A stretch of 64,000 nt of DNA from Acinetobacter populi (GTDB lineage: Bacteria; Pseudomonadota; Gammaproteobacteria; Pseudomonadales; Moraxellaceae): the NCBI RefSeq assembly GCF_002174125.1, contig NZ_NEXX01000001.1, forward strand, positions 186,001 through 250,000. Reading direction: 5' to 3'. Shown here in pieces: positions 1 to 64,000 of this stretch. The notes under the pieces are model-generated. The model was not told the origin of the DNA. It saw only the letters and a list, made by a program, of their open reading frames with translations, and ran no database searches. The first letter of the stretch is position 1. Every line of letters begins with the position of its first letter. A program made the position numbers and the translations under genes.

Positions 1-455
1 TGGAAGTTCAGGCACTGGTCGATGATGCACATGGACAACCGCGTCGGGTTGCATTGGGACTGGAGCAAAATCGTTTATCCATGTTGCTTGCAGTCATGCA
101 TCGGCACGGTGGTGTACAAACCGTAGGCCAAGATGTCTATGTCAATATCGTTGGTGGTTTAAAAATTACCGAAACAGGCTCAGACTTGGCAGTATTACTG
201 GCCTGTGCATCAAGTTTAAGGGGCAAGGCACTTCCGCAGCATCTTGCGGTCTTTGGTGAAGTGGGACTTTCCGGGGAAATCCGCCCTGTTCCCAATGGTC
301 AGGAACGCTTAAAAGAAGCACATAAACATGGTTTTAAAACCATTATTTTACCGCGCGCCAATGCACCACAAAATCCAATCAAAGGCTTAAACGTCATTTC
401 AGTGGCACGACTGCATGAAGCACTACAAGCGGCTATGGATATCTGTGATGAATAA
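1..455 (+). CDS. radA: DNA repair protein RadA, C-terminal part (5' end outside window)
   Basis: The frame is open from base 3 and ends at 455, giving about the last 150 residues of a protein that is normally near 460. The visible part is the Lon-protease-like C-terminal domain of RadA: RRVALGLEQNRLSMLLAVMH leads into KITETGSDLAVLLA and GEVGLSGEIRPVPNGQERL, which are hallmark RadA segments. In the family, RadA is a RecA-like branch-migration ATPase acting in recombinational repair and, in naturally transformable bacteria such as Acinetobacter, in uptake-linked recombination. The zinc finger and Walker motifs lie upstream of the window. The next gene follows after about 230 bases on the same strand. 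Confidence 0.95.
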   Translation, partial: EVQALVDDAHGQPRRVALGLEQNRLSMLLAVMHRHGGVQTVGQDVYVNIVGGLKITETGSDLAVLLACASSLRGKALPQHLAVFGEVGLSGEIRPVPNGQERLKEAHKHGFKTIILPRANAPQNPIKGLNVISVARLHEALQAAMDICDE

Positions 456-682
456 ACTATGCGCCATGCAGCATTAAGTTTAACGTTGTCCCTACTTTTT
501 ATACATTCCATAGATCGGCTGATTAAGTGAAAAAGTATTTTGCAAATCATGCCTTTAACAGGAATCATGCAAGCAATTTATTAAATTTTCTAACAAAAAT
601 CACAAACTTAGCCTTGAAATTTGATATAAAACCCGCATTATTGAGGGTAAGAAGTTTTATTGATCATAGGAATATTAAAACA

Positions 683-1675
683 ATGCAAAATAAAGCACGC
701 GGTGCTGTTGTCGCATTAATGATGGCAAGTTTATTGGCTGCGCCCCTTGCAGAAGCCAAACGTGCAGGCGGTGGTAAAAGTGTCGGGATGTCCCGCGCTC
801 CAAGCTCTAGCCAAAGTTATAACCAAAACCAGAATACTCAATATCGTAATCAAGCACCTGCTACAGCACAACAACAACCGCAGCGTAGTGGTTCAAATGT
901 TGGCGGTATGGTAGCGGCTGGTGTTGCTGGTGCGGCATTAGGTGCAGTGGCTGCAAATGCAATGGCTGATGATGGCCAAAAAGCCAATCCGAATGAACAA
1001 GCCGCTAACTGGCAAAATGGTGAACAGGCTGCTCAAGAGAAAAAAAGTGGTTTTAGCTGGTTCTGGTTGATTATTCTTGCTGCCGCTGCTTTCTTCCTGT
1101 TTCGTAAATTTTCTGCGAAAAAACAATTCGCAGGTACAGGTAATCCCTATGCACCCAATAACAGTGGTGCAAGCACACGTAATCAAACCTCATCACCTTT
1201 TGGTACAACACCTCCAGCAGGAAATACCAATATCTTTGGTCAACCTGTGAATGGTGGTCAAGCACCAGTACAAGCGCCTTTTGGTGGTGCAACAACCAAT
1301 AGCGGCAACCAATTACCTGATGGTAGCGAACCGGCAACCTTCCTGCGTTTCGCACGTCAACGCTTTAACCATATTCAAGCGATGAACAATGCCACCAATA
1401 TCGAAGAAATTCGTAAATATTTCACTCCTGACATGTATCAGGCGATTTATTCGGATGTTGCCAATAATACCGATGTTGCAGAATTTAGTAATCTGACTGC
1501 AAACGTGATTGATCAAAGTACTGAAAATGGTCAATACGTGGTTAGTGTGCGTTTTACTGGAACAGTAAGTGAAGATTTAAATGCCTTACCACAACCATTT
1601 ACCGAAATCTGGCATTTTGTAAAACCAGTCGGTAGCTCTACTGAGTGGTTAGTTGCAGGAATTCAACAAGTTTAA
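683..1675 (+). CDS. Tim44-domain membrane protein
   Basis: A 330-residue protein. The ATG at 683 is chosen because a typical signal peptide follows at once (hydrophobic stretch ending LAAPLAEA near residue 25) and an AGGA-like ribosome site lies about 10 bases upstream. An in-frame start at 527 would add 52 residues without signal character. Next come a Gln/Asn/Ser-rich linker, a glycine/alanine-rich hydrophobic stretch (about 75-95), a transmembrane segment near 122-142 (FSWFWLIILAAAAFFLF), a second low-complexity linker, and a Tim44-like domain from about 218 to the end (FLRFARQRFNHIQAM, then EIWHFVKP). Bacterial members are conserved inner-membrane proteins of unknown function; the mitochondrial relative tethers the import motor. 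A strong terminator follows. Confidence 0.85.
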   Translation: MQNKARGAVVALMMASLLAAPLAEAKRAGGGKSVGMSRAPSSSQSYNQNQNTQYRNQAPATAQQQPQRSGSNVGGMVAAGVAGAALGAVAANAMADDGQKANPNEQAANWQNGEQAAQEKKSGFSWFWLIILAAAAFFLFRKFSAKKQFAGTGNPYAPNNSGASTRNQTSSPFGTTPPAGNTNIFGQPVNGGQAPVQAPFGGATTNSGNQLPDGSEPATFLRFARQRFNHIQAMNNATNIEEIRKYFTPDMYQAIYSDVANNTDVAEFSNLTANVIDQSTENGQYVVSVRFTGTVSEDLNALPQPFTEIWHFVKPVGSSTEWLVAGIQQV

Positions 1676-1690
1676 TATCTGAGAAATCAA

Positions 1691-1719
1691 AAAATGGCAA
1701 CTTTAATAGTTGCCATTTT
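1691..1719. terminator. Rho-independent terminator after the Tim44-domain gene
   Basis: A perfect 12-bp inverted repeat (AAAATGGCAACT / AGTTGCCATTTT) encloses a 5-base loop and is followed by a T-run. Because it starts with an A-run it can also end transcripts from the convergent gene at 1745-2218. Confidence 0.9.
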
Positions 1720-1744
1720 TATATCCATCTTTCATGGAAAGAAA

Positions 1745-2218
1745 TTATTTTGCAGCAATCATTTTTATTTGTTTAAACTGATCATTTTCAACGAGGTAAT
1801 ATACGGTTTCGCACTTTTCCTGATCACCATAACGACTACCCACTGCAATGACTAGATGGCTATCTTTTTGATAAAAAATGTCATTTTGGGTAAAACCTTT
1901 TTGTACGCTATAACAATCGGCAAAAGTATCCGGCAATATAAAGCTCTGTCCCGTTTTGGCATTAAAGGCTAAAGCAAAGCTACATCCACCACCACAACCT
2001 ACTGTTTCCATGACATACTGCCCTGCAAAGTTTGGCTTTTGCTGTGACATTTGTGTGAATAACGTCCGATATTTTTTGCTTTGTGCATTCAGTTTTAATG
2101 GCTGATTTTTCCCAACAAACGTTTTTGCAGGATAATCCTGAAATTGTGGGGGATTTTTGGCATATAAAGAACATGGAATAAATACCAACAATGATAAAGA
2201 AAGATAAGTTTTTTTCAT
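1745..2218 (-). CDS. Secreted cysteine-containing protein of unknown function
   Basis: 157 residues with a clear signal peptide (MKKTYLSLSLLVFIPCSLYA). The mature part is about 135 residues and has a CGGGC cluster near residues 74-80 plus two further cysteines, which suggests disulfide bonding in the periplasm. No family could be named from the sequence. It is transcribed alone, convergent with the Tim44-domain gene and divergent from the gene at 2352. Start and signal peptide are well supported; function is unknown. Confidence 0.75.
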   Translation of the reverse strand: MKKTYLSLSLLVFIPCSLYAKNPPQFQDYPAKTFVGKNQPLKLNAQSKKYRTLFTQMSQQKPNFAGQYVMETVGCGGGCSFALAFNAKTGQSFILPDTFADCYSVQKGFTQNDIFYQKDSHLVIAVGSRYGDQEKCETVYYLVENDQFKQIKMIAAK

Positions 2219-2351
2219 TTATTTGTCCTAAATAGATTTTCATCCCCATCTTTATAATAAATAACCCGATTCAAGTTTTTCAACCATTTATCCGATATAT
2301 TTTAAGGTCAGGACAGTTTATAATTTTGCAATTACTTATGGATCATTTTTT

Positions 2352-2849
2352 ATGTCAAACAACTCCAGATCGCTATCACCTGAATTATCAGAAAAATTAC
2401 ATGATTTAAAGAAAGTCAGACTATCAACATTATCCAATAAAGTCATTCAACGTGGCGGTAAAACCCAGCGTCAGGAGAGTTTTAAACATGCTTTAGTTGA
2501 GCTTAATCAGAGTTTTGAAGATTATCTTTCACAGGCAATCACCTTACGGTTTCAGCTTCACCCGGGGCAAGCCAAAAAGGTACGCTTTAAAAAAGACCGT
2601 ATTCGTATTTTAAAACAGCATGGTATTGATTATTTACAGATTGATGGTGCAGAAACTGCACAAGTGCTGCTACTCATTACACAAAGTATTGTATTTGAAG
2701 ATGCAGTGGTAACACCTGATCTAAATGATGTTTTTCCATTCTGGAAAGAAGGCTATCCGATGGTACAGTTTGATAATACGTACACGATATTGGCAGAAGA
2801 TATCCAATTGCATTTTGAAGCGTTGATTGATACTTTGTTGGCACATTAA
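2352..2849 (+). CDS. Conserved hypothetical soluble protein
   Basis: 165 residues with no signal peptide or membrane segment. The N-terminal half is basic and probably helical (LSEKLHDLKKVRLSTLSNKV, HALVELNQSFEDYLSQAI). The C-terminal half is acidic and mixed, with ALIDTLLAH at the end. The length and even codon use support a real gene, but no family or catalytic motif is recognised. It faces pdxB-epmA convergently across a short inverted repeat. Confidence 0.65.
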   Translation: MSNNSRSLSPELSEKLHDLKKVRLSTLSNKVIQRGGKTQRQESFKHALVELNQSFEDYLSQAITLRFQLHPGQAKKVRFKKDRIRILKQHGIDYLQIDGAETAQVLLLITQSIVFEDAVVTPDLNDVFPFWKEGYPMVQFDNTYTILAEDIQLHFEALIDTLLAH

Positions 2850-2880
2850 AATCAACAAAGCACGATCAATATAAGTCATC

Positions 2881-2904
2881 TTGGGTATATTGAGTTATAC
2901 CCAA
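2881..2904. terminator. Inverted repeat between convergent genes, terminator-like
   Basis: TTGGGTATA and TATACCCAA form a perfect 9-bp stem around a 6-base loop, midway between the stop at 2849 and the stop of epmA at 2956. There is no long T-run, so termination is inferred from position and symmetry. Confidence 0.5.
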
Positions 2905-2955
2905 ATACTTTAAAACAATTAGCAAACATCCTATCCAAAAATTAGGCTTAACCAA

Positions 2956-3939
2956 TCAAGCACGATCGGCTGGAAAAGCAATCACCTGTTCCAGTTTTAA
3001 CCGATTCATGGCAATCATCAATAAACGATCCAATCCCAATGCAATCCCGGAACAGGCTGGCATATGCGGCAAAGCAGCCAGTAAGTGTTCGTCAATTGGC
3101 ATCTGTTCAATCCCCTGTTGCTGACGTGCCTGATTATCTTCAATAAAGCGTTGTCTTAACACTTCGGCATCAACCAGTTCATCATAGGCATTGGCCAGTT
3201 CAAGACCTTCAATATAGACTTCAAAACGTGCGGCAACAGCTTCGCCATCCTCATCAATTTGGACTTTGGCAAGGGAAGCCATTTCAGGTGGAAAATCAGT
3301 TAAAAATATGGGTGTATCAAACCCGAGACTTGGCTCCACAAAATGTGAAAAGAGCAAATCCATATAGGCCAGCCGATCTTCGCCCAAATCAATATTCAAA
3401 CCGACCCGATCAGCACATGTTTTTAAATCTTTTAGACTGGCTTGTAACGGATTAATCTCCAACCTGTCCTGAAAAGCATGTTTATAACTGAGAATCATTG
3501 GACGTACCGTATCAAAGCGATCCTGCAAGCATATGTTTAATAGATCAGTGGTTTCAAACATCAGATCTTTTAAGGAAAAATCCGGACGATACCACTCCAA
3601 CATAGAAAATTCGCTATTATGCTTACGACCATGTTCATCATCACGAAAAACTTTACAAATCTGATAAATCGCTCCACTACCATTGGCCAACAACCGTTTC
3701 ATGGCAAATTCAGGTGAGGTCTGTAAATAATGGGTCTGTAATTGTCCGTTAACATGGCGCTGTGCCGCAACCGAAGCAAGATGAACATCGGTCACAGCAG
3801 CACCTGATAAAATTGGTGTTTCAACTTCCAGCACGTCCCGTTCGGCAAAAAACTGGCGGATACGTGCATACATTTTTGCACGGGTTTTTAGTGCTTCTAG
3901 GTCACAAGTCGGTTGGCTAGTATTCTTAAAATCCATCAT
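2956..3939 (-). CDS. epmA: Elongation factor P--(R)-beta-lysine ligase EpmA
   Basis: 327 residues, matching the usual size of EpmA/PoxA/GenX. It is a stand-alone class II aminoacyl-tRNA synthetase-like catalytic domain with a motif 2 region (VFRDDEHGRKHNSEFSMLEW) and motif 3 at the C-terminus (GIALGLDRLLMIAMNRL). The family attaches (R)-beta-lysine to a conserved lysine of elongation factor P, which relieves ribosome stalling at polyproline. There is no tRNA anticodon-binding domain, which separates it from LysS. The ATG at 3939 lies 8 bases from a GGGG ribosome site; a TTG at 3942 and a second ATG at 3936 are alternatives. It starts 3 bases after the pdxB stop, so the two are co-transcribed. 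Confidence 0.93.
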   Translation of the reverse strand: MMDFKNTSQPTCDLEALKTRAKMYARIRQFFAERDVLEVETPILSGAAVTDVHLASVAAQRHVNGQLQTHYLQTSPEFAMKRLLANGSGAIYQICKVFRDDEHGRKHNSEFSMLEWYRPDFSLKDLMFETTDLLNICLQDRFDTVRPMILSYKHAFQDRLEINPLQASLKDLKTCADRVGLNIDLGEDRLAYMDLLFSHFVEPSLGFDTPIFLTDFPPEMASLAKVQIDEDGEAVAARFEVYIEGLELANAYDELVDAEVLRQRFIEDNQARQQQGIEQMPIDEHLLAALPHMPACSGIALGLDRLLMIAMNRLKLEQVIAFPADRA

Positions 3940-3942
3940 CAA

Positions 3943-5001
3943 TTAGGCCCCAAAAGCCGACCATTCACGTCGTAAAGGATAGGTTTTGCGCAAAAGATCA
4001 AAGGCTTTTTGATCCACAAAACCATGATTTAAACAGGCGCGAACATTGGCATCATCCTGACGAATATCGTATAAGGATTGCAGATGTTGCATTAAAATAT
4101 TTTTAAAATCCCGACCTTGAAAAAGCTGTGGACAAGCCTCTAACTGGCTTTCAAAGCGTTTATGCGCATCAAAGCCAAAGGTCTGGCAAAAAGCTTGATA
4201 AATCATTTGTGTACCTCTTGCCTTACCCTCTAAGCTATAACCGGCAATATGCGGCGTTGCCAAACTTAATAAACTTAATAATTTTTCTGAAATCACTGGC
4301 TCATGTTCGAACACATCCAATACCACTTGTCGCCCAGTCTGTTCTATATCTGCAATCAAGGCATCTTCGGCAATCACAGGTCCTCTGGCACTATTGATTA
4401 AGATTGTATCTGGGGGTAATTGTTGCAATGTCTGTGCATCAAATAAATGTTGTGTGGCATGTTCGCCGGTCTTGGTTAATGGCACATGAATAGAAATGGC
4501 ATGACTGGTTTGTAATAAGGTCTGAAAATCAACTTGTTCTATCTGCTGATGCTGCGTAAATGGATCGGAACCGATCACACGCCAGCCAATATGTTGCGCC
4601 AAAGCTGCCAGACGTGTTCCCACATTACCCAAACCAACAATACCCAGACAAAATGACTGCCCTGCTTCAATCAATTCAGGTTTAAGCGTTAATAAAGCTG
4701 TCACCACATATTCTGCAACCGCTTGGGCGTTACAGCCTGGCGCATTGGCCCAGTGAATCTGCCGCTGATCCAATTCTGCAATATCCAGATGATCGGTGCC
4801 AATGGTAGCACTACCTACAAATTGAATCGGTGTATCATGAATCAGCGTGGCATTTACTTGCGTCACGGAACGTACCAGCAAGGCCTCACAATCCACCAAA
4901 TCCTGCTGCTGTAAAGTACGCCCTGCATGTTGCCGAATAGTGCCAAAATCAGCAAAAAAATAATCTGTAAATGCCAGATTTTCATCAGCAACGATATTCA
5001 T
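3943..5001 (-). CDS. pdxB: Erythronate-4-phosphate dehydrogenase PdxB
   Basis: 352 residues. PdxB oxidises 4-phosphoerythronate to 2-oxo-3-hydroxy-4-phosphobutanoate in the DXP-dependent pyridoxal phosphate pathway. The D-isomer 2-hydroxyacid dehydrogenase fold is visible: a GIVGLGNVGTRLA dinucleotide-binding motif near residues 116-128, the INSARGPVIAEDALI segment, the catalytic-histidine region (ATPHIAGYSLEGKARGT) and a PdxB-type C-terminal dimerisation region. The start at 5001 (MNIVADENLAF) is preferred over a longer frame to 5091 because family members begin at this motif and an AGGT ribosome site sits about 7 bases upstream. It is divergent from cas1 and heads the pdxB-epmA unit. Confidence 0.93.
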   Translation of the reverse strand: MNIVADENLAFTDYFFADFGTIRQHAGRTLQQQDLVDCEALLVRSVTQVNATLIHDTPIQFVGSATIGTDHLDIAELDQRQIHWANAPGCNAQAVAEYVVTALLTLKPELIEAGQSFCLGIVGLGNVGTRLAALAQHIGWRVIGSDPFTQHQQIEQVDFQTLLQTSHAISIHVPLTKTGEHATQHLFDAQTLQQLPPDTILINSARGPVIAEDALIADIEQTGRQVVLDVFEHEPVISEKLLSLLSLATPHIAGYSLEGKARGTQMIYQAFCQTFGFDAHKRFESQLEACPQLFQGRDFKNILMQHLQSLYDIRQDDANVRACLNHGFVDQKAFDLLRKTYPLRREWSAFGA

Positions 5002-5236
5002 AAACTTACCTATAAAAGATTTTGACCAGTTACTCAAGCCAACAACCGAATTTAAAATGCCTAGATTAACGGGAGATATGGTATTTGGCAAAACATTGTA
5101 GCGCTAAGACCAACCCGTTCCTATAAAAATAGCGTGTTAAAACTCAGGTGTCAGATTGTGTCGCTTAAATCAAGCCACAATCTATAAAAATCATGCACGA
5201 TTGTCTAAGATCATAAAAAAATGTAGAGCAAAAAAT
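5002..5236. promoter_or_regulatory. Divergent pdxB / cas promoter region with a hairpin element
   Basis: About 235 bases separate the two divergent starts. In the cas leader, AGATTGTG (5153-5160) and CACAATCT (5176-5183) form an 8-bp inverted repeat, continued inward by GCTT/AAGC with a two-base bulge. It lies 54-84 bases upstream of the cas1 ATG. The 7-mer GATTGT recurs at about 5200. It may be an operator for the cas operon or an RNA structure in its leader; no exact promoter is assigned. Confidence 0.45.
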
Positions 5237-6202
5237 ATGGAACAACTTAATCCATCAGATCTAAAAGCAATATTACATTCCAAACGTGCCAATCTTTACT
5301 ATCTTGAACATTGTCGGGTCATGCAAAAAGATGGTCGGGTGTTGTACTTAACCGAAGCGAAAAATGAAAATCAATACTGGAATATTCCGATTGCCAATAC
5401 CACAGTGATTTTACTTGGTACAGGCACCTCGATTACGCAAGCTGCGATGCGTATGTTGTGTAGTGCCGGCGTTTTAGTCGGATTTTGTGGTGGCGGTGGG
5501 ACACCATTATTTAACGGTGCAGAAGTTGAATGGTTAACACCGCAAAGTGAATATCGCCCGACCGAATATGTACAAGGCTGGCTATCGTTCTGGTTTGACG
5601 ATGGCAAAAGACTGGAAGTTGCCAAGCAATTTCAACTGGCACGAATTGAGTTTATCCGTAAAGTGTGGGCAAAAGATCAAGACCTCAAAAATGAAGGTTT
5701 TTATCTGGAGGATCAGGATATACAACAAGCCTTAAATGGTTTTGAAAAGAAAATTCCAATGCAAAATAAAGTTGGTGATTTACTCCTTGCTGAAGCGCAG
5801 ACCACCAAGCAACTTTATAAAATTGCAGCGACACGCTGTAAATTGAGTTTTGAACGAAATCCTGAACAAGGTGATTTAGCCAATGATTTTCTCAATCATG
5901 GTAATTATCTGGCATACGGCTTAGCTGCAACTACGCTTTGGGTGTTAGGCATTCCTCACGGTTTTGCCGTGATGCATGGTAAAACCCGACGGGGTGCATT
6001 GGTGTTTGATGTTGCTGATCTAATCAAAGACGCGGTAATCCTACCCTATGCATTTATCTGTGCAAAAGAAGGCATGTCCGAGCAAGAGTTCCGCCAACAA
6101 GTGCTGCAAAAATTTACTGAACATCGATGTTTGGATTGGATGTTTGATCAGGTAAAAGCGCAAGCTTGCAAAAACTTCTCAAATCAAGGGGATGAATTAT
6201 GA
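5237..6202 (+). CDS. cas1: Type I-F CRISPR-associated endonuclease Cas1
   Basis: 321 residues. Cas1 integrates new spacers into the array as a complex with Cas2, which here is fused to Cas3. I-F Cas1 hallmarks are present: TNAMQ-type N-terminal region (LHSKRANLYYLEHCRVMQKD), a glycine-rich loop (LLGTGTSITQAAM, GFCGGGGTP), and the catalytic region with GNYLAYGLAATTLWVLGIPH, HGKTRRGALVFDVADLIKD, which supplies the metal-binding His and Asp. The ATG at 5237 is used because family members begin MEQL...; an in-frame start at 5156 would add 27 basic residues and disrupt the leader. The stop overlaps the next start by 4 bases (ATGA), so translation is coupled. Confidence 0.96.
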   Translation: MEQLNPSDLKAILHSKRANLYYLEHCRVMQKDGRVLYLTEAKNENQYWNIPIANTTVILLGTGTSITQAAMRMLCSAGVLVGFCGGGGTPLFNGAEVEWLTPQSEYRPTEYVQGWLSFWFDDGKRLEVAKQFQLARIEFIRKVWAKDQDLKNEGFYLEDQDIQQALNGFEKKIPMQNKVGDLLLAEAQTTKQLYKIAATRCKLSFERNPEQGDLANDFLNHGNYLAYGLAATTLWVLGIPHGFAVMHGKTRRGALVFDVADLIKDAVILPYAFICAKEGMSEQEFRQQVLQKFTEHRCLDWMFDQVKAQACKNFSNQGDEL

Positions 6203-9200
6203 TTGTCACGTTCATCTCCCAATGCGAGAAAAAAGCCCTGCCCCGTACTCGTCGTGTGTTAGATGCTTTTGCAGATCGAATTGGTGATAACACTTGGCAA
6301 ACGGTGATCACTGAAGATGGGTTATTGGCAGTAAAACGGTTGTTACGTAAAACTGTTACGAAAAATACTGCTGTTTCATGTCACTGGATACGTAGCCGTC
6401 GTCGCAGCGAACTCATGTGGATTGTTGGTAATCGTAATAAATTTAATTGTGAAGGGATTGTGCCTGTTAACTCAACTCAGAAAAAACTTTCGCAAAATAA
6501 ATGGGAAAACGATTGGCACTATTTGCCTTTGATTAAAGCTTTGGTGGCTATGTCTGCCCTTTTACATGACTGGGGCAAAGCCAGTGTTTTATTTCAGCAG
6601 AAATTAAACGATAACTCCAAAAAAGGAGATCCTCTACGACATGAATGGATTTCATGTTTATTGCTGCATGCCTTAGTTCAACATTCGGGTGATACTAAAA
6701 ACGACCAGACTTGGTTGAATTTACTTATTCAACAAAATTGGGAAGAAGATGCTTTAAAGGCGACGATTACAAAAGGATTAGACCAAACTCATGCCCTAGA
6801 TCAACTTCCACCAATTGCTCAATTGGTTGCATGGCTGATTGTTTCACATCATCGCCTACCAGATTTAAAAAATGAAGATGAAAGGAAACATTATAGTGAT
6901 GAAGAAAAATCTGAACTATCAAGTTTACTAAAAATTATTTCTGCACAATGGGGCTATCAAAATAAGCAAGATGAAACAGATTATCAAAAAAGATTAAAAA
7001 AATGTTTCGAGTTTCAACAAGGTTTACTAAGTCAATCGAGCGAATGGAAAAAACAAACAACGAAATGGGCAAATCGCTTACTACAAGAAACAGATAATGC
7101 TTATCAAACATTACAAGATGGTAGTTGGCGAATCGTTTTGCATCATGCACGCTTATGTTTAATGTTAGGAGACCATTATTATTCCTCTTGTGATGCCGAT
7201 TTAAAATGGAAAACATCATTAACATTAATTGCCAATACAGATTCAAAAACCAGACAGCCGAAACAAAAACTGGATGAGCATCTCGTTCGGGTTAGTGATA
7301 ATGCTTTAAAAGTGTCACAATCATTGAGTCGCTTAGCCGAAGAAATGCAGTCTGCTTACGATTTACAAAAGTTGAAGAAAAAAAGTCCTCAAGAATTTGA
7401 ATGGCAAGATCAAGCCGTCAAAGCAATTCAGCAATTCGATATTAAGAATGAAAATTCGAAAAACCAAGGTTGGTTTATTGTCAATATGGCAAGTACAGGT
7501 AAAGGGAAAACCATTGCCAATGCCAAGATTATGCAGGCCTTATCCGAAGGAGGAAACTCCCTCCGATATATCCTTGCACTTGGCTTAAGAACACTTACCT
7601 TACAAACCGGTGATTCATATACTCATGATATTGGTTTATCCAAGGATGAACTAGCCGTTTTGATTGGCTCTAAAGCCGTACAAGAATTACATCATCAAAA
7701 AACTAACCATAAAGAAGATGAAGACGATAATATCGAAGAACTTGGCTCAGAATCATTAGAAGAATTACTAGACAATGAATTACTCTATGAAGACATGCCA
7801 CAAGCAGAGTTTATGGATGCACTTTTTCCGACAAACCCTTCAATGAAAAGCAAGTCAGAAAAGAATAAAGCATTCTTATATAAACCTGTTTTAGCTTGTA
7901 CCATTGATCACATCATGACAGCAACAGAAACCAAACGTGGTGGAAAATATATTCTGCCAAGTTTACGCCTATCATCTTCTGACTTGGTTATTGATGAAGT
8001 GGATGATTTTAATGGTCAGGATTTAATTGCAATTGCTCGTTTGATTCATTTAACAGGCATGTTGGGACGAAAAGTCATGATTTCGTCAGCCACTATTCCA
8101 CCCGCATTGGCAGAAGGTTTTTTTAATGCTTATCAACATGGATGGCAACTGTATTGTGCATTTAAGAAAATTAAAAATAATGATGTCATCAGTATGTGGG
8201 TGGATGAGTTTAAAACAAAAGTTCAGACTGTTCATTTATCTCGTGATGAACAAATTATTAAGCAATATCAAAATTTTCATTATAGCTTTGTACAAGTACG
8301 TTCAGATTATCTACAAAAACAGATTGTTAAGCATAAAGCCTATATCGTAGAGTGCGAGGATTTGGTGATAGAAAAAACCAAAGATAAATTGGATCAAAGT
8401 ATCCAAAATCAATATTTTGAACGAATAAAACGAGAAGCGGAAACCCTACATCAAGCACATCATACGATTGATCTAAAAACAGGTAAAAAAGTTTCGTTTG
8501 GCGTAATTCGTATTGCCAATATTCCACCTTGCGTCGCGCTCACCCAATATTTACTTAATGCTGAATGGTCAGACAATATCGCGCCTCGTATCATGGCATA
8601 TCACAGTCGACAAGTGTTGTTGCTACGCAGTGAACAAGAGCATCATTTAGATGACGTCCTAAAACGCAAAGAAAAGCAAGGTGAGCAAGCAAAAGCTTTT
8701 TCTGACCTAATAATTCGTCAGCATTTAGACCATACAGATTGTGAAAATATTATTTTTATTCTAGTGGCAACACCTGTGGAGGAAGTCGGACGAGATCATG
8801 ATTTTGATTGGGCGATTATAGAACCATCTTCTTATCGTTCTATTATTCAACTCTCTGGACGAGTTTTACGCCATCGTAAATTAGAACAAAATATTAAACA
8901 ACCGAATATTGCGCTAATGCAATATAACATAAGGGCATTACGCAAAGCTAAAGTTGCCTTTGAAAAACCAGGTTTTGAACAAAATAACCGTTTTAGACTA
9001 GATACAAAGGATTTAAAGCAACTCTTAGACATTACAAATATTGGAAATGGTATTAATGCAATTCCACGTATTCAAACAAATCAACCTTTAGAGTTTAAGA
9101 AAAAATTGGCTGACCTTGAACATGCAGTGACTGCCTATCAATTAACCTCTTATGATAACCATGGTGCTAAATTTCTTAGTGCTTGGCTGAATGAAACATG

Positions 9201-9582
9201 GTATTTGACAGCTTTGTCACAACGTTTTAATCCATTTCGGCAAAGCTCACCTAACATTCAACTTTTTAGAGTTTTTAAAAATCGTAAGCTTACGATGTGT
9301 ATCAAAGATGATTTTGGTGAGTATCTTGATCGAACAAGTTGGTACAGCATTAAAAATTTTGAATTGAATAGGTTGGAAACTGAACGACTTTGGCTAAATC
9401 GTAATTATTACGACATTCTATGTCGTTTAGCTATTGCACGAAATCCTGATATAGATGATATTGATCAAGAGGTTGAAAAATTATCAAAACAATATGGGGA
9501 AATCATGTTGCCAGAATATCTTGAGGGCAAAAACTTAATATATTCGGATCAATTTGGTCTAATAGTTTTGGATAAAGAATAA
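6199..9582 (+). CDS. cas3: Type I-F fused Cas2-Cas3 helicase-nuclease
   Basis: 1127 residues. The domain order is that of I-F Cas2/3: a Cas2-like N-terminus (about 1-95, MIVTFISQCEKKALPRTRR), an HD nuclease with ALLHDWGKASVLFQQKL near residues 117-133 and SHHRLPD further on, then a superfamily 2 helicase with Walker A ASTGKGKTIANAK (about 431-443), a DEVDD box near 596-600, the SSAT motif near 630 and motif VI LSGRVLRHRKLEQN. Cas3 is recruited by the Csy complex and degrades the target strand; the fused Cas2 part joins Cas1 for adaptation. No truncation or frameshift is seen. It lies between cas1 (4-base overlap) and csy1 (15-base gap). Confidence 0.96.
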   Translation: MIVTFISQCEKKALPRTRRVLDAFADRIGDNTWQTVITEDGLLAVKRLLRKTVTKNTAVSCHWIRSRRRSELMWIVGNRNKFNCEGIVPVNSTQKKLSQNKWENDWHYLPLIKALVAMSALLHDWGKASVLFQQKLNDNSKKGDPLRHEWISCLLLHALVQHSGDTKNDQTWLNLLIQQNWEEDALKATITKGLDQTHALDQLPPIAQLVAWLIVSHHRLPDLKNEDERKHYSDEEKSELSSLLKIISAQWGYQNKQDETDYQKRLKKCFEFQQGLLSQSSEWKKQTTKWANRLLQETDNAYQTLQDGSWRIVLHHARLCLMLGDHYYSSCDADLKWKTSLTLIANTDSKTRQPKQKLDEHLVRVSDNALKVSQSLSRLAEEMQSAYDLQKLKKKSPQEFEWQDQAVKAIQQFDIKNENSKNQGWFIVNMASTGKGKTIANAKIMQALSEGGNSLRYILALGLRTLTLQTGDSYTHDIGLSKDELAVLIGSKAVQELHHQKTNHKEDEDDNIEELGSESLEELLDNELLYEDMPQAEFMDALFPTNPSMKSKSEKNKAFLYKPVLACTIDHIMTATETKRGGKYILPSLRLSSSDLVIDEVDDFNGQDLIAIARLIHLTGMLGRKVMISSATIPPALAEGFFNAYQHGWQLYCAFKKIKNNDVISMWVDEFKTKVQTVHLSRDEQIIKQYQNFHYSFVQVRSDYLQKQIVKHKAYIVECEDLVIEKTKDKLDQSIQNQYFERIKREAETLHQAHHTIDLKTGKKVSFGVIRIANIPPCVALTQYLLNAEWSDNIAPRIMAYHSRQVLLLRSEQEHHLDDVLKRKEKQGEQAKAFSDLIIRQHLDHTDCENIIFILVATPVEEVGRDHDFDWAIIEPSSYRSIIQLSGRVLRHRKLEQNIKQPNIALMQYNIRALRKAKVAFEKPGFEQNNRFRLDTKDLKQLLDITNIGNGINAIPRIQTNQPLEFKKKLADLEHAVTAYQLTSYDNHGAKFLSAWLNETWYLTALSQRFNPFRQSSPNIQLFRVFKNRKLTMCIKDDFGEYLDRTSWYSIKNFELNRLETERLWLNRNYYDILCRLAIARNPDIDDIDQEVEKLSKQYGEIMLPEYLEGKNLIYSDQFGLIVLDKE

Positions 9583-9597
9583 TCGAGGAAATTCAGT

Positions 9598-10842
9598 ATG
9601 ACAGAAAATATAAAGATATTTTTAAATGATCGTAAAGTCCTATGGCTCAAAAATCGTTTAAAAAAAGCAAAAGATGATTATGAGATTGCTGATTTACAAC
9701 AGCAAGCAGCAAGCAAATTTAGTCTGGCAGAATGGTTACCTGATGCTGCCAACCGAGTTAAACAACTTTCTATGGTAAGTCATCCGAGTAAATTTAGTCA
9801 TCCTAGTGCTAAAACATCAAGCATTATTGCCAATAGTAAAAAAAGTGGTGATGGTTATTTACGTAGTGGTAATGTGGATTATCCATTGGATGTTTTTGGT
9901 AATGCTGCGGCAATGGACGTATTTAAATTTTTAAGTATCCAATTATCAAATGGCAAAACCCTTTTGGATAATCTAGAACAAAATGATGAAAAATTAAAAA
10001 AAATTATTAGTACTCCAACTGCAAATTTTGAAAATTTACGTTCTGATTTTCTAAAAATCAAAGCTGCTGATACAACATCAAGAACAGATCACTTAATTAA
10101 GCAAGTTTATTTTCCAATTAAAAACAAAGATTACCATTTATTGTCTATTTTAACACCCTCCGGATTAATCACAGAATTAAAACAGCGTATTGATCATCTA
10201 CGTTTCTCCGAACAGACTAAACAAGCCAAAGAGTATCGTAAAAAAAATGAATTAGATGATGTTGGTTATGCTGATATTTATGATTTAACCGTAACCGCTT
10301 TTGGTGGAACACAACCACAAAATGTGAGTGTATTAAATAGCCAAAATGCTGGACGTGCTTATTTGTTATCAAGCTGCCCACCAAAACTAGAAAAGCGTTC
10401 TATTCATTTGCCTAAAACAGATTTTTTTATACAGTGTCTGTATCGTAATAATTTTCAAGAAAGTTTTACTCAATTGCATAAATTTATGCAGATTGAACTA
10501 AATAATAATGATATTCGTGAAGCTATTCGCAACATTATTCACTTTATAATTGATCGCATTTTATTAGAAGCTTTTAAAATTCGTAAGCATTATGAGGAAG
10601 GCTGGTCTAATCAAGACTATTATGAAACTTTACCTAAATTACAACGTATTTGGTTGGACGATGCTTATCAAAATGAACGAGATAATGAATGGCGTAATGA
10701 ACTCGCAAAAGTCATTGCAAGTTGGATTTTAAAAAGTTATGAAAAAGTGATTCAAGATGCCTTTAAACTAGGGGATGGTGAGCTTTTACACGTCAAAACG
10801 GTGGTAAATGAAGCTGTGAAAAAAGATAAGGAGTTTTTTTAA
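9598..10842 (+). CDS. csy1: Type I-F Cascade large subunit Csy1 (Cas8f)
   Basis: 414 residues. Csy1 forms the tail of the Csy surveillance complex with Csy2, holds the crRNA 5' handle and reads the PAM. Recognition rests on the sequence KFSLAEWLPDAANRVKQLSM, SHPSKFSHPSAK and the central NVSVLNSQNAGRAYLLSSCP region, plus its position between cas3 and csy2. A GAGGAA ribosome site precedes the ATG. The N-terminal 60 residues are lysine-rich and probably helical. Its stop and the csy2 start share one base (TAATG). Confidence 0.93.
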   Translation: MTENIKIFLNDRKVLWLKNRLKKAKDDYEIADLQQQAASKFSLAEWLPDAANRVKQLSMVSHPSKFSHPSAKTSSIIANSKKSGDGYLRSGNVDYPLDVFGNAAAMDVFKFLSIQLSNGKTLLDNLEQNDEKLKKIISTPTANFENLRSDFLKIKAADTTSRTDHLIKQVYFPIKNKDYHLLSILTPSGLITELKQRIDHLRFSEQTKQAKEYRKKNELDDVGYADIYDLTVTAFGGTQPQNVSVLNSQNAGRAYLLSSCPPKLEKRSIHLPKTDFFIQCLYRNNFQESFTQLHKFMQIELNNNDIREAIRNIIHFIIDRILLEAFKIRKHYEEGWSNQDYYETLPKLQRIWLDDAYQNERDNEWRNELAKVIASWILKSYEKVIQDAFKLGDGELLHVKTVVNEAVKKDKEFF

Positions 10843-11729
10843 TGCGTCGTTTTATTTTAATTCCTCATCTTAAAATCCATAATGCCAATGCTATGAGCAG
10901 CCCCTTTACCATTGGTTTTCCTGCGATGACAGCTTGGCTAGGTGCCATCCATGCTTTGCAACGTAAGCTACAAGCACTAAATTTTGCTGACATTACTTTA
11001 GATAAAATTGCTGTAAGTTGCCATGAGTTCAATTTGCAAACCTACAAAGGTCATGGTGATTTTGTGTCTTCGATTGTTGGCACAGCAAATCCGTTGGATA
11101 AAGATGGTAATCGCCCTGCTTTTATTGAGGAAGCACGATGTCATTTAGAAGTTTCACTTTTAATTGAATATAAAAATATCAGTCCAGATCAGATTGAACA
11201 ACTTTTACAGACAGTCAAACAACTTGTATTAACAATGAAATTTGCTAGTGGTGATGTACTTTCACTAAAAAACTGCCAAATTCTAAGTTTTGATGAAGAT
11301 GAGGATGAAGATCAAGAACTTAGAAAAATTTCTAATAAACTCATGCTAGGTCATGTTCTTATTGAGCGTCGTGATTTAGTCAAGCATGCAATGGAAAATG
11401 AGCAAAAAGATGCCTTAGATGCTGTATTAGATTATTTAAAAGTAACGCATAACTCAGCACTTGATGAACATGGCAAAGTAGCGTGGTCAAGTAGCCGTAA
11501 AGAAAAAGGTTGGCTTGTACCAATTGCTGTTGGTTTTCAAGGAATTTCTGAACTTGGACAAGCCACAAACCAAAGAGATGCAAATACACCACACCGTTTT
11601 ACTGAAGCCATAATCACACTTGGTGAGTTTGTCATGCCCTATCGTATTGAAAATATTGATCAACTATTATGGCAATATTATGTTGATCTTGATAACAACC
11701 TCTACCTTTGCCAAAACCAATCTATCTAA
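10842..11729 (+). CDS. csy2: Type I-F Cascade subunit Csy2 (Cas5f)
   Basis: 295 residues. Csy2 pairs with Csy1 at the 5' end of the crRNA and is a RAMP-fold Cas5 equivalent. The N-terminus is diagnostic: FILIPHLKIHNANAMSSPFT followed by IGFPAMTAWLGAIHALQRKL matches the family's consensus arrangement. The C-terminal part contains GWLVPIAVGFQGISELGQ and a TEAIITLGEFVMPYRI strand typical of the family. An acidic run (DEDEDEDQE) near residue 155 is unremarkable in place but locally extreme. It is tightly coupled to csy1. Confidence 0.93.
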   Translation: MRRFILIPHLKIHNANAMSSPFTIGFPAMTAWLGAIHALQRKLQALNFADITLDKIAVSCHEFNLQTYKGHGDFVSSIVGTANPLDKDGNRPAFIEEARCHLEVSLLIEYKNISPDQIEQLLQTVKQLVLTMKFASGDVLSLKNCQILSFDEDEDEDQELRKISNKLMLGHVLIERRDLVKHAMENEQKDALDAVLDYLKVTHNSALDEHGKVAWSSSRKEKGWLVPIAVGFQGISELGQATNQRDANTPHRFTEAIITLGEFVMPYRIENIDQLLWQYYVDLDNNLYLCQNQSI

Positions 11730-11752
11730 TTATATATTAAGGAGTTTTAATC

Positions 11753-12769
11753 ATGGCTAAAAAAGAAAATACAATTGCGAGTGTTTTAGCATTTGAAAAA
11801 AAACTAGTACCATCAGATGGTTATTTCTATGGAACTAATTGGGATAATCGCACCGAACAAAGTGCATTAAAACTTATTCCAAAGTCTGTTCGAGGAACAA
11901 TCTCCAATCGTCTAAAACCTGCGGTTGCTGGAGACCCAACAAAATTAAATGCAGAAGTTGAGAAAGCAAATTTACAAACTGTAGATGCTTGTGCTTTAGG
12001 TGAAAATCAAGATACGTTAAAAGTTTCTTTTACATTAAAAGTATTAGGTGGTATAGAAAATCCATCTGCATGTAATAACGAAACATTTTTACAATCCTAC
12101 AATCAAATTGCTAAAAACTATATCTCTACATACGGCTTTACTGAACTGGCAAAACGTTACGCATTAAATATCGCCAATGCTCGTTTCTTATGGCGTAACC
12201 GAGTCGGTGCTGAAAAAGTGGAAGTCATTGTGACATTGACAGGTGAAGAAAAACCGCTTACATTCGATGCCAAGCAATATAAACTCAACGAATTTAATAA
12301 AATTAACGATAATATTCAATTACTTACAGATAAAATAGCACAAGCACTTAAAGGTGAATTACCCTATTTATTGATTAACATTGAAGCTTATGCTCTTGTT
12401 GGCAATGGACAAGAAGTTTATCCAAGTGAAGAACTTGTACTAGATAAAGGCAAAGGTGAAAAAAGCAAAATTCTTTATCACGTCAATGATGTTGCAGCAA
12501 TGCACTCACAAAAGATCGGTAATGCTTTACGTACAATTGATACTTGGTATCCAGAGTTTGATAATAAGCAAATGGCTATAGCCATTGAACCGTATGGAGC
12601 CGTAACTAATTTGGGTAAAGCCTATCGCACACCTAAAGACAAAAAAGATTTCTTTAGTTTATTTGATAAATATGCATTAGGTGAAAGTTTAGAAAATCCT
12701 GAACAAGAACATTATGTGATGGCTGTTCTAGTTCGTGGTGGTGTTTTTGGCCAAAGTGGTAAGGAGTAA
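11753..12769 (+). CDS. csy3: Type I-F Cascade backbone subunit Csy3 (Cas7f)
   Basis: 338 residues, the usual length. Six copies of Csy3 make the helical backbone that holds the spacer part of the crRNA. Family segments seen are VLAFEKKLVPSDGYFYGTNW, a central YALNIANARFLWRNRVGAEK and the C-terminal HYVMAVLVRGGVFGQSGKE. An AAGGAG ribosome site lies 8 bases upstream of the ATG, the strongest in the operon, which fits the high stoichiometry of this subunit. It is followed after 2 bases by csy4. Confidence 0.95.
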   Translation: MAKKENTIASVLAFEKKLVPSDGYFYGTNWDNRTEQSALKLIPKSVRGTISNRLKPAVAGDPTKLNAEVEKANLQTVDACALGENQDTLKVSFTLKVLGGIENPSACNNETFLQSYNQIAKNYISTYGFTELAKRYALNIANARFLWRNRVGAEKVEVIVTLTGEEKPLTFDAKQYKLNEFNKINDNIQLLTDKIAQALKGELPYLLINIEAYALVGNGQEVYPSEELVLDKGKGEKSKILYHVNDVAAMHSQKIGNALRTIDTWYPEFDNKQMAIAIEPYGAVTNLGKAYRTPKDKKDFFSLFDKYALGESLENPEQEHYVMAVLVRGGVFGQSGKE

Positions 12770-12771
12770 TT

Positions 12772-13365
12772 ATGCTCTATTACCAAGAAATCACCCTCAT
12801 TGAGCAAACTGAAATATCTTTATATTTCATCTGGTCCAAACTTTATACTCAACTCCACCTCGCTTTTGTCGAACATAAAGACGAGCAGGAACAGATTCCC
12901 TATGGGGTTTCTTTTCCCCAATATCGGATTAATGAACAAAAACATATTGGTTTTTTAGGTTCAAAAATTCGTATATTTGCTAACTCTGAAAATGAACTGA
13001 TACAGCTTAATCTCAATAAATGGCTTGATCGTTTAACAGATTATGTACATACCACAAGCCCAAGAGAAGTCCCACAAGGGAAAATCACAGGATATGCGTG
13101 TTACTTTAAAGCAAATCCTAAATTGACGATTGAACAACGGATTGTGCATCAGGCAGCTCGAAGGAATATTTCATTAAATGAAGCAGAATCCCATTTTAAA
13201 GATTTAATCCAACAGCCTAATGCTGAACCTTATATCAATTTAAAGAGTTTAAGCCATGATAGAAAGTTTAGACTTTATATCGGGAAAACCCTCGCTGATG
13301 AAGCGAATAATAAAAAATTTGGGACATATGGACTCAGCCGAACAGCGACAGTTCCTGAGTTTTAA
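12772..13365 (+). CDS. csy4: crRNA endoribonuclease Csy4 (Cas6f)
   Basis: 197 residues. Csy4 binds the repeat hairpin of the pre-crRNA, cuts at its 3' base and stays attached as the head of the complex. The catalytic histidine known in the family as His29 is at residue 29 here (YTQLHLAF). The C-terminal glycine-rich end FGTYGLSRTATVPEF is the Cas6f signature. The start follows the csy3 stop by 2 bases with AGGAG upstream. The stop lies 132 bases before the first repeat, so the array directly follows the operon. Confidence 0.95.
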   Translation: MLYYQEITLIEQTEISLYFIWSKLYTQLHLAFVEHKDEQEQIPYGVSFPQYRINEQKHIGFLGSKIRIFANSENELIQLNLNKWLDRLTDYVHTTSPREVPQGKITGYACYFKANPKLTIEQRIVHQAARRNISLNEAESHFKDLIQQPNAEPYINLKSLSHDRKFRLYIGKTLADEANNKKFGTYGLSRTATVPEF

Positions 13366-13497
13366 CCCAATATTTTTTTGATCTCTTTAACAGCTTAATA
13401 AAATCAATAAGTTATAACTTTGCTTAAAACTTTGGGTATTTATTACTTTTTAGAGTTAAAGCACTGTTATAACTTTATTTTTTGCTTTATGATTACA
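13366..13497 (+). promoter_or_regulatory. CRISPR leader
   Basis: These 132 AT-rich bases between csy4 and the first repeat are non-coding and take the leader position. The 11-mer GTTATAACTTT occurs twice, at 13411-13421 and 13466-13476, exactly 55 bases apart. Its arms GTTATAAC are palindromic. They may be protein sites for leader-directed integration or the array promoter. The leader side is assigned because cas genes lie there and the degenerate repeat lies at the opposite end. Confidence 0.6.
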
Positions 13498-15806
13498 GTT
13501 CACGGTGGCATACACCGCTTAGAAAGTGATGACGTTTTGGGATTTAGGTGTTTCGGAGTTCACGGTGGCATACACCGCTTAGAAAAATCAATCCATCAGG
13601 GCTATAACCAAATTTTTGTTCACGGTGGCATACACCGCTTAGAAAAAGCTACCAAAGTTCCAATCGCAAATTCTGTAGTTCACGGTGGCATACACCGCTT
13701 AGAAAATCAACTGGTGACTATGGCGCAGCATCATCAAGTTCACGGTGGCATACACCGCTTAGAAAGGGTGAGCAAGAAATCTATTCTATTGATGAATGTT
13801 CACGGTGGCATACACCGCTTAGAAATAAAGATAACTATTCAGGTTTTCATACAGAGCGTTCACGGTGGCATACACCGCTTAGAAAATTCGGAAAGCATTC
13901 GATGTCCTCGCATACCGGTTCACGGTGGCATACACCGCTTAGAAAAAAAAAATCTTCCTTGGACATTGTTGGCTTTTGTTCACGGTGGCATACACCGCTT
14001 AGAAATTTTTTGCAAGAAGCCAGAAAAAAGAAGAAAGGTTCACGGTGGCATACACCGCTTAGAAATAAAGTGCATTTTTTCATGAAGTTGCCTCGCTGTT
14101 CACGGTGGCATACACCGCTTAGAAAGATGATTGATCCCCATACCTTCATAGTATCTGGTTCACGGTGGCATACACCGCTTAGAAAACAGCATAATTACAG
14201 TTGTTACGATGTGCGAAGTTCACGGTGGCATACACCGCTTAGAAATACATTCAACGTGCTGGCGAACAGCTCACTACGTTCACGGTGGCATACACCGCTT
14301 AGAAATTTTGGCCTAATGATATTGAGCGATTACCAGTGTTCACGGTGGCATACACCGCTTAGAAAATCCAAGTCTACAACGATAGTGTGCACATCTTGTT
14401 CACGGTGGCATACACCGCTTAGAAAATGGTGCGTGCTGTATCTGTTTGCCATAATGCGTTCACGGTGGCATACACCGCTTAGAAAAGTCTTCTAAGCGGC
14501 GTCGCTGTATATACATCGTTCACGGTGGCATACACCGCTTAGAAACTTGATGGACGCATAGGATTGTCGCCAATCTCGTTCACGGTGGCATACACCGCTT
14601 AGAAATTGAACACATTACAGTGATGCGGTTTTGAATAGTTCACGGTGGCATACACCGCTTAGAAATATGCTGCCGACATCGCGGCATGGGAGCAGGCGTT
14701 CACGGTGGCATACACCGCTTAGAAAAGTCTACTTCTGGGTTACCTGTTGGGGTGAATGTTCACGGTGGCATACACCGCTTAGAAATTAAAAGAAAAACAA
14801 CAGATGTCTCTATCAATGTTCACGGTGGCATACACCGCTTAGAAATGTTTTGTCCGCATTTCCGAAAAACGTGTGCGGTTCACGGTGGCATACACCGCTT
14901 AGAAAGATAATAGAGCGTACTGGGGCGGATTGGCACAGTTCACGGTGGCATACACCGCTTAGAAAATACCTGTTAGCGGATAGTTCACGCTCATTTAGTT
15001 CACGGTGGCATACACCGCTTAGAAAATTTCATCAGTCATTAAAGTGTATTGCTGGATGTTCACGGTGGCATACACCGCTTAGAAAACAACATAACTACAG
15101 TTGTTATGATGTGCGAAGTTCACGGTGGCATACACCGTTTAGAAACATCGGGGCAAGTTATACAGATCGAAGTTTAGGTTCACGGTGGCATACACCGCTT
15201 AGAAAACGTCCGCCATTGTCACGCTGCAACACGTCAAGTTCACGGTGGCATACACCGCTTAGAAAGATTGCGTTCGATTAAATGTTTTGCTGAATAAGTT
15301 CACGGTGGCATACACCGCTTAGAAAATCTATATACACGTGCGTATGCGTTGCTATATAGTTCACGGTGGCATACACCGCTTAGAAAAGCTTGAAGCCCCC
15401 ATGCGATACGTGAATTTTGTTCACGGTGGCATACACCGCTTAGAAAATGCCAGCTTATATTTTTTTCTTGACAGTATTGTTCACGGTGGCATACACCGCT
15501 TAGAAACATGCAAAGCCATTGCTTACACTTAAATATGCGTTCACGGTGGCATACACCGCTTAGAAAAAAGATCATAAGCTGTTGCAAAATTTTCTTTGGT
15601 TCACGGTGGCATACACCGCTTAGAAATTCATTGAACCATTTTTGTGCCTTGGTCTGTTGTTCACGGTGGCATACACCGCTTAGAAACTTCACACTATTAA
15701 CAACATGGTTGTATGCCTGTTCACGGTGGCATACACCGCTTAGAAATAAACCATATCGTATTTCGCACAGAATGCCCCGTTCACGGTGGCATACACCGCT
15801 TAGAAA
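13498..15806 (+). CRISPR. Type I-F CRISPR array, 39 repeats and 38 spacers
   Basis: The 28-base repeat begins GTTCA, has the Csy4 hairpin arms CGGTG and CACCG around loop GCATA, and ends with the 8-base handle CTTAGAAA. Repeats start at 13498 and recur every 60 bases to 15298, then at 15359 and every 60 bases to 15779. Spacers are 32 bases except spacer 31 (33 bases, 15326-15358). Thirty-eight repeats are identical; repeat 28 (15118-15145) has one C-to-T change at 15138 next to the hairpin. Spacers 12 (14186-14217) and 27 (15086-15117) differ at only three positions. The high repeat uniformity suggests a functional, recently active array. The hairpin matches the Csy4 encoded upstream in type. 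Spacer targets cannot be named without a search. Confidence 0.99.
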
Positions 15807-15819
15807 CCTTAAAAATTCT

Positions 15820-15847
15820 TTACTCTACCGCATAGGTCGCTTAAAAA
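15820..15847 (+). repeat. Degenerate CRISPR repeat at the array's distal end
   Basis: Aligned to the array repeat, 17 of 28 bases match, concentrated at the loop GCATA and the 3' handle (CGCTTAAAAA against CGCTTAGAAA). The stem has different bases but still partly pairs (ACC/GGT around the same loop). It lies only 13 bases after the last intact repeat, so the interval is not a normal spacer. It could be a decayed terminal repeat or a crRNA-like element. Confidence 0.5.
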
Positions 15848-15859
15848 GATATAAAACCT

Positions 15860-15904
15860 CATCAAGACAGCCTATAGTCCTTAAAATCATCGGCTGTCTT
15901 GATG
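15860..15904. terminator. Terminator between the CRISPR array and the convergent receptor gene
   Basis: A perfect 13-bp inverted repeat (CATCAAGACAGCC / GGCTGTCTTGATG) with a 19-base loop. It lies between the array and the stop of the convergent receptor gene and can stop transcripts from both sides, though T-runs are poor. Confidence 0.65.
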
Positions 15905-15929
15905 TTATCAAACAAAAATTACTTAATAC

Positions 15930-18260
15930 TTAAAGTTTCATGCTTACCCCAATTTGAAATCCACGCCCGGGAAGTGGTGCAATATATTTTAATGGTGAAT
16001 TTTGTGGTCGAGCATCTTCATCTAACAAATTTGAACCATTTAAAAATACATCAAAATCTGCATTATGTAGTTTTAAATGTTTACGAATTTGTAGATCAAC
16101 CATATTATATGCAGGTAAAGGAATTTCCTGAGATACATTTTTACCCAGATACTGAGGTTTATCATAATAAATACTGGATAATCGGGCCGACCAATCATTT
16201 TTCTCCCATTCAATATTTGCCCCATAACGGTTGGTTGGCATATTCGGCAAATAATTGCCGTCATTAAACAGGCTATATTCATTCGGATTCAGGTTCTTGT
16301 TTTTGACTAAATCTGCAAAAGCAGAAAGAACCAAATTGCCATAATAATTTAAATCAACTTTTTGTTTGACATCAATTTCAAAACCAGTAATTTCAGTATC
16401 TGTCTGCGTCCAATATTTGAGCGGCAAACGATTTGCTGTTTGTAAACCTGAATGGGTCAGATATAGATAATTATCATATTTCATCTTATAAACAGTCGCC
16501 TCAAAATCGAAATCCTTATAATGAATCAATCCTGTTAATTCTAGATTCTTGGATTTTTCTTCTTTAAGATTTTGATTCCCTTCTTCTTGTAGCATAATGG
16601 AATAATGCGCATTACTTGCATATAACTCATTAATTTCCGGCGCTCTTTCCGAAACTGAATAACGTAATTTTAGTCCGATTAAATCATTAAATTTTAGATA
16701 TGATCCGACATTAAAACTATCCAGATTTAATTTACGATCCTTTAATTCTACATTGGGTGAATTTCTGGATGTCTTAAAATCACTGTCCTGAACTTTATGC
16801 TCTACCCGCTCTGTACGATAGCCTGCATCTAATTCTAACCAGTTAAAATCCAACTTTTCTTTAATAAATATTGCCTGTGTTTGTGTGTTGAGATCAGGTA
16901 GATAACGTAACTCGCCCTGCCCTTTAACTTTGCGATCGACGTAATTCAATCCAACAAAACCACTTAACAATTTCATCGGTTGATGTTTGAGTAATAATTC
17001 TGCCTGTTGCGTATCAAATTTATAGCGATTGGCAATTTCTGCCCCTAAATATTCACCAGAAGTGTTGATCAATTTATTGGTATTAAACTGGATTTGGTTT
17101 AAAAAAGGTGATTCAAAATTTAACTGGCTTTGTAGCGTATATTTTCGTTGATCAGTTTTGACACCAACGGGCAATCCATCATCATAATTGGCTTGGAATG
17201 ATTTATTTTCCAGCGAAAATCCCGGTACACCATATTCACTTTTTTTCGAATCTGCACTGATACCAATATAGCCGCGATCAAATAAATAAGTGCTCCCAAT
17301 GGCATAATGCTGATTCTCAAAATAACTATTGCCCAGTTTATTTTTGTAGTCCGGTGTCACATCTCTATTGATTTTATTTTGAGTATATTTGGGTGTATCT
17401 GGAACATAATCAGGGTTTTCCGGATTGATATAGGTTTTACCACTCCAAACTGAAGTGGGTTGATCGGTATAAAATGAAAATGTACCATCTGCCCAATCTG
17501 GATTTTCTGTCATAAATTGATCAATATAAGGCTGTGAAGCAGTGTTATATACCTGTTGAATCCGTGCTTCTTTTTGGCAGGCATCAGCTAATGCAGTATT
17601 GGTGCCCCCACTGGCAGGAAATAAAGCAGTATTACATACGCTTGCTTTGCTATTTCCGTGAATTTTATAAGAAGAAATATCCTGCGTAGAAAACAGAAAA
17701 TTGGTCGAAAAATTATGCTGATTATTTAAATTAAGCTTAAACCCCTTGGCATTAAAATCGTTCCAACCTTTTTTTGCCACCACTTCCAGATTGGCATTTT
17801 TATCCGGCATATCCTGATCAATCAAGCCTGTATCAACATTGACACTTCCACCAATGGCATTACCGCCATAACGTACACTATCTGACGATTTATTGACTGT
17901 GATGGTTTGGCTAAACAAAGGATCAAAAGGAATACTAATATCACCGCTGATGGCATTCATACCATAGATTGATGCGCCATCTTCCAGAATTTGTACACGA
18001 TTCCCACTTAAACTTCGGATTACCGGTGCTCCCGCATTTGGACCAAAAGCACTGCTTTGTACGCCAGAGATATGTTTTAGTGCATCTCCCAAAGTCTTAT
18101 TATCTGCATTCTGGTTTTCCACCTTTACCACATTGTCCACCAAAGTAAGTTGTTCTGCATCGACCTGAATCAGCGGTAGAGAAATAATTTCTTCTGTTTC
18201 AGAAGCATGTGCATGATGGATAGACAGTAAAATTGCAATGGATAAAGCATGAGGGCGCAC
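15930..18260 (-). CDS. TonB-dependent outer-membrane receptor, probably zinc-regulated
   Basis: 776 residues. The GTG start at 18258-18260 has AGGAG six bases upstream and is followed by a signal peptide (ALSIAILLSIHHAHA). A plug domain spans about residues 45-155 (TLGDALKHISGVQSS, PVIRSLSGNRVQILEDG, SVRYGGNAIGGSVNVDTG). A 22-strand barrel follows, with DFDVFLNGSNLLDEDARPQ and a final GFQIGVSMKL. Such receptors import metal chelates, haem or cofactors using TonB energy. The plug's RVQILEDG and GNAIGGSVNV segments resemble zinc receptors of the ZnuD type, and a Zur-box-like palindrome lies 28 bases upstream, so zinc uptake is the best inference. Other metal ligands cannot be excluded. No transporter partners are adjacent. 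Confidence 0.85.
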   Translation of the reverse strand: MRPHALSIAILLSIHHAHASETEEIISLPLIQVDAEQLTLVDNVVKVENQNADNKTLGDALKHISGVQSSAFGPNAGAPVIRSLSGNRVQILEDGASIYGMNAISGDISIPFDPLFSQTITVNKSSDSVRYGGNAIGGSVNVDTGLIDQDMPDKNANLEVVAKKGWNDFNAKGFKLNLNNQHNFSTNFLFSTQDISSYKIHGNSKASVCNTALFPASGGTNTALADACQKEARIQQVYNTASQPYIDQFMTENPDWADGTFSFYTDQPTSVWSGKTYINPENPDYVPDTPKYTQNKINRDVTPDYKNKLGNSYFENQHYAIGSTYLFDRGYIGISADSKKSEYGVPGFSLENKSFQANYDDGLPVGVKTDQRKYTLQSQLNFESPFLNQIQFNTNKLINTSGEYLGAEIANRYKFDTQQAELLLKHQPMKLLSGFVGLNYVDRKVKGQGELRYLPDLNTQTQAIFIKEKLDFNWLELDAGYRTERVEHKVQDSDFKTSRNSPNVELKDRKLNLDSFNVGSYLKFNDLIGLKLRYSVSERAPEINELYASNAHYSIMLQEEGNQNLKEEKSKNLELTGLIHYKDFDFEATVYKMKYDNYLYLTHSGLQTANRLPLKYWTQTDTEITGFEIDVKQKVDLNYYGNLVLSAFADLVKNKNLNPNEYSLFNDGNYLPNMPTNRYGANIEWEKNDWSARLSSIYYDKPQYLGKNVSQEIPLPAYNMVDLQIRKHLKLHNADFDVFLNGSNLLDEDARPQNSPLKYIAPLPGRGFQIGVSMKL

Positions 18261-18287
18261 AGTAATCTCCTATTTATGTTAATTGTT

Positions 18288-18304
18288 ATGTTATAGTATT
18301 ACAT
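18288..18304 (-). promoter_or_regulatory. Zur-box-like palindrome
   Basis: The 17-bp sequence ATGTTATAGTATTACAT is a near-perfect palindrome that fits the gammaproteobacterial Zur pattern (ATGTTATA, one central base, TATAACAT) with one mismatch. It ends 28 bases before the receptor's GTG start. A partial second site (ATGTTATAC) begins within the next 15 bases. Confidence 0.55.
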
Positions 18305-18591
18305 TATGTTATACAACTGTTATTCTACTGTATAGCAGGGATCGACCGTTGACGTTACAGATACACTTGCTTACTACGGCTACTTTACATGCCTATTCAG
18401 GCGAACGGCATATTTATAAAAGACGGATGCAAAATAATACGAACGTTTATTGATATTTATTTTCTTGCAATATTTATAAACTGATTGGGACCAAATTTTC
18501 ATTTTAGATCATTGGTCCCATCATTTTTATAGATATATGAAACTAAATACTGTAGAAATAAGAGATATTCCCATACGCTATCTATTATTGA
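18305..18591. other. Intergenic region with a hairpin after the dehydrogenase gene
   Basis: No gene is seen between the receptor promoter and the stop at 18592. A 9-bp inverted repeat, TGGGACCAA (18486-18494) with TTGGTCCCA (18512-18520), probably ends the dehydrogenase transcript. The remainder is AT-rich and must hold the receptor promoter. Confidence 0.5.
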
Positions 18592-19476
18592 TTATCCATT
18601 TACAATCGTTCCACCATTGACATGAATGACCTGTCCACTAATATAGCTAGCATCATCGGAACATAAAAATAAATAGGCAGGTGCAACTTCACTGGGTTGT
18701 CCCATTCTTCCCATCGGAGTATCTTTCCCAAATTGTGCAACAGTCTCGGCATCAAAACTACTCGGAATTAATGGTGTCCAGATCGGACCTGGAGCAACCG
18801 CATTGACTCGTATGCCTTTTTTCTGCTTGAGCAAATTATTGGATAGACTACGGGTAAAAGTCGTAATTGCACCCTTTGTACTGGCATAATCAATTAACTC
18901 ATCATGCCCCTGATAACTGGTAATGCTAGTTGTATTAACAATACTATCACCGGGATGTAAATGCGGCAGAACCTGTCTAGTTAAATAAAATATGGCAAAA
19001 ATATTGGTATGAAATGTTTTGGCCAATTGTTCATCACTAATATCGGTTAGCGCAGATTGAGGATATTGCACCCCAGCATTATTAATTAAAATATTAATCT
19101 TGCCAAAAGTTTTAAGTACTTCATCTACATGCTTGGCTGTGGTTTGACTCTCACTCAAGTCCCCTTTTAGCAGTAAACATGTTCTACCTTCTTGTTCTAC
19201 CCATTGTTTGGTTTTTTCTGCATCATCCTGCTCTTCTAGATAAATGATTGCAATATCTGCACCTTCCCGAGCAAAGAGAACTGCAATGGAACGACCAATG
19301 CCACTATCACCACCACTGATCAGCACCACCTTATCTTTTAATTTGTCACTGCCTTGGTGAGTGGCTTTAATAATCTCTGGCTCAGGATGCATTTTTTCCT
19401 GTTGACCCGGCTGATGAGATTGATGTTGTTTGGGTGGAACAGAAGGATATTGTTGTTCATGATTGACATTTACCAT
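18592..19476 (-). CDS. Short-chain dehydrogenase/reductase of the stress-associated YghA/YdaD type
   Basis: 294 residues. A hydrophilic Pro/Gln/His-rich N-terminal extension of about 45 residues precedes a classical SDR domain: GGDSGIGRSIAVLFAREG for NAD(P) binding, ILINNAGVQYP, the catalytic Ser region NTTSITSYQG, YASTKGA supplying Tyr and Lys, and the C-terminal SYISGQVIHVNGG. Members with this extension are annotated as glucose/aldehyde dehydrogenase-like enzymes and in other bacteria belong to general stress regulons; the substrate is not known from sequence. The start has AAGG 9 bases upstream. Neighbours (catalase, glycine-zipper protein) support a stress role. Confidence 0.88.
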   Translation of the reverse strand: MVNVNHEQQYPSVPPKQHQSHQPGQQEKMHPEPEIIKATHQGSDKLKDKVVLISGGDSGIGRSIAVLFAREGADIAIIYLEEQDDAEKTKQWVEQEGRTCLLLKGDLSESQTTAKHVDEVLKTFGKINILINNAGVQYPQSALTDISDEQLAKTFHTNIFAIFYLTRQVLPHLHPGDSIVNTTSITSYQGHDELIDYASTKGAITTFTRSLSNNLLKQKKGIRVNAVAPGPIWTPLIPSSFDAETVAQFGKDTPMGRMGQPSEVAPAYLFLCSDDASYISGQVIHVNGGTIVNG

Positions 19477-19901
19477 TTTATTTACCTTGATATGTAAAAT
19501 CAGATGATATTAAATTAACAAATAATTTGGCATGCTGTTTTTTTATAATTGTTTTATCCCGTAAATCAATATAGATAAAATATAATAATATGTAGCATAA
19601 ATAATTTTTTTGAAATTTTATAATTTATGATCACCGCAATGGAATAGAAAAACCATTAATTTTCAATATCACATTAAATTGGAATATTATTCAGTTTTAC
19701 ATTGTATAATTTTATAACATATATTTAGTAACATCTCCTATGAATAACCAACAACACATTTGACATATATTCACCTAAAAAAATATTCACATCTCATAAC
19801 GTAACAACATCTACGTTTATATTTATAAAAATACCTTCTAAAGTAAATCTCATTGAGCAACTTAATTATCGTTCAATTTTAATAAATCAAGGAGTAAAGA
19901 C
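19477..19901. other. AT-rich divergent promoter region
   Basis: These 425 bases hold no open frame with coding character. The region must contain promoters for the divergent dehydrogenase and the glycine-zipper protein. Only the AAGGAG ribosome site at about 19889 is clear. Confidence 0.5.
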
Positions 19902-20741
19902 ATGACTGACAATCACATTCATTCCAATAAATTAAATCCAAATTCAGACAAAGAAGCATTAACCCCGGAACAGCGTGATGCTTTAAATGCAGATCCAATT
20001 ACCGATGAACCCGGCTCTCATCCAGTCGGAACTGGTATAGGGACTGCTTTTGGTGCGTCAGCAGGCGCAGCAATAGGCTTGGCTGGCGGTCCTGTAGGTG
20101 CAGTGATTGGCGGTATTGCCGGTGGTATTGCAGGCGCATTGGCAGGACATAATACTGCGGAGAAGTTCAATCCGACTATTGAAGAAGCCTATTGGCGAGA
20201 TACCTATACCACAACCCCATATTATCAATCTGCTACGGATAAATACGGTGCACTGGATTATGATCAGGATTATGGTTCGGCCTATCGCTTGGGTTATGAA
20301 TCCAGAATCCATTCCCCAGATTATACCTTTGAGGATATCGAACCTGAGCTTGCCACAAAATGGGAACAGGCAAAAAATAATTCCCATTTAAAATGGGAAG
20401 AAGCGCGTGAAGCTACTCGCGATAGCTGGAATCGAGTCAACGGTTATCTGAATACTGCCGATGGTGATCCAGAAGATATTTATTGGCGGGAAAATTATAT
20501 TTATACGCCTTATTATCATAATAATCAGGAAGTATATGGTGATTTAGATTATGATCGGGATTATCGCAATGCCTATCAATTCGGTTATAAAAATCGTCCG
20601 AATTATGATAAGAGTAAAAAGTTTGAAGATGTAGAAGATGATTTATCCAGCAAATGGGAACAATTTAAAGGTGAATCACGATTAAAATGGGAACATGCAA
20701 AATATGCAGTTCGTGATGCGTGGAATCGCTGGACCAATTAA
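19902..20741 (+). CDS. Glycine-zipper protein with a duplicated aromatic domain
   Basis: 279 residues. A hydrophilic start (1-40) is followed by a glycine-zipper segment (about 45-85: GTAFGASAGAAIGLAGGPVG and GGIAGGIAGALAGHN) that could insert in a membrane or oligomerise. Then two copies of a domain of about 87 residues follow. Copy 1 begins EEAYWRDTYTTTPYYQS and ends EEAREATRDSWNRV; copy 2 begins EDIYWRENYIYTPYYHN and ends EHAKYAVRDAWNRW. Each copy carries DLDYD.DY.NAY..GY and a KWE..K..S.LKWE helix. There is no signal peptide. Function is unknown; the context of catalase and stress dehydrogenase suggests a stress-induced protein. AAGGAG precedes the start. Confidence 0.8.
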   Translation: MTDNHIHSNKLNPNSDKEALTPEQRDALNADPITDEPGSHPVGTGIGTAFGASAGAAIGLAGGPVGAVIGGIAGGIAGALAGHNTAEKFNPTIEEAYWRDTYTTTPYYQSATDKYGALDYDQDYGSAYRLGYESRIHSPDYTFEDIEPELATKWEQAKNNSHLKWEEAREATRDSWNRVNGYLNTADGDPEDIYWRENYIYTPYYHNNQEVYGDLDYDRDYRNAYQFGYKNRPNYDKSKKFEDVEDDLSSKWEQFKGESRLKWEHAKYAVRDAWNRWTN

Positions 20742-20769
20742 TATACAAATCATTTAATATTAAAGATAA

Positions 20770-20803
20770 AAAATACCCTGAAAATTAATGTTCAGGGTAT
20801 TTT
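20770..20803. terminator. Bidirectional terminator between the glycine-zipper gene and katE
   Basis: A 13-bp perfect stem (AAAATACCCTGAA / TTCAGGGTATTTT) with an 8-base loop and a T-run on both strands. It serves both convergent genes. Confidence 0.92.
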
Positions 20804-20823
20804 TATTGAATTACAAAATTCAT

Positions 20824-22956
20824 TTAAGCCGGAATACTTTTAACCACTGCCTCTCTTGACCAGATACGATGATGCCGAATACGCTCCGTCAATTCTTTTT
20901 TAACAGCAGTAAATTTATCCGCACTCAACACCCCATCATCCACCTCTAAATCCAAAATTTCAGTTAAGCCAGATTTATCACCCAGCAAAATAATTGGCTT
21001 AAGATGTTTATAGGCTTCAAGAATATAATGCTTGGCAACCCCATCTTTTTCTACTTTGTCCAGATTATCACCATCCACAACAATCACGGCATCATAGGCA
21101 ATCGAAGGTTCAGCCTTTTGCATCCCATCTGATGCAACCTGTTGATCTTTTGCATCTTTTACTGGCGCAGCTAAAGGTGTTAATACATGAACGACGGCTT
21201 GCTCCTGTGCTGCCCAGTCTTTAATCGCTGCAATATTGTCTGGATTTACACCATCATGTACCAATACTGCAATTTTTTTGGCGACAATATCTTCCGGTAT
21301 AAACGCCAGCATGGAAAGTTTTTTGGATTTTTCGGCAGCTTTAGGCAAAGTCTGGTCAGTCGCAATCTCAATTCCCAAATTATCCCCGACCTGTTTGGCC
21401 AAATCCAGATCAATCTGCGCCAAAACCTCCTGCACTTCTCTTTCCCGGATATGTTGACGCTGCACTTTACTCAATTCAAAAGTATAGGCATCGACAACAT
21501 GGCCTTGTTCATGCGGTGCTAGACTTTGATAATACAAACGTGCCTGAGAAAAATGATCGGCAAAAGATTCACTTCTCTGACGAATTTTATGACCATCAAT
21601 GCGTTCCTGATAACTTTCAAAACCGCCATTTTTCTCGGCTGGTGGGGTTTCAACCGGCCAGTTATTATCAATCGAATTTGGTTGATAAGATGCTTGTCCT
21701 TTGTGAATGGTAGTTTGATGCATGGCATCACGTTGTTGATTATGAAATGGACATACTGGTTTATTGATTGGAAGTTGATGAAAATTCGGGCCACCCAATC
21801 GACTGATTTGTGTATCTGTATAGGAAAATAAACGTGCCTGTAATAAAGGATCATTACTAAAATCGATCCCCGGAACGATATGTCCTGGACAAAATGCTAT
21901 CTGTTCAATTTCGGCAAAGAAATTATCGACGTTACGATTCAGCACAAACTTCCCGATTGGAATCACTGGCACCAATTCTTCCGGAATAATTTTGGTCGGA
22001 TCAAGGATGTCAAAATCAAAATCCATTTCGTTTTCTTCTTCAACAATCTGTATTCCGAGTTCCCATTCCGGATAAAAGCCATTTTCAATCGCTTCATACA
22101 AATCACGACGATGGAAGTCCGGATCTTTTCCTGCCAGTTTTTGTGCCTCATCCCAGACCAAGGCAGCCAATCCCTGTTTTGGCGTCCAATGAAATTTTAC
22201 AAAACGACCTTTACCTTGTGCATCAATCAAACGAAAGGTATGGACCCCGAAACCTTGAATCGAACGCAAATTTCGTGGAATCGCACGATCAGACATCGCC
22301 CACATTACTGCATGTGCAGATTCCGGCACCAAAGAGACAAAATCCCAAAAGGTATCATGTGCAGAAGCACCAGTAGGCACTTCAGTATGAGGTTCCGGTT
22401 TAACTGCATGGACAAAGTCTGGAAATTTAATCCCATCCTGAATAAAAAATACTGGTGCATTATTTCCGACCAGATCGAAATTTCCTTCCTGTGTATAGAA
22501 TTTAATGGCAAAACCACGGATATCCCGAACCGTATCAGCAGAACCGCGTGGTCCTTGTACTGTAGAAAAACGAACAAAAACCGGTGTTTGAATATCTGGG
22601 TCGGTTAAAAATCCGGCTTTGCTATATTTCTCATTACCGGCATAAGCTTGAAAATATCCATGTGCGCCGACACCACGCGCATGTACGATACGTTCTGGAA
22701 TACGTTCGTGATCAAAATGTGTAATTTTTTCTCTTAAAATAAAATCTTCAAGTAGCGTTGAGCCACGAACCCCTGCCCTTAAACTATTTTGATTATCAGA
22801 AATCTTGACGCCTTGGTTGGTGGTCAATGCCTGATGCGAAGCATCACTACGAAATTGATCCAACTGATCCGATTTCAAACTATGGTTGTCTTTATCCGGA
22901 GAATCTGTTCCAGCAACTTCACTTGCGTTGTTGTGTTTTGACTGATGCTTATTCAT
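20824..22956 (-). CDS. katE: Large-subunit catalase HPII
   Basis: 710 residues, typical of the large clade 2 catalases. It decomposes hydrogen peroxide in the cytoplasm. Visible are the catalytic-histidine segment IPERIVHARGVGAHGYF, the distal FSTVQGPRGSADTVRDIRGF region, the NADPH/haem pocket FFIQDGIKFPDFVHAVKPEP, the haem-ligand tyrosine motif RLFSYTDTQISRLG, and a C-terminal flavodoxin/GATase-like domain from about residue 555 (LAFIPEDIVAKKIAVLVHDG) that only large catalases have. AAGG lies upstream of the ATG. It follows the iron-enzyme gene at 22998-24398 by 41 bases on the same strand, so the two probably form an operon. Confidence 0.96.
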   Translation of the reverse strand: MNKHQSKHNNASEVAGTDSPDKDNHSLKSDQLDQFRSDASHQALTTNQGVKISDNQNSLRAGVRGSTLLEDFILREKITHFDHERIPERIVHARGVGAHGYFQAYAGNEKYSKAGFLTDPDIQTPVFVRFSTVQGPRGSADTVRDIRGFAIKFYTQEGNFDLVGNNAPVFFIQDGIKFPDFVHAVKPEPHTEVPTGASAHDTFWDFVSLVPESAHAVMWAMSDRAIPRNLRSIQGFGVHTFRLIDAQGKGRFVKFHWTPKQGLAALVWDEAQKLAGKDPDFHRRDLYEAIENGFYPEWELGIQIVEEENEMDFDFDILDPTKIIPEELVPVIPIGKFVLNRNVDNFFAEIEQIAFCPGHIVPGIDFSNDPLLQARLFSYTDTQISRLGGPNFHQLPINKPVCPFHNQQRDAMHQTTIHKGQASYQPNSIDNNWPVETPPAEKNGGFESYQERIDGHKIRQRSESFADHFSQARLYYQSLAPHEQGHVVDAYTFELSKVQRQHIREREVQEVLAQIDLDLAKQVGDNLGIEIATDQTLPKAAEKSKKLSMLAFIPEDIVAKKIAVLVHDGVNPDNIAAIKDWAAQEQAVVHVLTPLAAPVKDAKDQQVASDGMQKAEPSIAYDAVIVVDGDNLDKVEKDGVAKHYILEAYKHLKPIILLGDKSGLTEILDLEVDDGVLSADKFTAVKKELTERIRHHRIWSREAVVKSIPA

Positions 22957-22997
22957 ATGGCTACCTTCATAATTGGCTATATGTTAAAAATTTGAAT

Positions 22998-24398
22998 TCA
23001 AGGCTGTAACACGTAAGGAAAGAGTAATTGGGTATAAACATGGGTACTCCATAAACCCATTTTCTGGTGATGTAAATGTGGTGCAAGATAGGGAATCAAC
23101 TGGTTCATCTTGTCTGAAATATCAGGCGAATGATGAATCACTGATTGCAGCTTCTCATGTTCAAGTTGCGCGAGATAATCTAAAGTAAAGCGATCTGTAT
23201 CGTGTAGATAAGGAATAGGATGGGTATGTGATATCCTGAATCGACTAGGAAACTCACCACGAATCCAGTCATAAATAATTTGTCTTTCAGCCAAATTAAA
23301 TACACCAAACATTCGCCCACTTTCACTATGGATTAATTTCCAGAAACGGCTTTCTTCCGGATCTGTGCCAAACTTAATCCATTCTGATTCGACTAAATAG
23401 GCAATGAACAATTCGACTTGCTCCGGACTGGAAAGCCACTGATTGACCGTCTTATGATTAAAAACACATCGATTATTATGAATAAGTGACCCAGTTATGG
23501 CTTTTTTCTTTAAAATTTTATGAACGAAATAATCGAGATTTAACTCACGAATAATTTGCACACTACCAACTCCCAATTGATTGAGTGCATAACCCTGCTT
23601 TAATTTATGGTAGAAATTGTCTTTGTCCTGATATTTTGTTGCAAACTTTTCCACCATTTTAATGGAACGATGTGCATGGCCATTATCCTGATTATCAATG
23701 GTAATATGCAGATTAAAATAAGAAGCATCCACACCGAGTTCAGCAAGCTCAAAATTGGTAATCAATAAATGTAAGGGTAATTGCTCATACTCAAGATTAT
23801 ATCCCATGATTTCCGGTAAAAATTCCGGTGGTGCATAACCTAATGCCAGCTGTATTGCTGCCTGTTGATAATATTCATCTTCAAGATATAAATTCCATTC
23901 ATCCAAACCCAAGTTTTTTAAAAGATGATGATATAAACATACATGATTGGCAGTCGCTTTCCCGGTTCCCAGTTCTTCCAGATAAATCAGGATTAAGTCA
24001 TGTAAATCCGTATTATTCCAGTAATTTACCGTGCTATATAGCCAAGCACCATCCACCTGTTTAAGCGGTGCAACTTTGGTTAAAAACTCAAATGCCTGCC
24101 CCAGATTGCTAAAATATTGTCTTTTTCCACCCTGTTTACGCATTACAAGATAATTTTGATATTCTTCCCGAGTGGATTTATTTTCTTGTTCAAGCCATGC
24201 TCTTAATTGGTTTAGTTGCGGAAATTGTAAATTTTCTATATTTAATTTATCAATTTCTCGTTGCAGGAAAGTTTTTGACTTTATATTTTTATCAGCAATC
24301 GAAATATCTGCATCGAGAAAAAAATTGACCAACTCATAGTAATTTTCAGGAACTTCGTGCAATAGCTTTAACAATCTTTCCTTGGCAATTATTGGCAT
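22998..24398 (-). CDS. Haem-oxygenase-like iron-containing redox enzyme
   Basis: 466 residues with no signal peptide. The central part matches the haem-oxygenase-like iron-containing redox enzyme family (Haem_oxygenas_2 type): a helix with HHLLKNLGLDEWNLYLEDEY, then a metal-ligand helix YFNLHITIDNQDNGHAHRSI near residues 225-245, whose His and Asp pattern is the family's diiron ligand set. The N- and C-terminal parts (about 120 and 150 residues) are not recognised and make it longer than the core domain. Members oxidise varied small substrates with O2 or peroxide; the substrate here is unknown. It lies 41 bases upstream of katE, suggesting the catalase removes peroxide made or used by this enzyme. 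Confidence 0.75.
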   Translation of the reverse strand: MPIIAKERLLKLLHEVPENYYELVNFFLDADISIADKNIKSKTFLQREIDKLNIENLQFPQLNQLRAWLEQENKSTREEYQNYLVMRKQGGKRQYFSNLGQAFEFLTKVAPLKQVDGAWLYSTVNYWNNTDLHDLILIYLEELGTGKATANHVCLYHHLLKNLGLDEWNLYLEDEYYQQAAIQLALGYAPPEFLPEIMGYNLEYEQLPLHLLITNFELAELGVDASYFNLHITIDNQDNGHAHRSIKMVEKFATKYQDKDNFYHKLKQGYALNQLGVGSVQIIRELNLDYFVHKILKKKAITGSLIHNNRCVFNHKTVNQWLSSPEQVELFIAYLVESEWIKFGTDPEESRFWKLIHSESGRMFGVFNLAERQIIYDWIRGEFPSRFRISHTHPIPYLHDTDRFTLDYLAQLEHEKLQSVIHHSPDISDKMNQLIPYLAPHLHHQKMGLWSTHVYTQLLFPYVLQP

Positions 24399-25005
24399 TT
24401 GTTTTCCTTATATATTCATGTTTAACTTCATTATTAATATAAAAATCTCTTTCTTTTATTGATACTCCACCTTTGTAAATTTAAGTATCCAAAATTACAT
24501 CAAAATAATAAATATAGAGCTTTTTCAATAATTTATAAAATATAAATTTACAGTGAAACATTTGGAATCATTTGAGAAAAATGATATATACAACATTTTG
24601 TCCATGTTTTTCAAAATAACTTAATAAAATTAAAATTATTTAAGTAAAGTTAAATTTATATTTATAAGCTTGCTATAATTTGATTGAGAATCAGTATATA
24701 AAAGAGAATTTATGCAATTAAATATATAAAATTATTTCTAATGAAGGATACAACAAAACTCATTAAATCTCTTATTATATCGATTGTAAAAAAACACCTC
24801 AACTTTGTAATGATATGATATAAACCCATGCTTAATTTATCAAATAAAAATAATATTAAATTATATTTCAATCACTTAATTTTTCATTGCTTACAAAAAA
24901 ATATCATGCAACATTTATTACATTTCACTTTTATTTTTTCCTGCTTTAATAAAATGATTGAAATATACCAGATAGTTGTAAATCAACACATTACAATGAG
25001 GAAAT
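24399..25005. other. 607-base AT-rich intergenic region
   Basis: No credible gene is seen. It contains the promoter of the divergent iron-enzyme/katE unit and that of the small gene at 25006. Composition is extremely AT-rich with many stops in all frames; no repeat or structured RNA is evident by eye. Confidence 0.5.
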
Positions 25006-25194
25006 ATGATGAGTCATTCAAATCAAAATCACCAAAAGAAACCTATTCCAAATCAACATGGTGAAGAACCGCGTAGTCCAGATCATTCTGGTCATCATTT
25101 ACAGCCGGATAGACAAAAATTACCTCAACCAGATCATGAACAAAAAAATTCAAAACATATCGATGCAAATCAACATACCCAACAACAAAATTAA
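25006..25194 (+). CDS. Small hydrophilic, probably disordered protein
   Basis: 62 residues rich in Gln, His, Pro, Asn, Lys and Asp, with no hydrophobic core (PIPNQHGEEPRSPDHSGHH, QPDRQKLPQPDHEQKN). A GAGGA ribosome site lies 5-8 bases upstream of ATGATG, and a strong terminator follows at 25287, so it has its own transcription unit. The composition is that of an intrinsically disordered protein. Two longer frames overlap it (24828-25064 and 25058-25276) but lack ribosome sites and coding character. Confidence 0.6.
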   Translation: MMSHSNQNHQKKPIPNQHGEEPRSPDHSGHHLQPDRQKLPQPDHEQKNSKHIDANQHTQQQN

Positions 25195-25286
25195 ATATGA
25201 AATTCATATTATCCTTTTAGCGTCTTATAAAAATTCAATCAAGAAAAAAATATCCTATAAAATACTTAAGAACTAAAATTTTACAG

Positions 25287-25318
25287 AGGTCTAATCTTAA
25301 AATTAAAAGATTAGACCT
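25287..25318 (+). terminator. Terminator after the small hydrophilic protein
   Basis: A perfect 12-bp stem (AGGTCTAATCTT / AAGATTAGACCT), an 8-base loop and a downstream T-rich tract (TTATTTTTTT). Confidence 0.9.
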
Positions 25319-25375
25319 TTATTTTTTTATTCGATTTATCTATGCTAATCACAAACAATATTGAGCAATGATTAA

Positions 25376-26050
25376 ATGGATTTATTTAAAATATTTATTT
25401 ATGACACTTCTTTTGATTTTATGCTGGAAATACTGCTTCGTTGTACAGCAATGTATATTCTTGTTTTGATATTCTTGCGTATTTCAGGTAAACGCGGTAT
25501 TCGGCAACTGTCTATATTCGAACTCGCTATTATTTTGTGTTTAGGTTCTGCGGCTGGCGATCCGATGTTTGTAGAAGATGTGCCAATTATTCAGGCCTTT
25601 TTGGTGATGTGCACCATTATTATATTATATCGTATGACCACTTGGCTGATGATGAAAAATAAGAAAATCGAAAAATTATTAGAAGGTGAACCATTATATA
25701 TTGTAGAACATGGCATGTTAGTCATTTCAGATATCAAAAAAGAAAAATATTCCCATGATGAGTTTTTTGCAGAAATGCGCCAACAACATATCGAACATTT
25801 GGGTCAGGTGAAAAGCGCACTACTTGAAACGGATGGATGTTTAAGTATTCTTTTTTATTCACCGCAAGATACGCGCTGGGGCTTACCTTTATTTCCCAAG
25901 TCGTATATCACCGCAACAGTTTATGAAACAGACAGGTTTTATTCCTGCATGTATTGTGGAATGACTCAACATTTACAACATCTAGATCAGGTCTGTTCAC
26001 GCTGCGACCACATAGGCTGGGCCAAGTCATTTAATTCTCCACATGCCTAG
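25376..26050 (+). CDS. YetF-type (DUF421) membrane protein with a C-terminal zinc ribbon
   Basis: 224 residues. Three transmembrane segments occupy about residues 15-90 (LRCTAMYILVLIFLRISGKR, FELAIILCLGSAAGDPMF, IQAFLVMCTIIILYRM). The RISGKR and GSAAGDPM motifs are those of DUF421/YetF proteins. A cytoplasmic domain follows (LLEGEPLYIVEHGMLV, RQQHIEHLGQVKSALLETDG). The last 35 residues add two CxxC pairs (CMYCG and CSRCD, 17 residues apart), a rubredoxin- or zinc-ribbon-like knuckle. Function is unknown, though relatives occur in sporulation and stress settings. The ribosome site is weak, so the exact start is uncertain. Confidence 0.8.
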   Translation: MDLFKIFIYDTSFDFMLEILLRCTAMYILVLIFLRISGKRGIRQLSIFELAIILCLGSAAGDPMFVEDVPIIQAFLVMCTIIILYRMTTWLMMKNKKIEKLLEGEPLYIVEHGMLVISDIKKEKYSHDEFFAEMRQQHIEHLGQVKSALLETDGCLSILFYSPQDTRWGLPLFPKSYITATVYETDRFYSCMYCGMTQHLQHLDQVCSRCDHIGWAKSFNSPHA

Positions 26051-26070
26051 AAATCCATTATTCTAGGCAT
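26043..26070. terminator. Inverted repeat between convergent genes
   Basis: ATGCCTAGAA and TTCTAGGCAT make a perfect 10-bp stem with an 8-base loop. It begins inside the DUF421 stop region and separates it from the convergent gene at 26084. There is no T-run, so termination is inferred. Confidence 0.55.
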
Positions 26071-26083
26071 AGAATCGAATGAA

Positions 26084-26506
26084 TTAGCTCACTTTTCCAT
26101 TAACAAAATACTCTACGATTTTCTCGGCATGATTTATACTTGGCGCAGATGATAATTCTTTATTTACATCTTCTGGCAATTTATTCTCCGTCACGAGGGG
26201 CGGTAATCTGCGCTTTCCCCCAGTCGTGATTTTCTCTATAAAACCAGCAAGCCATAAAATAAATTCCTGCGAGTTTTTAATTTTAGGAATCAAGCTTAAA
26301 TCCAGCTTGATTTTACTTTGTGTTCCACACATCATTAGACTATCAAAATCTATGCGATGGTACAGCAATTTTAACTCTGTGCCTTTAATCTCGTTTTTTA
26401 TTTCAATCATCAATGTATTGAGATCTGCATTGGTCTCTCCTATAAAACCCTTATTTTTTTCAAGCTTCTTATAAACTTTTTCTGCAACTCTTAAATATTG
26501 TGGCAT
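26084..26506 (-). CDS. Hypothetical protein
   Basis: 140 residues, mostly charged and helical, with no signal peptide. Segments are RVAEKVYKKLEKNKGF, LMIEIKNEIKGTELKLLYHR and a C-terminal INHAEKIVEYFVNGK. An isolated hydrophobic patch (FILWLAGFIEKI) lies near residue 85. No family is recognised. The ATG lacks a strong ribosome site (GAGGAA about 6 bases upstream is acceptable). The gene stands alone between two hairpins. Confidence 0.6.
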   Translation of the reverse strand: MPQYLRVAEKVYKKLEKNKGFIGETNADLNTLMIEIKNEIKGTELKLLYHRIDFDSLMMCGTQSKIKLDLSLIPKIKNSQEFILWLAGFIEKITTGGKRRLPPLVTENKLPEDVNKELSSAPSINHAEKIVEYFVNGKVS

Positions 26507-26721
26507 TTCCTCAACCCTTAGAATTATCGACTCAAAATGAAGTATGAATGACTTTTGGTAATTAAATGTTGATATTTTTGTAATAATTGTTCTAAAAAAA
26601 TAATATATTTACATATCATTGACAATTCAACTTATTAAAGATGATTTATATCACATTTTATTTAAGTAATTGTTCGTTATTGAACATAAATGCCTGAATA
26701 TTATTTTAAACTAGAATAAGA

Positions 26722-26756
26722 ATAAAGATGGTTTTTAAAGTAAAAACCATCTTTAT
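26722..26756. terminator. Terminator downstream of the small lipoprotein gene
   Basis: A perfect 16-bp inverted repeat (ATAAAGATGGTTTTTA / TAAAAACCATCTTTAT) with only a 3-base loop, placed 30 bases beyond the stop at 26788. The region between it and 26506 (about 215 bases) holds the upstream sequence of the hypothetical gene. Confidence 0.75.
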
Positions 26757-26787
26757 CTAATTTTTATGCCCAAATCACATGCTTTAA

Positions 26788-27069
26788 TTAACGTGCTGGA
26801 TTCGTGGAAGTCGTCCCTGTGGATGATGTATCATCATGCAAAGTGGTAGGTGAAACTTCATCTCCCATTTCAGCAGCCCGAGGTGCGTCATTGTTAACTG
26901 GGGCTGGAATATTAGGAGAATTCGCATCAGGACCTGGTTCAGACTGAAAGGTATGTGGGGTGGTCGTTTCTGGTGCTGTATCATTAACCGGATCATGATT
27001 TTTTCTGTCCTGACAAGCAGTTAGACCGAAAATAAACCCAATACTTAATATAGAAATAATTTTAAACAT
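26788..27069 (-). CDS. Small lipoprotein with a Pro/Thr-rich disordered tail
   Basis: 93 residues. The signal sequence MFKIISILSIGFIFGLTAC ends in a lipobox (LTAC), so the mature protein should be lipid-anchored. The mature part is acidic, Pro/Thr/Asp-rich and without predicted structure (DTAPETTTPHTFQSEPGPD). The ATG at 27069 has GAGG six bases upstream and is preferred to an in-frame GTG at 27081. Function is unknown. Confidence 0.75.
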   Translation of the reverse strand: MFKIISILSIGFIFGLTACQDRKNHDPVNDTAPETTTPHTFQSEPGPDANSPNIPAPVNNDAPRAAEMGDEVSPTTLHDDTSSTGTTSTNPAR

Positions 27070-27231
27070 ATGAAACCTCACAAAAATATAAATAAGTCAT
27101 TATTTTCAATTTAGAAACAGGTTTATTCTTCAATTTGATGATTACCTCAGTCAAAGCGATCACCAGCCTTTGTCCAGATATATCTTTATTACAGCTCGAA
27201 GAATAAACCATGATTTTTAATCAGTCAGACC

Positions 27232-28404
27232 TTAGCGTGTAAATCGCCCATGTTCATCGCGTTTTTGATGATTAGAGTTATTCCTCCGCCCATCAGAACG
27301 ATTACTACCACGATCGTCATAATCATCGTCGTCATTACGACTGCGACCGCGTCCATTAGAACGATTGCTGCCTCGATCATCATAATCGTCATCATTGCGG
27401 CTACGGCCACGTTCACCTGAACGGTTACTGCCTCGATCATTATAATCGTCGTCGTCATTGCGACTGCGACCGCGTCCATTGGAACGGTTGCTACCGCGAT
27501 CATCATAATCATCGTCATCATTACGACCGCGTCCATTGGAACGGTTACTGCCACGGTCATCATAATCGTCGTCGTCATTGCGACTACGGCCGCGTCCATT
27601 GGAACGATTGCTGCCACGATCGTCATAATCATCGTCGTCATTACGACTGCGACCACGGCCATTAGAACGATTGCTGCCACGGTCATCATAATCGTCGTCG
27701 TCATTGCGACTGCGGCCACGTTCACCTGAACGATTGCTGCCTCGATCATCATAATCGTCGTCATTGCGACTACGGCCGCGTCCATTGGAACGATTGCTGC
27801 CTCGATCGTCATAATCATCGTCGTCATTACGACTGCGACCACGGCCATTGGAACGATTGCTGCCTCGATCGTCATAATCGTCGTCGTCATTGCGACTACG
27901 GCCGCGTCCATTGGAACGATTGCTGCCTCGATCGTCATAATCGTCGTCGTCATTACGACTGCGACCACGGCCATTGGAACGATTGCTGCCATGATCGTCA
28001 TAATCGTCGTCGTCATTGCGACTACGGCCGCGTCCATTGGAACGATTGCTGCCACGATCGTCATAATCGTCGTCGTCATTGCGACTGCGACCACGACTAT
28101 TTACACGATGACGATCTCGATCATCCTCATCGCTACGACGATGATCATTTTTATGGCTTAATGCACCTGCTTCACGTGCTTCTTCAGATGTAAATTCATG
28201 TGCATTACCACTCGCATGTGCAGCTCGTCCAGCTTGCCGGGCTTCCTCTGAGCTAAACTCATGCGCATTGCCACTGGCATGTGCAGCCTGCCCACCCTTA
28301 CTGGCAATTTCTCTTACTCTTTCGGTATCCATACTGGCAAATCCACGATTTGAAGTATTAGATCGATTCTCTCTATCTTGATCATGATTTTCTTGAGTAG
28401 CCAT
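27232..28404 (-). CDS. KGG-motif protein with 13 tandem Asp/Arg-rich repeats
   Basis: 390 residues, almost entirely hydrophilic. The N-terminus has a stress-protein KGG motif at residues 36-38 (VREIASKGGQAAHASGNAHE) followed by two copies of AAHASGNAHEF.SEEAR. This resembles the GsiB/YciG family of bacterial hydrophilic stress proteins. From about residue 103, 13 copies of a 21-residue unit follow, with consensus GSNRSNGRGRSRNDDDDYDD plus Arg. Arg clusters alternate with Asp clusters, giving a block polyampholyte. The protein ends KRDEHGRFTR. It is expected to be disordered and soluble. Copies 6, 10, 11 and 12 have small in-frame deletions or substitutions. A role in desiccation or phase separation is inference. 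Confidence 0.85.
   Translation of the reverse strand: MATQENHDQDRENRSNTSNRGFASMDTERVREIASKGGQAAHASGNAHEFSSEEARQAGRAAHASGNAHEFTSEEAREAGALSHKNDHRRSDEDDRDRHRVNSRGRSRNDDDDYDDRGSNRSNGRGRSRNDDDDYDDHGSNRSNGRGRSRNDDDDYDDRGSNRSNGRGRSRNDDDDYDDRGSNRSNGRGRSRNDDDDYDDRGSNRSNGRGRSRNDDDYDDRGSNRSGERGRSRNDDDDYDDRGSNRSNGRGRSRNDDDDYDDRGSNRSNGRGRSRNDDDDYDDRGSNRSNGRGRNDDDDYDDRGSNRSNGRGRSRNDDDDYNDRGSNRSGERGRSRNDDDYDDRGSNRSNGRGRSRNDDDDYDDRGSNRSDGRRNNSNHQKRDEHGRFTR
27285..28097 (-). repeat. Tandem 63-bp coding repeats, 13 copies
   Basis: The period is 63 bp, with in-frame variants of 60 and 57 bp. Copies differ mostly at third codon positions. Because the unit is a multiple of three and lacks stops, another frame of the same strand is also open throughout (27225-28094), giving a spurious hydrophobic reading. 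Confidence 0.95.
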
Positions 28405-28919
28405 GATTTTATCTTCCTATGATTAGATTAATAGATTCACGTCATTGTTAACGACCTATTCAACTTAAAATAGATTTTCAGATTAAGACACCAAGCAGAT
28501 GTTTCAAGTTTTTATAATGTACCGAACATATTTTCATTTAATCATAACAGACTGTTTTTTATTGCAATATTAAAAATTTATAATTACCATTTAGACCAAA
28601 GCAATTACAGCAACTTACCTTTTTAAATACATTATTAATATGATTTTTTAATCAATAATTTTAAATAAAAGATTAAAATCTACTTTAACAACATGAATAA
28701 CTTAATAAATAAAACTTGATCCCACTTCACTTCATATAGATTAATACCAAAAATTATTTTTTCAGCTTACATATCATCATTTAATTTACAAATTACTCTA
28801 TCTATCACCAAAATTATTTACCAAGCTAATGTTATGTATCGATAATATAAAATAGGTATATTTGATAATCACTCTTTTTTACTTCATAAAATGTATTCTA
28901 AAATAATATGAGAGCTTAA
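28405..28919. other. 515-base AT-rich divergent promoter region
   Basis: No gene is seen between the KGG protein and the four-gene operon. The region is very AT-rich and must hold both promoters; none is assigned with confidence. Confidence 0.5.
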
Positions 28920-29906
28920 ATGATAAATTTTGAAACGATACTAGCTGATTTTGAGCAAGAGCAGTGTTTTTCTGCCTCGCGCCTTTCCACGACTTTAAAA
29001 CAGTTGGTTTTACAATCAACACATGTTCCTTATCCTGCCAGTGGTCAGACCTATCAACGCTGGCAAATCCTGGCAAATGTTGCAGCCACAGATCTTACGC
29101 TGGCAAAATGGTTTGAGTCTCATCTCGATGCCTTAAGTATTCTGCATGAATTGGAATATGAAGCTGATCCGCATAAGTTATGGGCCGTCTGGGCAGCCGA
29201 AGGTGGTTCCAATCCAGTCAAGTATCGTGATGGATATTGTTCTGGAATAAAACCATGGTGTTCTGGGGCAGCACTGGTGGATTATGGCTTAATGACTTAT
29301 CGGGACCACAATGATCAGTCCCAGTTATGTATTCTCGACATGCAGCAGTCCACCATCAATATTAATGATGAAGATTGGCATGCCGTAGGAATGCAGGCCA
29401 CCCAAACAGCAAAAATCAGCTTGCAACATACTGCGGTAAAAAATATCGGACAACCGCAACAATATTTAACTCGAGCTGGTTTCTGGCATGGCGCTGCCGG
29501 TGTAGCAGCCTGTTGGTATGGTGCAACTATACGTTTGGCAAGCTTTCTACAGCAGGCCTGTCAGGAAAAATCGAACCCATTTCGCATGATGTATTTGGGT
29601 AAAGTCAGCCATACACTGGCGGTAACCCGACAATACTTTAAAGATATTGCCGAGCAAATCGATCAATCCCCCGATGAAAATCACGAATTAAAAATCCGAA
29701 TCTTACGCGCTCAGACCGAACTTGCAGCACATACTGTACTGGAACAAGTCGGACAGGCATTAGGGGCAAAACCCTATTGTGAAAATGCTATTTTTGCCAG
29801 ATTAGCTGCGGATTTACCGGTTTTTATTCGCCAAAGTCATGCTGCTTTCGATCTGGAACGTATCGGTCAACTTGCCTTAGAGGAGACATCTACATGGACA
29901 CTATAA
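28920..29906 (+). CDS. Acyl-CoA dehydrogenase-like protein
   Basis: 328 residues, shorter than the usual 380. Acyl-CoA dehydrogenase features are the middle-domain substrate/FAD segment LWAVWAAEGGSNPVKYRDG and CSGAALVDYGLMTY, and C-terminal helices with LRAQTELAAHTVLEQVGQAL in the position of the FAD-contacting QVHGG-type region. The catalytic base of true dehydrogenases is not identifiable, so it may act on an unusual substrate or be non-catalytic. It starts a four-gene operon: its stop overlaps the deacetylase start by 13 bases. The ribosome site is weak (GAGAG). Confidence 0.78.
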   Translation: MINFETILADFEQEQCFSASRLSTTLKQLVLQSTHVPYPASGQTYQRWQILANVAATDLTLAKWFESHLDALSILHELEYEADPHKLWAVWAAEGGSNPVKYRDGYCSGIKPWCSGAALVDYGLMTYRDHNDQSQLCILDMQQSTININDEDWHAVGMQATQTAKISLQHTAVKNIGQPQQYLTRAGFWHGAAGVAACWYGATIRLASFLQQACQEKSNPFRMMYLGKVSHTLAVTRQYFKDIAEQIDQSPDENHELKIRILRAQTELAAHTVLEQVGQALGAKPYCENAIFARLAADLPVFIRQSHAAFDLERIGQLALEETSTWTL

Positions 29907-30679
29907 AACATGAGATTGTTGATGACCGTATCATTTATGGTAATGGCACGGATAAACAAAGCTGGCTCGACTGGAAAAACCTGTCTGAATTACCCAAACT
30001 TGATATTAGCCAGTGGGTATCTGAATATAAAAGAGTGGTTATTGTCGCCCCACATCCTGATGATGAAATTCTAGGCTGTGCAGGATTATTACAACAACTT
30101 GCGACATTCAATATAGAGATTCTTTTACTGGCCGTGACCAATGGAACGCAGAGCCATCCACAATCCAGTCGCTATTCCGCACAAGACTTAAATCATATAC
30201 GTCCACAGGAATCATTGGCTGCGTTAAATGTACTGGGTCTAGGAAATCGTGTACAACGCATCGCCCTGAATTTAGAAGATGGACAAGTGCATGCACAGCA
30301 AAAGCTGCTCTATGAGGCTTTAACAACACAGATCAGCAATGAGGATTTACTGATCTGTACCTATGCAAAAGATGGCCACCCTGATCATGAAACCACAGGA
30401 CACGTAGTACAAAGTTTTGCCGATCAACAAGGTTTGCCTTGTTATCAGGTGTTGATCTGGGCTTGGCATTGGGCCAGTCCAAATGATCCCCGCATTAACT
30501 GGCAGCAGGCATGGCAACTTATCCTTACTCCAGCTCAACTTGCGTTAAAACGTCAGGCCATTGCTTGTTTTAAAAGCCAGACCGAAGCAGATCGCAGCAC
30601 AGGCCAACCGCCTATTTTGTCAGCCTCCACCATCGAACGTATTTTACAGCCACGTGAGGTCTATCTTTATGCAGGATAA
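29894..30679 (+). CDS. PIG-L family (LmbE-like) zinc deacetylase
   Basis: 261 residues. The family removes N-acetyl groups from GlcNAc-type sugars (for example MshB in mycothiol synthesis and PIG-L in GPI anchors). The zinc motif is APHPDDEILGC near residues 52-61, with the second ligand motif DGHPDHETTGH near 159-168. There is no signal peptide, so it acts in the cytoplasm. The first 45 residues before the core are specific to this subgroup. The start overlaps the preceding gene by 13 bases, and its end overlaps the methyltransferase by 11, indicating translational coupling. Confidence 0.9.
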   Translation: MDTIKHEIVDDRIIYGNGTDKQSWLDWKNLSELPKLDISQWVSEYKRVVIVAPHPDDEILGCAGLLQQLATFNIEILLLAVTNGTQSHPQSSRYSAQDLNHIRPQESLAALNVLGLGNRVQRIALNLEDGQVHAQQKLLYEALTTQISNEDLLICTYAKDGHPDHETTGHVVQSFADQQGLPCYQVLIWAWHWASPNDPRINWQQAWQLILTPAQLALKRQAIACFKSQTEADRSTGQPPILSASTIERILQPREVYLYAG

Positions 30680-31271
30680 ATTAGCTTATTTTGATCGCCT
30701 GTATCATGAGAATACAGACCCATGGGGTTATGCCCAGCGCTGGTATGAACAGCGTAAACGGCAAATTTGTCTGGCTTTACTGTTAAAGCCAATGTACCAC
30801 CATATTCTGGAAATTGGCTGTTCTAATGGTTTTTTTAGTCAATATCTGGCTGCACATGGTCAACAACTGACTTGTATTGATGCCAATACCACTGCCATTC
30901 AACTTGCCAGCGATCGGCTGAAATCTTTTAACCATGTACAGATTTTACAAAAACAAATGCCCGAACAGTATCCGACACAAGCTTTTGATCTGATTGTTCT
31001 AAGCGAAATGGCTTATTATTTGTCGGAATCAGAATTGATTCTACTGATTAAAAAAATTCAGGCCAGTATGCAGCAGACACAAGGTACCCTTTTATGTTGT
31101 CACTGGCGACACCCTATTGCAGGTTTTGAACTCAATGGTGATCGGGTACATAAACTGATCCATCAACATTTAAAGATGCCGCATTATTTAAATTTAAATG
31201 ATCCTGATTTTCTGGTGGATATCTGGACATATGAGCAAAACAGTCTGGCACAACAAGAGGAATTAATATGA
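30669..31271 (+). CDS. Class I SAM-dependent methyltransferase (NodS-like)
   Basis: 200 residues from the ATG at 30669. A longer frame from 30561 would run inside the deacetylase gene and lacks family similarity. The SAM-binding motif I is HHILEIGCSNGFFSQYLAAH (about 41-60), followed by the acidic residue LTCIDAN and LIVLSEMAYYLSES. The N-terminus YFDRLYHENTDPWGYAQRWY resembles NodS and related N-methyltransferases of amino-sugar-containing signals. The acceptor is unknown. Its stop overlaps the glycosyltransferase start by 4 bases. Confidence 0.88.
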   Translation: MQDKLAYFDRLYHENTDPWGYAQRWYEQRKRQICLALLLKPMYHHILEIGCSNGFFSQYLAAHGQQLTCIDANTTAIQLASDRLKSFNHVQILQKQMPEQYPTQAFDLIVLSEMAYYLSESELILLIKKIQASMQQTQGTLLCCHWRHPIAGFELNGDRVHKLIHQHLKMPHYLNLNDPDFLVDIWTYEQNSLAQQEELI

Positions 31272-31921
31272 TAGGTATCGTGATTCCTGCCCATAATGAA
31301 GAAACAGATTTACCCGCTTGTCTACACGCCATGCAAATCGCCATTGATGAAATTGGCTCACTTGCCATAGACGTCCGTATTCTGGTGGTATTAGATAATT
31401 GTACCGATCAATCCTTAAATATTATTCAACAGGCGGGGATAGACTATCTACAATGTGATGCGCAATGCGTCGGTATCGCCCGTGATCTTGGTATACGTCA
31501 ATTGATTGCAACAGGCGCACAATGGATTGCCTGTACCGATGCTGATAGTCGTGTCGATCGATACTGGCTGCAACAGCAATTGCAGCATCAACCTGCCGAT
31601 GTCATCTGTGGCGTGATAGAACTGGATTGCTGGCAACACTTGAGTCAAACAGCCAGAAAAAAATATTTATCCCATTATCAGGACCGTATGGATCATCGTC
31701 ATATTCATGGTGCAAATTTAAGTTTTAGCGCGGCAGCCTATTTACAGGTCGGTGGTTTTGAAGCACTCACCTGTCATGAAGATGTAGGATTGATTCAACG
31801 CTTTTTAGATTTTGAATATCAAATCATCTGGAGCAATCTGGTTCGTGTCACCACAAGCAGCCGTTTAAATGCACGTGCACCCAATGGATTATCTTCTTTT
31901 TTAAAGCAACTTGAAGCATAG
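31268..31921 (+). CDS. Family 2 glycosyltransferase
   Basis: 217 residues, a compact GT-A fold enzyme. The motifs are IGIVIPAHNEETDLPACLHA at the N-terminus, VVLDNCTDQS, the metal-binding CTDADSRVD near residues 86-94 and HEDVGLIQRF for the catalytic-base region. No membrane segment is present, so the acceptor is probably a soluble or small molecule. It is the last gene of the operon with the acyl-CoA dehydrogenase-like, deacetylase and methyltransferase genes. Confidence 0.88.
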   Translation: MIGIVIPAHNEETDLPACLHAMQIAIDEIGSLAIDVRILVVLDNCTDQSLNIIQQAGIDYLQCDAQCVGIARDLGIRQLIATGAQWIACTDADSRVDRYWLQQQLQHQPADVICGVIELDCWQHLSQTARKKYLSHYQDRMDHRHIHGANLSFSAAAYLQVGGFEALTCHEDVGLIQRFLDFEYQIIWSNLVRVTTSSRLNARAPNGLSSFLKQLEA

Positions 31922-32212
31922 CATTATCCACATTTCTTTCATCCTCTCTACAAGTTAAAATTAAATTTTCTATTTCTGGAATAAATACTGTTATCAATAC
32001 AAAAAATATTTTACTGTTCTGAAATCCATAAATTCCAAATATCAAAATAAACCATTGTTTTTAAAATAAATTTTTAATTATTTTCAACAAAATAATATAT
32101 TACTAAAACGAATTATTTTCTATCCATGACTGCGCATTTAATGATCATTTTCACAGTTACAAAATTATTTTATTGCGTGCCAAAAAAGTGATGTACAACC
32201 CTGCAAATTGTG
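31922..32212. other. Intergenic region after the four-gene operon
   Basis: About 290 AT-rich bases without an open frame of coding character. No clear terminator for the operon is seen. Confidence 0.4.
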
Positions 32213-32319
32213 TATAATTCCGCCAAATAAAGCCTCTGTAGATTTGTAGATAGTTCTATAAACATACAGGGGTTTTTTCTATGGATAACGCTTTGGAATG
32301 GGATGCCCTGTACGTTTAA
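32213..32319 (+). promoter_or_regulatory. Attenuator-like leader with a 12-codon open frame upstream of the MFS gene
   Basis: A consensus -10 box (TATAAT, 32213-32218) precedes a hairpin with outer stem CCTCTGTA (32233-32240) / TACAGGGG (32265-32272) and inner stem TGTAGA/TCTATA, followed by six T (32273-32278). This has the form of a terminator ending a transcript of about 54 bases. Directly after it, ATG at 32281 opens a 12-codon frame (MDNALEWDALYV) with stop at 32317-32319. Its only ribosome site, AGGGG, lies in the 3' arm of the hairpin. The MFS start is 15 bases further on. No good -35 box is seen. Confidence 0.55.
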
Positions 32320-32334
32320 TGTGGTGGGACACAG

Positions 32335-33522
32335 ATGATTTTTTCCAAAACAGCATTTTTTGATACTTCAACCGATCTCAATGCACAATGTTTATCAACC
32401 CGTCTGAGCTTTTTCAGTCTGGGACTCGGTACTGCTGCCTGGGCCCCACTCATTCCATTTGCACAGCAAAGATTACATCTTAATCATGCCGACTTTGGTC
32501 TATTGCTGCTGTGTATGGGCATCGGTTCCATGCTGGCTATGCCTGTGACCGGAAAATTAATCAAATACGTTGGTTGTAAAGCGATTATTGGTCTGGCAAT
32601 CCTTGCGATTGCGCTTATTCTACCTTTATTAACGCTTTTTAATACTGCCTTACTGATGGCTGCCCTGTTGTTTGTCTTTGGTGTTGTGGTTGGTAGTCTG
32701 GGCGTTGCCATTAATTTACAGGCCGTCATGGTAGAAAAAAATAGTCCCACCAGTCTGATGTCTGGTTTTCATGGCATGTGCAGTCTAGGCGGGCTGGCGG
32801 GTGTGATGTTGGTCACTGCCTTATTGTCGATCAGCATCTCACCATTGATCAGTGCCATTGCCATCAGCGCAATGTTATTGGGTATTGGTATGATGGCAGT
32901 ACCACATTGCCTGACAGAACTTGCAGATGAAACGCCAGCAAATTCAGTAACTGAAACAAAACCGGCTCAGCGTCTGCCTAGTCCCTATATTATTTTAATG
33001 GGTATCGTGTGTTTTATTGCCTTTCTGTCCGAAGGTGCAGCAATGGACTGGAGTGGGATTTATTTAATCAGCGAATTTGGTATCAATGCCTCTTTTGCCG
33101 GTTTAGCCTACACTTTTTTTGCCATCACCATGACCATTGGACGTTTTACCGGGCAATACTGGCTAAAATTGCTGGGTGAAAAGAATATCATTAGCTATAG
33201 TGCAGCAGGCGCAGCATTAGGTCTTGGAATCATCATTGCTGCACCGCACTGGAGTGTGGCACTTCTAGGCTATGCGGTACTGGGTTTTGGCTGTTCCAAT
33301 ATTGTGCCAGTGATGTTTTCCCGTGTAGGTCGGCAAAACATTATGCCAAAAGCTGTGGCCTTATCTGTGGTGTCTACCATTGCCTATAGTGGTTCACTGA
33401 GTGGCCCTGCGCTTGTCGGCTTTTTAAGCGAAATGATTGGTCTAGGTACCGTATTTATGTTGATGGCAGTTCTACTGGTCAGCATTACTTTTTTAAATCG
33501 TTTTACGCAAGTAAAAGCCTAA
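32335..33522 (+). CDS. MFS transporter, YbjJ-like
   Basis: 395 residues with about 12 membrane segments. The N-terminal half has FSLGLGTAAWAPLIPFAQQR and the loop GSMLAMPVTGKLIKYVGCKA, with the family motif GK..K..G between helices 2 and 3. The C-terminal half has WSGIYLISEFGINASFAGLA and GFGCSNIVPVMFSRVGRQ. The overall pattern resembles the YbjJ subgroup of the major facilitator superfamily, whose substrate is not established. The start lies after the hairpin leader described above. It is convergent with otsA across a strong hairpin. Confidence 0.85.
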   Translation: MIFSKTAFFDTSTDLNAQCLSTRLSFFSLGLGTAAWAPLIPFAQQRLHLNHADFGLLLLCMGIGSMLAMPVTGKLIKYVGCKAIIGLAILAIALILPLLTLFNTALLMAALLFVFGVVVGSLGVAINLQAVMVEKNSPTSLMSGFHGMCSLGGLAGVMLVTALLSISISPLISAIAISAMLLGIGMMAVPHCLTELADETPANSVTETKPAQRLPSPYIILMGIVCFIAFLSEGAAMDWSGIYLISEFGINASFAGLAYTFFAITMTIGRFTGQYWLKLLGEKNIISYSAAGAALGLGIIIAAPHWSVALLGYAVLGFGCSNIVPVMFSRVGRQNIMPKAVALSVVSTIAYSGSLSGPALVGFLSEMIGLGTVFMLMAVLLVSITFLNRFTQVKA

Positions 33523-33554
33523 AAATTATACTTAATTACCCCTTAAATTTAAAA

Positions 33555-33580
33555 AACCAGTAACTCAACAGTTACTGGTT
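33555..33580. terminator. Terminator between MFS gene and otsA
   Basis: A perfect 11-bp stem (AACCAGTAACT / AGTTACTGGTT) with a 4-base loop and an A-run at its left side, which gives a T-run on the minus strand. Confidence 0.8.
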
Positions 33581-33662
33581 TAAGTATAAATACAATAACG
33601 ATCTGAATGATGGTGATGATGTCCTTTCAGATAACGGACAAATTTTAAATGCCACGACATCC

Positions 33663-35090
33663 TTAGAACACCATATGTGCTGCACGATGTGTAGGCTGTT
33701 TAATACAATGTTCAAACAATTGATGATGATGCATTAGATCCCACAGGAACTGATTTCGCCAGTCATTAATATCATACTGATACAACCCTTTAATTAATTG
33801 CTGATAGCGTTGTAATCGCTCTGACTTTGGTATCTCCATGGCTGTTTTTAATGCTTCGCGCATCTCCACAGCATCAAGCGGATCGACAATCAGTGCAGCT
33901 GACATCTGCTCGGCAGCACCTGCATATTTCGACAAAATCAATACACCAGGATCCAAAGGATTCTGAGCAGCAATATACTCTTTGGCAACCAGATTCATGC
34001 CATCACTTAAGGATGTTACCCAGCATATCTGTGCTGCACGATATACTCGCATTAAGGATTCATGTGCAATTACCTCTTGACGACAATCAATCGGTTGCCA
34101 ATCACCACGAGAAAATTGTTGATTGATCCGTTCCACCTGCTGGTTTAAAGCATGATTCAACGCCTGATAAGCCTCAATATCCAGACGACATGGGCAAGCA
34201 ATCTGCAAGGCTGTGAGTTGAGTCTGATAGCGTGGATATTGATTAAAAAAATCGGCCAGCGCATCAAAACGTTGGATCAGCCCTTTTGAATAATCGATAC
34301 GATCAACACCAATAATGGTTTTTTGTGTCCCTTTCTTATTCGGCATCGGCAATGCCTGCGGAGCTGCCGCTACACTTAGCTCCTGAATCGAATCGGGATG
34401 AATACCGATTGGATAACATTTTATTGTGGTCAAGTGACCTTTATAACTGATTAAATGTGCATTGATCTGCATGGCTTTTAACAAAGATGTACTAACCTGC
34501 ATACAGTTTTTCTGATCATTTTCGGTTTGTAAACCAATCACATCATAATCGTGCAAATCCTCAATCAATGCAGTCGCACGAGGTAACACTTGCCAAATAT
34601 CAGCCGGTGCAAAAGGAATATGCAGGAAAAAACCAATCTTGTTCTGCATACCTAGTTCGCGGCAATAGCGAGCCATACTGAAAAAATGATAATCATGAAT
34701 CCATATTACATCATCAGGTTCAGCAATTTGCGCAAGTTTCTGTGCAAATAAATAATTCACCTGCTGATAGGCTTCATATTCATCTTGTTTAAATCTGATC
34801 AAATCCGCTCGATCATGCATGGCAGGCCAAAGTGTATTATTAGCAAAACCACAATAATATTTTTGGTAATGGGAGCGTTGCAAGGCGCAGGTAATATAAT
34901 CTACCTGATCACACTCGATATGATCAAAAGCCGGTAGCTGACCATCATCAACCTGCTCACCGTTCCAGCCAAGCCATACGCCACCAATTTCATTTAAAGC
35001 ATCATGAAGTGCTACAGCCAAACCACCAGCAGAAGGCTGATCAGGATGTGGCAAACTCACCCGATTCGATACCACAATTAACTTAGACAT
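33663..35090 (-). CDS. otsA: Trehalose-6-phosphate synthase
   Basis: 475 residues, the family's usual length. OtsA (GT20) joins UDP-glucose and glucose-6-phosphate. The motifs are LIVVSNRVSLPH at the N-terminus, AGGLAVALHDAL, VWIHDYHFFSM, the FLHIPFAPADIWQVLPR segment, GVDRIDYSKGL and the donor-binding TSLSDGMNLVAKEYIAAQ near the C-terminus. Trehalose protects against osmotic stress and drying. The start overlaps the end of otsB by 13 bases, so the pair is translationally coupled in the order otsB-otsA. Confidence 0.97.
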   Translation of the reverse strand: MSKLIVVSNRVSLPHPDQPSAGGLAVALHDALNEIGGVWLGWNGEQVDDGQLPAFDHIECDQVDYITCALQRSHYQKYYCGFANNTLWPAMHDRADLIRFKQDEYEAYQQVNYLFAQKLAQIAEPDDVIWIHDYHFFSMARYCRELGMQNKIGFFLHIPFAPADIWQVLPRATALIEDLHDYDVIGLQTENDQKNCMQVSTSLLKAMQINAHLISYKGHLTTIKCYPIGIHPDSIQELSVAAAPQALPMPNKKGTQKTIIGVDRIDYSKGLIQRFDALADFFNQYPRYQTQLTALQIACPCRLDIEAYQALNHALNQQVERINQQFSRGDWQPIDCRQEVIAHESLMRVYRAAQICWVTSLSDGMNLVAKEYIAAQNPLDPGVLILSKYAGAAEQMSAALIVDPLDAVEMREALKTAMEIPKSERLQRYQQLIKGLYQYDINDWRNQFLWDLMHHHQLFEHCIKQPTHRAAHMVF

Positions 35091-35926
35091 AGTGATTCTC
35101 CATCTGTCGTTTGAGATTTTTTATCCGAGGTATGCAGAATTTCTGAAAATGATGTCAAAAAATCTGCAACTTTTTTAATATTCTCAAGCCGGAATCTGGC
35201 ATGAGTTTTTCCTTGTCCAACTTTTATACTGATACCGTCCAGCTTATTTATTTTTATAAATCCTGTTTCATCGGTTAGATCATCTCCGATAAAAATAGGA
35301 AGTACAGAAACCATATTTAAATGATTTAAAATGGTTTGAATGGCCTCACCTTTATCGGCCTGTTTTGGTAAAAGCTCGAGCACATATTTTCCCTGATTTA
35401 ATTTTAAAGCAGGATAATGCTGCCTAAGCTCGTGCATAATCTGTTGTGCAATTTCGGCCAGCTGCGGATATTGTCGATAATGCAATGCCACTGAATATTT
35501 TTTATTTTCAATAAGAAGTTCAGGATAAGGCAGACACATCATTTTTAATTGTTGTTGTAATTTTAGAAAATCTATTGTGTGCACATCACTTTGCAAAACC
35601 ATATCTTGATCCAGACAAATTTCCAGCCCATGTGTCCCTGCAATGGGCAATACCATCGGACTAAAAAGACGTTGGGCGACCTCTACTGAACGCCCAGTCA
35701 CAGCAATAACTGGCACTTTATGCTGTCGAATGCTCTGAATCACCTCAAGTGTATGCTGCGGAATAAAGGTATCTTCAGGATCGATCTGAAAATCTGCCAA
35801 GGTCCCATCAATATCAAGAAATAAACAATAATGCTTTTCTTTGCTCACAATAAAATGCGCCAGTTCTTTTGCTGAACTGTAATATAAATCAGAAGATTGA
35901 ATATTTTTAACATGATGATTATCCAT
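35078..35926 (-). CDS. otsB: Trehalose-6-phosphate phosphatase
   Basis: 282 residues. It belongs to the HAD superfamily with the catalytic DIDGTLADF near residues 38-46, AVTGRSVEVAQ as motif II and FIGDDLTDETGF as motif IV. It removes the phosphate from the OtsA product to release trehalose. The first 30 residues and last 25 are hydrophilic extensions. The ATG has GGATT about 7 bases upstream. It is the first gene of the otsBA operon. Confidence 0.95.
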   Translation of the reverse strand: MDNHHVKNIQSSDLYYSSAKELAHFIVSKEKHYCLFLDIDGTLADFQIDPEDTFIPQHTLEVIQSIRQHKVPVIAVTGRSVEVAQRLFSPMVLPIAGTHGLEICLDQDMVLQSDVHTIDFLKLQQQLKMMCLPYPELLIENKKYSVALHYRQYPQLAEIAQQIMHELRQHYPALKLNQGKYVLELLPKQADKGEAIQTILNHLNMVSVLPIFIGDDLTDETGFIKINKLDGISIKVGQGKTHARFRLENIKKVADFLTSFSEILHTSDKKSQTTDGESLCLS

Positions 35927-36314
35927 TATTAGAATCCTGCTTAAAACGTTATTTATAATAATTATATTAATCAGCGCAGTATTTCAATTGGACTTACCAT
36001 TAAAACAACATAAACACAAGCAACATTACATCCTCACATTTTGAAATATATTTATCAATTTGTGACATAATGAATATCCAATGTATTGTTATTTTAAATA
36101 ATATTTACAATCTAACTGATATAATATATTTTAATTTGTAATAAAAAATATAACTTATAATGTTTAATTCCAAATCCAAACCTTATAATATATTATTAAA
36201 TCAATAACATATAAAATTATTCAGTTTATTTTTATTTCATATCTTATAAATATTTATTTTGTAATAAAAAAACCGCTTTTCAATAAAAGCGGTTCTTGTC
36301 AAACTTAAGTAAAA
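35927..36314. other. AT-rich otsB promoter region with the fba terminator
   Basis: 388 bases without a gene. The otsBA promoter must lie near 35940-36100 but is not assigned. At 36271-36294 a 10-bp perfect stem (AACCGCTTTT / AAAAGCGGTT, 4-base loop) followed on the minus strand by a T-run is the terminator of fba. Confidence 0.75.
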
Positions 36315-37349
36315 TTAATAACGCTCAACCATTTTCTCTAATGAAATGGGACGAATTTGATCGGCATGACCCGCTGTACCAAAAGCGACATAACGGTCAA
36401 CACACACCTGCTTCATGGCATCGACAGTTTTTGCCAAATATTTACGTGGATCAAACTCGGCTGGATGTTCTGCCATAAAGCGACGAATTGCACCGGTAGA
36501 TGCCAAACGCAAGTCGGTATCAATATTGATCTTACGTACACCATGTTTGATCGCTTCAACCAGTTGCTCAACTGGTACACCATAAGTCTCGCCAATATTG
36601 CCACCAAACTCATTAATGACTTTTAACCATTCTTGTGGCACCGAACTTGAACCATGCATGACCAAATGCGTATTTGGCAATGCCGCATGAATTTCTTTAA
36701 TGCGATCAATTGCCAGAATGTCCCCTGTTGGTGGACGGGTAAATTTATAGGCACCATGCGATGTTCCCACTGCAATTGCAAGCGCATCAACATTGGTGTC
36801 TGCAACAAATTGCTGTGCTTCTTCTACAGAGGTCAGCAGTTGTGAATGATCCAGTACGCCTTCTGCGCCTACGCCATCCTCTTCACCAGCCATACCAGTT
36901 TCAAGGCTACCCAAACAACCGATTTCACCTTCTACCGATACACCACAGGCATGTGCCATAGCCACAACCTGACGGGTAACGTCGACATTATATTCATAAG
37001 TAGTCGGTGTCTTACCATCTGTACCCAATGAACCGTCCATCATCACCGAGCTAAAGCCCAATTGAATTGAACGCTGGCAAATGGCTGGACTGGTGCCATG
37101 ATCCTGATGCATTACTACAGGAATATGCGGCCATTCTTCAACGGCTGCCAAAATAAGATGACGTAAAAACGGTGCCCCAGCATATTTACGTGCCCCGGCA
37201 GATGCCTGAACAATAACAGGAGAATTGGTTTCATCTGCTGCCATCATAATGGCACGCATTTGTTCTAAATTATTCACGTTGAATGCAGGAACACCATAAC
37301 TATGTTCGGCTGCGTGATCCAACAATTGGCGTAATGAAATGAGTGCCAT
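36315..37349 (-). CDS. fba: Class II fructose-bisphosphate aldolase
   Basis: 345 residues. It is the zinc-dependent aldolase of glycolysis and gluconeogenesis. Key segments are [17 protein letters not shown], the zinc-ligand [34 protein letters not shown] with a second zinc His, MHGSSSVP and [12 protein letters not shown]. The ATG at 37349 has GGAGG 7 bases upstream; an in-frame TTG at 37361 lies before that ribosome site and is rejected. It follows a small lipoprotein gene and pgk on the same strand, but a terminator at 37428-37445 separates them. Confidence 0.96.
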
Positions 37350-37427
37350 AATATCCTCCAAAAACTTACCGTATTTTACCTTGAGAATGATTTTAATTCA
37401 GCTAAAAATACGTTTTTTATATAAAAA

Positions 37428-37445
37428 TCCTCGCCTAAGCGAGGA
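37428..37445 (-). terminator. Terminator after the small lipoprotein gene
   Basis: A perfect 7-bp GC-rich stem (TCCTCGC / GCGAGGA, loop CTAA) with five T on the minus strand. Confidence 0.88.
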
Positions 37446-37465
37446 CTTGTCAACAAAATAACTAA

Positions 37466-37747
37466 TTATTGTGCAGGATGTTCTGTTGTGGATTCAGTTG
37501 GTGCAGTCGCTGCGTCATCAGTGGTCGCTTCTGCTGCATCAGCTGTCGCTGCATCATCAGTTGCAATCGCCTCTGGATTTGGTTTGTCTACAGAATCAAT
37601 CGCTGCTTGTTGCTCTGGAGTTACTTCTGCCGTTGTCGTGGTTTGTTCGGCAGTAGCTTGATCTTGAGCAGGCGCTTCTTTTTTGCTACATGCAACTGCT
37701 ACAAGAGGAAGTGTAATCAATAAACCCGCTAATAATTTAATATTCAT
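37466..37747 (-). CDS. Small Ala/Thr-rich lipoprotein
   Basis: 93 residues. The signal sequence MNIKLLAGLLITLPLVAVAC is followed by SKKEAPAQ, an acceptable lipobox with Cys20. The mature chain is an acidic Ala/Thr/Asp/Glu-rich low-complexity tail (TADAAEATTDDAATAP) with no predicted fold. Such short lipoproteins are common in Acinetobacter; function is unknown. It lies 20 bases downstream of pgk and before fba, so it is probably expressed with pgk. Confidence 0.8.
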   Translation of the reverse strand: MNIKLLAGLLITLPLVAVACSKKEAPAQDQATAEQTTTTAEVTPEQQAAIDSVDKPNPEAIATDDAATADAAEATTDDAATAPTESTTEHPAQ

Positions 37748-37767
37748 TTTAACATCCTAATTCCAAA

Positions 37768-38961
37768 TTAATTTTTAGCCCGTTGCAGCAAGACTGCAAC
37801 CGCTGGTAAAGTTTTACCTTCAACAAATTCCAGAAATGCGCCGCCACCTGTCGAGATATAGCCGATTTGATCTGCAACCTGATATTTATCAATCGCAGCC
37901 AAAGTATCACCGCCACCTGCAATCGAAAATGCATCACTCTCGGCAATCGCTAAAGACAAGGTCTTGGTACCTTCACCGAATTGATCCACTTCAAATACCC
38001 CAACCGGGCCATTCCACAAAATGGTTTTTGATTGCTTCAAGATCGTCGCAAAGTTTTGGGCAGTTTCAGGACCTACATCCAAAATCATATCATTATCAGC
38101 CACATCTTCTACTTTTTTTACAGTTGACTGACAATTTGACAACGAACCTAAAAAGTCTTCAAAGTGAATACTCGTTGCATCTGCAACGACAACATCTGTA
38201 GGCAACGGCACACTTACTTTTTCAGCAATTTTTTGGGCGGTATCGACCAGATCGGCTTCATACAGAGATTTACCGACATTAAAACCGGCCGCAGCGAGGA
38301 ATGTATTGGCAATACCACCACCAACAATCAGCTGATCACAAATATTGGCCAAGGAATTTAATACATCGAGTTTGGTAGAGACTTTGGAGCCTGCCACAAT
38401 CGCCACCATAGGTTTTTCCGGAGTTTCCATGGCACGGCCCAAGGCATCAAGTTCAGCTGCTAATAAAGGTCCTGCGGCAGCTTGTTTGGCATAACGTGCG
38501 ACACCTTCAGTTGATGCTTCGGCGCGATGTGCAGTACCAAAGGCATCCATCACAAAGACATCACAAAGTGCGGCATATTTTTGTGCCAGTTCCGGATTAT
38601 TTTTCTTTTCACCGTGATTAAAACGGACATTTTCCAGTAACACCACCTGACCCGGTTGTACTGCAACACCATCGAGATAATCTGTAAACAATTGAACTTC
38701 CTGCCCTAATGCTTCAGTTAAATAAGCAGCAACAGGGGCAAGTGACTGTTCAGCTTTTGGTTCGCCTTCAACTGGACGACCTAAATGAGAAAACACCATC
38801 ACTGCCGCACCTTGATCAAGTGCTTGTTTGATGGTAGGTAAAGCTGCACGCAGACGGGCATCACTGCTGATTTTGCCATCTTTTACAGGAACATTTAAAT
38901 CTTCACGAATTAAAACCCGCTTACCAGCCAAATCCAAATCTGTCATGCGCTGAAAATTCAT
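37768..38961 (-). CDS. pgk: Phosphoglycerate kinase
   Basis: 397 residues, typical length. Pgk transfers phosphate between 1,3-bisphosphoglycerate and ADP. Diagnostic segments are [16 protein letters not shown] at the N-terminus, [53 protein letters not shown] and the nucleotide-binding [13 protein letters not shown] with [13 protein letters not shown]. The start is preceded by a GAGAAG-like ribosome site. It is clustered with fba, a common arrangement of lower-glycolytic genes. Confidence 0.97.
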
Positions 38962-39104
38962 ATGCTTCTCTCATTATGTTTCAATAAAATTGGGCAAATT
39001 TTAAATCATTCTCAATAAAAAGGTAGTTATATTTCGATATTGTATGAAATTCATGGTAAATATCATTTATCATGATAGTGCTTTATCGTTTTTAGGTGTG
39101 TTGT

Positions 39105-39488
39105 ATGTCGTACCATCCCGATCCGGAAATCAATCGTTTAAACGTACTGGGTGAACCTTTAGCCAGTTGCTGTTTTGATCCCATCACAGGCTATTATCGA
39201 GATGGTTTTTGTCATACCGGCTATAGTGACTATGGTTTACATACCGTATGTGCCCAGATGACCTCAGAATTTTTAAGTTTTTCACAGCGCGTGGGCAATG
39301 ACTTGATCACACCATTACCCGAAGTCGGCTTTGCCGGATTAAAACCGGGTGATTTTTGGTGTATCTGCGTTGAACGTTGGGTTGAGGCCTATCAACATCA
39401 AGTTGCGCCACCAATTAAAATACAGGCATGTCATCAAAGCGTATTAAAATTTGTTGATCTAAATACCCTGATGGAATATGCAGTGTAA
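39105..39488 (+). CDS. DUF2237 family protein
   Basis: 127 residues from the ATG at 39105; an in-frame GTG at 39096 overlaps the AGG ribosome site. The family signature is NVLGEPLASCCFDPITGYYR followed by DGFCHTGYSDYGLHTVCAQM, then FSQRVGNDLITPLPEVGFAG and GDFWCICVERW. These conserved Cys, Asp and His residues suggest metal or cofactor binding, but no function is established. Its stop and the next start share one base (TAATG), coupling it to the Maf gene. Confidence 0.88.
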   Translation: MSYHPDPEINRLNVLGEPLASCCFDPITGYYRDGFCHTGYSDYGLHTVCAQMTSEFLSFSQRVGNDLITPLPEVGFAGLKPGDFWCICVERWVEAYQHQVAPPIKIQACHQSVLKFVDLNTLMEYAV

Positions 39489-40078
39489 TGGCACAACAAA
39501 TTATTCTCGCTTCCAGCTCTGTTACCCGTAAAGCATTAATGGATCGTTTAAATTTAAACTACCTTACCATCAGCCCAGATATTGATGAATGTGCTCAAGC
39601 GGGTGAAACTGCTCAACAACTCGCCTATCGTCTAAGTATTGAAAAAGCCAGCGTCATTGCAACACAATATCCAGATGCCATTGTCATTAGCTCCGATCAA
39701 GTGGCATGGCTGGCCGAATCTCCTACGGAATTGATTGGCAAACCCTATACCGAACAGGCAGCAATCCAACAATTACAACGACAATCCGGCAAAGTGCTCA
39801 ATTTTAGCACGGGTGTTTCAGTACAATGTTTGGCAAAAAATTATCGCCAAACCAGCGTGATTCCTTTTCAGGTTAAATTCCGTCGCTTATCAAACCACGA
39901 AATCCAGCGTTATATCCAGTTTGATCAACCCTTACATTGTGCAGGCAGTTTTAAATGTGAAAGTCTAGGCATGACCTTGTTTGAATCAATGTATGGCGAT
40001 GATTACACTGCATTGATGGGTTTGCCACTGATTCAACTGTGTCAATATTTGCGGGAATTAGAAGTTCCTTTACCTTAA
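39488..40078 (+). CDS. Maf-family nucleotide pyrophosphatase (YceF-like)
   Basis: 196 residues. Maf proteins hydrolyse nucleoside triphosphates, including modified pyrimidines or 7-methyl-GTP in the YceF branch. Visible motifs are LASSSVTRKALMDRL at the N-terminus, SPDIDECAQAGE, VISSDQVAWL with the acidic catalytic residue, IGKPYTEQAAIQQLQRQSGK and the C-terminal AGSFKCESLGMTLFES and DYTALMGLPL. Length and motif spacing are typical. It is co-transcribed with the DUF2237 gene and convergent with vapC. Confidence 0.92.
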   Translation: MAQQIILASSSVTRKALMDRLNLNYLTISPDIDECAQAGETAQQLAYRLSIEKASVIATQYPDAIVISSDQVAWLAESPTELIGKPYTEQAAIQQLQRQSGKVLNFSTGVSVQCLAKNYRQTSVIPFQVKFRRLSNHEIQRYIQFDQPLHCAGSFKCESLGMTLFESMYGDDYTALMGLPLIQLCQYLRELEVPLP

Positions 40079-40081
40079 ATA

Positions 40082-40483
40082 TTAACAACCACTCACCCAG
40101 TTTTCCCATGTTAAATTCGGATAGCCTTTAAAATCTGCTTCATTATTGGTCACCAGAATACAATCTGCTGCAACCGCATGGGCGGCAATTAATCGGTCTA
40201 AAGCATCCTTACGCCTGTCTGGAAGAGCTGCCCTTAATTTTGCATAGCTAAATGTAATCGTTTCATCAAAGGATAATACTGGAATATCCTCTAAAAGCCC
40301 TAAAATTGCTTGTTCTTCTTGTTCTCGATACTTTGAAACGAATGCACCAAAACGCAACTCCGCCAAAGTAATCACTGAAATCACCGCATCGCCATAATTC
40401 AAATGAGCAAACTTCTTTGCTACGTGAGCAGGGTCATTTTTTATTAAATAAATACAAATATTAGTATCAAGCATATAACGCAT
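40082..40483 (-). CDS. vapC: PIN-domain toxin VapC
   Basis: 133 residues. VapC toxins are metal-dependent ribonucleases. The PIN catalytic acidic residues are seen in YMLDTNICIYLIK (Asp6), ITLAELRFGA, DALDRLIAAHAVA and VTNNEADFKGYPNL. It starts one base after the vapB stop, and both are on the same strand, the classical antitoxin-first order. The toxin should be kept inactive by VapB binding. Orphan status is excluded because the antitoxin is intact. Confidence 0.93.
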   Translation of the reverse strand: MRYMLDTNICIYLIKNDPAHVAKKFAHLNYGDAVISVITLAELRFGAFVSKYREQEEQAILGLLEDIPVLSFDETITFSYAKLRAALPDRRKDALDRLIAAHAVAADCILVTNNEADFKGYPNLTWENWVSGC

Positions 40484-40484
40484 A

Positions 40485-40790
40485 TTATTTTTCCTGAGGA
40501 TCGGCTGTTATTTCTTTTATTTGCGAATTACTGTCCTCATCAAATATACCAGACCAATCCCGTTCTTTTTGCTCATGAAACTCTCGCCCATTTGGCATAA
40601 AATCAGGTGAAAATGCTTTAAACTTGGCCATTAACCCTGCTAAAGATCGCTTTTGAATCGGGCGAATTACCCACTCTCCATTGCGCCACTCAATTGTTAC
40701 TTCTTCCGGAATTTCAGGAGGTAATAAATCTTTAGGAATCCGTATCGCAAAAGAATTGCCACTTTTGAACATTTTCGTTTTAGTATTCAT
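40485..40790 (-). CDS. vapB: Antitoxin VapB
   Basis: 101 residues from the ATG at 40790, with AGGAAT seven bases upstream. A longer frame from 40832 would cover the promoter. The N-terminal domain is an AbrB-type DNA-binding fold (TKMFKSGNSFAIRIPKDLLP, TIEWRNGEWVIRP). The C-terminal half (residues 45-101, REFHEQKERDWSGIFDEDS) is acidic and should wrap the toxin. VapB with VapC normally binds its own promoter; a palindrome is present there. Confidence 0.92.
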   Translation of the reverse strand: MNTKTKMFKSGNSFAIRIPKDLLPPEIPEEVTIEWRNGEWVIRPIQKRSLAGLMAKFKAFSPDFMPNGREFHEQKERDWSGIFDEDSNSQIKEITADPQEK

Positions 40791-40810
40791 TGTTATTCCT
40801 CTCAAATCCC

Positions 40811-40850
40811 ACTGTAAATACAGTATATACAACTACCAAGAAATAGACAA
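40811..40850 (-). promoter_or_regulatory. vapBC promoter and operator
   Basis: On the minus strand, TTGTCT (40850-40845), a 17-base spacer and TATACT (40827-40822) form a good sigma-70 promoter. The palindrome ACTGTA-TT-TACAGT (40811-40824) overlaps the -10 box and lies 21 bases before the vapB start. The arms match exactly. This is the expected place for VapBC autorepression. Confidence 0.7.
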
Positions 40851-40986
40851 ATTATTAAAAACCGTCATCCTAAAAAGAAATAACCATTACACTTTACTCA
40901 AAAAACAAATCAAACAGCGCATCACAACTTGCAGCATTGTTGAACTCAAGTAACAATATGCTATCTCTTGCGTATTGGCGATTTTC

Positions 40987-42153
40987 ATGTCCGAACAACT
41001 TTCCATTTTAGGTGGCTTAACTGCCGAACAATTCCTCACAGAATACTGGCAAAAAAAGCCGCTTTTGGTTCGTAATGCCCTGCCTGAAATTGTCGGTATG
41101 TTTGAACCAGATGATATCAAGGAACTGGCGCTAGAAGACCATATTACTGCCCGTCTGATTACTCAGAATGGCAAACGGCATGATGAATGGAAGGTTAAAA
41201 ACTCCCCCCTGAGCAAGAAAGACTTTAAAAAATTGCCACCTTACTGGACTTTACTGGTTCAAGCTGTTGACCATTATTCCATTGAACTGGCCGAACTCTG
41301 GAAACAGTTTGCCTTTATTCCGCAGTGGCGACGTGATGATATTATGGTGTCATATGCGCCTAAAGGCGGTTCAGTCGGTCAACATTTTGATTTTTATGAT
41401 GTATTTTTATTACAAGGCTTTGGACATCGTCGTTGGCAACTTGGACAATGGTGTGATGAATCCAGTGCACTTATTGCCAATCAACCCTTAAAATTATTGA
41501 CAGACATGCAGATTGATTTTGATGAGGTACTGGCACCAGGTGATCTACTGTATGTCCCGCCTCGTCTTTCGCATTATGGTGTGGCACAAGATGAATGCCT
41601 CACTTTTTCCTTTGGCTTTCGTATGCCCAATCCGGCACAACTGATTGATCGTGTCAGTGATCGCTTTGCCGAGCAAATGACGACCAAAACACCGATGATC
41701 GATATCAACAGATCATCTTCTCAAGACATTGGTGAAATCAAACAGACTGAATTTGACGATTTAAAACAAAAGTTATTACAGCTTATTGCACACAATGCAG
41801 GCTTTGAATCAGCAGTGATGGAACTGATCAGTGAACCTAAATATCCGGATAACATTCCGGAACTGGATGAAATACGACTGAATGACTTAAAAGAATTGGA
41901 AAATCAAGGATTTTATATCACGCTTGAACCTGCCAGCCGCTTACTGTATCGCACACTGTCCGACCAAAAGCTGGAGTTCTGGGCAAATGGTGAAAAGCTA
42001 GAAATCGGCCCTAGCGCACAAGACATTTTTAAGACACTGGCAGATGGCGAAAATATTCTTTTAGATAATATTCTAACGGATGAAACTCAGGCTGAAGATA
42101 TTTTAGATGCGGTCAATCAGGCGATATTGATGCTAAATGAACCCGAAGAATAA
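40987..42153 (+). CDS. roxA: Cupin ribosomal-protein hydroxylase, RoxA/YcfD type
   Basis: 388 residues. The family is a JmjC-like 2-oxoglutarate and Fe(II) oxygenase that hydroxylates an arginine of ribosomal protein L16. Metal-binding residues are in VGQHFDFYDVFLLQGFGHRR (HxD) and the later histidine in YVPPRLSHYGVAQDE. The C-terminal half (about 220-388) is the winged-helix dimerisation part. The ATG at 40987 is used; an in-frame TTG at 40975 precedes it. The start context is poor in ribosome-site sequence. It is convergent with pstB. Confidence 0.9.
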   Translation: MSEQLSILGGLTAEQFLTEYWQKKPLLVRNALPEIVGMFEPDDIKELALEDHITARLITQNGKRHDEWKVKNSPLSKKDFKKLPPYWTLLVQAVDHYSIELAELWKQFAFIPQWRRDDIMVSYAPKGGSVGQHFDFYDVFLLQGFGHRRWQLGQWCDESSALIANQPLKLLTDMQIDFDEVLAPGDLLYVPPRLSHYGVAQDECLTFSFGFRMPNPAQLIDRVSDRFAEQMTTKTPMIDINRSSSQDIGEIKQTEFDDLKQKLLQLIAHNAGFESAVMELISEPKYPDNIPELDEIRLNDLKELENQGFYITLEPASRLLYRTLSDQKLEFWANGEKLEIGPSAQDIFKTLADGENILLDNILTDETQAEDILDAVNQAILMLNEPEE

Positions 42154-42157
42154 AAAA

Positions 42158-42177
42158 AAGAGCCACGTTCGGCTCTT
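42158..42177. terminator. Terminator between roxA and pstB
   Basis: AAGAGCC / GGCTCTT is a perfect 7-bp stem with a 6-base loop. On the minus strand it is followed by eight T, so it chiefly terminates the pst operon; it may also act on roxA. Confidence 0.85.
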
Positions 42178-42204
42178 CTCTTCATACATCGACGCGCTAA
42201 ACAA

Positions 42205-43122
42205 TTAACCGAAACGACCTGTGATATAGGCTTCTGTCAATTGATGGTCAGGTTGGGTAAAGACTTTCTCAGTGGAGTTCACTTCAATCAAATCACCCAA
42301 ATGGAAATAGGCGGTACGGCTTGATACACGTGCGGCCTGTTGCATGGAATGCGTTACGATCGCAATGGTATATTGATTGGACAATTCAGAAATCAATTCT
42401 TCCACTTTTGCCGTTGCAATCGGGTCAAGTGCCGAACAAGGTTCATCCATCAGAATCACTTCTGGGCTAACCGCAATGGTACGTGCAATACATAGACGTT
42501 GTTGCTGACCACCAGATAAACCCGTACCAGGCTGATTCAAACGATCCTTAACCTCTTCCCATAGACCGGCTTTACGCAAACTATTTTCTACGATCTCTTC
42601 AAGATCATATTTATTTTTTGCTAGACCATGTAGCTTTGGACCATAAGACACGTTTTCAAAGATAGATTTTGGAAACGGGTTCGGTTTCTGGAATACCATA
42701 CCCACTTGTGCACGTAACAATACCACGTCCAAATTTGGATCATAAATATCACGACCATCAAGTGTGACTTTACCTGTTACACGACAGCTATCAATGGTGT
42801 CATTCATACGGTTTAAGGTACGCAGGAATGTAGATTTACCACAACCTGACGGACCGATAAATGCAATCACTTCATTTTCATAGATATCAAGATCAATACC
42901 TTTAATTGCTTCCGATTCACCATAATACACATGAACATCCTGTGCACTAATTTTCACAGTCGCATTGGTTTTTTTCTGCTTATTCTGCACATCAAATTGC
43001 GCAGATGCATAATGTGCATTTGGACTCTGTGCAATCACATCGTTGGCGTTTGGTTGAGACGTACGTGGATTATTCACTGCGGTATCCTGTGTATCAATAT
43101 TCTTTATTTCAGTTGTTAGCAT
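42205..43122 (-). CDS. pstB: Phosphate ABC transporter ATPase
   Basis: 305 residues. PstB energises high-affinity phosphate uptake. Walker A is [20 protein letters not shown], the signature is [20 protein letters not shown] and Walker B is [16 protein letters not shown], the standard PstB set. The first 50 residues (to about [15 protein letters not shown]) are a hydrophilic Asn/Gln-rich extension longer than in E. coli. It follows pstA by 13 bases. phoU, which often follows pstB, is not found here; the next gene is the convergent roxA. Confidence 0.97.
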
Positions 43123-43135
43123 AATCTTTCTCCAA

Positions 43136-44533
43136 TTACCAACGAACTTCGAACTTTTTACGTAACCAAATTGCCAGGCTGTTTAAGCCAATCATCAATG
43201 CCAATAACACAATGATGGCAGCGGCAGTACGTCCCTCGAAGAAATTACGTAATTCATTACCCTGCCATAAATAAATCTGTACAGGTAATGCAGTTGCCTG
43301 ATCAAGTGGTGTAGATGGAATACTGGCAACGAATGCACTCATCCCGATTAATAACAATGGTGCAGTTTCACCAAGTGCCTGAGCCACACCAATAATCGCA
43401 CCGGTTAAAATACCCGGCAAGGCAAGCGGCAAGACATGGTGGAATACACTTTGTACTTTGGAAGCACCCAGCCCTAAAGCCGCCTGACGAATAGATGGTG
43501 GAACTGCTTTTAATGAAGCACGTGTGGTAATAATCACTGTTGGCAAGGTCATTAGACTAAGGACCAAACCACCGACCAAAGGTGCAGACAACGGTAAATG
43601 GAACCAGTTGATAAAAATTGCTGCACCCAGTAAACCAAAAACAATCGAAGGTACGGCGGCAAGGTTATTGATATTCACTTCGATAATATCTGTCAGCCAG
43701 TTCTGTTTGGCAAACTCTTCCAGATAAATCGCACTTGCCACACCAATTGGGATCGAAATAAAGATCACGATAATCATCATGAACAATGATCCCATGAAGG
43801 CACCGGCCAAACCACTGAGCTCTGGTGCACTACGAGAATCCGGATTGGTAAAGATTTTGGTATTAAAACTTCGGGTAATAATGCCATCTGCTTTCATTTC
43901 ATCCGCAAGATGACGAATTTCCGGACTCAGTTGTTGTTGCTCATCTGGTAAATCGCGGTCAATTTTACCTGTTAACCAGACATCCACATTGGCAGCAGTC
44001 AAGAATTTAATATCTTCTCTTTTACCGATCAAATTCTGATTGGCCAATACCATATCGCGTAAGCGATAGCTTTCCGAACTACTGAAGATATTAATAATCT
44101 CATCTTTTTGACTGGCAAGTTTTGGATCTTTGGCGATCACGCTGTTGACCAGCAAACTATCCCAGTCCACCATGGCAAATTCACCCTGCCATGCAATAAA
44201 ACGCTCTTCAAATGCAGCTGGAGATTCTCCAGAACGTGGTACAGGTTTTGGTCCGACCTTAATCTCATTCGGATCAAAATAAACATTGGTGACCAATGAA
44301 GACTGCCAAAATGCCGGTAAACCACGAATCAGGATACTACCGAACAACAAGGCAACAAAGAACAAACCAATCATTACGGCACTAAAGCCCATTGATTTAA
44401 ATACTTTTTCTTTACGATGACGTTTGCCCAAGGAAGCCTCGATACGACGACGACGCTCTTCCTGTAATTCTGCTGCTTTTTTGGGATCAAATTCTGGCAG
44501 CTGATCCATTGTTGGACTATTTGATGTACTCAT
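43136..44533 (-). CDS. pstA: Phosphate ABC transporter permease PstA
   Basis: 465 residues, longer than the E. coli protein (about 296) because of a periplasmic insertion. A first transmembrane segment ([20 protein letters not shown]) near residues 50-70 is followed by a soluble region of about 170 residues, and five further segments lie at the C-terminus. The permease EAA-type loop is [20 protein letters not shown] and the motif [20 protein letters not shown] follows. The N-terminal 45 residues are charged and cytoplasmic. Its start overlaps the pstC stop by 4 bases. Confidence 0.96.
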
Positions 44534-45909
44534 TCGTATTGCTCACGATATTTACGCACAATGTAAAGTGCAATAATGTTCAGACCCAAAGTAATCACAA
44601 ACAAGGTCAGACCTAAAGCAAATGCCACTAATGATTGCGGGCTGGCAAAATCTGTATCGCCAGTTAACTGGTTAACAATCGTTACTGTGACTGTAGATAC
44701 CGCTTCTAACGGATTGGCATGTAACAGTGGACTATTCCCTGCGGCAAGTACCACAATCATGGTTTCGCCAATAGCACGAGAAGCCGCCAATAAAAATGCA
44801 CCCACCACGCCTGGCAACGCTGCCGGCATAACAACTTTCAAAATGGTTTCAGATTTTGTGGCACCCAGTCCCAAAGAACCATCACGTAAAGAACGTGGTA
44901 CCTGAGTAATAATGTCATCAGACAAAGACGAAACGAATGGGATAATCATGATTCCCATTACAAAACCTGCGGTCAAAGCACTGGTTGCATTAATATTTAA
45001 ACCCAGTATTTCCCCCATATGATGGAAGAATGGACCAATGATCATCAAGGCAAATACACCATATACAATGGTCGGGATACCTGCCAAAATCTCAATAATC
45101 GGTTTGACAATCGCACGAAAACGAGGCTTCGCATATTCTGCAAGATAGATCGCAGTCATCAGACCGACAGGTACAGCCACCAGTAAAGCAATAATACTGA
45201 CCATGATCGTGCCCCATAATAAAGGCAACAGACCATAACTACCTTCGGCAGTTCCAGTTGTACTAAAGCCGGGGTTCCACTGTGTACCAAAGAAGAAATC
45301 TACCGGACTAACAAAATCAAAGAAGTGTAAGGCTTCACTGAGCATCGACATGACGATACCGACAGTAGTTAAAATCGCGATACCAGAGCAAAGTGCCAAG
45401 GAAATGCTAATAATTTTTTCGACTTGGTTACGTGCACGAAATTGACTAGAAATGCGTTGTCTAGCATAGGCCAAACCAAATAAGCCAACTGAAATAACGA
45501 CTGAAAATTTTGCAATTAAAGCAATTGTTTCATAATTTTTTAATGTTTGTGCTGCTGCCACTTCATAGGCTTGTGGCGTGTCACTTACCCCAAAACCAGA
45601 GGCAATTGACTGAATACGTTGTACCAGTATATCAACCTCAGACGCAGATAAACCGCTTACGACTTGTGCAGGCAGTTGGCTAAGTGCAATATGTTTTAAA
45701 ATAGATGGTTCTGCAATATTCCAGACAATTAATAAAATCGCAGCAGGAATACCACACCATAAAGCCACCAGACTACCGTAATACCCCGGACGAGAGTGCA
45801 GAATTGCAGAATTATTCCCCTTACCAGCAATCGACTTACTTCGTGTTAAGCCGATCTGATAGGCAACTGCAATAATTGCGAGTAGGATGCCGATCAGTAA
45901 TAAATTCAT
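44530..45909 (-). CDS. pstC: Phosphate ABC transporter permease PstC
   Basis: 459 residues, also an extended form. An N-terminal membrane segment and two more before the core flank a soluble region, and the permease core (about 215-455) contains WGTIMVSIIALLVAVPVGLM, AGIPTIVYGVFALMIIGP and the coupling loop RDGSLGLGATKSETILKVVM, with VVLAAGNSPLLHANPLEAVS near the end. It pairs with PstA to form the channel. It lies between pstS (103-base gap with a hairpin) and pstA. Confidence 0.96.
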   Translation of the reverse strand: MNLLLIGILLAIIAVAYQIGLTRSKSIAGKGNNSAILHSRPGYYGSLVALWCGIPAAILLIVWNIAEPSILKHIALSQLPAQVVSGLSASEVDILVQRIQSIASGFGVSDTPQAYEVAAAQTLKNYETIALIAKFSVVISVGLFGLAYARQRISSQFRARNQVEKIISISLALCSGIAILTTVGIVMSMLSEALHFFDFVSPVDFFFGTQWNPGFSTTGTAEGSYGLLPLLWGTIMVSIIALLVAVPVGLMTAIYLAEYAKPRFRAIVKPIIEILAGIPTIVYGVFALMIIGPFFHHMGEILGLNINATSALTAGFVMGIMIIPFVSSLSDDIITQVPRSLRDGSLGLGATKSETILKVVMPAALPGVVGAFLLAASRAIGETMIVVLAAGNSPLLHANPLEAVSTVTVTIVNQLTGDTDFASPQSLVAFALGLTLFVITLGLNIIALYIVRKYREQYE

Positions 45910-45966
45910 CGATGCTCCAAGTTTGCTGTTTTACTGGGTCATAACCCATATTATTTTATTGACGAA

Positions 45967-45999
45967 AAGCTGATGACAGAGCAACTCCATCATCAGCTT
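45967..45999 (-). other. Intergenic hairpin between pstS and pstC
   Basis: AAGCTGATG and CATCAGCTT form a perfect 9-bp stem with a 15-base loop, with no T-run. Placed in the pstS-pstC gap, it may stabilise the pstS part of the mRNA or partly terminate it, giving more binding protein than channel. Confidence 0.55.
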
Positions 46000-46012
46000 C
46001 ATTATTCAGCAA

Positions 46013-47044
46013 TTACTTAACTGTTTTGCCAGCTTTGAAATCTGCCAAAATTTTGCTACGTTCAGTAGAGCTTAATGGGATTAAACCAGCTTTTGCCAAT
46101 TTGCTGCTTTTACCAGAAACTTTTTCACTCAGGAAAAACTCTGGGTATTGTTCAAGACCTTTAATCGCTTTTAAATGCTCGCCTTTCACATAGAAGAATA
46201 AAGGACGAGATACAGGATATTTACCACTTAATACTGTTGCTTCAGATGGTGTTACGCCATTCACTGTTGCAACACGTAAACGGTCTTTGTTTTCATCATA
46301 GAAGCTTAAACCAAATACGCCGACTGCACTTGGAGATGTTTTCAAACGTGCCAGTGTTTCGGTATAGTCACCAGAGATTTCAACAACACGACCATCTTTA
46401 CGGAAAGAAGTACATGCTTTCTTACGTGCATCTTCGTCCAGTTTTTTGAAGTAATCGTATGCTTCACAACCAGCATCAACCATTTTTTCTTGGAATACTT
46501 CACGTGTACCGTGGTTAGATGCAGGAATCACCAAAGTAATTGGCTCTTTAGGTAATTTTGGATCAATCTGGTTCCAGTGTGTATATGGGTTAGGAATCAG
46601 TTTACCGTTTGATGGCATTTGTGCAGCCAGTGCAGCAAACACATGGTAAGGTTTTAATGCATATGCAGCTTTATTTGAGTTTGATGCAAAAACGATACCG
46701 TCATAACCAATTTTCACTTCCTGAATTTTAGTTACGCCTGCTTTTTTACAGCTTTCAATTTCGCTTGATTTGATTTTGCGAGAAGCGTTTGCGATATCGA
46801 TGGTGTTATCACCAACACCTTGACAGAATTGACGCAAACCGCCAGATGTGCCGCCTGAACCAACAACCGGAGTTTTAAATTGCGGATAAGTATTACCAAA
46901 CTCTTCTGCAACAATACTTGCAAATGGCAATACAGTAGAAGAACCTGCGATTTGAATTGTGTCGCGCGCAGCATGTGCAGTTGTCAAAGTCGTTGCTGTT
47001 ACAACAGCTAAAGCTAGACCTAATTGACGTTGAGTTAAGCGCAT
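46013..47044 (-). CDS. pstS: Periplasmic phosphate-binding protein PstS
   Basis: 343 residues with a signal peptide (ALAVVTATTLTTAHA, cleavage near residue 25). Phosphate-binding features are IQIAGSSTVLPFASIVAEEF, GSGGTSGGLRQFCQGVGDNT with IDIANASRKIKSSE, and the C-terminal NHGTREVFQEKMVDAG and SAVGVFGLSFYDENKD. Several residues of the phosphate pocket (Ser and Gly of SSTVLPF, Arg of NHGTREV) are in place. It is the first gene of pstSCAB. Its promoter carries a Pho box. Confidence 0.97.
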   Translation of the reverse strand: MRLTQRQLGLALAVVTATTLTTAHAARDTIQIAGSSTVLPFASIVAEEFGNTYPQFKTPVVGSGGTSGGLRQFCQGVGDNTIDIANASRKIKSSEIESCKKAGVTKIQEVKIGYDGIVFASNSNKAAYALKPYHVFAALAAQMPSNGKLIPNPYTHWNQIDPKLPKEPITLVIPASNHGTREVFQEKMVDAGCEAYDYFKKLDEDARKKACTSFRKDGRVVEISGDYTETLARLKTSPSAVGVFGLSFYDENKDRLRVATVNGVTPSEATVLSGKYPVSRPLFFYVKGEHLKAIKGLEQYPEFFLSEKVSGKSSKLAKAGLIPLSSTERSKILADFKAGKTVK

Positions 47045-47361
47045 TCTTATCTCTCTTTTCTAAAAATAGATGATGGTTGAGAAGCTTTTTTAATAATGCT
47101 TCTTGTGTATGCTTATTGTGAAATTTAAATATGACAATTAAGTGACAAAGAGATGACCTTTTTGTGAAAGCCCGGAAATATGAAAATTACTTATTGATAA
47201 AATTAATCTTTACTTATTGTTATATCTTTTATTCTATAACAAATCCTGAAATGTATCAAAACCTTTCCATCACTTTATCATTCACATATTGCCATAGTAA
47301 TAATTCCCTAAATAATTTATGGTTATTACATAAATTAACACTTCCACAAAGAGGATAACGA
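47045..47361. promoter_or_regulatory. Divergent pstS/ppk2 promoter region with a three-half-site Pho box
   Basis: On the minus strand, TTGTCAT (47131-47137), TTGTCAC (47142-47148) and AGGTCAT (47153-47159) recur with an 11-base period, matching the PhoB pattern CTGTCAT at 6, 6 and 5 of 7 positions approximately. The box lies about 87-115 bases upstream of pstS. ppk2 starts at 47362 in the other direction, 203 bases from the box, and an AGAGGA ribosome site precedes it. Beyond these sites nothing is recognised in the 317 bases. Confidence 0.8.
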
Positions 47362-48282
47362 ATGACTAATCATCAGTTAGAACCATTTGAACATGTAAAA
47401 GAACCTGAAGGCGAAAAACTACCAATTTTTGAAAATGCTGTCCTCAATTATACCGGACGGAAACTCTCTGAAGATGGTTCAGCCAATGATTTACCCGAAA
47501 GTTATCCTTATAAAACCCGCATGACCCGCAAAACCTACGAAGCCCAAAAGAAAATATTACAGATTGAACTGTTAAAAGTACAAAGCTGGGTCAAAGACAG
47601 CGGTCAAAAAATTGTTTGCCTGTTTGAAGGCCGTGATGCAGCTGGTAAAGGTGGCGCAATTAAACGCTTTATGGAGCATTTAAATCCTCGTGGTGCACGG
47701 GTTGTCGCACTGGAAAAACCCAGCGAAGCAGAACGAGGTCAATGGTATTTCCAGCGTTATATCAAGGAATTACCAACTGCTGGCGAAATGGTGTTCTTTG
47801 ACCGCTCATGGTATAACCGTGCTGGGGTCGAACGTGTCATGGGATTTTGCCAGCCCCATGAATATTTACAGTTCATGCGTCAGACCCCTGAAGTGGAACG
47901 TATGCTGGTCAACAGCGGTATTCATTTATTTAAATTCTGGTTTTCAGTCAGCCGGGAAGAACAATTGCGTCGTTTTGTCGCACGTCGTGATGATCCATTA
48001 AAGCACTGGAAACTCTCCCCGATTGATGTACAGTCACTGGATCGCTGGGATGATTATACCGAAGCCAAAAATCAGATGTTTTTCCATACCCATACAGGTG
48101 ATGCACCGTGGACCATCATCAAATCCGACGATAAAAAACGTGCCCGTTTAAATTGTATCCGTGCTTTTCTACATCAACTGGATTATCCGGATAAAGATGT
48201 AAAAGCCATCCAAAAAGTCGACCAACTGATCGTTCATGTTCCGAATGCACAAATGAAAGGCAATATGGAAACCAACGACTAA
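47362..48282 (+). CDS. ppk2: Polyphosphate kinase 2
   Basis: 306 residues, class I PPK2. The family transfers phosphate between polyphosphate and nucleotides, usually in the nucleotide-forming direction. Walker A is FEGRDAAGKGGAIKRF near residues 89-104; the lid and Walker B are RGQWYFQRYIKELPTAGEMV and FFDRSWYNRAGVERVMGF. The C-terminus has HWKLSPIDVQSLDRWDDYTE and PWTIIKSDDKKRARLNCIR. Divergent orientation from pstS across a Pho box implies co-control by phosphate starvation. A terminator follows. Confidence 0.95.
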   Translation: MTNHQLEPFEHVKEPEGEKLPIFENAVLNYTGRKLSEDGSANDLPESYPYKTRMTRKTYEAQKKILQIELLKVQSWVKDSGQKIVCLFEGRDAAGKGGAIKRFMEHLNPRGARVVALEKPSEAERGQWYFQRYIKELPTAGEMVFFDRSWYNRAGVERVMGFCQPHEYLQFMRQTPEVERMLVNSGIHLFKFWFSVSREEQLRRFVARRDDPLKHWKLSPIDVQSLDRWDDYTEAKNQMFFHTHTGDAPWTIIKSDDKKRARLNCIRAFLHQLDYPDKDVKAIQKVDQLIVHVPNAQMKGNMETND

Positions 48283-48308
48283 GTTCTTTTTTCAATTTTT
48301 TATTTAAT

Positions 48309-48343
48309 TACTCGCCAAGCTGACTCATAATACTTGGCGAGTA
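48309..48343 (+). terminator. Terminator after ppk2
   Basis: A perfect 11-bp stem (TACTCGCCAAG / CTTGGCGAGTA) with a 13-base loop and seven T. rlmH begins 18 bases later, so a separate rlmH promoter may lie in or before this hairpin. Confidence 0.93.
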
Positions 48344-48361
48344 TTTTTTTATCAAAAGTTT

Positions 48362-48841
48362 ATGAAAATTCGGATATTAACCATCGGTCAGAAAATGCCT
48401 GCTTGGGTTTTACAGGGCTTTGAAGATTATTTCAAACGCATCCAACCTTTTGTCACCACACAACTGGTCGAATTACCCATGGCAAAACGAGGCAAGAATG
48501 ACTCCCCTGCCGATATTTTAAAATATTGCCAAATTGAAGGTGAGAGTATTTTAAGCAATATCAAATCGAATGAGCTATTGATTGCACTAGAAGTAGGTGG
48601 CAGAGAATTAAGTACCGAAAAACTTGCTGATACCATGCAGGACTGGATGTTACAAGGACAAGATGTGGTACTGGCGATTGGCGGTCCGGATGGCTTATCT
48701 GACGATGTCCGTAAAGCCGCAGCATGGCACTGGTCTTTGTCCAAACTCACATTACCACACCCCATGGTACGCATTATACTGATTGAGCAGCTCTATCGTG
48801 CCATGAGCATTAATCATCACCATCCGTATCATCGAGCATAA
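48362..48841 (+). CDS. rlmH: 23S rRNA (pseudouridine1915-N3)-methyltransferase
   Basis: 159 residues, a SPOUT-fold methyltransferase with the C-terminal trefoil knot. The N-terminus MKIRILTIGQKMPAWVLQGF, the GGPDGLSDDVRKAAAWHWSL segment and the end SKLTLPHPMVRIILIEQLYR followed by AMSINHHHPYH are diagnostic. It methylates helix 69 of 23S rRNA using SAM on the 70S ribosome. The next gene begins 91 bases later in the same direction. Confidence 0.97.
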   Translation: MKIRILTIGQKMPAWVLQGFEDYFKRIQPFVTTQLVELPMAKRGKNDSPADILKYCQIEGESILSNIKSNELLIALEVGGRELSTEKLADTMQDWMLQGQDVVLAIGGPDGLSDDVRKAAAWHWSLSKLTLPHPMVRIILIEQLYRAMSINHHHPYHRA

Positions 48842-48932
48842 AATCGATACATTTATTAAATGACAATCAATGCTAAAATTACTTATCGTGCTAATTAATT
48901 CAAAATATTGCCTTTATTGACCGGAGTATGTT

Positions 48933-49520
48933 GTGACAGATAAACCACAGCCACAAATGATGGAAAAATTTGCACAGGAATATGTGACTGCAAATTATCG
49001 TTATATTTCTGCATATAACGAACTCAATGCCAGAACCTCACAACGTCAACAAGCATTGACTATTTTTATCACGTTTTTTATTGGTTTGCTGGCTGCACTG
49101 ATTGCAGCACACAATGTCACCACCAACTTGAATTCGCATATTGAATGGATCATGTTTGGCTTTCCTGTCGCATCTGCAACTTTTGCTTTTTTGAATTATA
49201 AGTACGAACGTATCATCACCAATTTACGCAGTTTCCTGTCCTCTTTAGAACGCTATCACGATGCACATCTGGCGATCCCCAGCTATAATACCAATCAACA
49301 ATGGGTCAATGATTCCAATCATGCCCGACGTTTTCATGATTATGCCTGTGCCATTCTGATTCTGGCCTGTAATAGCATTGGAATCAGTGCATTCTATGTA
49401 TTATTTCCCGAACATGTTGCACAGTCCTATTTTGTCATTTTCTTTGTGGTATTGATTGCAGTTTTAACCGCAATTCTGCACTGGTTTTTACCGAAATTCG
49501 GTTACCAACCTCCTGCCTAA
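48933..49520 (+). CDS. Predicted four-helix membrane protein
   Basis: 195 residues with a GTG start at 48933, supported by GGAG six bases upstream. Four membrane segments: about 43-62 (ALTIFITFFIGLLAALIAAH), 71-88 (EWIMFGFPVASATFAFLN), 136-158 (YACAILILACNSIGISAFYV) and 164-186 (YFVIFFVVLIAVLTAILHWF). A soluble segment of about 45 residues (ERIITNLRSFLSSLERYHDA) lies between helices 2 and 3. The architecture of paired helices with a helical cytoplasmic part is reminiscent of SLATT-type effectors, but this is only a topology resemblance. Function is unknown. Confidence 0.7.
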   Translation: MTDKPQPQMMEKFAQEYVTANYRYISAYNELNARTSQRQQALTIFITFFIGLLAALIAAHNVTTNLNSHIEWIMFGFPVASATFAFLNYKYERIITNLRSFLSSLERYHDAHLAIPSYNTNQQWVNDSNHARRFHDYACAILILACNSIGISAFYVLFPEHVAQSYFVIFFVVLIAVLTAILHWFLPKFGYQPPA

Positions 49521-49702
49521 AAGAAAGCACAATAGATGATAAATCCTTCTATTCGATGTAGATAAAATAAATTGTTCAACGTTGATCGGCATAAGATGAT
49601 TTTTATGCCTTATTACTTACATCGTCATTACAGATGACACTTGGTTTCTTATCACAATTAGCGCACAATATCGTCCTTTGATTTACAAAGGTGCAAAAAA
49701 AC

Positions 49703-50668
49703 ATGTCTGATGCCTTGGTTTTAAAAAATCTTTGCAAAACCTACAAAAATGGTTTTCAAGCCTTAAAAGGCATCAACCTGACTGTACCAGAAGGTGAGTT
49801 TTATGCACTACTCGGACCCAATGGTGCGGGAAAATCCACCACTATTAGTATTATCAGCTCCCTTACTAAAAAAACATCGGGTTCGGTTGAAATTTTTGGT
49901 CATGATCTGGATACGCAATCTTCACTTGCCAAGCAATATCTAGGTGTTGTACCGCAGGAATTCAACTTTGGACAATTTGAAAAGACCTTTGATATTTTAG
50001 TCACACAAGCAGGTTATTACGGCATCGCCAAGAAAATTGCCGAACAACGTGCTGAGCATTATCTGGAAAAGCTGGGACTTTGGGAAAAACGCAATAATCA
50101 GGCACGTTTGCTCTCAGGTGGAATGAAACGTCGTCTGATGATTGCCCGTGCCATGATGCATGAACCCAAACTCATGATTCTGGATGAACCAACTGCCGGT
50201 GTCGATATTGAGCTACGTCGCTCAATGTGGGATTTTCTCAGTGAACTCAATAAAAATGGTACGTCTATTATTCTGACCACCCATTATCTTGAAGAAGCAG
50301 AAATGTTGTGTCGCCGCATTGCCATCATTGATCGAGGCGAAATCAGGGAAGATAACAGCATGAAGGCTTTTCTCAATCAATTATCGGTAGAATCATTTAT
50401 TTTTGATCTGGAACAACCACTTGATCAAATTGATATAAATATTATCGGCTTTAACTTTAGCCTGTTGGATGCCATGACCTTACAAGTTACTATGGACAAA
50501 TCACACAGTCTAAATGACTTATTTGCCATCTTTGAAGCCAGTGGCATTCGTATCAAGAGTATGAGAAATAAATCCAATCGTCTGGAAGAGTTATTTGTGA
50601 ATCTGGTGGAGAAAAATCTGACCGAAACAAATGTCGTTGAGAATAATGGGCAAGGAGAAACGTCATGA
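49703..50668 (+). CDS. ABC transporter ATP-binding protein (YadG-like)
   Basis: 321 residues. Walker A is GPNGAGKSTTISIISSLTKK, the signature is LLSGGMKRRLMIARAMMHEP and Walker B is LMILDEPTAGVDIELRRSMW, with a switch histidine in TTHYLEEAEMLC. The C-terminal 90 residues are a regulatory extension. The start at 49703 is favoured over a GTG at 49691; both share a ribosome site. It overlaps the permease start by 4 bases. The pair resembles E. coli YadG/YadH, an ABC-2-type exporter of unestablished substrate. Confidence 0.92.
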   Translation: MSDALVLKNLCKTYKNGFQALKGINLTVPEGEFYALLGPNGAGKSTTISIISSLTKKTSGSVEIFGHDLDTQSSLAKQYLGVVPQEFNFGQFEKTFDILVTQAGYYGIAKKIAEQRAEHYLEKLGLWEKRNNQARLLSGGMKRRLMIARAMMHEPKLMILDEPTAGVDIELRRSMWDFLSELNKNGTSIILTTHYLEEAEMLCRRIAIIDRGEIREDNSMKAFLNQLSVESFIFDLEQPLDQIDINIIGFNFSLLDAMTLQVTMDKSHSLNDLFAIFEASGIRIKSMRNKSNRLEELFVNLVEKNLTETNVVENNGQGETS

Positions 50669-51438
50669 ATGCTGAACAACTTCGTATTGCATTTATGACC
50701 TTGTTACGCAAGGAAATTCGCCGTTTTCTACGCATCTGGCCACAAACCTTGTTACCACCTGCGATCACCATGAGTCTGTATTTTGTGATTTTTGGCAATC
50801 TGGTCGGTTCGCGGATCGGAGAAATGGGTGGCTATAGCTATATGCAATTTATTGTGCCAGGTCTGATTATGATGGCAGTCATTACCAATAGTTATAATAA
50901 TGTCTGCTCCAGTTTTTTTAGTGCAAAATTTCAGCGCAGTATTGAAGAACTGATCACCAGTCCAGTCCCAAATCACATCATTTTGCTGGGCTATGTCCTC
51001 GGTGGTGTGGCACGTGGTTTATGTGTGGGATTAATCGTGACCATCATGAGTCTGTTTTTTACTCAGCTCGAACTGCACAATATTTTCGTGACGATTTATA
51101 CGGTACTGATCACCTCGATGCTATTTTCAATCGGTGGTTTTATCAATGCAGTCTATGCCAAATCCTTTGATGATATTTCGATTATTCCGACGTTTGTATT
51201 GACACCGCTTACCTATCTTGGTGGTGTATTCTATGCCATTAGCAGTTTGACGCCGTTCTGGCAAACGTTATCGCTGATTAATCCTATTGTGTATATGGTC
51301 AATGCTTTTCGTTATGGCATTCTCGGGCATAGTGACGTGAATGTCTGGCTTTCACTCGGGGTCATCAGTGCAGGCTGTTTTTTAATGTATGCTATCGCTT
51401 ATCAACTATTAATTCGTGGTACAGGAATGCGTGAATAA
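50665..51438 (+). CDS. ABC-2 type transporter permease (YadH-like)
   Basis: 257 residues with six membrane segments. The ABC-2 motif is seen in RRFLRIWPQTLLPPAITMSL, FEELITSPVPN-like ELITSPVPNHIILLGYVLGG, and PLTYLGGVFYAISSLTPFWQ with NPIVYMVNAFRYGILG. It forms an exporter with the preceding ATPase (4-base overlap) and its stop shares one base with the queF start (TAATG). The size agrees with YadH (about 256 residues). Confidence 0.92.
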   Translation: MNAEQLRIAFMTLLRKEIRRFLRIWPQTLLPPAITMSLYFVIFGNLVGSRIGEMGGYSYMQFIVPGLIMMAVITNSYNNVCSSFFSAKFQRSIEELITSPVPNHIILLGYVLGGVARGLCVGLIVTIMSLFFTQLELHNIFVTIYTVLITSMLFSIGGFINAVYAKSFDDISIIPTFVLTPLTYLGGVFYAISSLTPFWQTLSLINPIVYMVNAFRYGILGHSDVNVWLSLGVISAGCFLMYAIAYQLLIRGTGMRE

Positions 51439-52250
51439 TGAGTGTAGAAACATCACAACTGGGTAAAGAAACTGAATATCCCACACAATATGCACCGGAG
51501 GTGTTATTTCCGATTGCGCGTCAGCAGGCAAGACAGGCCTATGCCGCTATCGCAGGCATACAGCAAGGGACAGACTGGTGGCATGTCTTTGAAATCTCTT
51601 GGTTGGATTTACAGGGCAAACCTCAGGTTGCCATCGGACGTCTACACATTCCTGCCAGTTCACCCAATTTAATCGAATCAAAATCGTTAAAATTATATTT
51701 TAATAGTTTTAATTTTGAAAAACTAAGTCGCCAGCAGTTTATTGAAACGGTTGAACGCGATCTGACGCAGGCAGCCGGTGCATCGGTTCAACTTGAATTA
51801 CGTTCAGTGGATGATCTGGCCATCACCGTACCAGAGGGGATTTGTCTGGATGAGTTTGAACCCAGTACAATTGAATATCATCCCAATGCGCAACTGCTCA
51901 AGTATGATTCAGGTCATGATGATGTCATAGAGCAAAGCTATTATTCACATTTATTAAGAAGTAACTGTCCAGTCACCAATCAACCCGATTGGGGCACAGT
52001 TTTTATCCGTTATCGTGGTAAAAAACCTTGTGAAAAGGCCTTGTTAGCCTATATTATCTCTTACCGTCAGCATAATGGTTTTCACGAACAATGTGTCGAA
52101 CATATTTTTGCTGATATATGGACCCTGCTTAAGCCACAACAACTTATGGTTTATGCAGCTTACACTCGTCGAGGTGGACTGGACATTAATCCCTGCCGAG
52201 TGTCTGATCTATCCTGGATGCCAACGCCTATACGTTTGGCGCGACAATAG
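51438..52250 (+). CDS. queF: 7-cyano-7-deazaguanine reductase QueF
   Basis: 270 residues, the long two-subdomain form. QueF reduces preQ0 to preQ1 with NADPH in queuosine synthesis. The substrate-binding motif LIESKSLKLYFNSFNFEKLS and the catalytic cysteine in LLRSNCPVTNQPDWGTVFIR (near residue 176) are present. The C-terminus has HEQCVEHIFADIWTLLKPQQ and VYAAYTRRGGLDINPCR, as expected. Its one-base overlap with the permease indicates a shared transcript. Confidence 0.97.
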   Translation: MSVETSQLGKETEYPTQYAPEVLFPIARQQARQAYAAIAGIQQGTDWWHVFEISWLDLQGKPQVAIGRLHIPASSPNLIESKSLKLYFNSFNFEKLSRQQFIETVERDLTQAAGASVQLELRSVDDLAITVPEGICLDEFEPSTIEYHPNAQLLKYDSGHDDVIEQSYYSHLLRSNCPVTNQPDWGTVFIRYRGKKPCEKALLAYIISYRQHNGFHEQCVEHIFADIWTLLKPQQLMVYAAYTRRGGLDINPCRVSDLSWMPTPIRLARQ

Positions 52251-52298
52251 AGCGTGGAATACGCTTTCACAAAAAATACAAGTTTATCGAGGTTAGTT

Positions 52299-52964
52299 AT
52301 GCCAAGCTTCTTTGGATTTATCCCATCAGAAACATTATTAAAAGATATTAAGGAAGCGCAAGCGAGTCGCAATAGTAGCGAGCCGATGTATCCGCTTCGT
52401 GATAAAATTGCCATGCAATTGAATGACGAAATTCTTGATAATGTCTTGACCAACATGATTCATCATTTTCCACCTAGCGAAAAAAGAGATACCGCCGAAA
52501 AACTGGTGGGTTATGTCAAATCAACTGTGCATGTATTGCTAAAACAGTTATTGAGCAAAACGCCAAATGAACAGGTGCTACAATCGCTAGCTTTCATCGA
52601 ACGCAGCCTGTTTACGGATGAACAAGGCCAATTGCGTGTTGGCGCACCGTTGGATGCAACCGTTGCTGCTCAGCTTAAAAGTAGCTTTGCCGCAATCTTA
52701 GATGGTGGCAATCCCAAAGAATTGCGTCCGGTATTGGTTGAACAATATAAAAAGTTTGCCGATCAACTGGTACATCATTTTATGGTGGATTTCAATAAAA
52801 CACTGGATCTCGGTATAATCAAACGCAAAGCCGCCGATATTGGTGCCAGCGCAGTGACCAAAGCGATTCATATTGGTATCGACAAACTGATTCCTAGTCT
52901 CAACAGTCAAGAATTAAAAGTACTTGCCCGTGAACATGATGCGTTAATTCATCAAACCAATTAA
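52299..52964 (+). CDS. Conserved hypothetical protein
   Basis: 221 residues from the ATG at 52299, with GAGG 9 bases upstream; an in-frame start at 52254 adds residues overlapping the upstream stop region and lacks a ribosome site. The protein is mostly helical with no signal or membrane segment. Segments are FFGFIPSETLLKDIKEAQAS, VKSTVHVLLKQLLSKTPNEQ and VLVEQYKKFADQLVHHFMVD. No family or motif is recognised. It lies 48 bases after queF and is followed by a terminator, so it probably ends the transporter-queF unit. Confidence 0.7.
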   Translation: MPSFFGFIPSETLLKDIKEAQASRNSSEPMYPLRDKIAMQLNDEILDNVLTNMIHHFPPSEKRDTAEKLVGYVKSTVHVLLKQLLSKTPNEQVLQSLAFIERSLFTDEQGQLRVGAPLDATVAAQLKSSFAAILDGGNPKELRPVLVEQYKKFADQLVHHFMVDFNKTLDLGIIKRKAADIGASAVTKAIHIGIDKLIPSLNSQELKVLAREHDALIHQTN

Positions 52965-52982
52965 GTACGGTTAATTTCGTTT

Positions 52983-53008
52983 AAAAACCTGGCAAATGTC
53001 AGGTTTTT
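52983..53008 (+). terminator. Terminator before rodA
   Basis: AAAAACCTG / CAGGTTTTT forms a 9-bp stem with an 8-base loop, followed by further T bases to 53010. Confidence 0.85.
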
Positions 53009-53093
53009 TTGTTTCAGCACATTTTCTTGCGCTTAATCAGAAGTTGTGACTGTGTTAGCATAAGTCGGCTTTTTTTACTTCTATAAAGTACTT

Positions 53094-54239
53094 ATGTCTC
53101 AGCTTACGCCCCCGAATAGATTTCTTCGTTATGCGCCACGTGATGGTTCGCAAGTTCGCTATCCTTTATCTATGTGGGAACGTATTCATTTAGATCCATG
53201 GTTGCTTAGTTTTTTATTATTAAATGCCTTATTAGGTCTTACAGTACTCTATAGCGCATCTGCCCAAGATACGGGCATGGTATTAAAACAAACCATGAGC
53301 TTTGGGATTGGCTTTATTGTCATGTTTATCATGGCACAAATTCCACCCAAAATTTATCAGGGTTTTTCACCGTATTTTTATGGTATCGGGGTGATCTCAC
53401 TGATTGCTGTAATGGTATTTGGTGAAGTGCGTATGGGTGCGCAGCGCTGGATTGATATTCCAGGATTCGGTAGTGTGCAACCCAGTGAATTTCTCAAAAT
53501 CGGTATGCCGATGATGGTGGCCTGGTATCTGTCACGCTATCCCCTTCCGCCACGCTTTAAGCAAGTCTTTATCAGTCTGATTATTATTGGTGTTCCTTTT
53601 TTACTGATTGCAGAACAACCCGATCTGGGCACATCATTGCTGGTTCTGGCAAGCGGCATATTTGTTTTGTTTTTAAGTGGCTTGTCCTGGCGTCTGATTT
53701 TGGCAGCGTTGGGTGCTGTAGCAGTCATTATTCCGATTGCATGGGAATTTTTATTGCATGATTATCAAAAACGTCGTGTATTAACCCTCTTTAATCCTGA
53801 AGCTGATGCACTGGGTTCCGGATGGAATATTATCCAGTCCAAAACAGCGATTGGTTCAGGTGGATTCTCTGGCAAAGGTTTTCTGGAAGGGACACAATCA
53901 CATCTACATTTTTTACCCGAAGGTCATACCGATTTCATTATTGCCGCTTATTCTGAAGAATTCGGTTTGATCGGTATCGCGGTGCTGATGTTGATCTATT
54001 TTGCCATCATCATTCGTATTTTTCAGATTAGCCTATATAGCTTTCACAATTATGGTCGTCTGGTTTCGGGTGCATTAGGCTTGTCTTTCTTTGTTTATGT
54101 ATTTGTCAATGCAGGCATGGTCAGTGGTATTTTGCCTGTGGTAGGGGTTCCACTACCCTTTATGAGTTATGGCGGTACAGCGATTATTACACTTATGGCG
54201 ACCTTTGGACTCATCATGTCCATACATACGCATCGTTAA
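53094..54239 (+). CDS. rodA: Peptidoglycan glycosyltransferase RodA
   Basis: 381 residues, a SEDS-family polymerase with ten predicted membrane segments. Family motifs are VLYSASAQDTGMVLKQTMSF at the first helices, GAQRWIDIPGFGSVQPSEFL, the catalytic-loop segment with AEQPDLGTSLLVLASGIF and the large periplasmic-loop and C-terminal motifs GSGGFSGKGFLEGTQSHLHF, EGHTDFIIAAYSEEFGLIG and LPVVGVPLPFMSYGGTAIIT. It elongates glycan strands with a class B penicillin-binding protein in the cell-elongation complex. It is followed by mltB after 25 bases. Confidence 0.96.
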   Translation: MSQLTPPNRFLRYAPRDGSQVRYPLSMWERIHLDPWLLSFLLLNALLGLTVLYSASAQDTGMVLKQTMSFGIGFIVMFIMAQIPPKIYQGFSPYFYGIGVISLIAVMVFGEVRMGAQRWIDIPGFGSVQPSEFLKIGMPMMVAWYLSRYPLPPRFKQVFISLIIIGVPFLLIAEQPDLGTSLLVLASGIFVLFLSGLSWRLILAALGAVAVIIPIAWEFLLHDYQKRRVLTLFNPEADALGSGWNIIQSKTAIGSGGFSGKGFLEGTQSHLHFLPEGHTDFIIAAYSEEFGLIGIAVLMLIYFAIIIRIFQISLYSFHNYGRLVSGALGLSFFVYVFVNAGMVSGILPVVGVPLPFMSYGGTAIITLMATFGLIMSIHTHR

Positions 54240-54264
54240 TATTTAAAATTAAGGAGTTACTATT

Positions 54265-55248
54265 TTGCTTAAACAATTAACCCTCACAACAATACTTACT
54301 GCCTTTATACACACTGCGTTTGCAAATGACTTTGCTACCCACCCAAACTATTTTGCATTCAAACAAAAAACCATGCAGAACTATGGTTTGTCATCAGAAC
54401 AGATTGATAATGCCATGTCTGGTGCCAAACAAATTGACCGGATCCTAAGCCTCATGAGTAGCCCCGGAGAAAGTAAACCGTGGTACGAGTATAAAAAGAA
54501 CTTTCTGGTTGAAGGCACTATTCAACGCGGTGTACGTTTTAAAAATCAATATGCAGATACCTTACGACGTGCAGAACAAGTCTATGGTGTACCACAATCA
54601 GTCATTCTGGGTATTTTAGGTGTAGAAACTGGTTATGGCGCAAATAAAGGCTCGTTTGTAACCCGTGATGCGCTGGCAACGCTAGCTTTTGGTTATCCTC
54701 GCCGTGCCGAATACTTTGGTGACGAATTGGCTGCGCTCATCGCGTGGAGTTATCAGGATGGACGCCCAACCTCCAGCGTCGTCGGTTCTTATGCTGGTGC
54801 TATTGGCTATCCACAATTCATGCCAAGTAATATCAATAAGTTTGGTGTAGATTTTGACGGGAATGGCCATATCGATTTGATGAATTCACCAGTCGATGCC
54901 ATTGGTTCAATTGCAAATTACCTCGCCAAAAATGGCTGGCAAAAAAATCAGCCGATTGGCTTTGCGGCATACTACTCTGGTAATAATCCAGCCGACATCA
55001 TTGCCAAGCCCTTTGAATTGGGAAATACCAAACCTTATGGACAAATGAAACAGTTGGGTTTACAACCACTTAATCCAATTGTCAAAATTGATCCGCTAGA
55101 TATGGTCAATGGTATTCAGCTCGAAGATGTACAAGGCATGATTTACTATATTATTTACCCGAACTTCAATGTCATTACCACGTATAATAACAGTCGCATG
55201 TATGCAGCTGCGGTATGGTTATTAGGCGAGGAAGTCAATAGTCGCTAG
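54265..55248 (+). CDS. mltB: Lytic murein transglycosylase B
   Basis: 327 residues with a TTG start, chosen because AAGGAG lies 8 bases upstream and the signal peptide LTLTTILTAFIHTAFA follows at once. The catalytic glutamate is in ILGILGVETGYGANKGSFVT (about residue 122). Other family motifs are SYAGAIGYPQFMPSNINKFG and FDGNGHIDLMNSPVDAIGSI. It cleaves the glycan backbone of peptidoglycan. Unlike E. coli MltB it shows no lipobox, so it is probably soluble in the periplasm. It is probably co-transcribed with rodA. Confidence 0.94.
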   Translation: MLKQLTLTTILTAFIHTAFANDFATHPNYFAFKQKTMQNYGLSSEQIDNAMSGAKQIDRILSLMSSPGESKPWYEYKKNFLVEGTIQRGVRFKNQYADTLRRAEQVYGVPQSVILGILGVETGYGANKGSFVTRDALATLAFGYPRRAEYFGDELAALIAWSYQDGRPTSSVVGSYAGAIGYPQFMPSNINKFGVDFDGNGHIDLMNSPVDAIGSIANYLAKNGWQKNQPIGFAAYYSGNNPADIIAKPFELGNTKPYGQMKQLGLQPLNPIVKIDPLDMVNGIQLEDVQGMIYYIIYPNFNVITTYNNSRMYAAAVWLLGEEVNSR

Positions 55249-55572
55249 GGCTAGAGCATCGTGTGTTACAATTCAGAAACCGACTTTAACCAGAAAGCAA
55301 GATATTTTTTTGTTATTTAGATCGCATTTCATACCAAAAACATATCTTGTTACATTTTAGTATATTTATTAATCAAAAAAATACTGCTTTGTAACTTTTT
55401 GCCAAACTTTCTGTAACAATGATAGACAAGGTTAAAACTTTCCCCCTATCATCTGTGCATTCTAAAGATCGCATCATGCATATTTTATGCGATCAATTTG
55501 CCGATTGTTTGTTCAGTGAATGGTTTATTTGCCGGACTAAGAAGCATTGGTCGTATACTATGGAGTAACCGC
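55249..55572. other. Region between mltB and rlpA with a hairpin
   Basis: 324 bases with no gene. GATCGCAT (55467-55474) and ATGCGATC (55487-55494) form a perfect 8-bp stem with a 12-base loop, about 80 bases before the rlpA start, without a T-run. It may lie in the rlpA leader. GGAG at 55562 is the rlpA ribosome site. No terminator for mltB is obvious. Confidence 0.5.
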
Positions 55573-56202
55573 ATGCAAAAATCTTTCAAACACCTACTGT
55601 TTATTGTCACCAGTACAGTAGCGCTGACGGCACAAGCCGATATGCTACCGACCCAGAATCTTCACAATAACAGTGACAATACCAGTTTATCTTCCCGTGT
55701 TATTGATAAAGATATTCAAGCATTAAGTGATAGTTTATTTAAAGGTAATGGTAACGCTCTAACAGGCTTAAGCATTACTGAAACATCAAATAATCGTATC
55801 GTCAACAAAGAAACTGTTGCAGCAAAAGTTCATGTACCTGATGATGAACCTGGCTTATTAGATCGTTTAAATACTGTTGCATCCAACACGGTCAAGAAAT
55901 TCAGCCAAAGTGGTTTGGCATCATGGTATGGTCGCCAGTTTCATGGTCGCCCTACCGCTAGTGGTGAGCGCTTTGACATGAATGCGTTAACCGCTGCTCA
56001 TCGTAGCCTTCCACTAAACTGTTATATCCGTGTAACCAATAAGAGTAACGGTAAAAGTGTAGTGGTTAAAGTCAATGATCGTGGTCCTTTCCATGGCAAC
56101 CGTGTACTTGACTTATCTTATGGTGCTGCTCAGGCAATTGGTTTGGCAGGTTCTGGTGTAGGTAATGTCACTATTGAACGTGTAGATGGGCCAAACTCAT
56201 AA
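55573..56202 (+). CDS. rlpA: RlpA-like septal ring lytic transglycosylase
   Basis: 209 residues from the ATG at 55573, with GGAG seven bases upstream; a longer in-frame start at 55498 is rejected because the signal peptide (KHLLFIVTSTVALTAQA) would be internal. A linker of about 90 residues leads to a double-psi beta-barrel domain: GLASWYGRQFHGRPTASGER, FDMNALTAAHRSLPLN, VVVKVNDRGPFHGNRVLDLS and AAQAIGLAGSGVGNVTIERV. The conserved Asp of the DRGPF segment is the family's catalytic residue. No SPOR domain is present. It fits the rodA-mltB cell-wall neighbourhood. Confidence 0.92.
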   Translation: MQKSFKHLLFIVTSTVALTAQADMLPTQNLHNNSDNTSLSSRVIDKDIQALSDSLFKGNGNALTGLSITETSNNRIVNKETVAAKVHVPDDEPGLLDRLNTVASNTVKKFSQSGLASWYGRQFHGRPTASGERFDMNALTAAHRSLPLNCYIRVTNKSNGKSVVVKVNDRGPFHGNRVLDLSYGAAQAIGLAGSGVGNVTIERVDGPNS

Positions 56203-56232
56203 TTCAGGATTAAAATACACGCCTGTCTCTAT

Positions 56233-56250
56233 ACCGCCATTTATGGCGGT
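56233..56250 (+). terminator. Terminator after rlpA
   Basis: ACCGCCA / TGGCGGT is a perfect 7-bp stem with a 4-base loop and is followed by five to six T. Confidence 0.93.
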
Positions 56251-56552
56251 TTTTTATGTCTGAAATATTTAATGCCAAATCCAAGAAATTTTCAGCACTC
56301 TTCCATTTCTATTATCGTTGTCTTATTCAATACAGGATTCTGCTCTTTACTCCACTTAAATCAACCACCCTGCCCTGTTCCCCCAATAATACATAAATAG
56401 ATGTCAAATTGATGTTAAGCACAAAATAACAATAGATATTGAAAAACAGCATCGCTAATAACGAAACATTAAAATTAGAGTAGTTGCTCTTATTTCCTCA
56501 TCTATAGTACATTAGCACTACTGCACATATGGATAGCAGCGAGAGGAATACA
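56251..56552. other. Non-coding region before the Mpo1-like gene
   Basis: About 300 bases without coding character. It should contain the promoter of the gene at 56553; none is assigned. AGAGGA at 56542 is the ribosome site. Confidence 0.45.
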
Positions 56553-57020
56553 ATGAAAACAGTAGAGGAATGGTTTGGCGAATATAATGAAAGCCACCAG
56601 AATAAGACCAACAAGCTCATTCACTGGGTATGTGTGCCAGCAATTCTATTTAGTATTATCGGAATATTAATGCATTTTAGCGCATTGCTTACAGCGCTAT
56701 TACTCGTACTCACCCTGATCTTTTATAGCCGTCTGGATCTGGTCCTAGCCGTTGCCATGGCTGCCTTAATTGCTGCAATGGCGACACTGATTCATCTTTT
56801 ACCAGTGGGTGCAGGTTTTTACTTTGCCATTTTTGTTCTGGCTTGGATTGGACAGTTTTATGGCCACAAGGTAGAAGGTAAAAAGCCATCTTTCTTTAAA
56901 GATCTACAATTTTTATTGGTGGGTCCGGTCTGGTGTATGGATGCCTACCTTGCAAAAGTTTTTCCGCGCTGGAAAAGACGTAATCCACAACAGTTGACGA
57001 TACACAATACTATCGTCTAA
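56553..57020 (+). CDS. Mpo1-like (DUF962) membrane protein
   Basis: 155 residues from the ATG at 56553, with AGAGGA 6 bases upstream. The signature residues of the family (yeast Mpo1/YGL010w) are present: YNESHQNKTNKLIHWVCVP with His and Asn/His, and GQFYGHKVEGKKPSFFKDLQ. These histidines bind iron in Mpo1, which shortens 2-hydroxy fatty acids by one carbon. Three to four membrane segments occupy residues 35-120 (PAILFSIIGILMHFSALLTA, LVLAVAMAALIAAMATLIHL, AGFYFAIFVLAWIG). A terminator follows, shared with the convergent Anbu gene. Confidence 0.88.
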   Translation: MKTVEEWFGEYNESHQNKTNKLIHWVCVPAILFSIIGILMHFSALLTALLLVLTLIFYSRLDLVLAVAMAALIAAMATLIHLLPVGAGFYFAIFVLAWIGQFYGHKVEGKKPSFFKDLQFLLVGPVWCMDAYLAKVFPRWKRRNPQQLTIHNTIV

Positions 57021-57024
57021 GCAT

Positions 57025-57059
57025 AAAAATAACCCCTGAGATGATCAGGGGTTATTTTT
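57025..57059. terminator. Bidirectional terminator between Mpo1-like gene and Anbu operon
   Basis: A near-perfect 15-bp stem centred on AACCCCTGA / TCAGGGGTT with a 5-base loop, flanked by A-run and T-run so it works on both strands. Confidence 0.93.
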
Positions 57060-57073
57060 CAATCCGGCGGAAC

Positions 57074-57808
57074 TTAATTAAAATAATCCGCTGTTGGTTC
57101 TGGCAAAATTTGTAAACCTTTCTTTAAAGTATCAGACCATTGTTTGCTGATATTCTGGAAATATGGATCATCATCAAATACCCGCTTGCCCTGTGGGACT
57201 TTCAGGCTATCGACAGGATAAACCAGTACATCGAGAGGCATACCCACCGATACGTTGGAGCGAATGGTCGAGTCAAAAGAAATCAGTGAACAACGTAAAG
57301 CCTCATCCAGCGATGTATAAAAATTTAATGCCCGATCCATAATCGGTTTACCATATTTGATTTCACCAATCTGGAAATAAGGCGTATCCACCGTTGCCTT
57401 GATAAAATTCCCTTGCGAATAAATATTATAAAGCTCTGTTTCCTGTCCAGAAATCTGTCCACCTAAAATGATGCTACAGCCATATAAACTTTCCTGTTCC
57501 GGACTGTCGGCAATATTTTTAATCACTTTACGTAAGCATTGTCCGACCAGTTCTGCTGCTTCAAACATTGTTGCAACACTATATAGATTTGGTTCGATCT
57601 TGGCTGCAATCTGATGCTTTAAATGTGCAATCACGGCTTGAGTGGTTGCAAGATTACCTGCTGTTTGCACAGCCATAAATCTTTCATTTTCCACACCAAA
57701 ACTAAATAATTTACGAAAAGAAGAAATATGATCAACACCAGCATTGGTTCGTGTGTCACTGACAAAAACCAGACCTTCTTTCAAACGTAAAGCTACACAA
57801 TAGGTCAT
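57074..57808 (-). CDS. Anbu proteasome-like peptidase
   Basis: 244 residues of the bacterial proteasome homologue Anbu, an Ntn hydrolase related to 20S proteasome subunits. The N-terminal threonine that becomes the nucleophile after Met removal is residue 2 (MTYCVALRLKEGLVFVSDTR). Further motifs are TNAGVDHISSFRKLFSFG with a catalytic lysine, ERFMAVQTAGNLATTQAVIA and LISFDSTIRSNVSVGMPLDV. Family members form rings with a role debated between proteolysis and peptide metabolism. It is the last gene of a four-gene operon with a transglutaminase-like, an alpha-E and an ATP-grasp protein, its standard partners. Confidence 0.93.
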   Translation of the reverse strand: MTYCVALRLKEGLVFVSDTRTNAGVDHISSFRKLFSFGVENERFMAVQTAGNLATTQAVIAHLKHQIAAKIEPNLYSVATMFEAAELVGQCLRKVIKNIADSPEQESLYGCSIILGGQISGQETELYNIYSQGNFIKATVDTPYFQIGEIKYGKPIMDRALNFYTSLDEALRCSLISFDSTIRSNVSVGMPLDVLVYPVDSLKVPQGKRVFDDDPYFQNISKQWSDTLKKGLQILPEPTADYFN

Positions 57809-57824
57809 CTAAGATTACCTTAAT

Positions 57825-58610
57825 TTAACACGCCAATACCTGCACTACCGTTTGCATGGTTTCTTCCGCACCTTGACTGCGTACACCACGAATCGGAGCA
57901 ACATCCGCATAATCACGTCCCACAGCAAGCTGTACATGTGCCTGTGGTGTAAATAACTGGTTGCTTACATCATAGCAATACCATTTACCCTCTTGATATA
58001 CTTCTGCCCAAGCATGGCTGGCCAAATGGCTGCCATCCTCGACATAGAGATATCCAGACACATAACGAGCAGGAAAGCCGAGATATCTTGCCAATGCAAC
58101 AAATACCTGTGCATGATCCTGACATACGCCTTTCTTTTGCTCAAATGCTTCTGCTGCGGTCGTTTCGACCTGCGTTAGTCCGGTATTATACGGAATATGA
58201 TCGAGAACTGCTTCTGCTAAATCAATTAAATTGTCGTGTTTTTTCTCAAATGAATGCATATGTGCAAACTGCATCATTTCCGGACTACATTGTGTGGCAT
58301 GTGTTGTCTGTAAATAAATTTGCGGATTAATATGATCATCAATACTAAATTTCGCTTTGTCATCCAGATCTATCAAACCCTGTGCCATAATAATCAACTG
58401 CTGATAACTAAAACGCTGCGAGCTGGTCAACCATAGATTGCCAAAGCCATCCAGTTGTTGCAATGTTTCACCGGGTACACTTATGCCCCATTGCAATACT
58501 TTCTGTCGGGAAGAATCCTGAGGCAACAGACGAATATATTGTACCGAGCTTTTTACTGGCTGTTCATAGCGATAATGGGTTTGGTGATTAATTAATAATT
58601 TCATTCGCAA
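57825..58610 (-). CDS. Transglutaminase-like protein with N-terminal domain
   Basis: 261 residues. The N-terminal transglutaminase-associated domain (KLLINHQTHYRYEQPVKSSV, YIRLLPQDSS) leads to a core with the Cys-His-Asp triad: FEQKKGVCQDHAQVFVALAR (Cys), LASHAWAEVYQEGKWYCYD (His) and DVSNQ (Asp). The fold is a cysteine protease or amide-forming enzyme in bacteria. It lies 16 bases before the Anbu gene and overlaps the alpha-E gene by 10 bases, so it is translated together with its neighbours. Confidence 0.9.
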   Translation of the reverse strand: MRMKLLINHQTHYRYEQPVKSSVQYIRLLPQDSSRQKVLQWGISVPGETLQQLDGFGNLWLTSSQRFSYQQLIIMAQGLIDLDDKAKFSIDDHINPQIYLQTTHATQCSPEMMQFAHMHSFEKKHDNLIDLAEAVLDHIPYNTGLTQVETTAAEAFEQKKGVCQDHAQVFVALARYLGFPARYVSGYLYVEDGSHLASHAWAEVYQEGKWYCYDVSNQLFTPQAHVQLAVGRDYADVAPIRGVRSQGAEETMQTVVQVLAC

Positions 58611-59203
58611 ACCTCAAACATTGTCGCCAGATCGTCAGAGAAATTATACAGTGCAGACATATTCTGCTCTTCTTTAAGCGATTGCCAGCTATCGTGACAA
58701 GCATGCCAGCCATAGGTTTTTAATAAACCTAGAATCTTTTCTATTTCCTGCAACTGGGCATCTTTCACCTGCTCCAGACGACACTGATGATCCAGATCCT
58801 CAACTGCACGACCCAAAGCATAAAACAAAAAGACCTGCTCCACTTCACCTTCGAGTACTTCCGCACATTCATTAACCACTTCACACAATGAAACGGCTTT
58901 GTCATCCAAGATTTTGGTTAAGCGGTTTAACTCTGAGTAGGTTTGAGGGCTTAATACCGCACGAAGCTGCTGAATATCATCCCGTACATTGTGAAATTGT
59001 GCTGCGATTGAAAAGGGTTGTTCCGGATCAAGAAAAAGGGCATTTAAACTATTGGCATCCCATGCAGGTAAACAAAAGGCATGCGCATATTCAATTGCTT
59101 CTTTATCATCCTGAAAAGGCAATAGATTGCATGCTTGCTGGATACGGGATAAATAACGGCCTAACCAAAAAATATTTTGTGCTGCTGAGCTAAGTAAAAT
59201 CAT
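58601..59203 (-). CDS. Short alpha-E domain protein
   Basis: 200 residues; alpha-E proteins in this operon type are commonly about 310 residues, so this copy is short. The family N-terminus is MILLSSAAQNIFWLGRYLSR followed by IQQACNLLPFQDD, and the helical part has QVFLFYALGRAVEDLDHQCR. The first half of the usual domain looks intact, while the second ring of helices appears reduced. No frameshift is seen, so this may be a natural short form. It is encoded between the ATP-grasp and the transglutaminase, overlapping the latter by 10 bases. Confidence 0.82.
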   Translation of the reverse strand: MILLSSAAQNIFWLGRYLSRIQQACNLLPFQDDKEAIEYAHAFCLPAWDANSLNALFLDPEQPFSIAAQFHNVRDDIQQLRAVLSPQTYSELNRLTKILDDKAVSLCEVVNECAEVLEGEVEQVFLFYALGRAVEDLDHQCRLEQVKDAQLQEIEKILGLLKTYGWHACHDSWQSLKEEQNMSALYNFSDDLATMFEVCE

Positions 59204-59227
59204 TGTTATACTCCCTACTGTGTGCGG

Positions 59228-60739
59228 TTATATCTTTGTCATTTCATCTCTACGTTCTACAACCCAGGTATCTTTAATGCCACCACCCTGTGATGAATTT
59301 ACAACCAAAGAACCCTCTGTCATGGCAACCCGAGTCAATCCACCGGGAACGACACGCATTTCTTTTTGAGAACTCAGAACAAAAGGACGCAAATCGATAT
59401 GACGATCTGAAAAACCCTGTTCAGTTAAAATTGGCGATACAGACAATGCCAATGTAGGTTGTGCAATATAAGCATGCGGTTTAAATCTAAGTTTTTGTCT
59501 AAACTCCTCAATTTGCAACTCATCGGCTTGTGGTCCAATTAACATGCCGTATCCACCGGAACCTTGAGCTTCTTTTACCACCAGTTTTTCGATATTATTG
59601 AGTACATAGTCCAAATCCTCTGCCTTACGACATTGATAAGTCGGGACATTTTTTAAAATAGGCTGTTCATTTAGATAGTAGCGAATCATGTCATCGACAT
59701 AAGGATAAATCGATTTATCATCAGCCACACCCGTACCTGGTGCATTGGCAATGACCACAGTACGATTACGATAAGCCGACATCAAACCAGCAACACCTAA
59801 GACACTGTCCGGTCGAAATGCCAGTGGATCAAGAAAATCATCATCCAAACGACGGTAAATTACATCAACCTGTTTGCGTCCATGGATAGACTTCAAAAAC
59901 ACTTTACCGTGTTCCACAAACAAATCCTTGGCATTTACCAATGGCACACCCATTTCCTGAGCCAAAAAGGCATGTTCAAAATAGGCGCTGTTAAAATGTC
60001 CCGGCGTTAAAATCACAATCACAGGATTTTCAACATCTGTGCTTTCAATCAAGGTCTGTTTCAATAATTGTGGATACTGGCTAATACCAAGTAAATGATA
60101 TTTATCACAAATATCAGGCATCAATTTTTCACTGATTTTCCGACTTTCCAGCATATAAGACACACCGGATGGGGTACGTAAATTATCTTCCAGAACAAAG
60201 AAATCTCCAGTACCGTCTCGGATAATATCCACACCACTAATATGAGAATAAATTTGACCTTTTACATCAAAATTTAACATCCATGGTTGATATGCCTCAT
60301 GTTGTAATACCTGCTCCGCAGGAATCACACCTTCTTTTAAAATTGATTGCTCATGATAAATATCGTGTAAAAATGCATTTAAGGCCTTAACCCGTTGTTT
60401 ACAACCATCAGAAACAATATCCCATTGTTTTTTCTCAATAATCCTTGGAACGATATCAAATGGAATGGTACGTTCTGTACCTGCTGCATCGCTATAAACG
60501 GTAAATGTGATTCCTTCATAAATAAAATGTTGTTTTGCTTGTGCGTTTAACTGTTCAATTTCTTCTAAAGACTTTTCTGAAAGCCATTGTTGAATCTTAA
60601 TAAATTCATCACGAATAGAACCATCTGCATGGCGCATTTCATTAAAAAATTTCGATTCCAGCGGTGTAGCAAGAGCCTTGGTTGTCTCTTCAGTATTGGG
60701 CATTAATGCATCCGTCGTATGTTCAACTGTTCCGAGCAT
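59228..60739 (-). CDS. Circularly permuted type 2 ATP-grasp protein
   Basis: 503 residues, usual length. A GGGGGATAT ribosome site precedes the ATG. Segments typical of the family are TFTVYSDAAGTERTIPFDIV, GVDIIRDGTGDFFVLEDNLR, TPSGVSYMLESRKI, VDVIYRRLDDDFLDPLAFR, VKEAQGSGGYGMLIGPQADE for ATP binding and LVVNSSQGGGIKDTWV at the end. Related enzymes form amide bonds with ATP. It is the first gene of the Anbu operon. Its upstream region up to 60984 includes an A/T-rich promoter shared with the divergent WYL regulator. Confidence 0.92.
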   Translation of the reverse strand: MLGTVEHTTDALMPNTEETTKALATPLESKFFNEMRHADGSIRDEFIKIQQWLSEKSLEEIEQLNAQAKQHFIYEGITFTVYSDAAGTERTIPFDIVPRIIEKKQWDIVSDGCKQRVKALNAFLHDIYHEQSILKEGVIPAEQVLQHEAYQPWMLNFDVKGQIYSHISGVDIIRDGTGDFFVLEDNLRTPSGVSYMLESRKISEKLMPDICDKYHLLGISQYPQLLKQTLIESTDVENPVIVILTPGHFNSAYFEHAFLAQEMGVPLVNAKDLFVEHGKVFLKSIHGRKQVDVIYRRLDDDFLDPLAFRPDSVLGVAGLMSAYRNRTVVIANAPGTGVADDKSIYPYVDDMIRYYLNEQPILKNVPTYQCRKAEDLDYVLNNIEKLVVKEAQGSGGYGMLIGPQADELQIEEFRQKLRFKPHAYIAQPTLALSVSPILTEQGFSDRHIDLRPFVLSSQKEMRVVPGGLTRVAMTEGSLVVNSSQGGGIKDTWVVERRDEMTKI

Positions 60740-60984
60740 ATATCCCCCTTCTATCTTGTGGTTTACTTGCCTTAGAGTAAATGCAAAATGAGTGCCACAA
60801 TGTGTTTTAGTATCTATTCTACTGCGTATTTTTCACTCAAAATGAGTCACTTATCATTCTACACAGAAAGCTTACAATATAGTTGCAATGAGATTTTTTG
60901 TTACATTGACAAGCCACATGAAAATTGTGCAAAATTTAGCTGATCTCCTTTTTCCTTATATTGCATAGCAGACAGAATTTCACA

Positions 60985-62022
60985 ATGATAGAAAAGACTA
61001 AAAAAATCAAAGACAAAAAAGATACTCAAGTCCATGAAAAGGAAACTGGAAATAGTCTGTATCGTCAATGGCAGATTTTATCCCGCCTACCAAATGGCAA
61101 GTGGATTGGCACCAGAGAATTACAACAACAACTGACACGAGAAGGCATAGAAATCAGCCTACGTACCGTACAACGTGATCTCAATCAAATTGCCGAGCGA
61201 TTTCCAATCGAAAATAACGGTGCAACACCACAAGGCTGGCGCTGGAAAACTGATGCACCCTTACAAAGCTTACCGCATATGAATAGCTCGCAGGCTGTAA
61301 CCTTTATGATGGTGGAAGAACACCTTAAACATTTATTGCCACCCAGCTTACTGGCAGAAATTAATCCATGGTTTGATCTGGCACGACGCAGTTTGTCTTC
61401 ACAACAAAACAATGTACGCCAATGGATCAACCGTGTTCGTATTATTCCTGCAACCCAACCCCTGATTCCTCCAACGGTCGATCGTAAAGCGCAAACTGCA
61501 ATTTATGAAGCCCTGTTACAGGATCGGCAACTTGAATGTGTTTATGTCGGGAGATCAGGGGCGAAAGAAGAAAAAACATATATTCTCAATCCCTTAGCAC
61601 TGGTTCAACGTGGTGCAGTGATCTATCTTTTATGCACCCGTCTAGACAAAAGTGATGTACAAACCTTTGCCTTGCACCGTTTCAGATCAGCCAAAGTGTT
61701 GGAATCGCGGGCATTACATCCGATAAACTTTGATGTAGATCACTATATAGATTCTGGCGTTTTAGGATTTAGAATCAATTTAGATGAACCGACCCATGAT
61801 GTAGATCTCAAAATAAATCTAAAACGTGAACATGCAACCACATTTTATGAATCAAAATTGTCCAAAAACCAAATAATTGAAGAAATCAGCCCCGATATAG
61901 TGCAAGTTTCAGCAACTGTACCACTTAACTCACAACTCATCTGGTGGCTGCGCGGCTTTGGTAAAAAAATTGAAGCCATAGAACCACAACACATTGCAGA
62001 TTTAGTTTGGGAAAATCAGTAA
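60985..62022 (+). CDS. WYL-domain transcriptional regulator
   Basis: 345 residues. A winged helix-turn-helix near 25-85 (WQILSRLPNGKWIGTRELQQ, EISLRTVQRDLNQIAERFP) is followed by a WYL domain (about 165-250) with ALLQDRQLECVYVGRSGAKE, LNPLALVQRGAVIYLLC and FALHRFRSAKVL, and a C-terminal extension (WLRGFGKKIEAIEPQHIADL). WYL domains bind nucleic acid or small ligands. The ATG at 60985 is preferred to an upstream in-frame TTG at 60961. It is divergent from the Anbu operon, suggesting it may regulate it, but no operator is seen. Confidence 0.88.
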   Translation: MIEKTKKIKDKKDTQVHEKETGNSLYRQWQILSRLPNGKWIGTRELQQQLTREGIEISLRTVQRDLNQIAERFPIENNGATPQGWRWKTDAPLQSLPHMNSSQAVTFMMVEEHLKHLLPPSLLAEINPWFDLARRSLSSQQNNVRQWINRVRIIPATQPLIPPTVDRKAQTAIYEALLQDRQLECVYVGRSGAKEEKTYILNPLALVQRGAVIYLLCTRLDKSDVQTFALHRFRSAKVLESRALHPINFDVDHYIDSGVLGFRINLDEPTHDVDLKINLKREHATTFYESKLSKNQIIEEISPDIVQVSATVPLNSQLIWWLRGFGKKIEAIEPQHIADLVWENQ

Positions 62023-62163
62023 ATATGCATTAAATTCCATCAAATCTTGCAAACTTGACCAAAAAAGTTTAATTTTTTTTGTGAATACCCTTGTAATTTT
62101 AAATAAATCCATCACTAATAAAACCATGACAAAATAACTTGTCACTCTACCTTAGGAGTGCCC

Positions 62164-64000
62164 ATGACTGAATTCACTACAGCGCAAGTGACCCAAGAGG
62201 AACATATCCCTGGAACTTTGCCTTTATTAGCATTGCGTGATGTCGTTGTATATCCACACATGCAAATTGCACTCTTTGTGGGTCGTGAAAAATCGATTAA
62301 TGCGGTTGAAGTGGCTCGCAATGGTGACAATCTGGTCTTTGTCGTTGCTCAAAAAGATTCTTTGACCGAAGACATTGATCAGGACAACCTCTATCAATAT
62401 GGTACCGTTGCCCGTATTGTACAAGTTGTTAATCATGAAAATGATGACAACTGCATCAAAGTATTGATTGAAGGTTTACACCGTTCAAAATTAGAAAAAA
62501 TTATTGAACTTCCAGATCATCTTGAAGCTGAACATACACTCAGCCCAATGCATGTGGAATTGGACAAAGAAACAGAACAAACCCGATTACAGGAACTCAA
62601 TGCGTTATTTGCACAATATGCAGAGGCAAAATTACGTAATGCACGTGAATTGATTTCTGCTGCTGCAAAAATTGATGACTTGGCGCAGCTGTTATTCTTT
62701 GTTGCCACACGCGTACCACTGAGTATAGAAGTCAAACAAAAATTCCTTGAGCTGGACGAATTTGAAAACCATCTCAAAGACTTGATGACTTATCTGCTTC
62801 AACAATCTGAAGAACAACAGATTGAGCAAGGTCTGCATGACAGCGTTAAACGTCAGATGGAAAAAAATCAGCGTGAATACTTTCTAAATGAAAAAATGAA
62901 AGTCATTCAGCGTGAACTATCTGATATGAATGGCGGTGGCGAAGATGACGTTGCTGAAATTGAAAAACGTCTGGAAGAAGCCGATTTACCGGAACATGTG
63001 CGTAAAAAAGCTGAAAATGAGTTTCGTAAACTCAAAGCGATGCAACCTGCTTCCAGTGAAGCTGCCGTGGTGCGTAATTATCTTGAAGTCATTCTGGATA
63101 CACCATGGAATATCTCTAGCAAAGTCAGTATTAATCTTGGCAAAGCACAAGAGATTCTGGATGCTGATCACTATGGTCTGGATGACGTAAAAGATCGTAT
63201 TGTCGAATATCTGGCAGTACAATCCCGCGTCAAAAAACTACGTGGTCCAATCCTTTGCTTGGTTGGTCCTCCAGGTGTGGGTAAAACCTCTCTAGGAGAA
63301 TCCATTGCCAAAGCCACTGGTCGTAAATTTGTTCGTATGGCTTTGGGTGGTGTACGCGATGAAGCAGAAATTCGTGGTCACCGTCGTACCTATATCGGTG
63401 CGATGCCCGGTAAAATTGTGCAATCACTGACTAAAGTAGGCGTTAAAAATCCATTATTCCTACTGGATGAAATTGACAAAATGGCACAAGACTATCGCGG
63501 TGATCCAGCATCTGCCTTGCTTGAGGTACTTGATCCATCACAAAACAATAAGTTCAACGACCATTATTTGGATCTTGACTTGGACTTATCCGAAGTGATG
63601 TTTATCTGTACTGCCAATAGCATGAACATTCCAGAGGCATTGCTTGACCGTATGGAAGTCATTCGCTTACCCGGTTATACCGAAGAAGAGAAAGTCAATA
63701 TTGCCGAGCGTTATCTGGTGCCAAAAGCCATTAAAGATAATGGCTTACGTGGTAAAGAACTGACTGTACATGAAGAAGCGATTCGTGACATTGTACGCCA
63801 CTATACCCGTGAGGCTGGTGTGCGTAGTCTGGAACGTGAAGTATCCAAAATTGCCCGTAAAGTGGTGAAACAGGCAGTTGGGAACAAAACCAAAAATCTG
63901 CATATTGATGTCACACAGGAAAACTTACCTGAATATCTAGGCGTACATAAATTTGATTATGGCATTGCCGAAGAAGAAGCTCAGGTAGGACGTGTCAACG
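62164..64000 (+). CDS. lon: ATP-dependent Lon protease, N-terminal and AAA+ part (3' end outside window)
   Basis: About 612 residues of Lon are present; the proteolytic domain with the catalytic Ser-Lys dyad lies downstream. The ATG at 62164 has AGGAG six bases upstream. The N-terminal substrate-binding domain begins LPLLALRDVVVYPHMQIALF (about 20-40). A helical region carries KRQMEKNQREYFLNEKMKVI. The AAA+ domain has Walker A LVGPPGVGKTSLGESIAKAT (about 365-385), Walker B LFLLDEIDKMAQDYRGDPAS and the sensor region FICTANSMNIPEALLDRMEV. Lon degrades damaged and regulatory proteins. It stands 141 bases after the WYL regulator on the same strand. Confidence 0.97.
   Translation, partial: MTEFTTAQVTQEEHIPGTLPLLALRDVVVYPHMQIALFVGREKSINAVEVARNGDNLVFVVAQKDSLTEDIDQDNLYQYGTVARIVQVVNHENDDNCIKVLIEGLHRSKLEKIIELPDHLEAEHTLSPMHVELDKETEQTRLQELNALFAQYAEAKLRNARELISAAAKIDDLAQLLFFVATRVPLSIEVKQKFLELDEFENHLKDLMTYLLQQSEEQQIEQGLHDSVKRQMEKNQREYFLNEKMKVIQRELSDMNGGGEDDVAEIEKRLEEADLPEHVRKKAENEFRKLKAMQPASSEAAVVRNYLEVILDTPWNISSKVSINLGKAQEILDADHYGLDDVKDRIVEYLAVQSRVKKLRGPILCLVGPPGVGKTSLGESIAKATGRKFVRMALGGVRDEAEIRGHRRTYIGAMPGKIVQSLTKVGVKNPLFLLDEIDKMAQDYRGDPASALLEVLDPSQNNKFNDHYLDLDLDLSEVMFICTANSMNIPEALLDRMEVIRLPGYTEEEKVNIAERYLVPKAIKDNGLRGKELTVHEEAIRDIVRHYTREAGVRSLEREVSKIARKVVKQAVGNKTKNLHIDVTQENLPEYLGVHKFDYGIAEEEAQVGRVN

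What the first reader, a model, noticed from the sequence alone, without database searches (positions are those of the whole stretch)
14186..15117. Two spacers are synonymous variants of the same protein-coding target
Spacer 12 (14186-14217) and spacer 27 (15086-15117) are both 32 bases and differ at positions 4, 10 and 22. All three differences are transitions spaced by multiples of three, and in one frame both encode QHNYSCYDVR with only third-position changes. So two independent acquisitions came from the same coding site, in the same register, from related elements. The difference at position 4 lies in the seed, where an older spacer (27, farther from the leader) would be weakened, so the newer spacer 12 may have restored immunity against a diverged phage or plasmid.
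Basis: partly seen in the sequence, partly recalled or inferred. Interest (0 to 1): 0.62.

Follow-up and report, generated by a model that had tools for sequence, protein, structure and literature searches.

The report
Twin CRISPR spacers from one site
A bacterial CRISPR memory bank holds two almost identical entries that were most likely taken at different times from the same spot in two related invaders; this is a tidy example of a known pattern, and the invader itself could not be found.

Summary
In a type I-F array (38 spacers, window 13498-15806) spacers 12 (14186-14217) and 27 (15086-15117) match at 29 of 32 bases. They differ by transitions at positions 4, 10 and 22, all silent in one open frame (QHNYSCYDVR). 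Chance resemblance is excluded; copying inside the array is unlikely. Two captures of the same PAM-defined site from related elements is the best reading.

The rest is partly supported. No protospacer was found in the collections searched, so donor, gene and PAM remain untested. Silence in some open frame arises in 8-14% of random three-transition changes. One lead favours the frame: two Gordonia phages share a 21-base match (E 0.02) where a small phage gene encodes PGHNYSCYD in that frame, with CC at the PAM place; at 10 or more mismatches over 32 bases it is not the target. Spacer 27 is also near-palindromic, so a non-coding dyad is a rival.

Among 1301 I-F spacers from 17 genomes of the genus, six other near-identical same-register pairs exist; three are silent in one frame. 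A Legionella paper already describes older seed- or PAM-mismatched spacers beside newer perfect ones. Good example, ordinary kind.

The parts
14186..14217 (+). Spacer 12 (newer, closer to the presumed leader); ACAGCATAATTACAGTTGTTACGATGTGCGAA
15086..15117 (+). Spacer 27 (older); ACAACATAACTACAGTTGTTATGATGTGCGAA; differs from spacer 12 at positions 4, 10, 22; near-palindromic over its first 27 bases
13498..15806 (+). Type I-F CRISPR array, 39 repeats of 28 nt (GTTCACGGTGGCATACACCGCTTAGAAA, one with a single substitution), 38 spacers (37 of 32 nt, one of 33)
13366..13497 (+). Presumed leader between csy4 and the first repeat; sets the age order of the spacers
   Evidence: position only; inference
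5156..6202 (+). cas1f
   Evidence: TIGR03637, 473 bits, cut-off 150
6199..9582 (+). cas3f (cas2-3)
   Evidence: TIGR02562, 931 bits, cut-off 566
9598..10842 (+). csy1
   Evidence: TIGR02564, 232 bits, cut-off 169
10842..11729 (+). csy2
   Evidence: TIGR02565, 243 bits, cut-off 154
11753..12769 (+). csy3
   Evidence: TIGR02566, 429 bits, cut-off 158
12772..13365 (+). csy4/cas6f
   Evidence: TIGR02563, 126 bits, cut-off 36
13766..13797 (+). Spacer 5: its relatives lie on the (E/D)QEIYSIDECF codons of Y-family polymerase genes; CC on the 5' side in 8 of 12 loci read

Best explanation
Spacers 12 and 27 are two separate captures, by the same type I-F Cas1/Cas2-3 machinery, of the same 32-bp protospacer from two diverged copies of one gene in related mobile elements. 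The register is identical because the same CC (5' side) PAM fixed it both times (inferred). Spacer 27 came first. Later an element carrying the variant site was met; crRNA 27 would mismatch it at seed position 4 and at 10 and 22, a combination expected to weaken interference but still allow priming, and a spacer matching the variant was added (inferred). Shown: sequence, order in the array, complete cas operon, unlikely to be an array copy. Inferred: source, PAM, priming.
For: 29/32 identity in exact register, far beyond chance; unrelated neighbours; repeat clock against copy-and-mutate; all three differences silent in one open frame, frame weight 95-99.7% under purifying selection; complete I-F cas set above curated cut-offs; 3 of the 6 other near-identical same-register pairs in the survey are also silent in one frame, P about 0.002 (tolerant) under random placement with the finding's own pair left out; Gordonia phages Petito and Perkunas match spacer 27 over bases 4-24 (20 and 21 of 21; E 0.9 and 0.02), the annotated Petito gene 2 reads PGHNYSCYD there in the same frame, CC stands at the PAM place, and the P codon is kept in 6 of 6 relatives read; spacer 5 shows CC on the expected side in 8 of 12 loci. 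Precedent: passages of PMC5071653.
Against: No protospacer found for either spacer, so 'same gene in related elements' rests mainly on the spacers. The Gordonia site has 10 or more mismatches over 32 bases and its host is unrelated; it may be chance. A weaker phage match (Elizabethkingia phage, E 0.9) sits in another frame. Three of six other near-identical pairs are not silent in any open frame. In I-F priming new spacers cluster near the primed site (passages of PMC4117759), but I saw no statement that the primed site itself is taken again. Spacer 27 is near-palindromic, which coding does not predict.
Confidence: 0.75

Rival explanations
1. Repeated capture at a favoured site without any escape: both elements were met independently and the seed difference had no role. 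(Shares the main claim of two captures from one site; differs only on the cause, so its confidence overlaps with the best explanation.)
For: 3 of the 7 same-register pairs are between different genomes, where one array's older spacer cannot have primed the other's. Passage of PMC5071653: two independently acquired I-C spacers hit the same protospacer on one plasmid.
Against: Does not explain why the newer spacer differs from the older at a seed base, although one seed difference in three is not unlikely.
Confidence: 0.35
2. The site is a non-coding, palindromic element (an operator, replication or recombination site) shared by related elements and taken twice. Spacer 27 has 22 of 27 positions matching its own reverse complement (ACAnCATAACnACnGTnGTTATGnTGT).
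For: Palindrome score of spacer 27: 3 of 1301 spacers as extreme, itself included, and 0 of 5000 shuffles; spacer 12: 3.5% of spacers, 4% of shuffles.
Against: Two of the three differences break dyad pairs in spacer 12 (22 versus 18 of 27). Needs the 8-14% coincidence of an all-silent open frame. In the Gordonia phage gene the site is coding and relatives keep the peptide core but not the 21-base DNA core (4 of 6 sequences read). The palindrome was noticed after the fact.
Confidence: 0.08
3. Duplication of spacer 27 inside the array followed by point mutation.
For: Duplicates do occur in the genus: 9 full-length identical pairs within a genome in the survey.
Against: Those copies carry no changes and 7 of 9 are adjacent or in a block; here neighbours differ, and 3 changes in 64 bases against 1 in 1092 repeat bases gives P about 3e-5 (repeats may be younger or under selection, so this is rough).
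Confidence: 0.03

Closest known systems
Overlapping-target spacer pairs in Legionella pneumophila arrays against the element LME-1 (PMC5071653, passages seen)
   Same: Two spacers of one system on the same or overlapping target, older one mismatched in seed or PAM, newer one perfect; read by its authors as possibly primed acquisition.
   Different: There the element and PAM are known and the pairs shown belong to type I-C; here the system is I-F, the register is identical, and the target is unknown.
Primed and interference-driven adaptation of type I-F in Pectobacterium (PMC4117759 and PMC5059440, passages seen)
   Same: Same kind of cas set; new captures come from the targeted element, clustered near the primed site; a GG/CC PAM fixes register.
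   Different: Laboratory plasmids; in the passages seen there was no report of recapture of the primed site itself.
Silent same-site spacer pairs in other genomes of the genus (this study)
   Same: Same-register pairs with only silent differences within whole codons: G145 spacers 5/67, G073-14/G114-185, G094-8/G114-164.
   Different: Two of the three are between genomes. Targets: for G145 5/67 none found in deposited phages or 173 genus genomes; for G114-164 one phage search was empty; G073-14/G114-185 was not searched.

Membership tests
Type I-F CRISPR-Cas locus | cas1, cas2-3 fusion, csy1, csy2, csy3, csy4 in order, each above curated cut-off | tested here: met
   TIGR03637, 02562, 02564, 02565, 02566, 02563 all above cut-off, 5156-13365 + (the Cas2 part of the fusion was not tested apart)
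Type I-F CRISPR-Cas locus | 28-nt repeat ending TTAGAAA with 32-nt spacers | tested here: met
   39 repeats, 37 of 38 spacers 32 nt, one 33
Type I-F CRISPR-Cas locus | CC on the 5' side of the protospacer | tested here: inconclusive
   Seen for spacer 5 relatives in 8 of 12 loci (related sequences, 4-6 mismatches) and at the Gordonia site; not testable for spacers 12 and 27 themselves
Independent same-site acquisition | Near-identical spacers in the same register with unrelated neighbours | tested here: met
Independent same-site acquisition | Each spacer exactly matches its own variant of one target | not testable with these tools
   no protospacer found
Primed (escape-driven) reacquisition | Older spacer mismatched in seed to the element that gave the newer spacer | tested here: inconclusive
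   Position 4 differs and lies in the seed, but the donor element is unknown
Synonymous variants of one coding site | All differences silent in the true reading frame | tested here: inconclusive
   Silent in + frame 1; frame favoured among open frames; a phage gene encodes HNYSCYD in that frame; the donor gene was not found

The most novel reading that the evidence does not exclude
A type I-F system re-takes the very protospacer that an older, seed-mismatched spacer primes from, so that an array keeps successive versions of one coding site; such silent pairs (four of seven same-register pairs in this survey) record codon-level drift of phage or plasmid genes never sequenced, here perhaps a relative of a small Cys/His-rich phage protein with a P-x-H-x-Y-S-C-Y-D core.
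Probability: 0.25. Interest if true: 0.5.

Novelty: new member of a known kind. Interest (0 to 1): 0.23.

Why it matters
It is a clean natural record of one host meeting two versions of the same element. If silent same-site pairs are systematic, spacer pairs could be used to infer reading frame and divergence of unseen phages. As a single case it changes no view of how type I-F immunity works.

Tried and rejected
Target searches with no protospacer found. Fully degenerate QHNYSCYDVR: viral contigs and genome contigs, 0 each. HNYSCYDV in viral contigs, 0. QHNYSCYD in viral contigs gave two related contigs, L012 and L013: 24-26 of 32 bases, TT in place of CC, site antisense in a 138-aa open frame. 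Read as chance: no relative of that protein in deposited phages at E 0.01; 4 of 173 genus genomes with marginal 26% matches that hold nothing spacer-like. Other frames and the 3' half in viral contigs: 0. Core 17-mers in viral contigs gave 17 and 3 loci, none with fewer than 10 mismatches over 32 bases. Core 22-mer in genome contigs: 0. Genus, 175 genomes, up to 3 mismatches: only the array itself. Family, 348 genomes, degenerate with 3 mismatches: 9 genomes matched, one the own array; the other eight loci differ by 10-12 bases from the spacers. Deposited phages and plasmids, each spacer alone: no place covering 80% of the spacer, 155 plasmid records match spacer 27 partly, 20 were listed, and the one read (H33) has 9 mismatches over 32 and no CC. 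Whole array against phages and plasmids: no hit on spacers 12 or 27. The whole-array genus search scored only two candidates a genome and its list was cut, so it is weak evidence of absence.

Petito and Perkunas share the peptide core in frame. The 63-aa protein belongs to phrog_23761, no function known, with a weak second match to phrog_30181, and no Pfam match; tblastn finds it in 76 phage records, 74 of Gordonia (repeated with spread rows). In the own genus it gives only weak matches: protein, 23 of 173 genomes at E 1, best 0.015; phrog_30181, 52 of 173, while 5 of 14 control genomes also ring; none of the 16 loci returned by these two calls holds HNYSCYD with up to two changes. Because of this lead I raised the best explanation from 0.72 to 0.75 and lowered the dyad rival from 0.13 to 0.08. 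Limit: the viral-contig scans required Q before or V after HNYSCYD; the bare core was not scanned there.

Considered and rejected: copying within the array; a conserved RNA hairpin (spacer 27 folds at -7.0 kcal/mol, within the lowest 7% of 1301, but spacer 12 does not keep the stem); self-targeting (no other copy in the own genome at 3 mismatches).

Survey limits: of 66 other genus genomes with some match, I took 20 stretches from 16; long arrays may be cut by the stretch ends. G145b was dropped because it repeats G145a. Opposite-orientation and shifted partial pairs were not counted among the seven same-register pairs. Only the repeat variants I listed, with up to 4 changes, were used for extraction.

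Full report
What is there. Window 5156-13365 holds a complete type I-F cas set on the + strand: Cas1f, Cas3f (Cas2-3), Csy1, Csy2, Csy3 and Csy4, each above its curated cut-off. An array of 39 repeats and 38 spacers follows at 13498-15806. The genome has a second array on another contig with 25 spacers. The leader lies between csy4 and the first repeat by position, so spacer 1 is newest and spacer 27 older than spacer 12 (inference from the usual I-F layout).

The pair. Spacers 12 and 27 are both 32 nt and differ at positions 4, 10 and 22, all transitions. No other pair among the 63 spacers comes near. Chance identity of 29/32 over all pairs is about 2e-9. In + frame 1 both read QHNYSCYDVR. 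This silence is suggestive, not strong by itself: random sets of three transitions in spacer 12 leave some open frame unchanged in 7.9-8.0% (strict) or 14% (tolerant) of trials. If the site is coding and non-silent changes are accepted at 0.05-0.2 of the silent rate, frame + 1 takes 95-99.7% of the weight among the open frames; at 0.5 it takes 69%. The minus-strand frame SHIVTTVIML/SHIITTVVML is the runner-up.

Copy or two captures. A copy within the array should bring its neighbours or lie beside its source, and should be as unchanged as the repeats. Neighbours of the two spacers are unrelated. The repeats of this array show one substitution in 1092 bases; at that rate three or more in 64 bases has P about 3e-5, a rough figure because repeats are renewed at each acquisition and may be under selection. 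In the survey 9 full-length spacer pairs within a genome are identical; 7 of these are adjacent or in blocks, one lies 12 spacers apart in one array, one is between two arrays. The pair is therefore best read as two captures.

Survey. I extracted spacers from the two own arrays and from 20 stretches of 16 other genus genomes chosen from the 66 others that matched the array; after dropping a second copy of one array this gave 1301 spacers from 17 genomes. Same-orientation pairs with at least 31 overlapping bases, shift at most 1 and 1-7 mismatches number seven: within genomes the finding's pair, G145 5/67, G158 29/41 and G114 216/228; between genomes G073-14/G114-185, G094-8/G114-164 and G034-30/G033-5. 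Four of seven are silent in one open frame (P about 0.0003), three of six without the finding's pair (P about 0.002); with the strict count two of six, P about 0.01. Three of seven are not silent in any open frame.

Target. No protospacer found. Searches covered viral contigs (8 scans), genome contigs (2 scans), 175 genus and 348 family genomes, and deposited phages and plasmids. The nearest full-length sequence outside the array is a viral contig at 26 of 32 bases with TT in place of CC, read as chance.

A lead on the frame. Spacer 27 bases 4-24 match Gordonia phage Perkunas at 21 of 21 (E 0.02) and Petito at 20 of 21 (E 0.9); spacer 12 matches Petito at 19 of 20. In Petito the site lies inside annotated gene 2, which reads ...DDPGHNYSCYDAGEDV..., in the same frame as QHNYSCYDVR, and the bases before the 32-mer are CC, the first two of the P codon. 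In Perkunas the annotated gene is in another frame, but tblastn with the Petito protein recovers it at 90.5% identity in the Petito frame. Across six phages read, P, H, S, C, Y and D of the core are kept in all, HNYSCYD whole in two, and the 21-base DNA core in two. This is not the target: 10 to 18 mismatches over 32 bases, an actinobacterial host, and no clear relative in 173 genomes of the own genus. It is a suggestive sign that HNYSCYD is a real phage peptide and that a P codon supplied the CC. It may still be chance: about four such searches were made, and an Elizabethkingia phage match (E 0.9) falls in another frame.

PAM and a parallel in the same array. Spacer 5 matches rumB or Y-family polymerase genes in plasmid records and sites in many genus genomes. 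In 12 loci read, the site encodes (E/D)QEIYSIDECF in an open frame of 430-450 codons, with 4-6 mismatches to the spacer, and CC stands on the 5' side in 8 of 12. The loci are related, so this supports the PAM side without measuring it. It also shows how a conserved coding site differs at silent bases between related genes.

Rival. Spacer 27 matches its own reverse complement at 22 of 27 positions; 3 of 1301 spacers, itself included, score as high and 0 of 5000 shuffles did. Spacer 12 scores 18 of 27 (3.5% of spacers). A palindromic non-coding site is therefore possible, though two of the three differences break the dyad.

How it works, most likely. Seed positions in type I complexes are 1-5 and 7-8, with every sixth base flipped out (passages of PMC5965380; seed also in PMC5071653). 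Spacer 27 against the spacer-12 version would mismatch at seed position 4, and at 10 and 22, none of which is a flipped base. That could weaken interference yet allow priming, which in type I-F brings new spacers clustered near the primed site (passages of PMC4117759; PMC5059440). Whether the primed site itself is often retaken I did not see in those passages. Plain repeat capture at a favoured site explains the data equally well. These two accounts share the main claim (two captures from one site) and differ only in the role of escape, so their confidences overlap.

Known or new. Passages of PMC5071653 describe Legionella arrays with two pairs of spacers on overlapping targets, the older with seed or PAM mismatch and the newer perfect. 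Literature looked at: search listings, and passages of four papers. The case is a new member of a known kind.

Noticed in passing
window 13766-13797 (spacer 5): Relatives of spacer 5 lie on the YSIDE codons (catalytic motif, recalled) of Y-family polymerase genes found on Acinetobacter plasmids, two rumB-bearing records and many genus genomes, with CC on the 5' side in 8 of 12 loci read.
   Followed up: partly
L103 449-640 (Gordonia phage Petito gene 2) and L102 773-961 (Perkunas): Small Cys/His-rich 63-aa phage protein (phrog_23761, function unknown; 76 phage records, 74 of Gordonia) whose core PGHNYSCYD shares frame, DNA and CC place with the spacers; in Perkunas the gene annotated there is in another frame.
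   Followed up: partly
window 15118-15145: The repeat directly after spacer 27 is the only variant one among 39 (C to T just after the hairpin, first base of the next crRNA's 5' handle; handle position recalled).
   Followed up: no
window 15086-15112: Spacer 27 is a near-perfect odd-length palindrome, ACAnCATAACnACnGTnGTTATGnTGT, 3 of 1301 spacers as extreme, itself included.
   Followed up: partly
L011 1772-3299 (second array, G000:C10): Second I-F array with 25 spacers whose repeats mostly carry ACCACTTAG in place of ACCGCTTAG; its last repeat is degenerate; no cas genes were sought beside it.
   Followed up: no
L094/L095 (G145), spacers 2, 5 and 67: Three spacers of one array hit one site: 5 and 67 in the same register with three silent differences, and 2 in the opposite orientation overlapping 5 by 27 bases with no mismatch.
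   Followed up: partly
L088 and L089 (G094 spacer 8, G114 spacer 164): Spacers of two genomes in the same register with seven differences, all silent within whole codons in the frame PPKCDKTDPY; the strongest silent pair of the survey (null 0.0001).
   Followed up: partly
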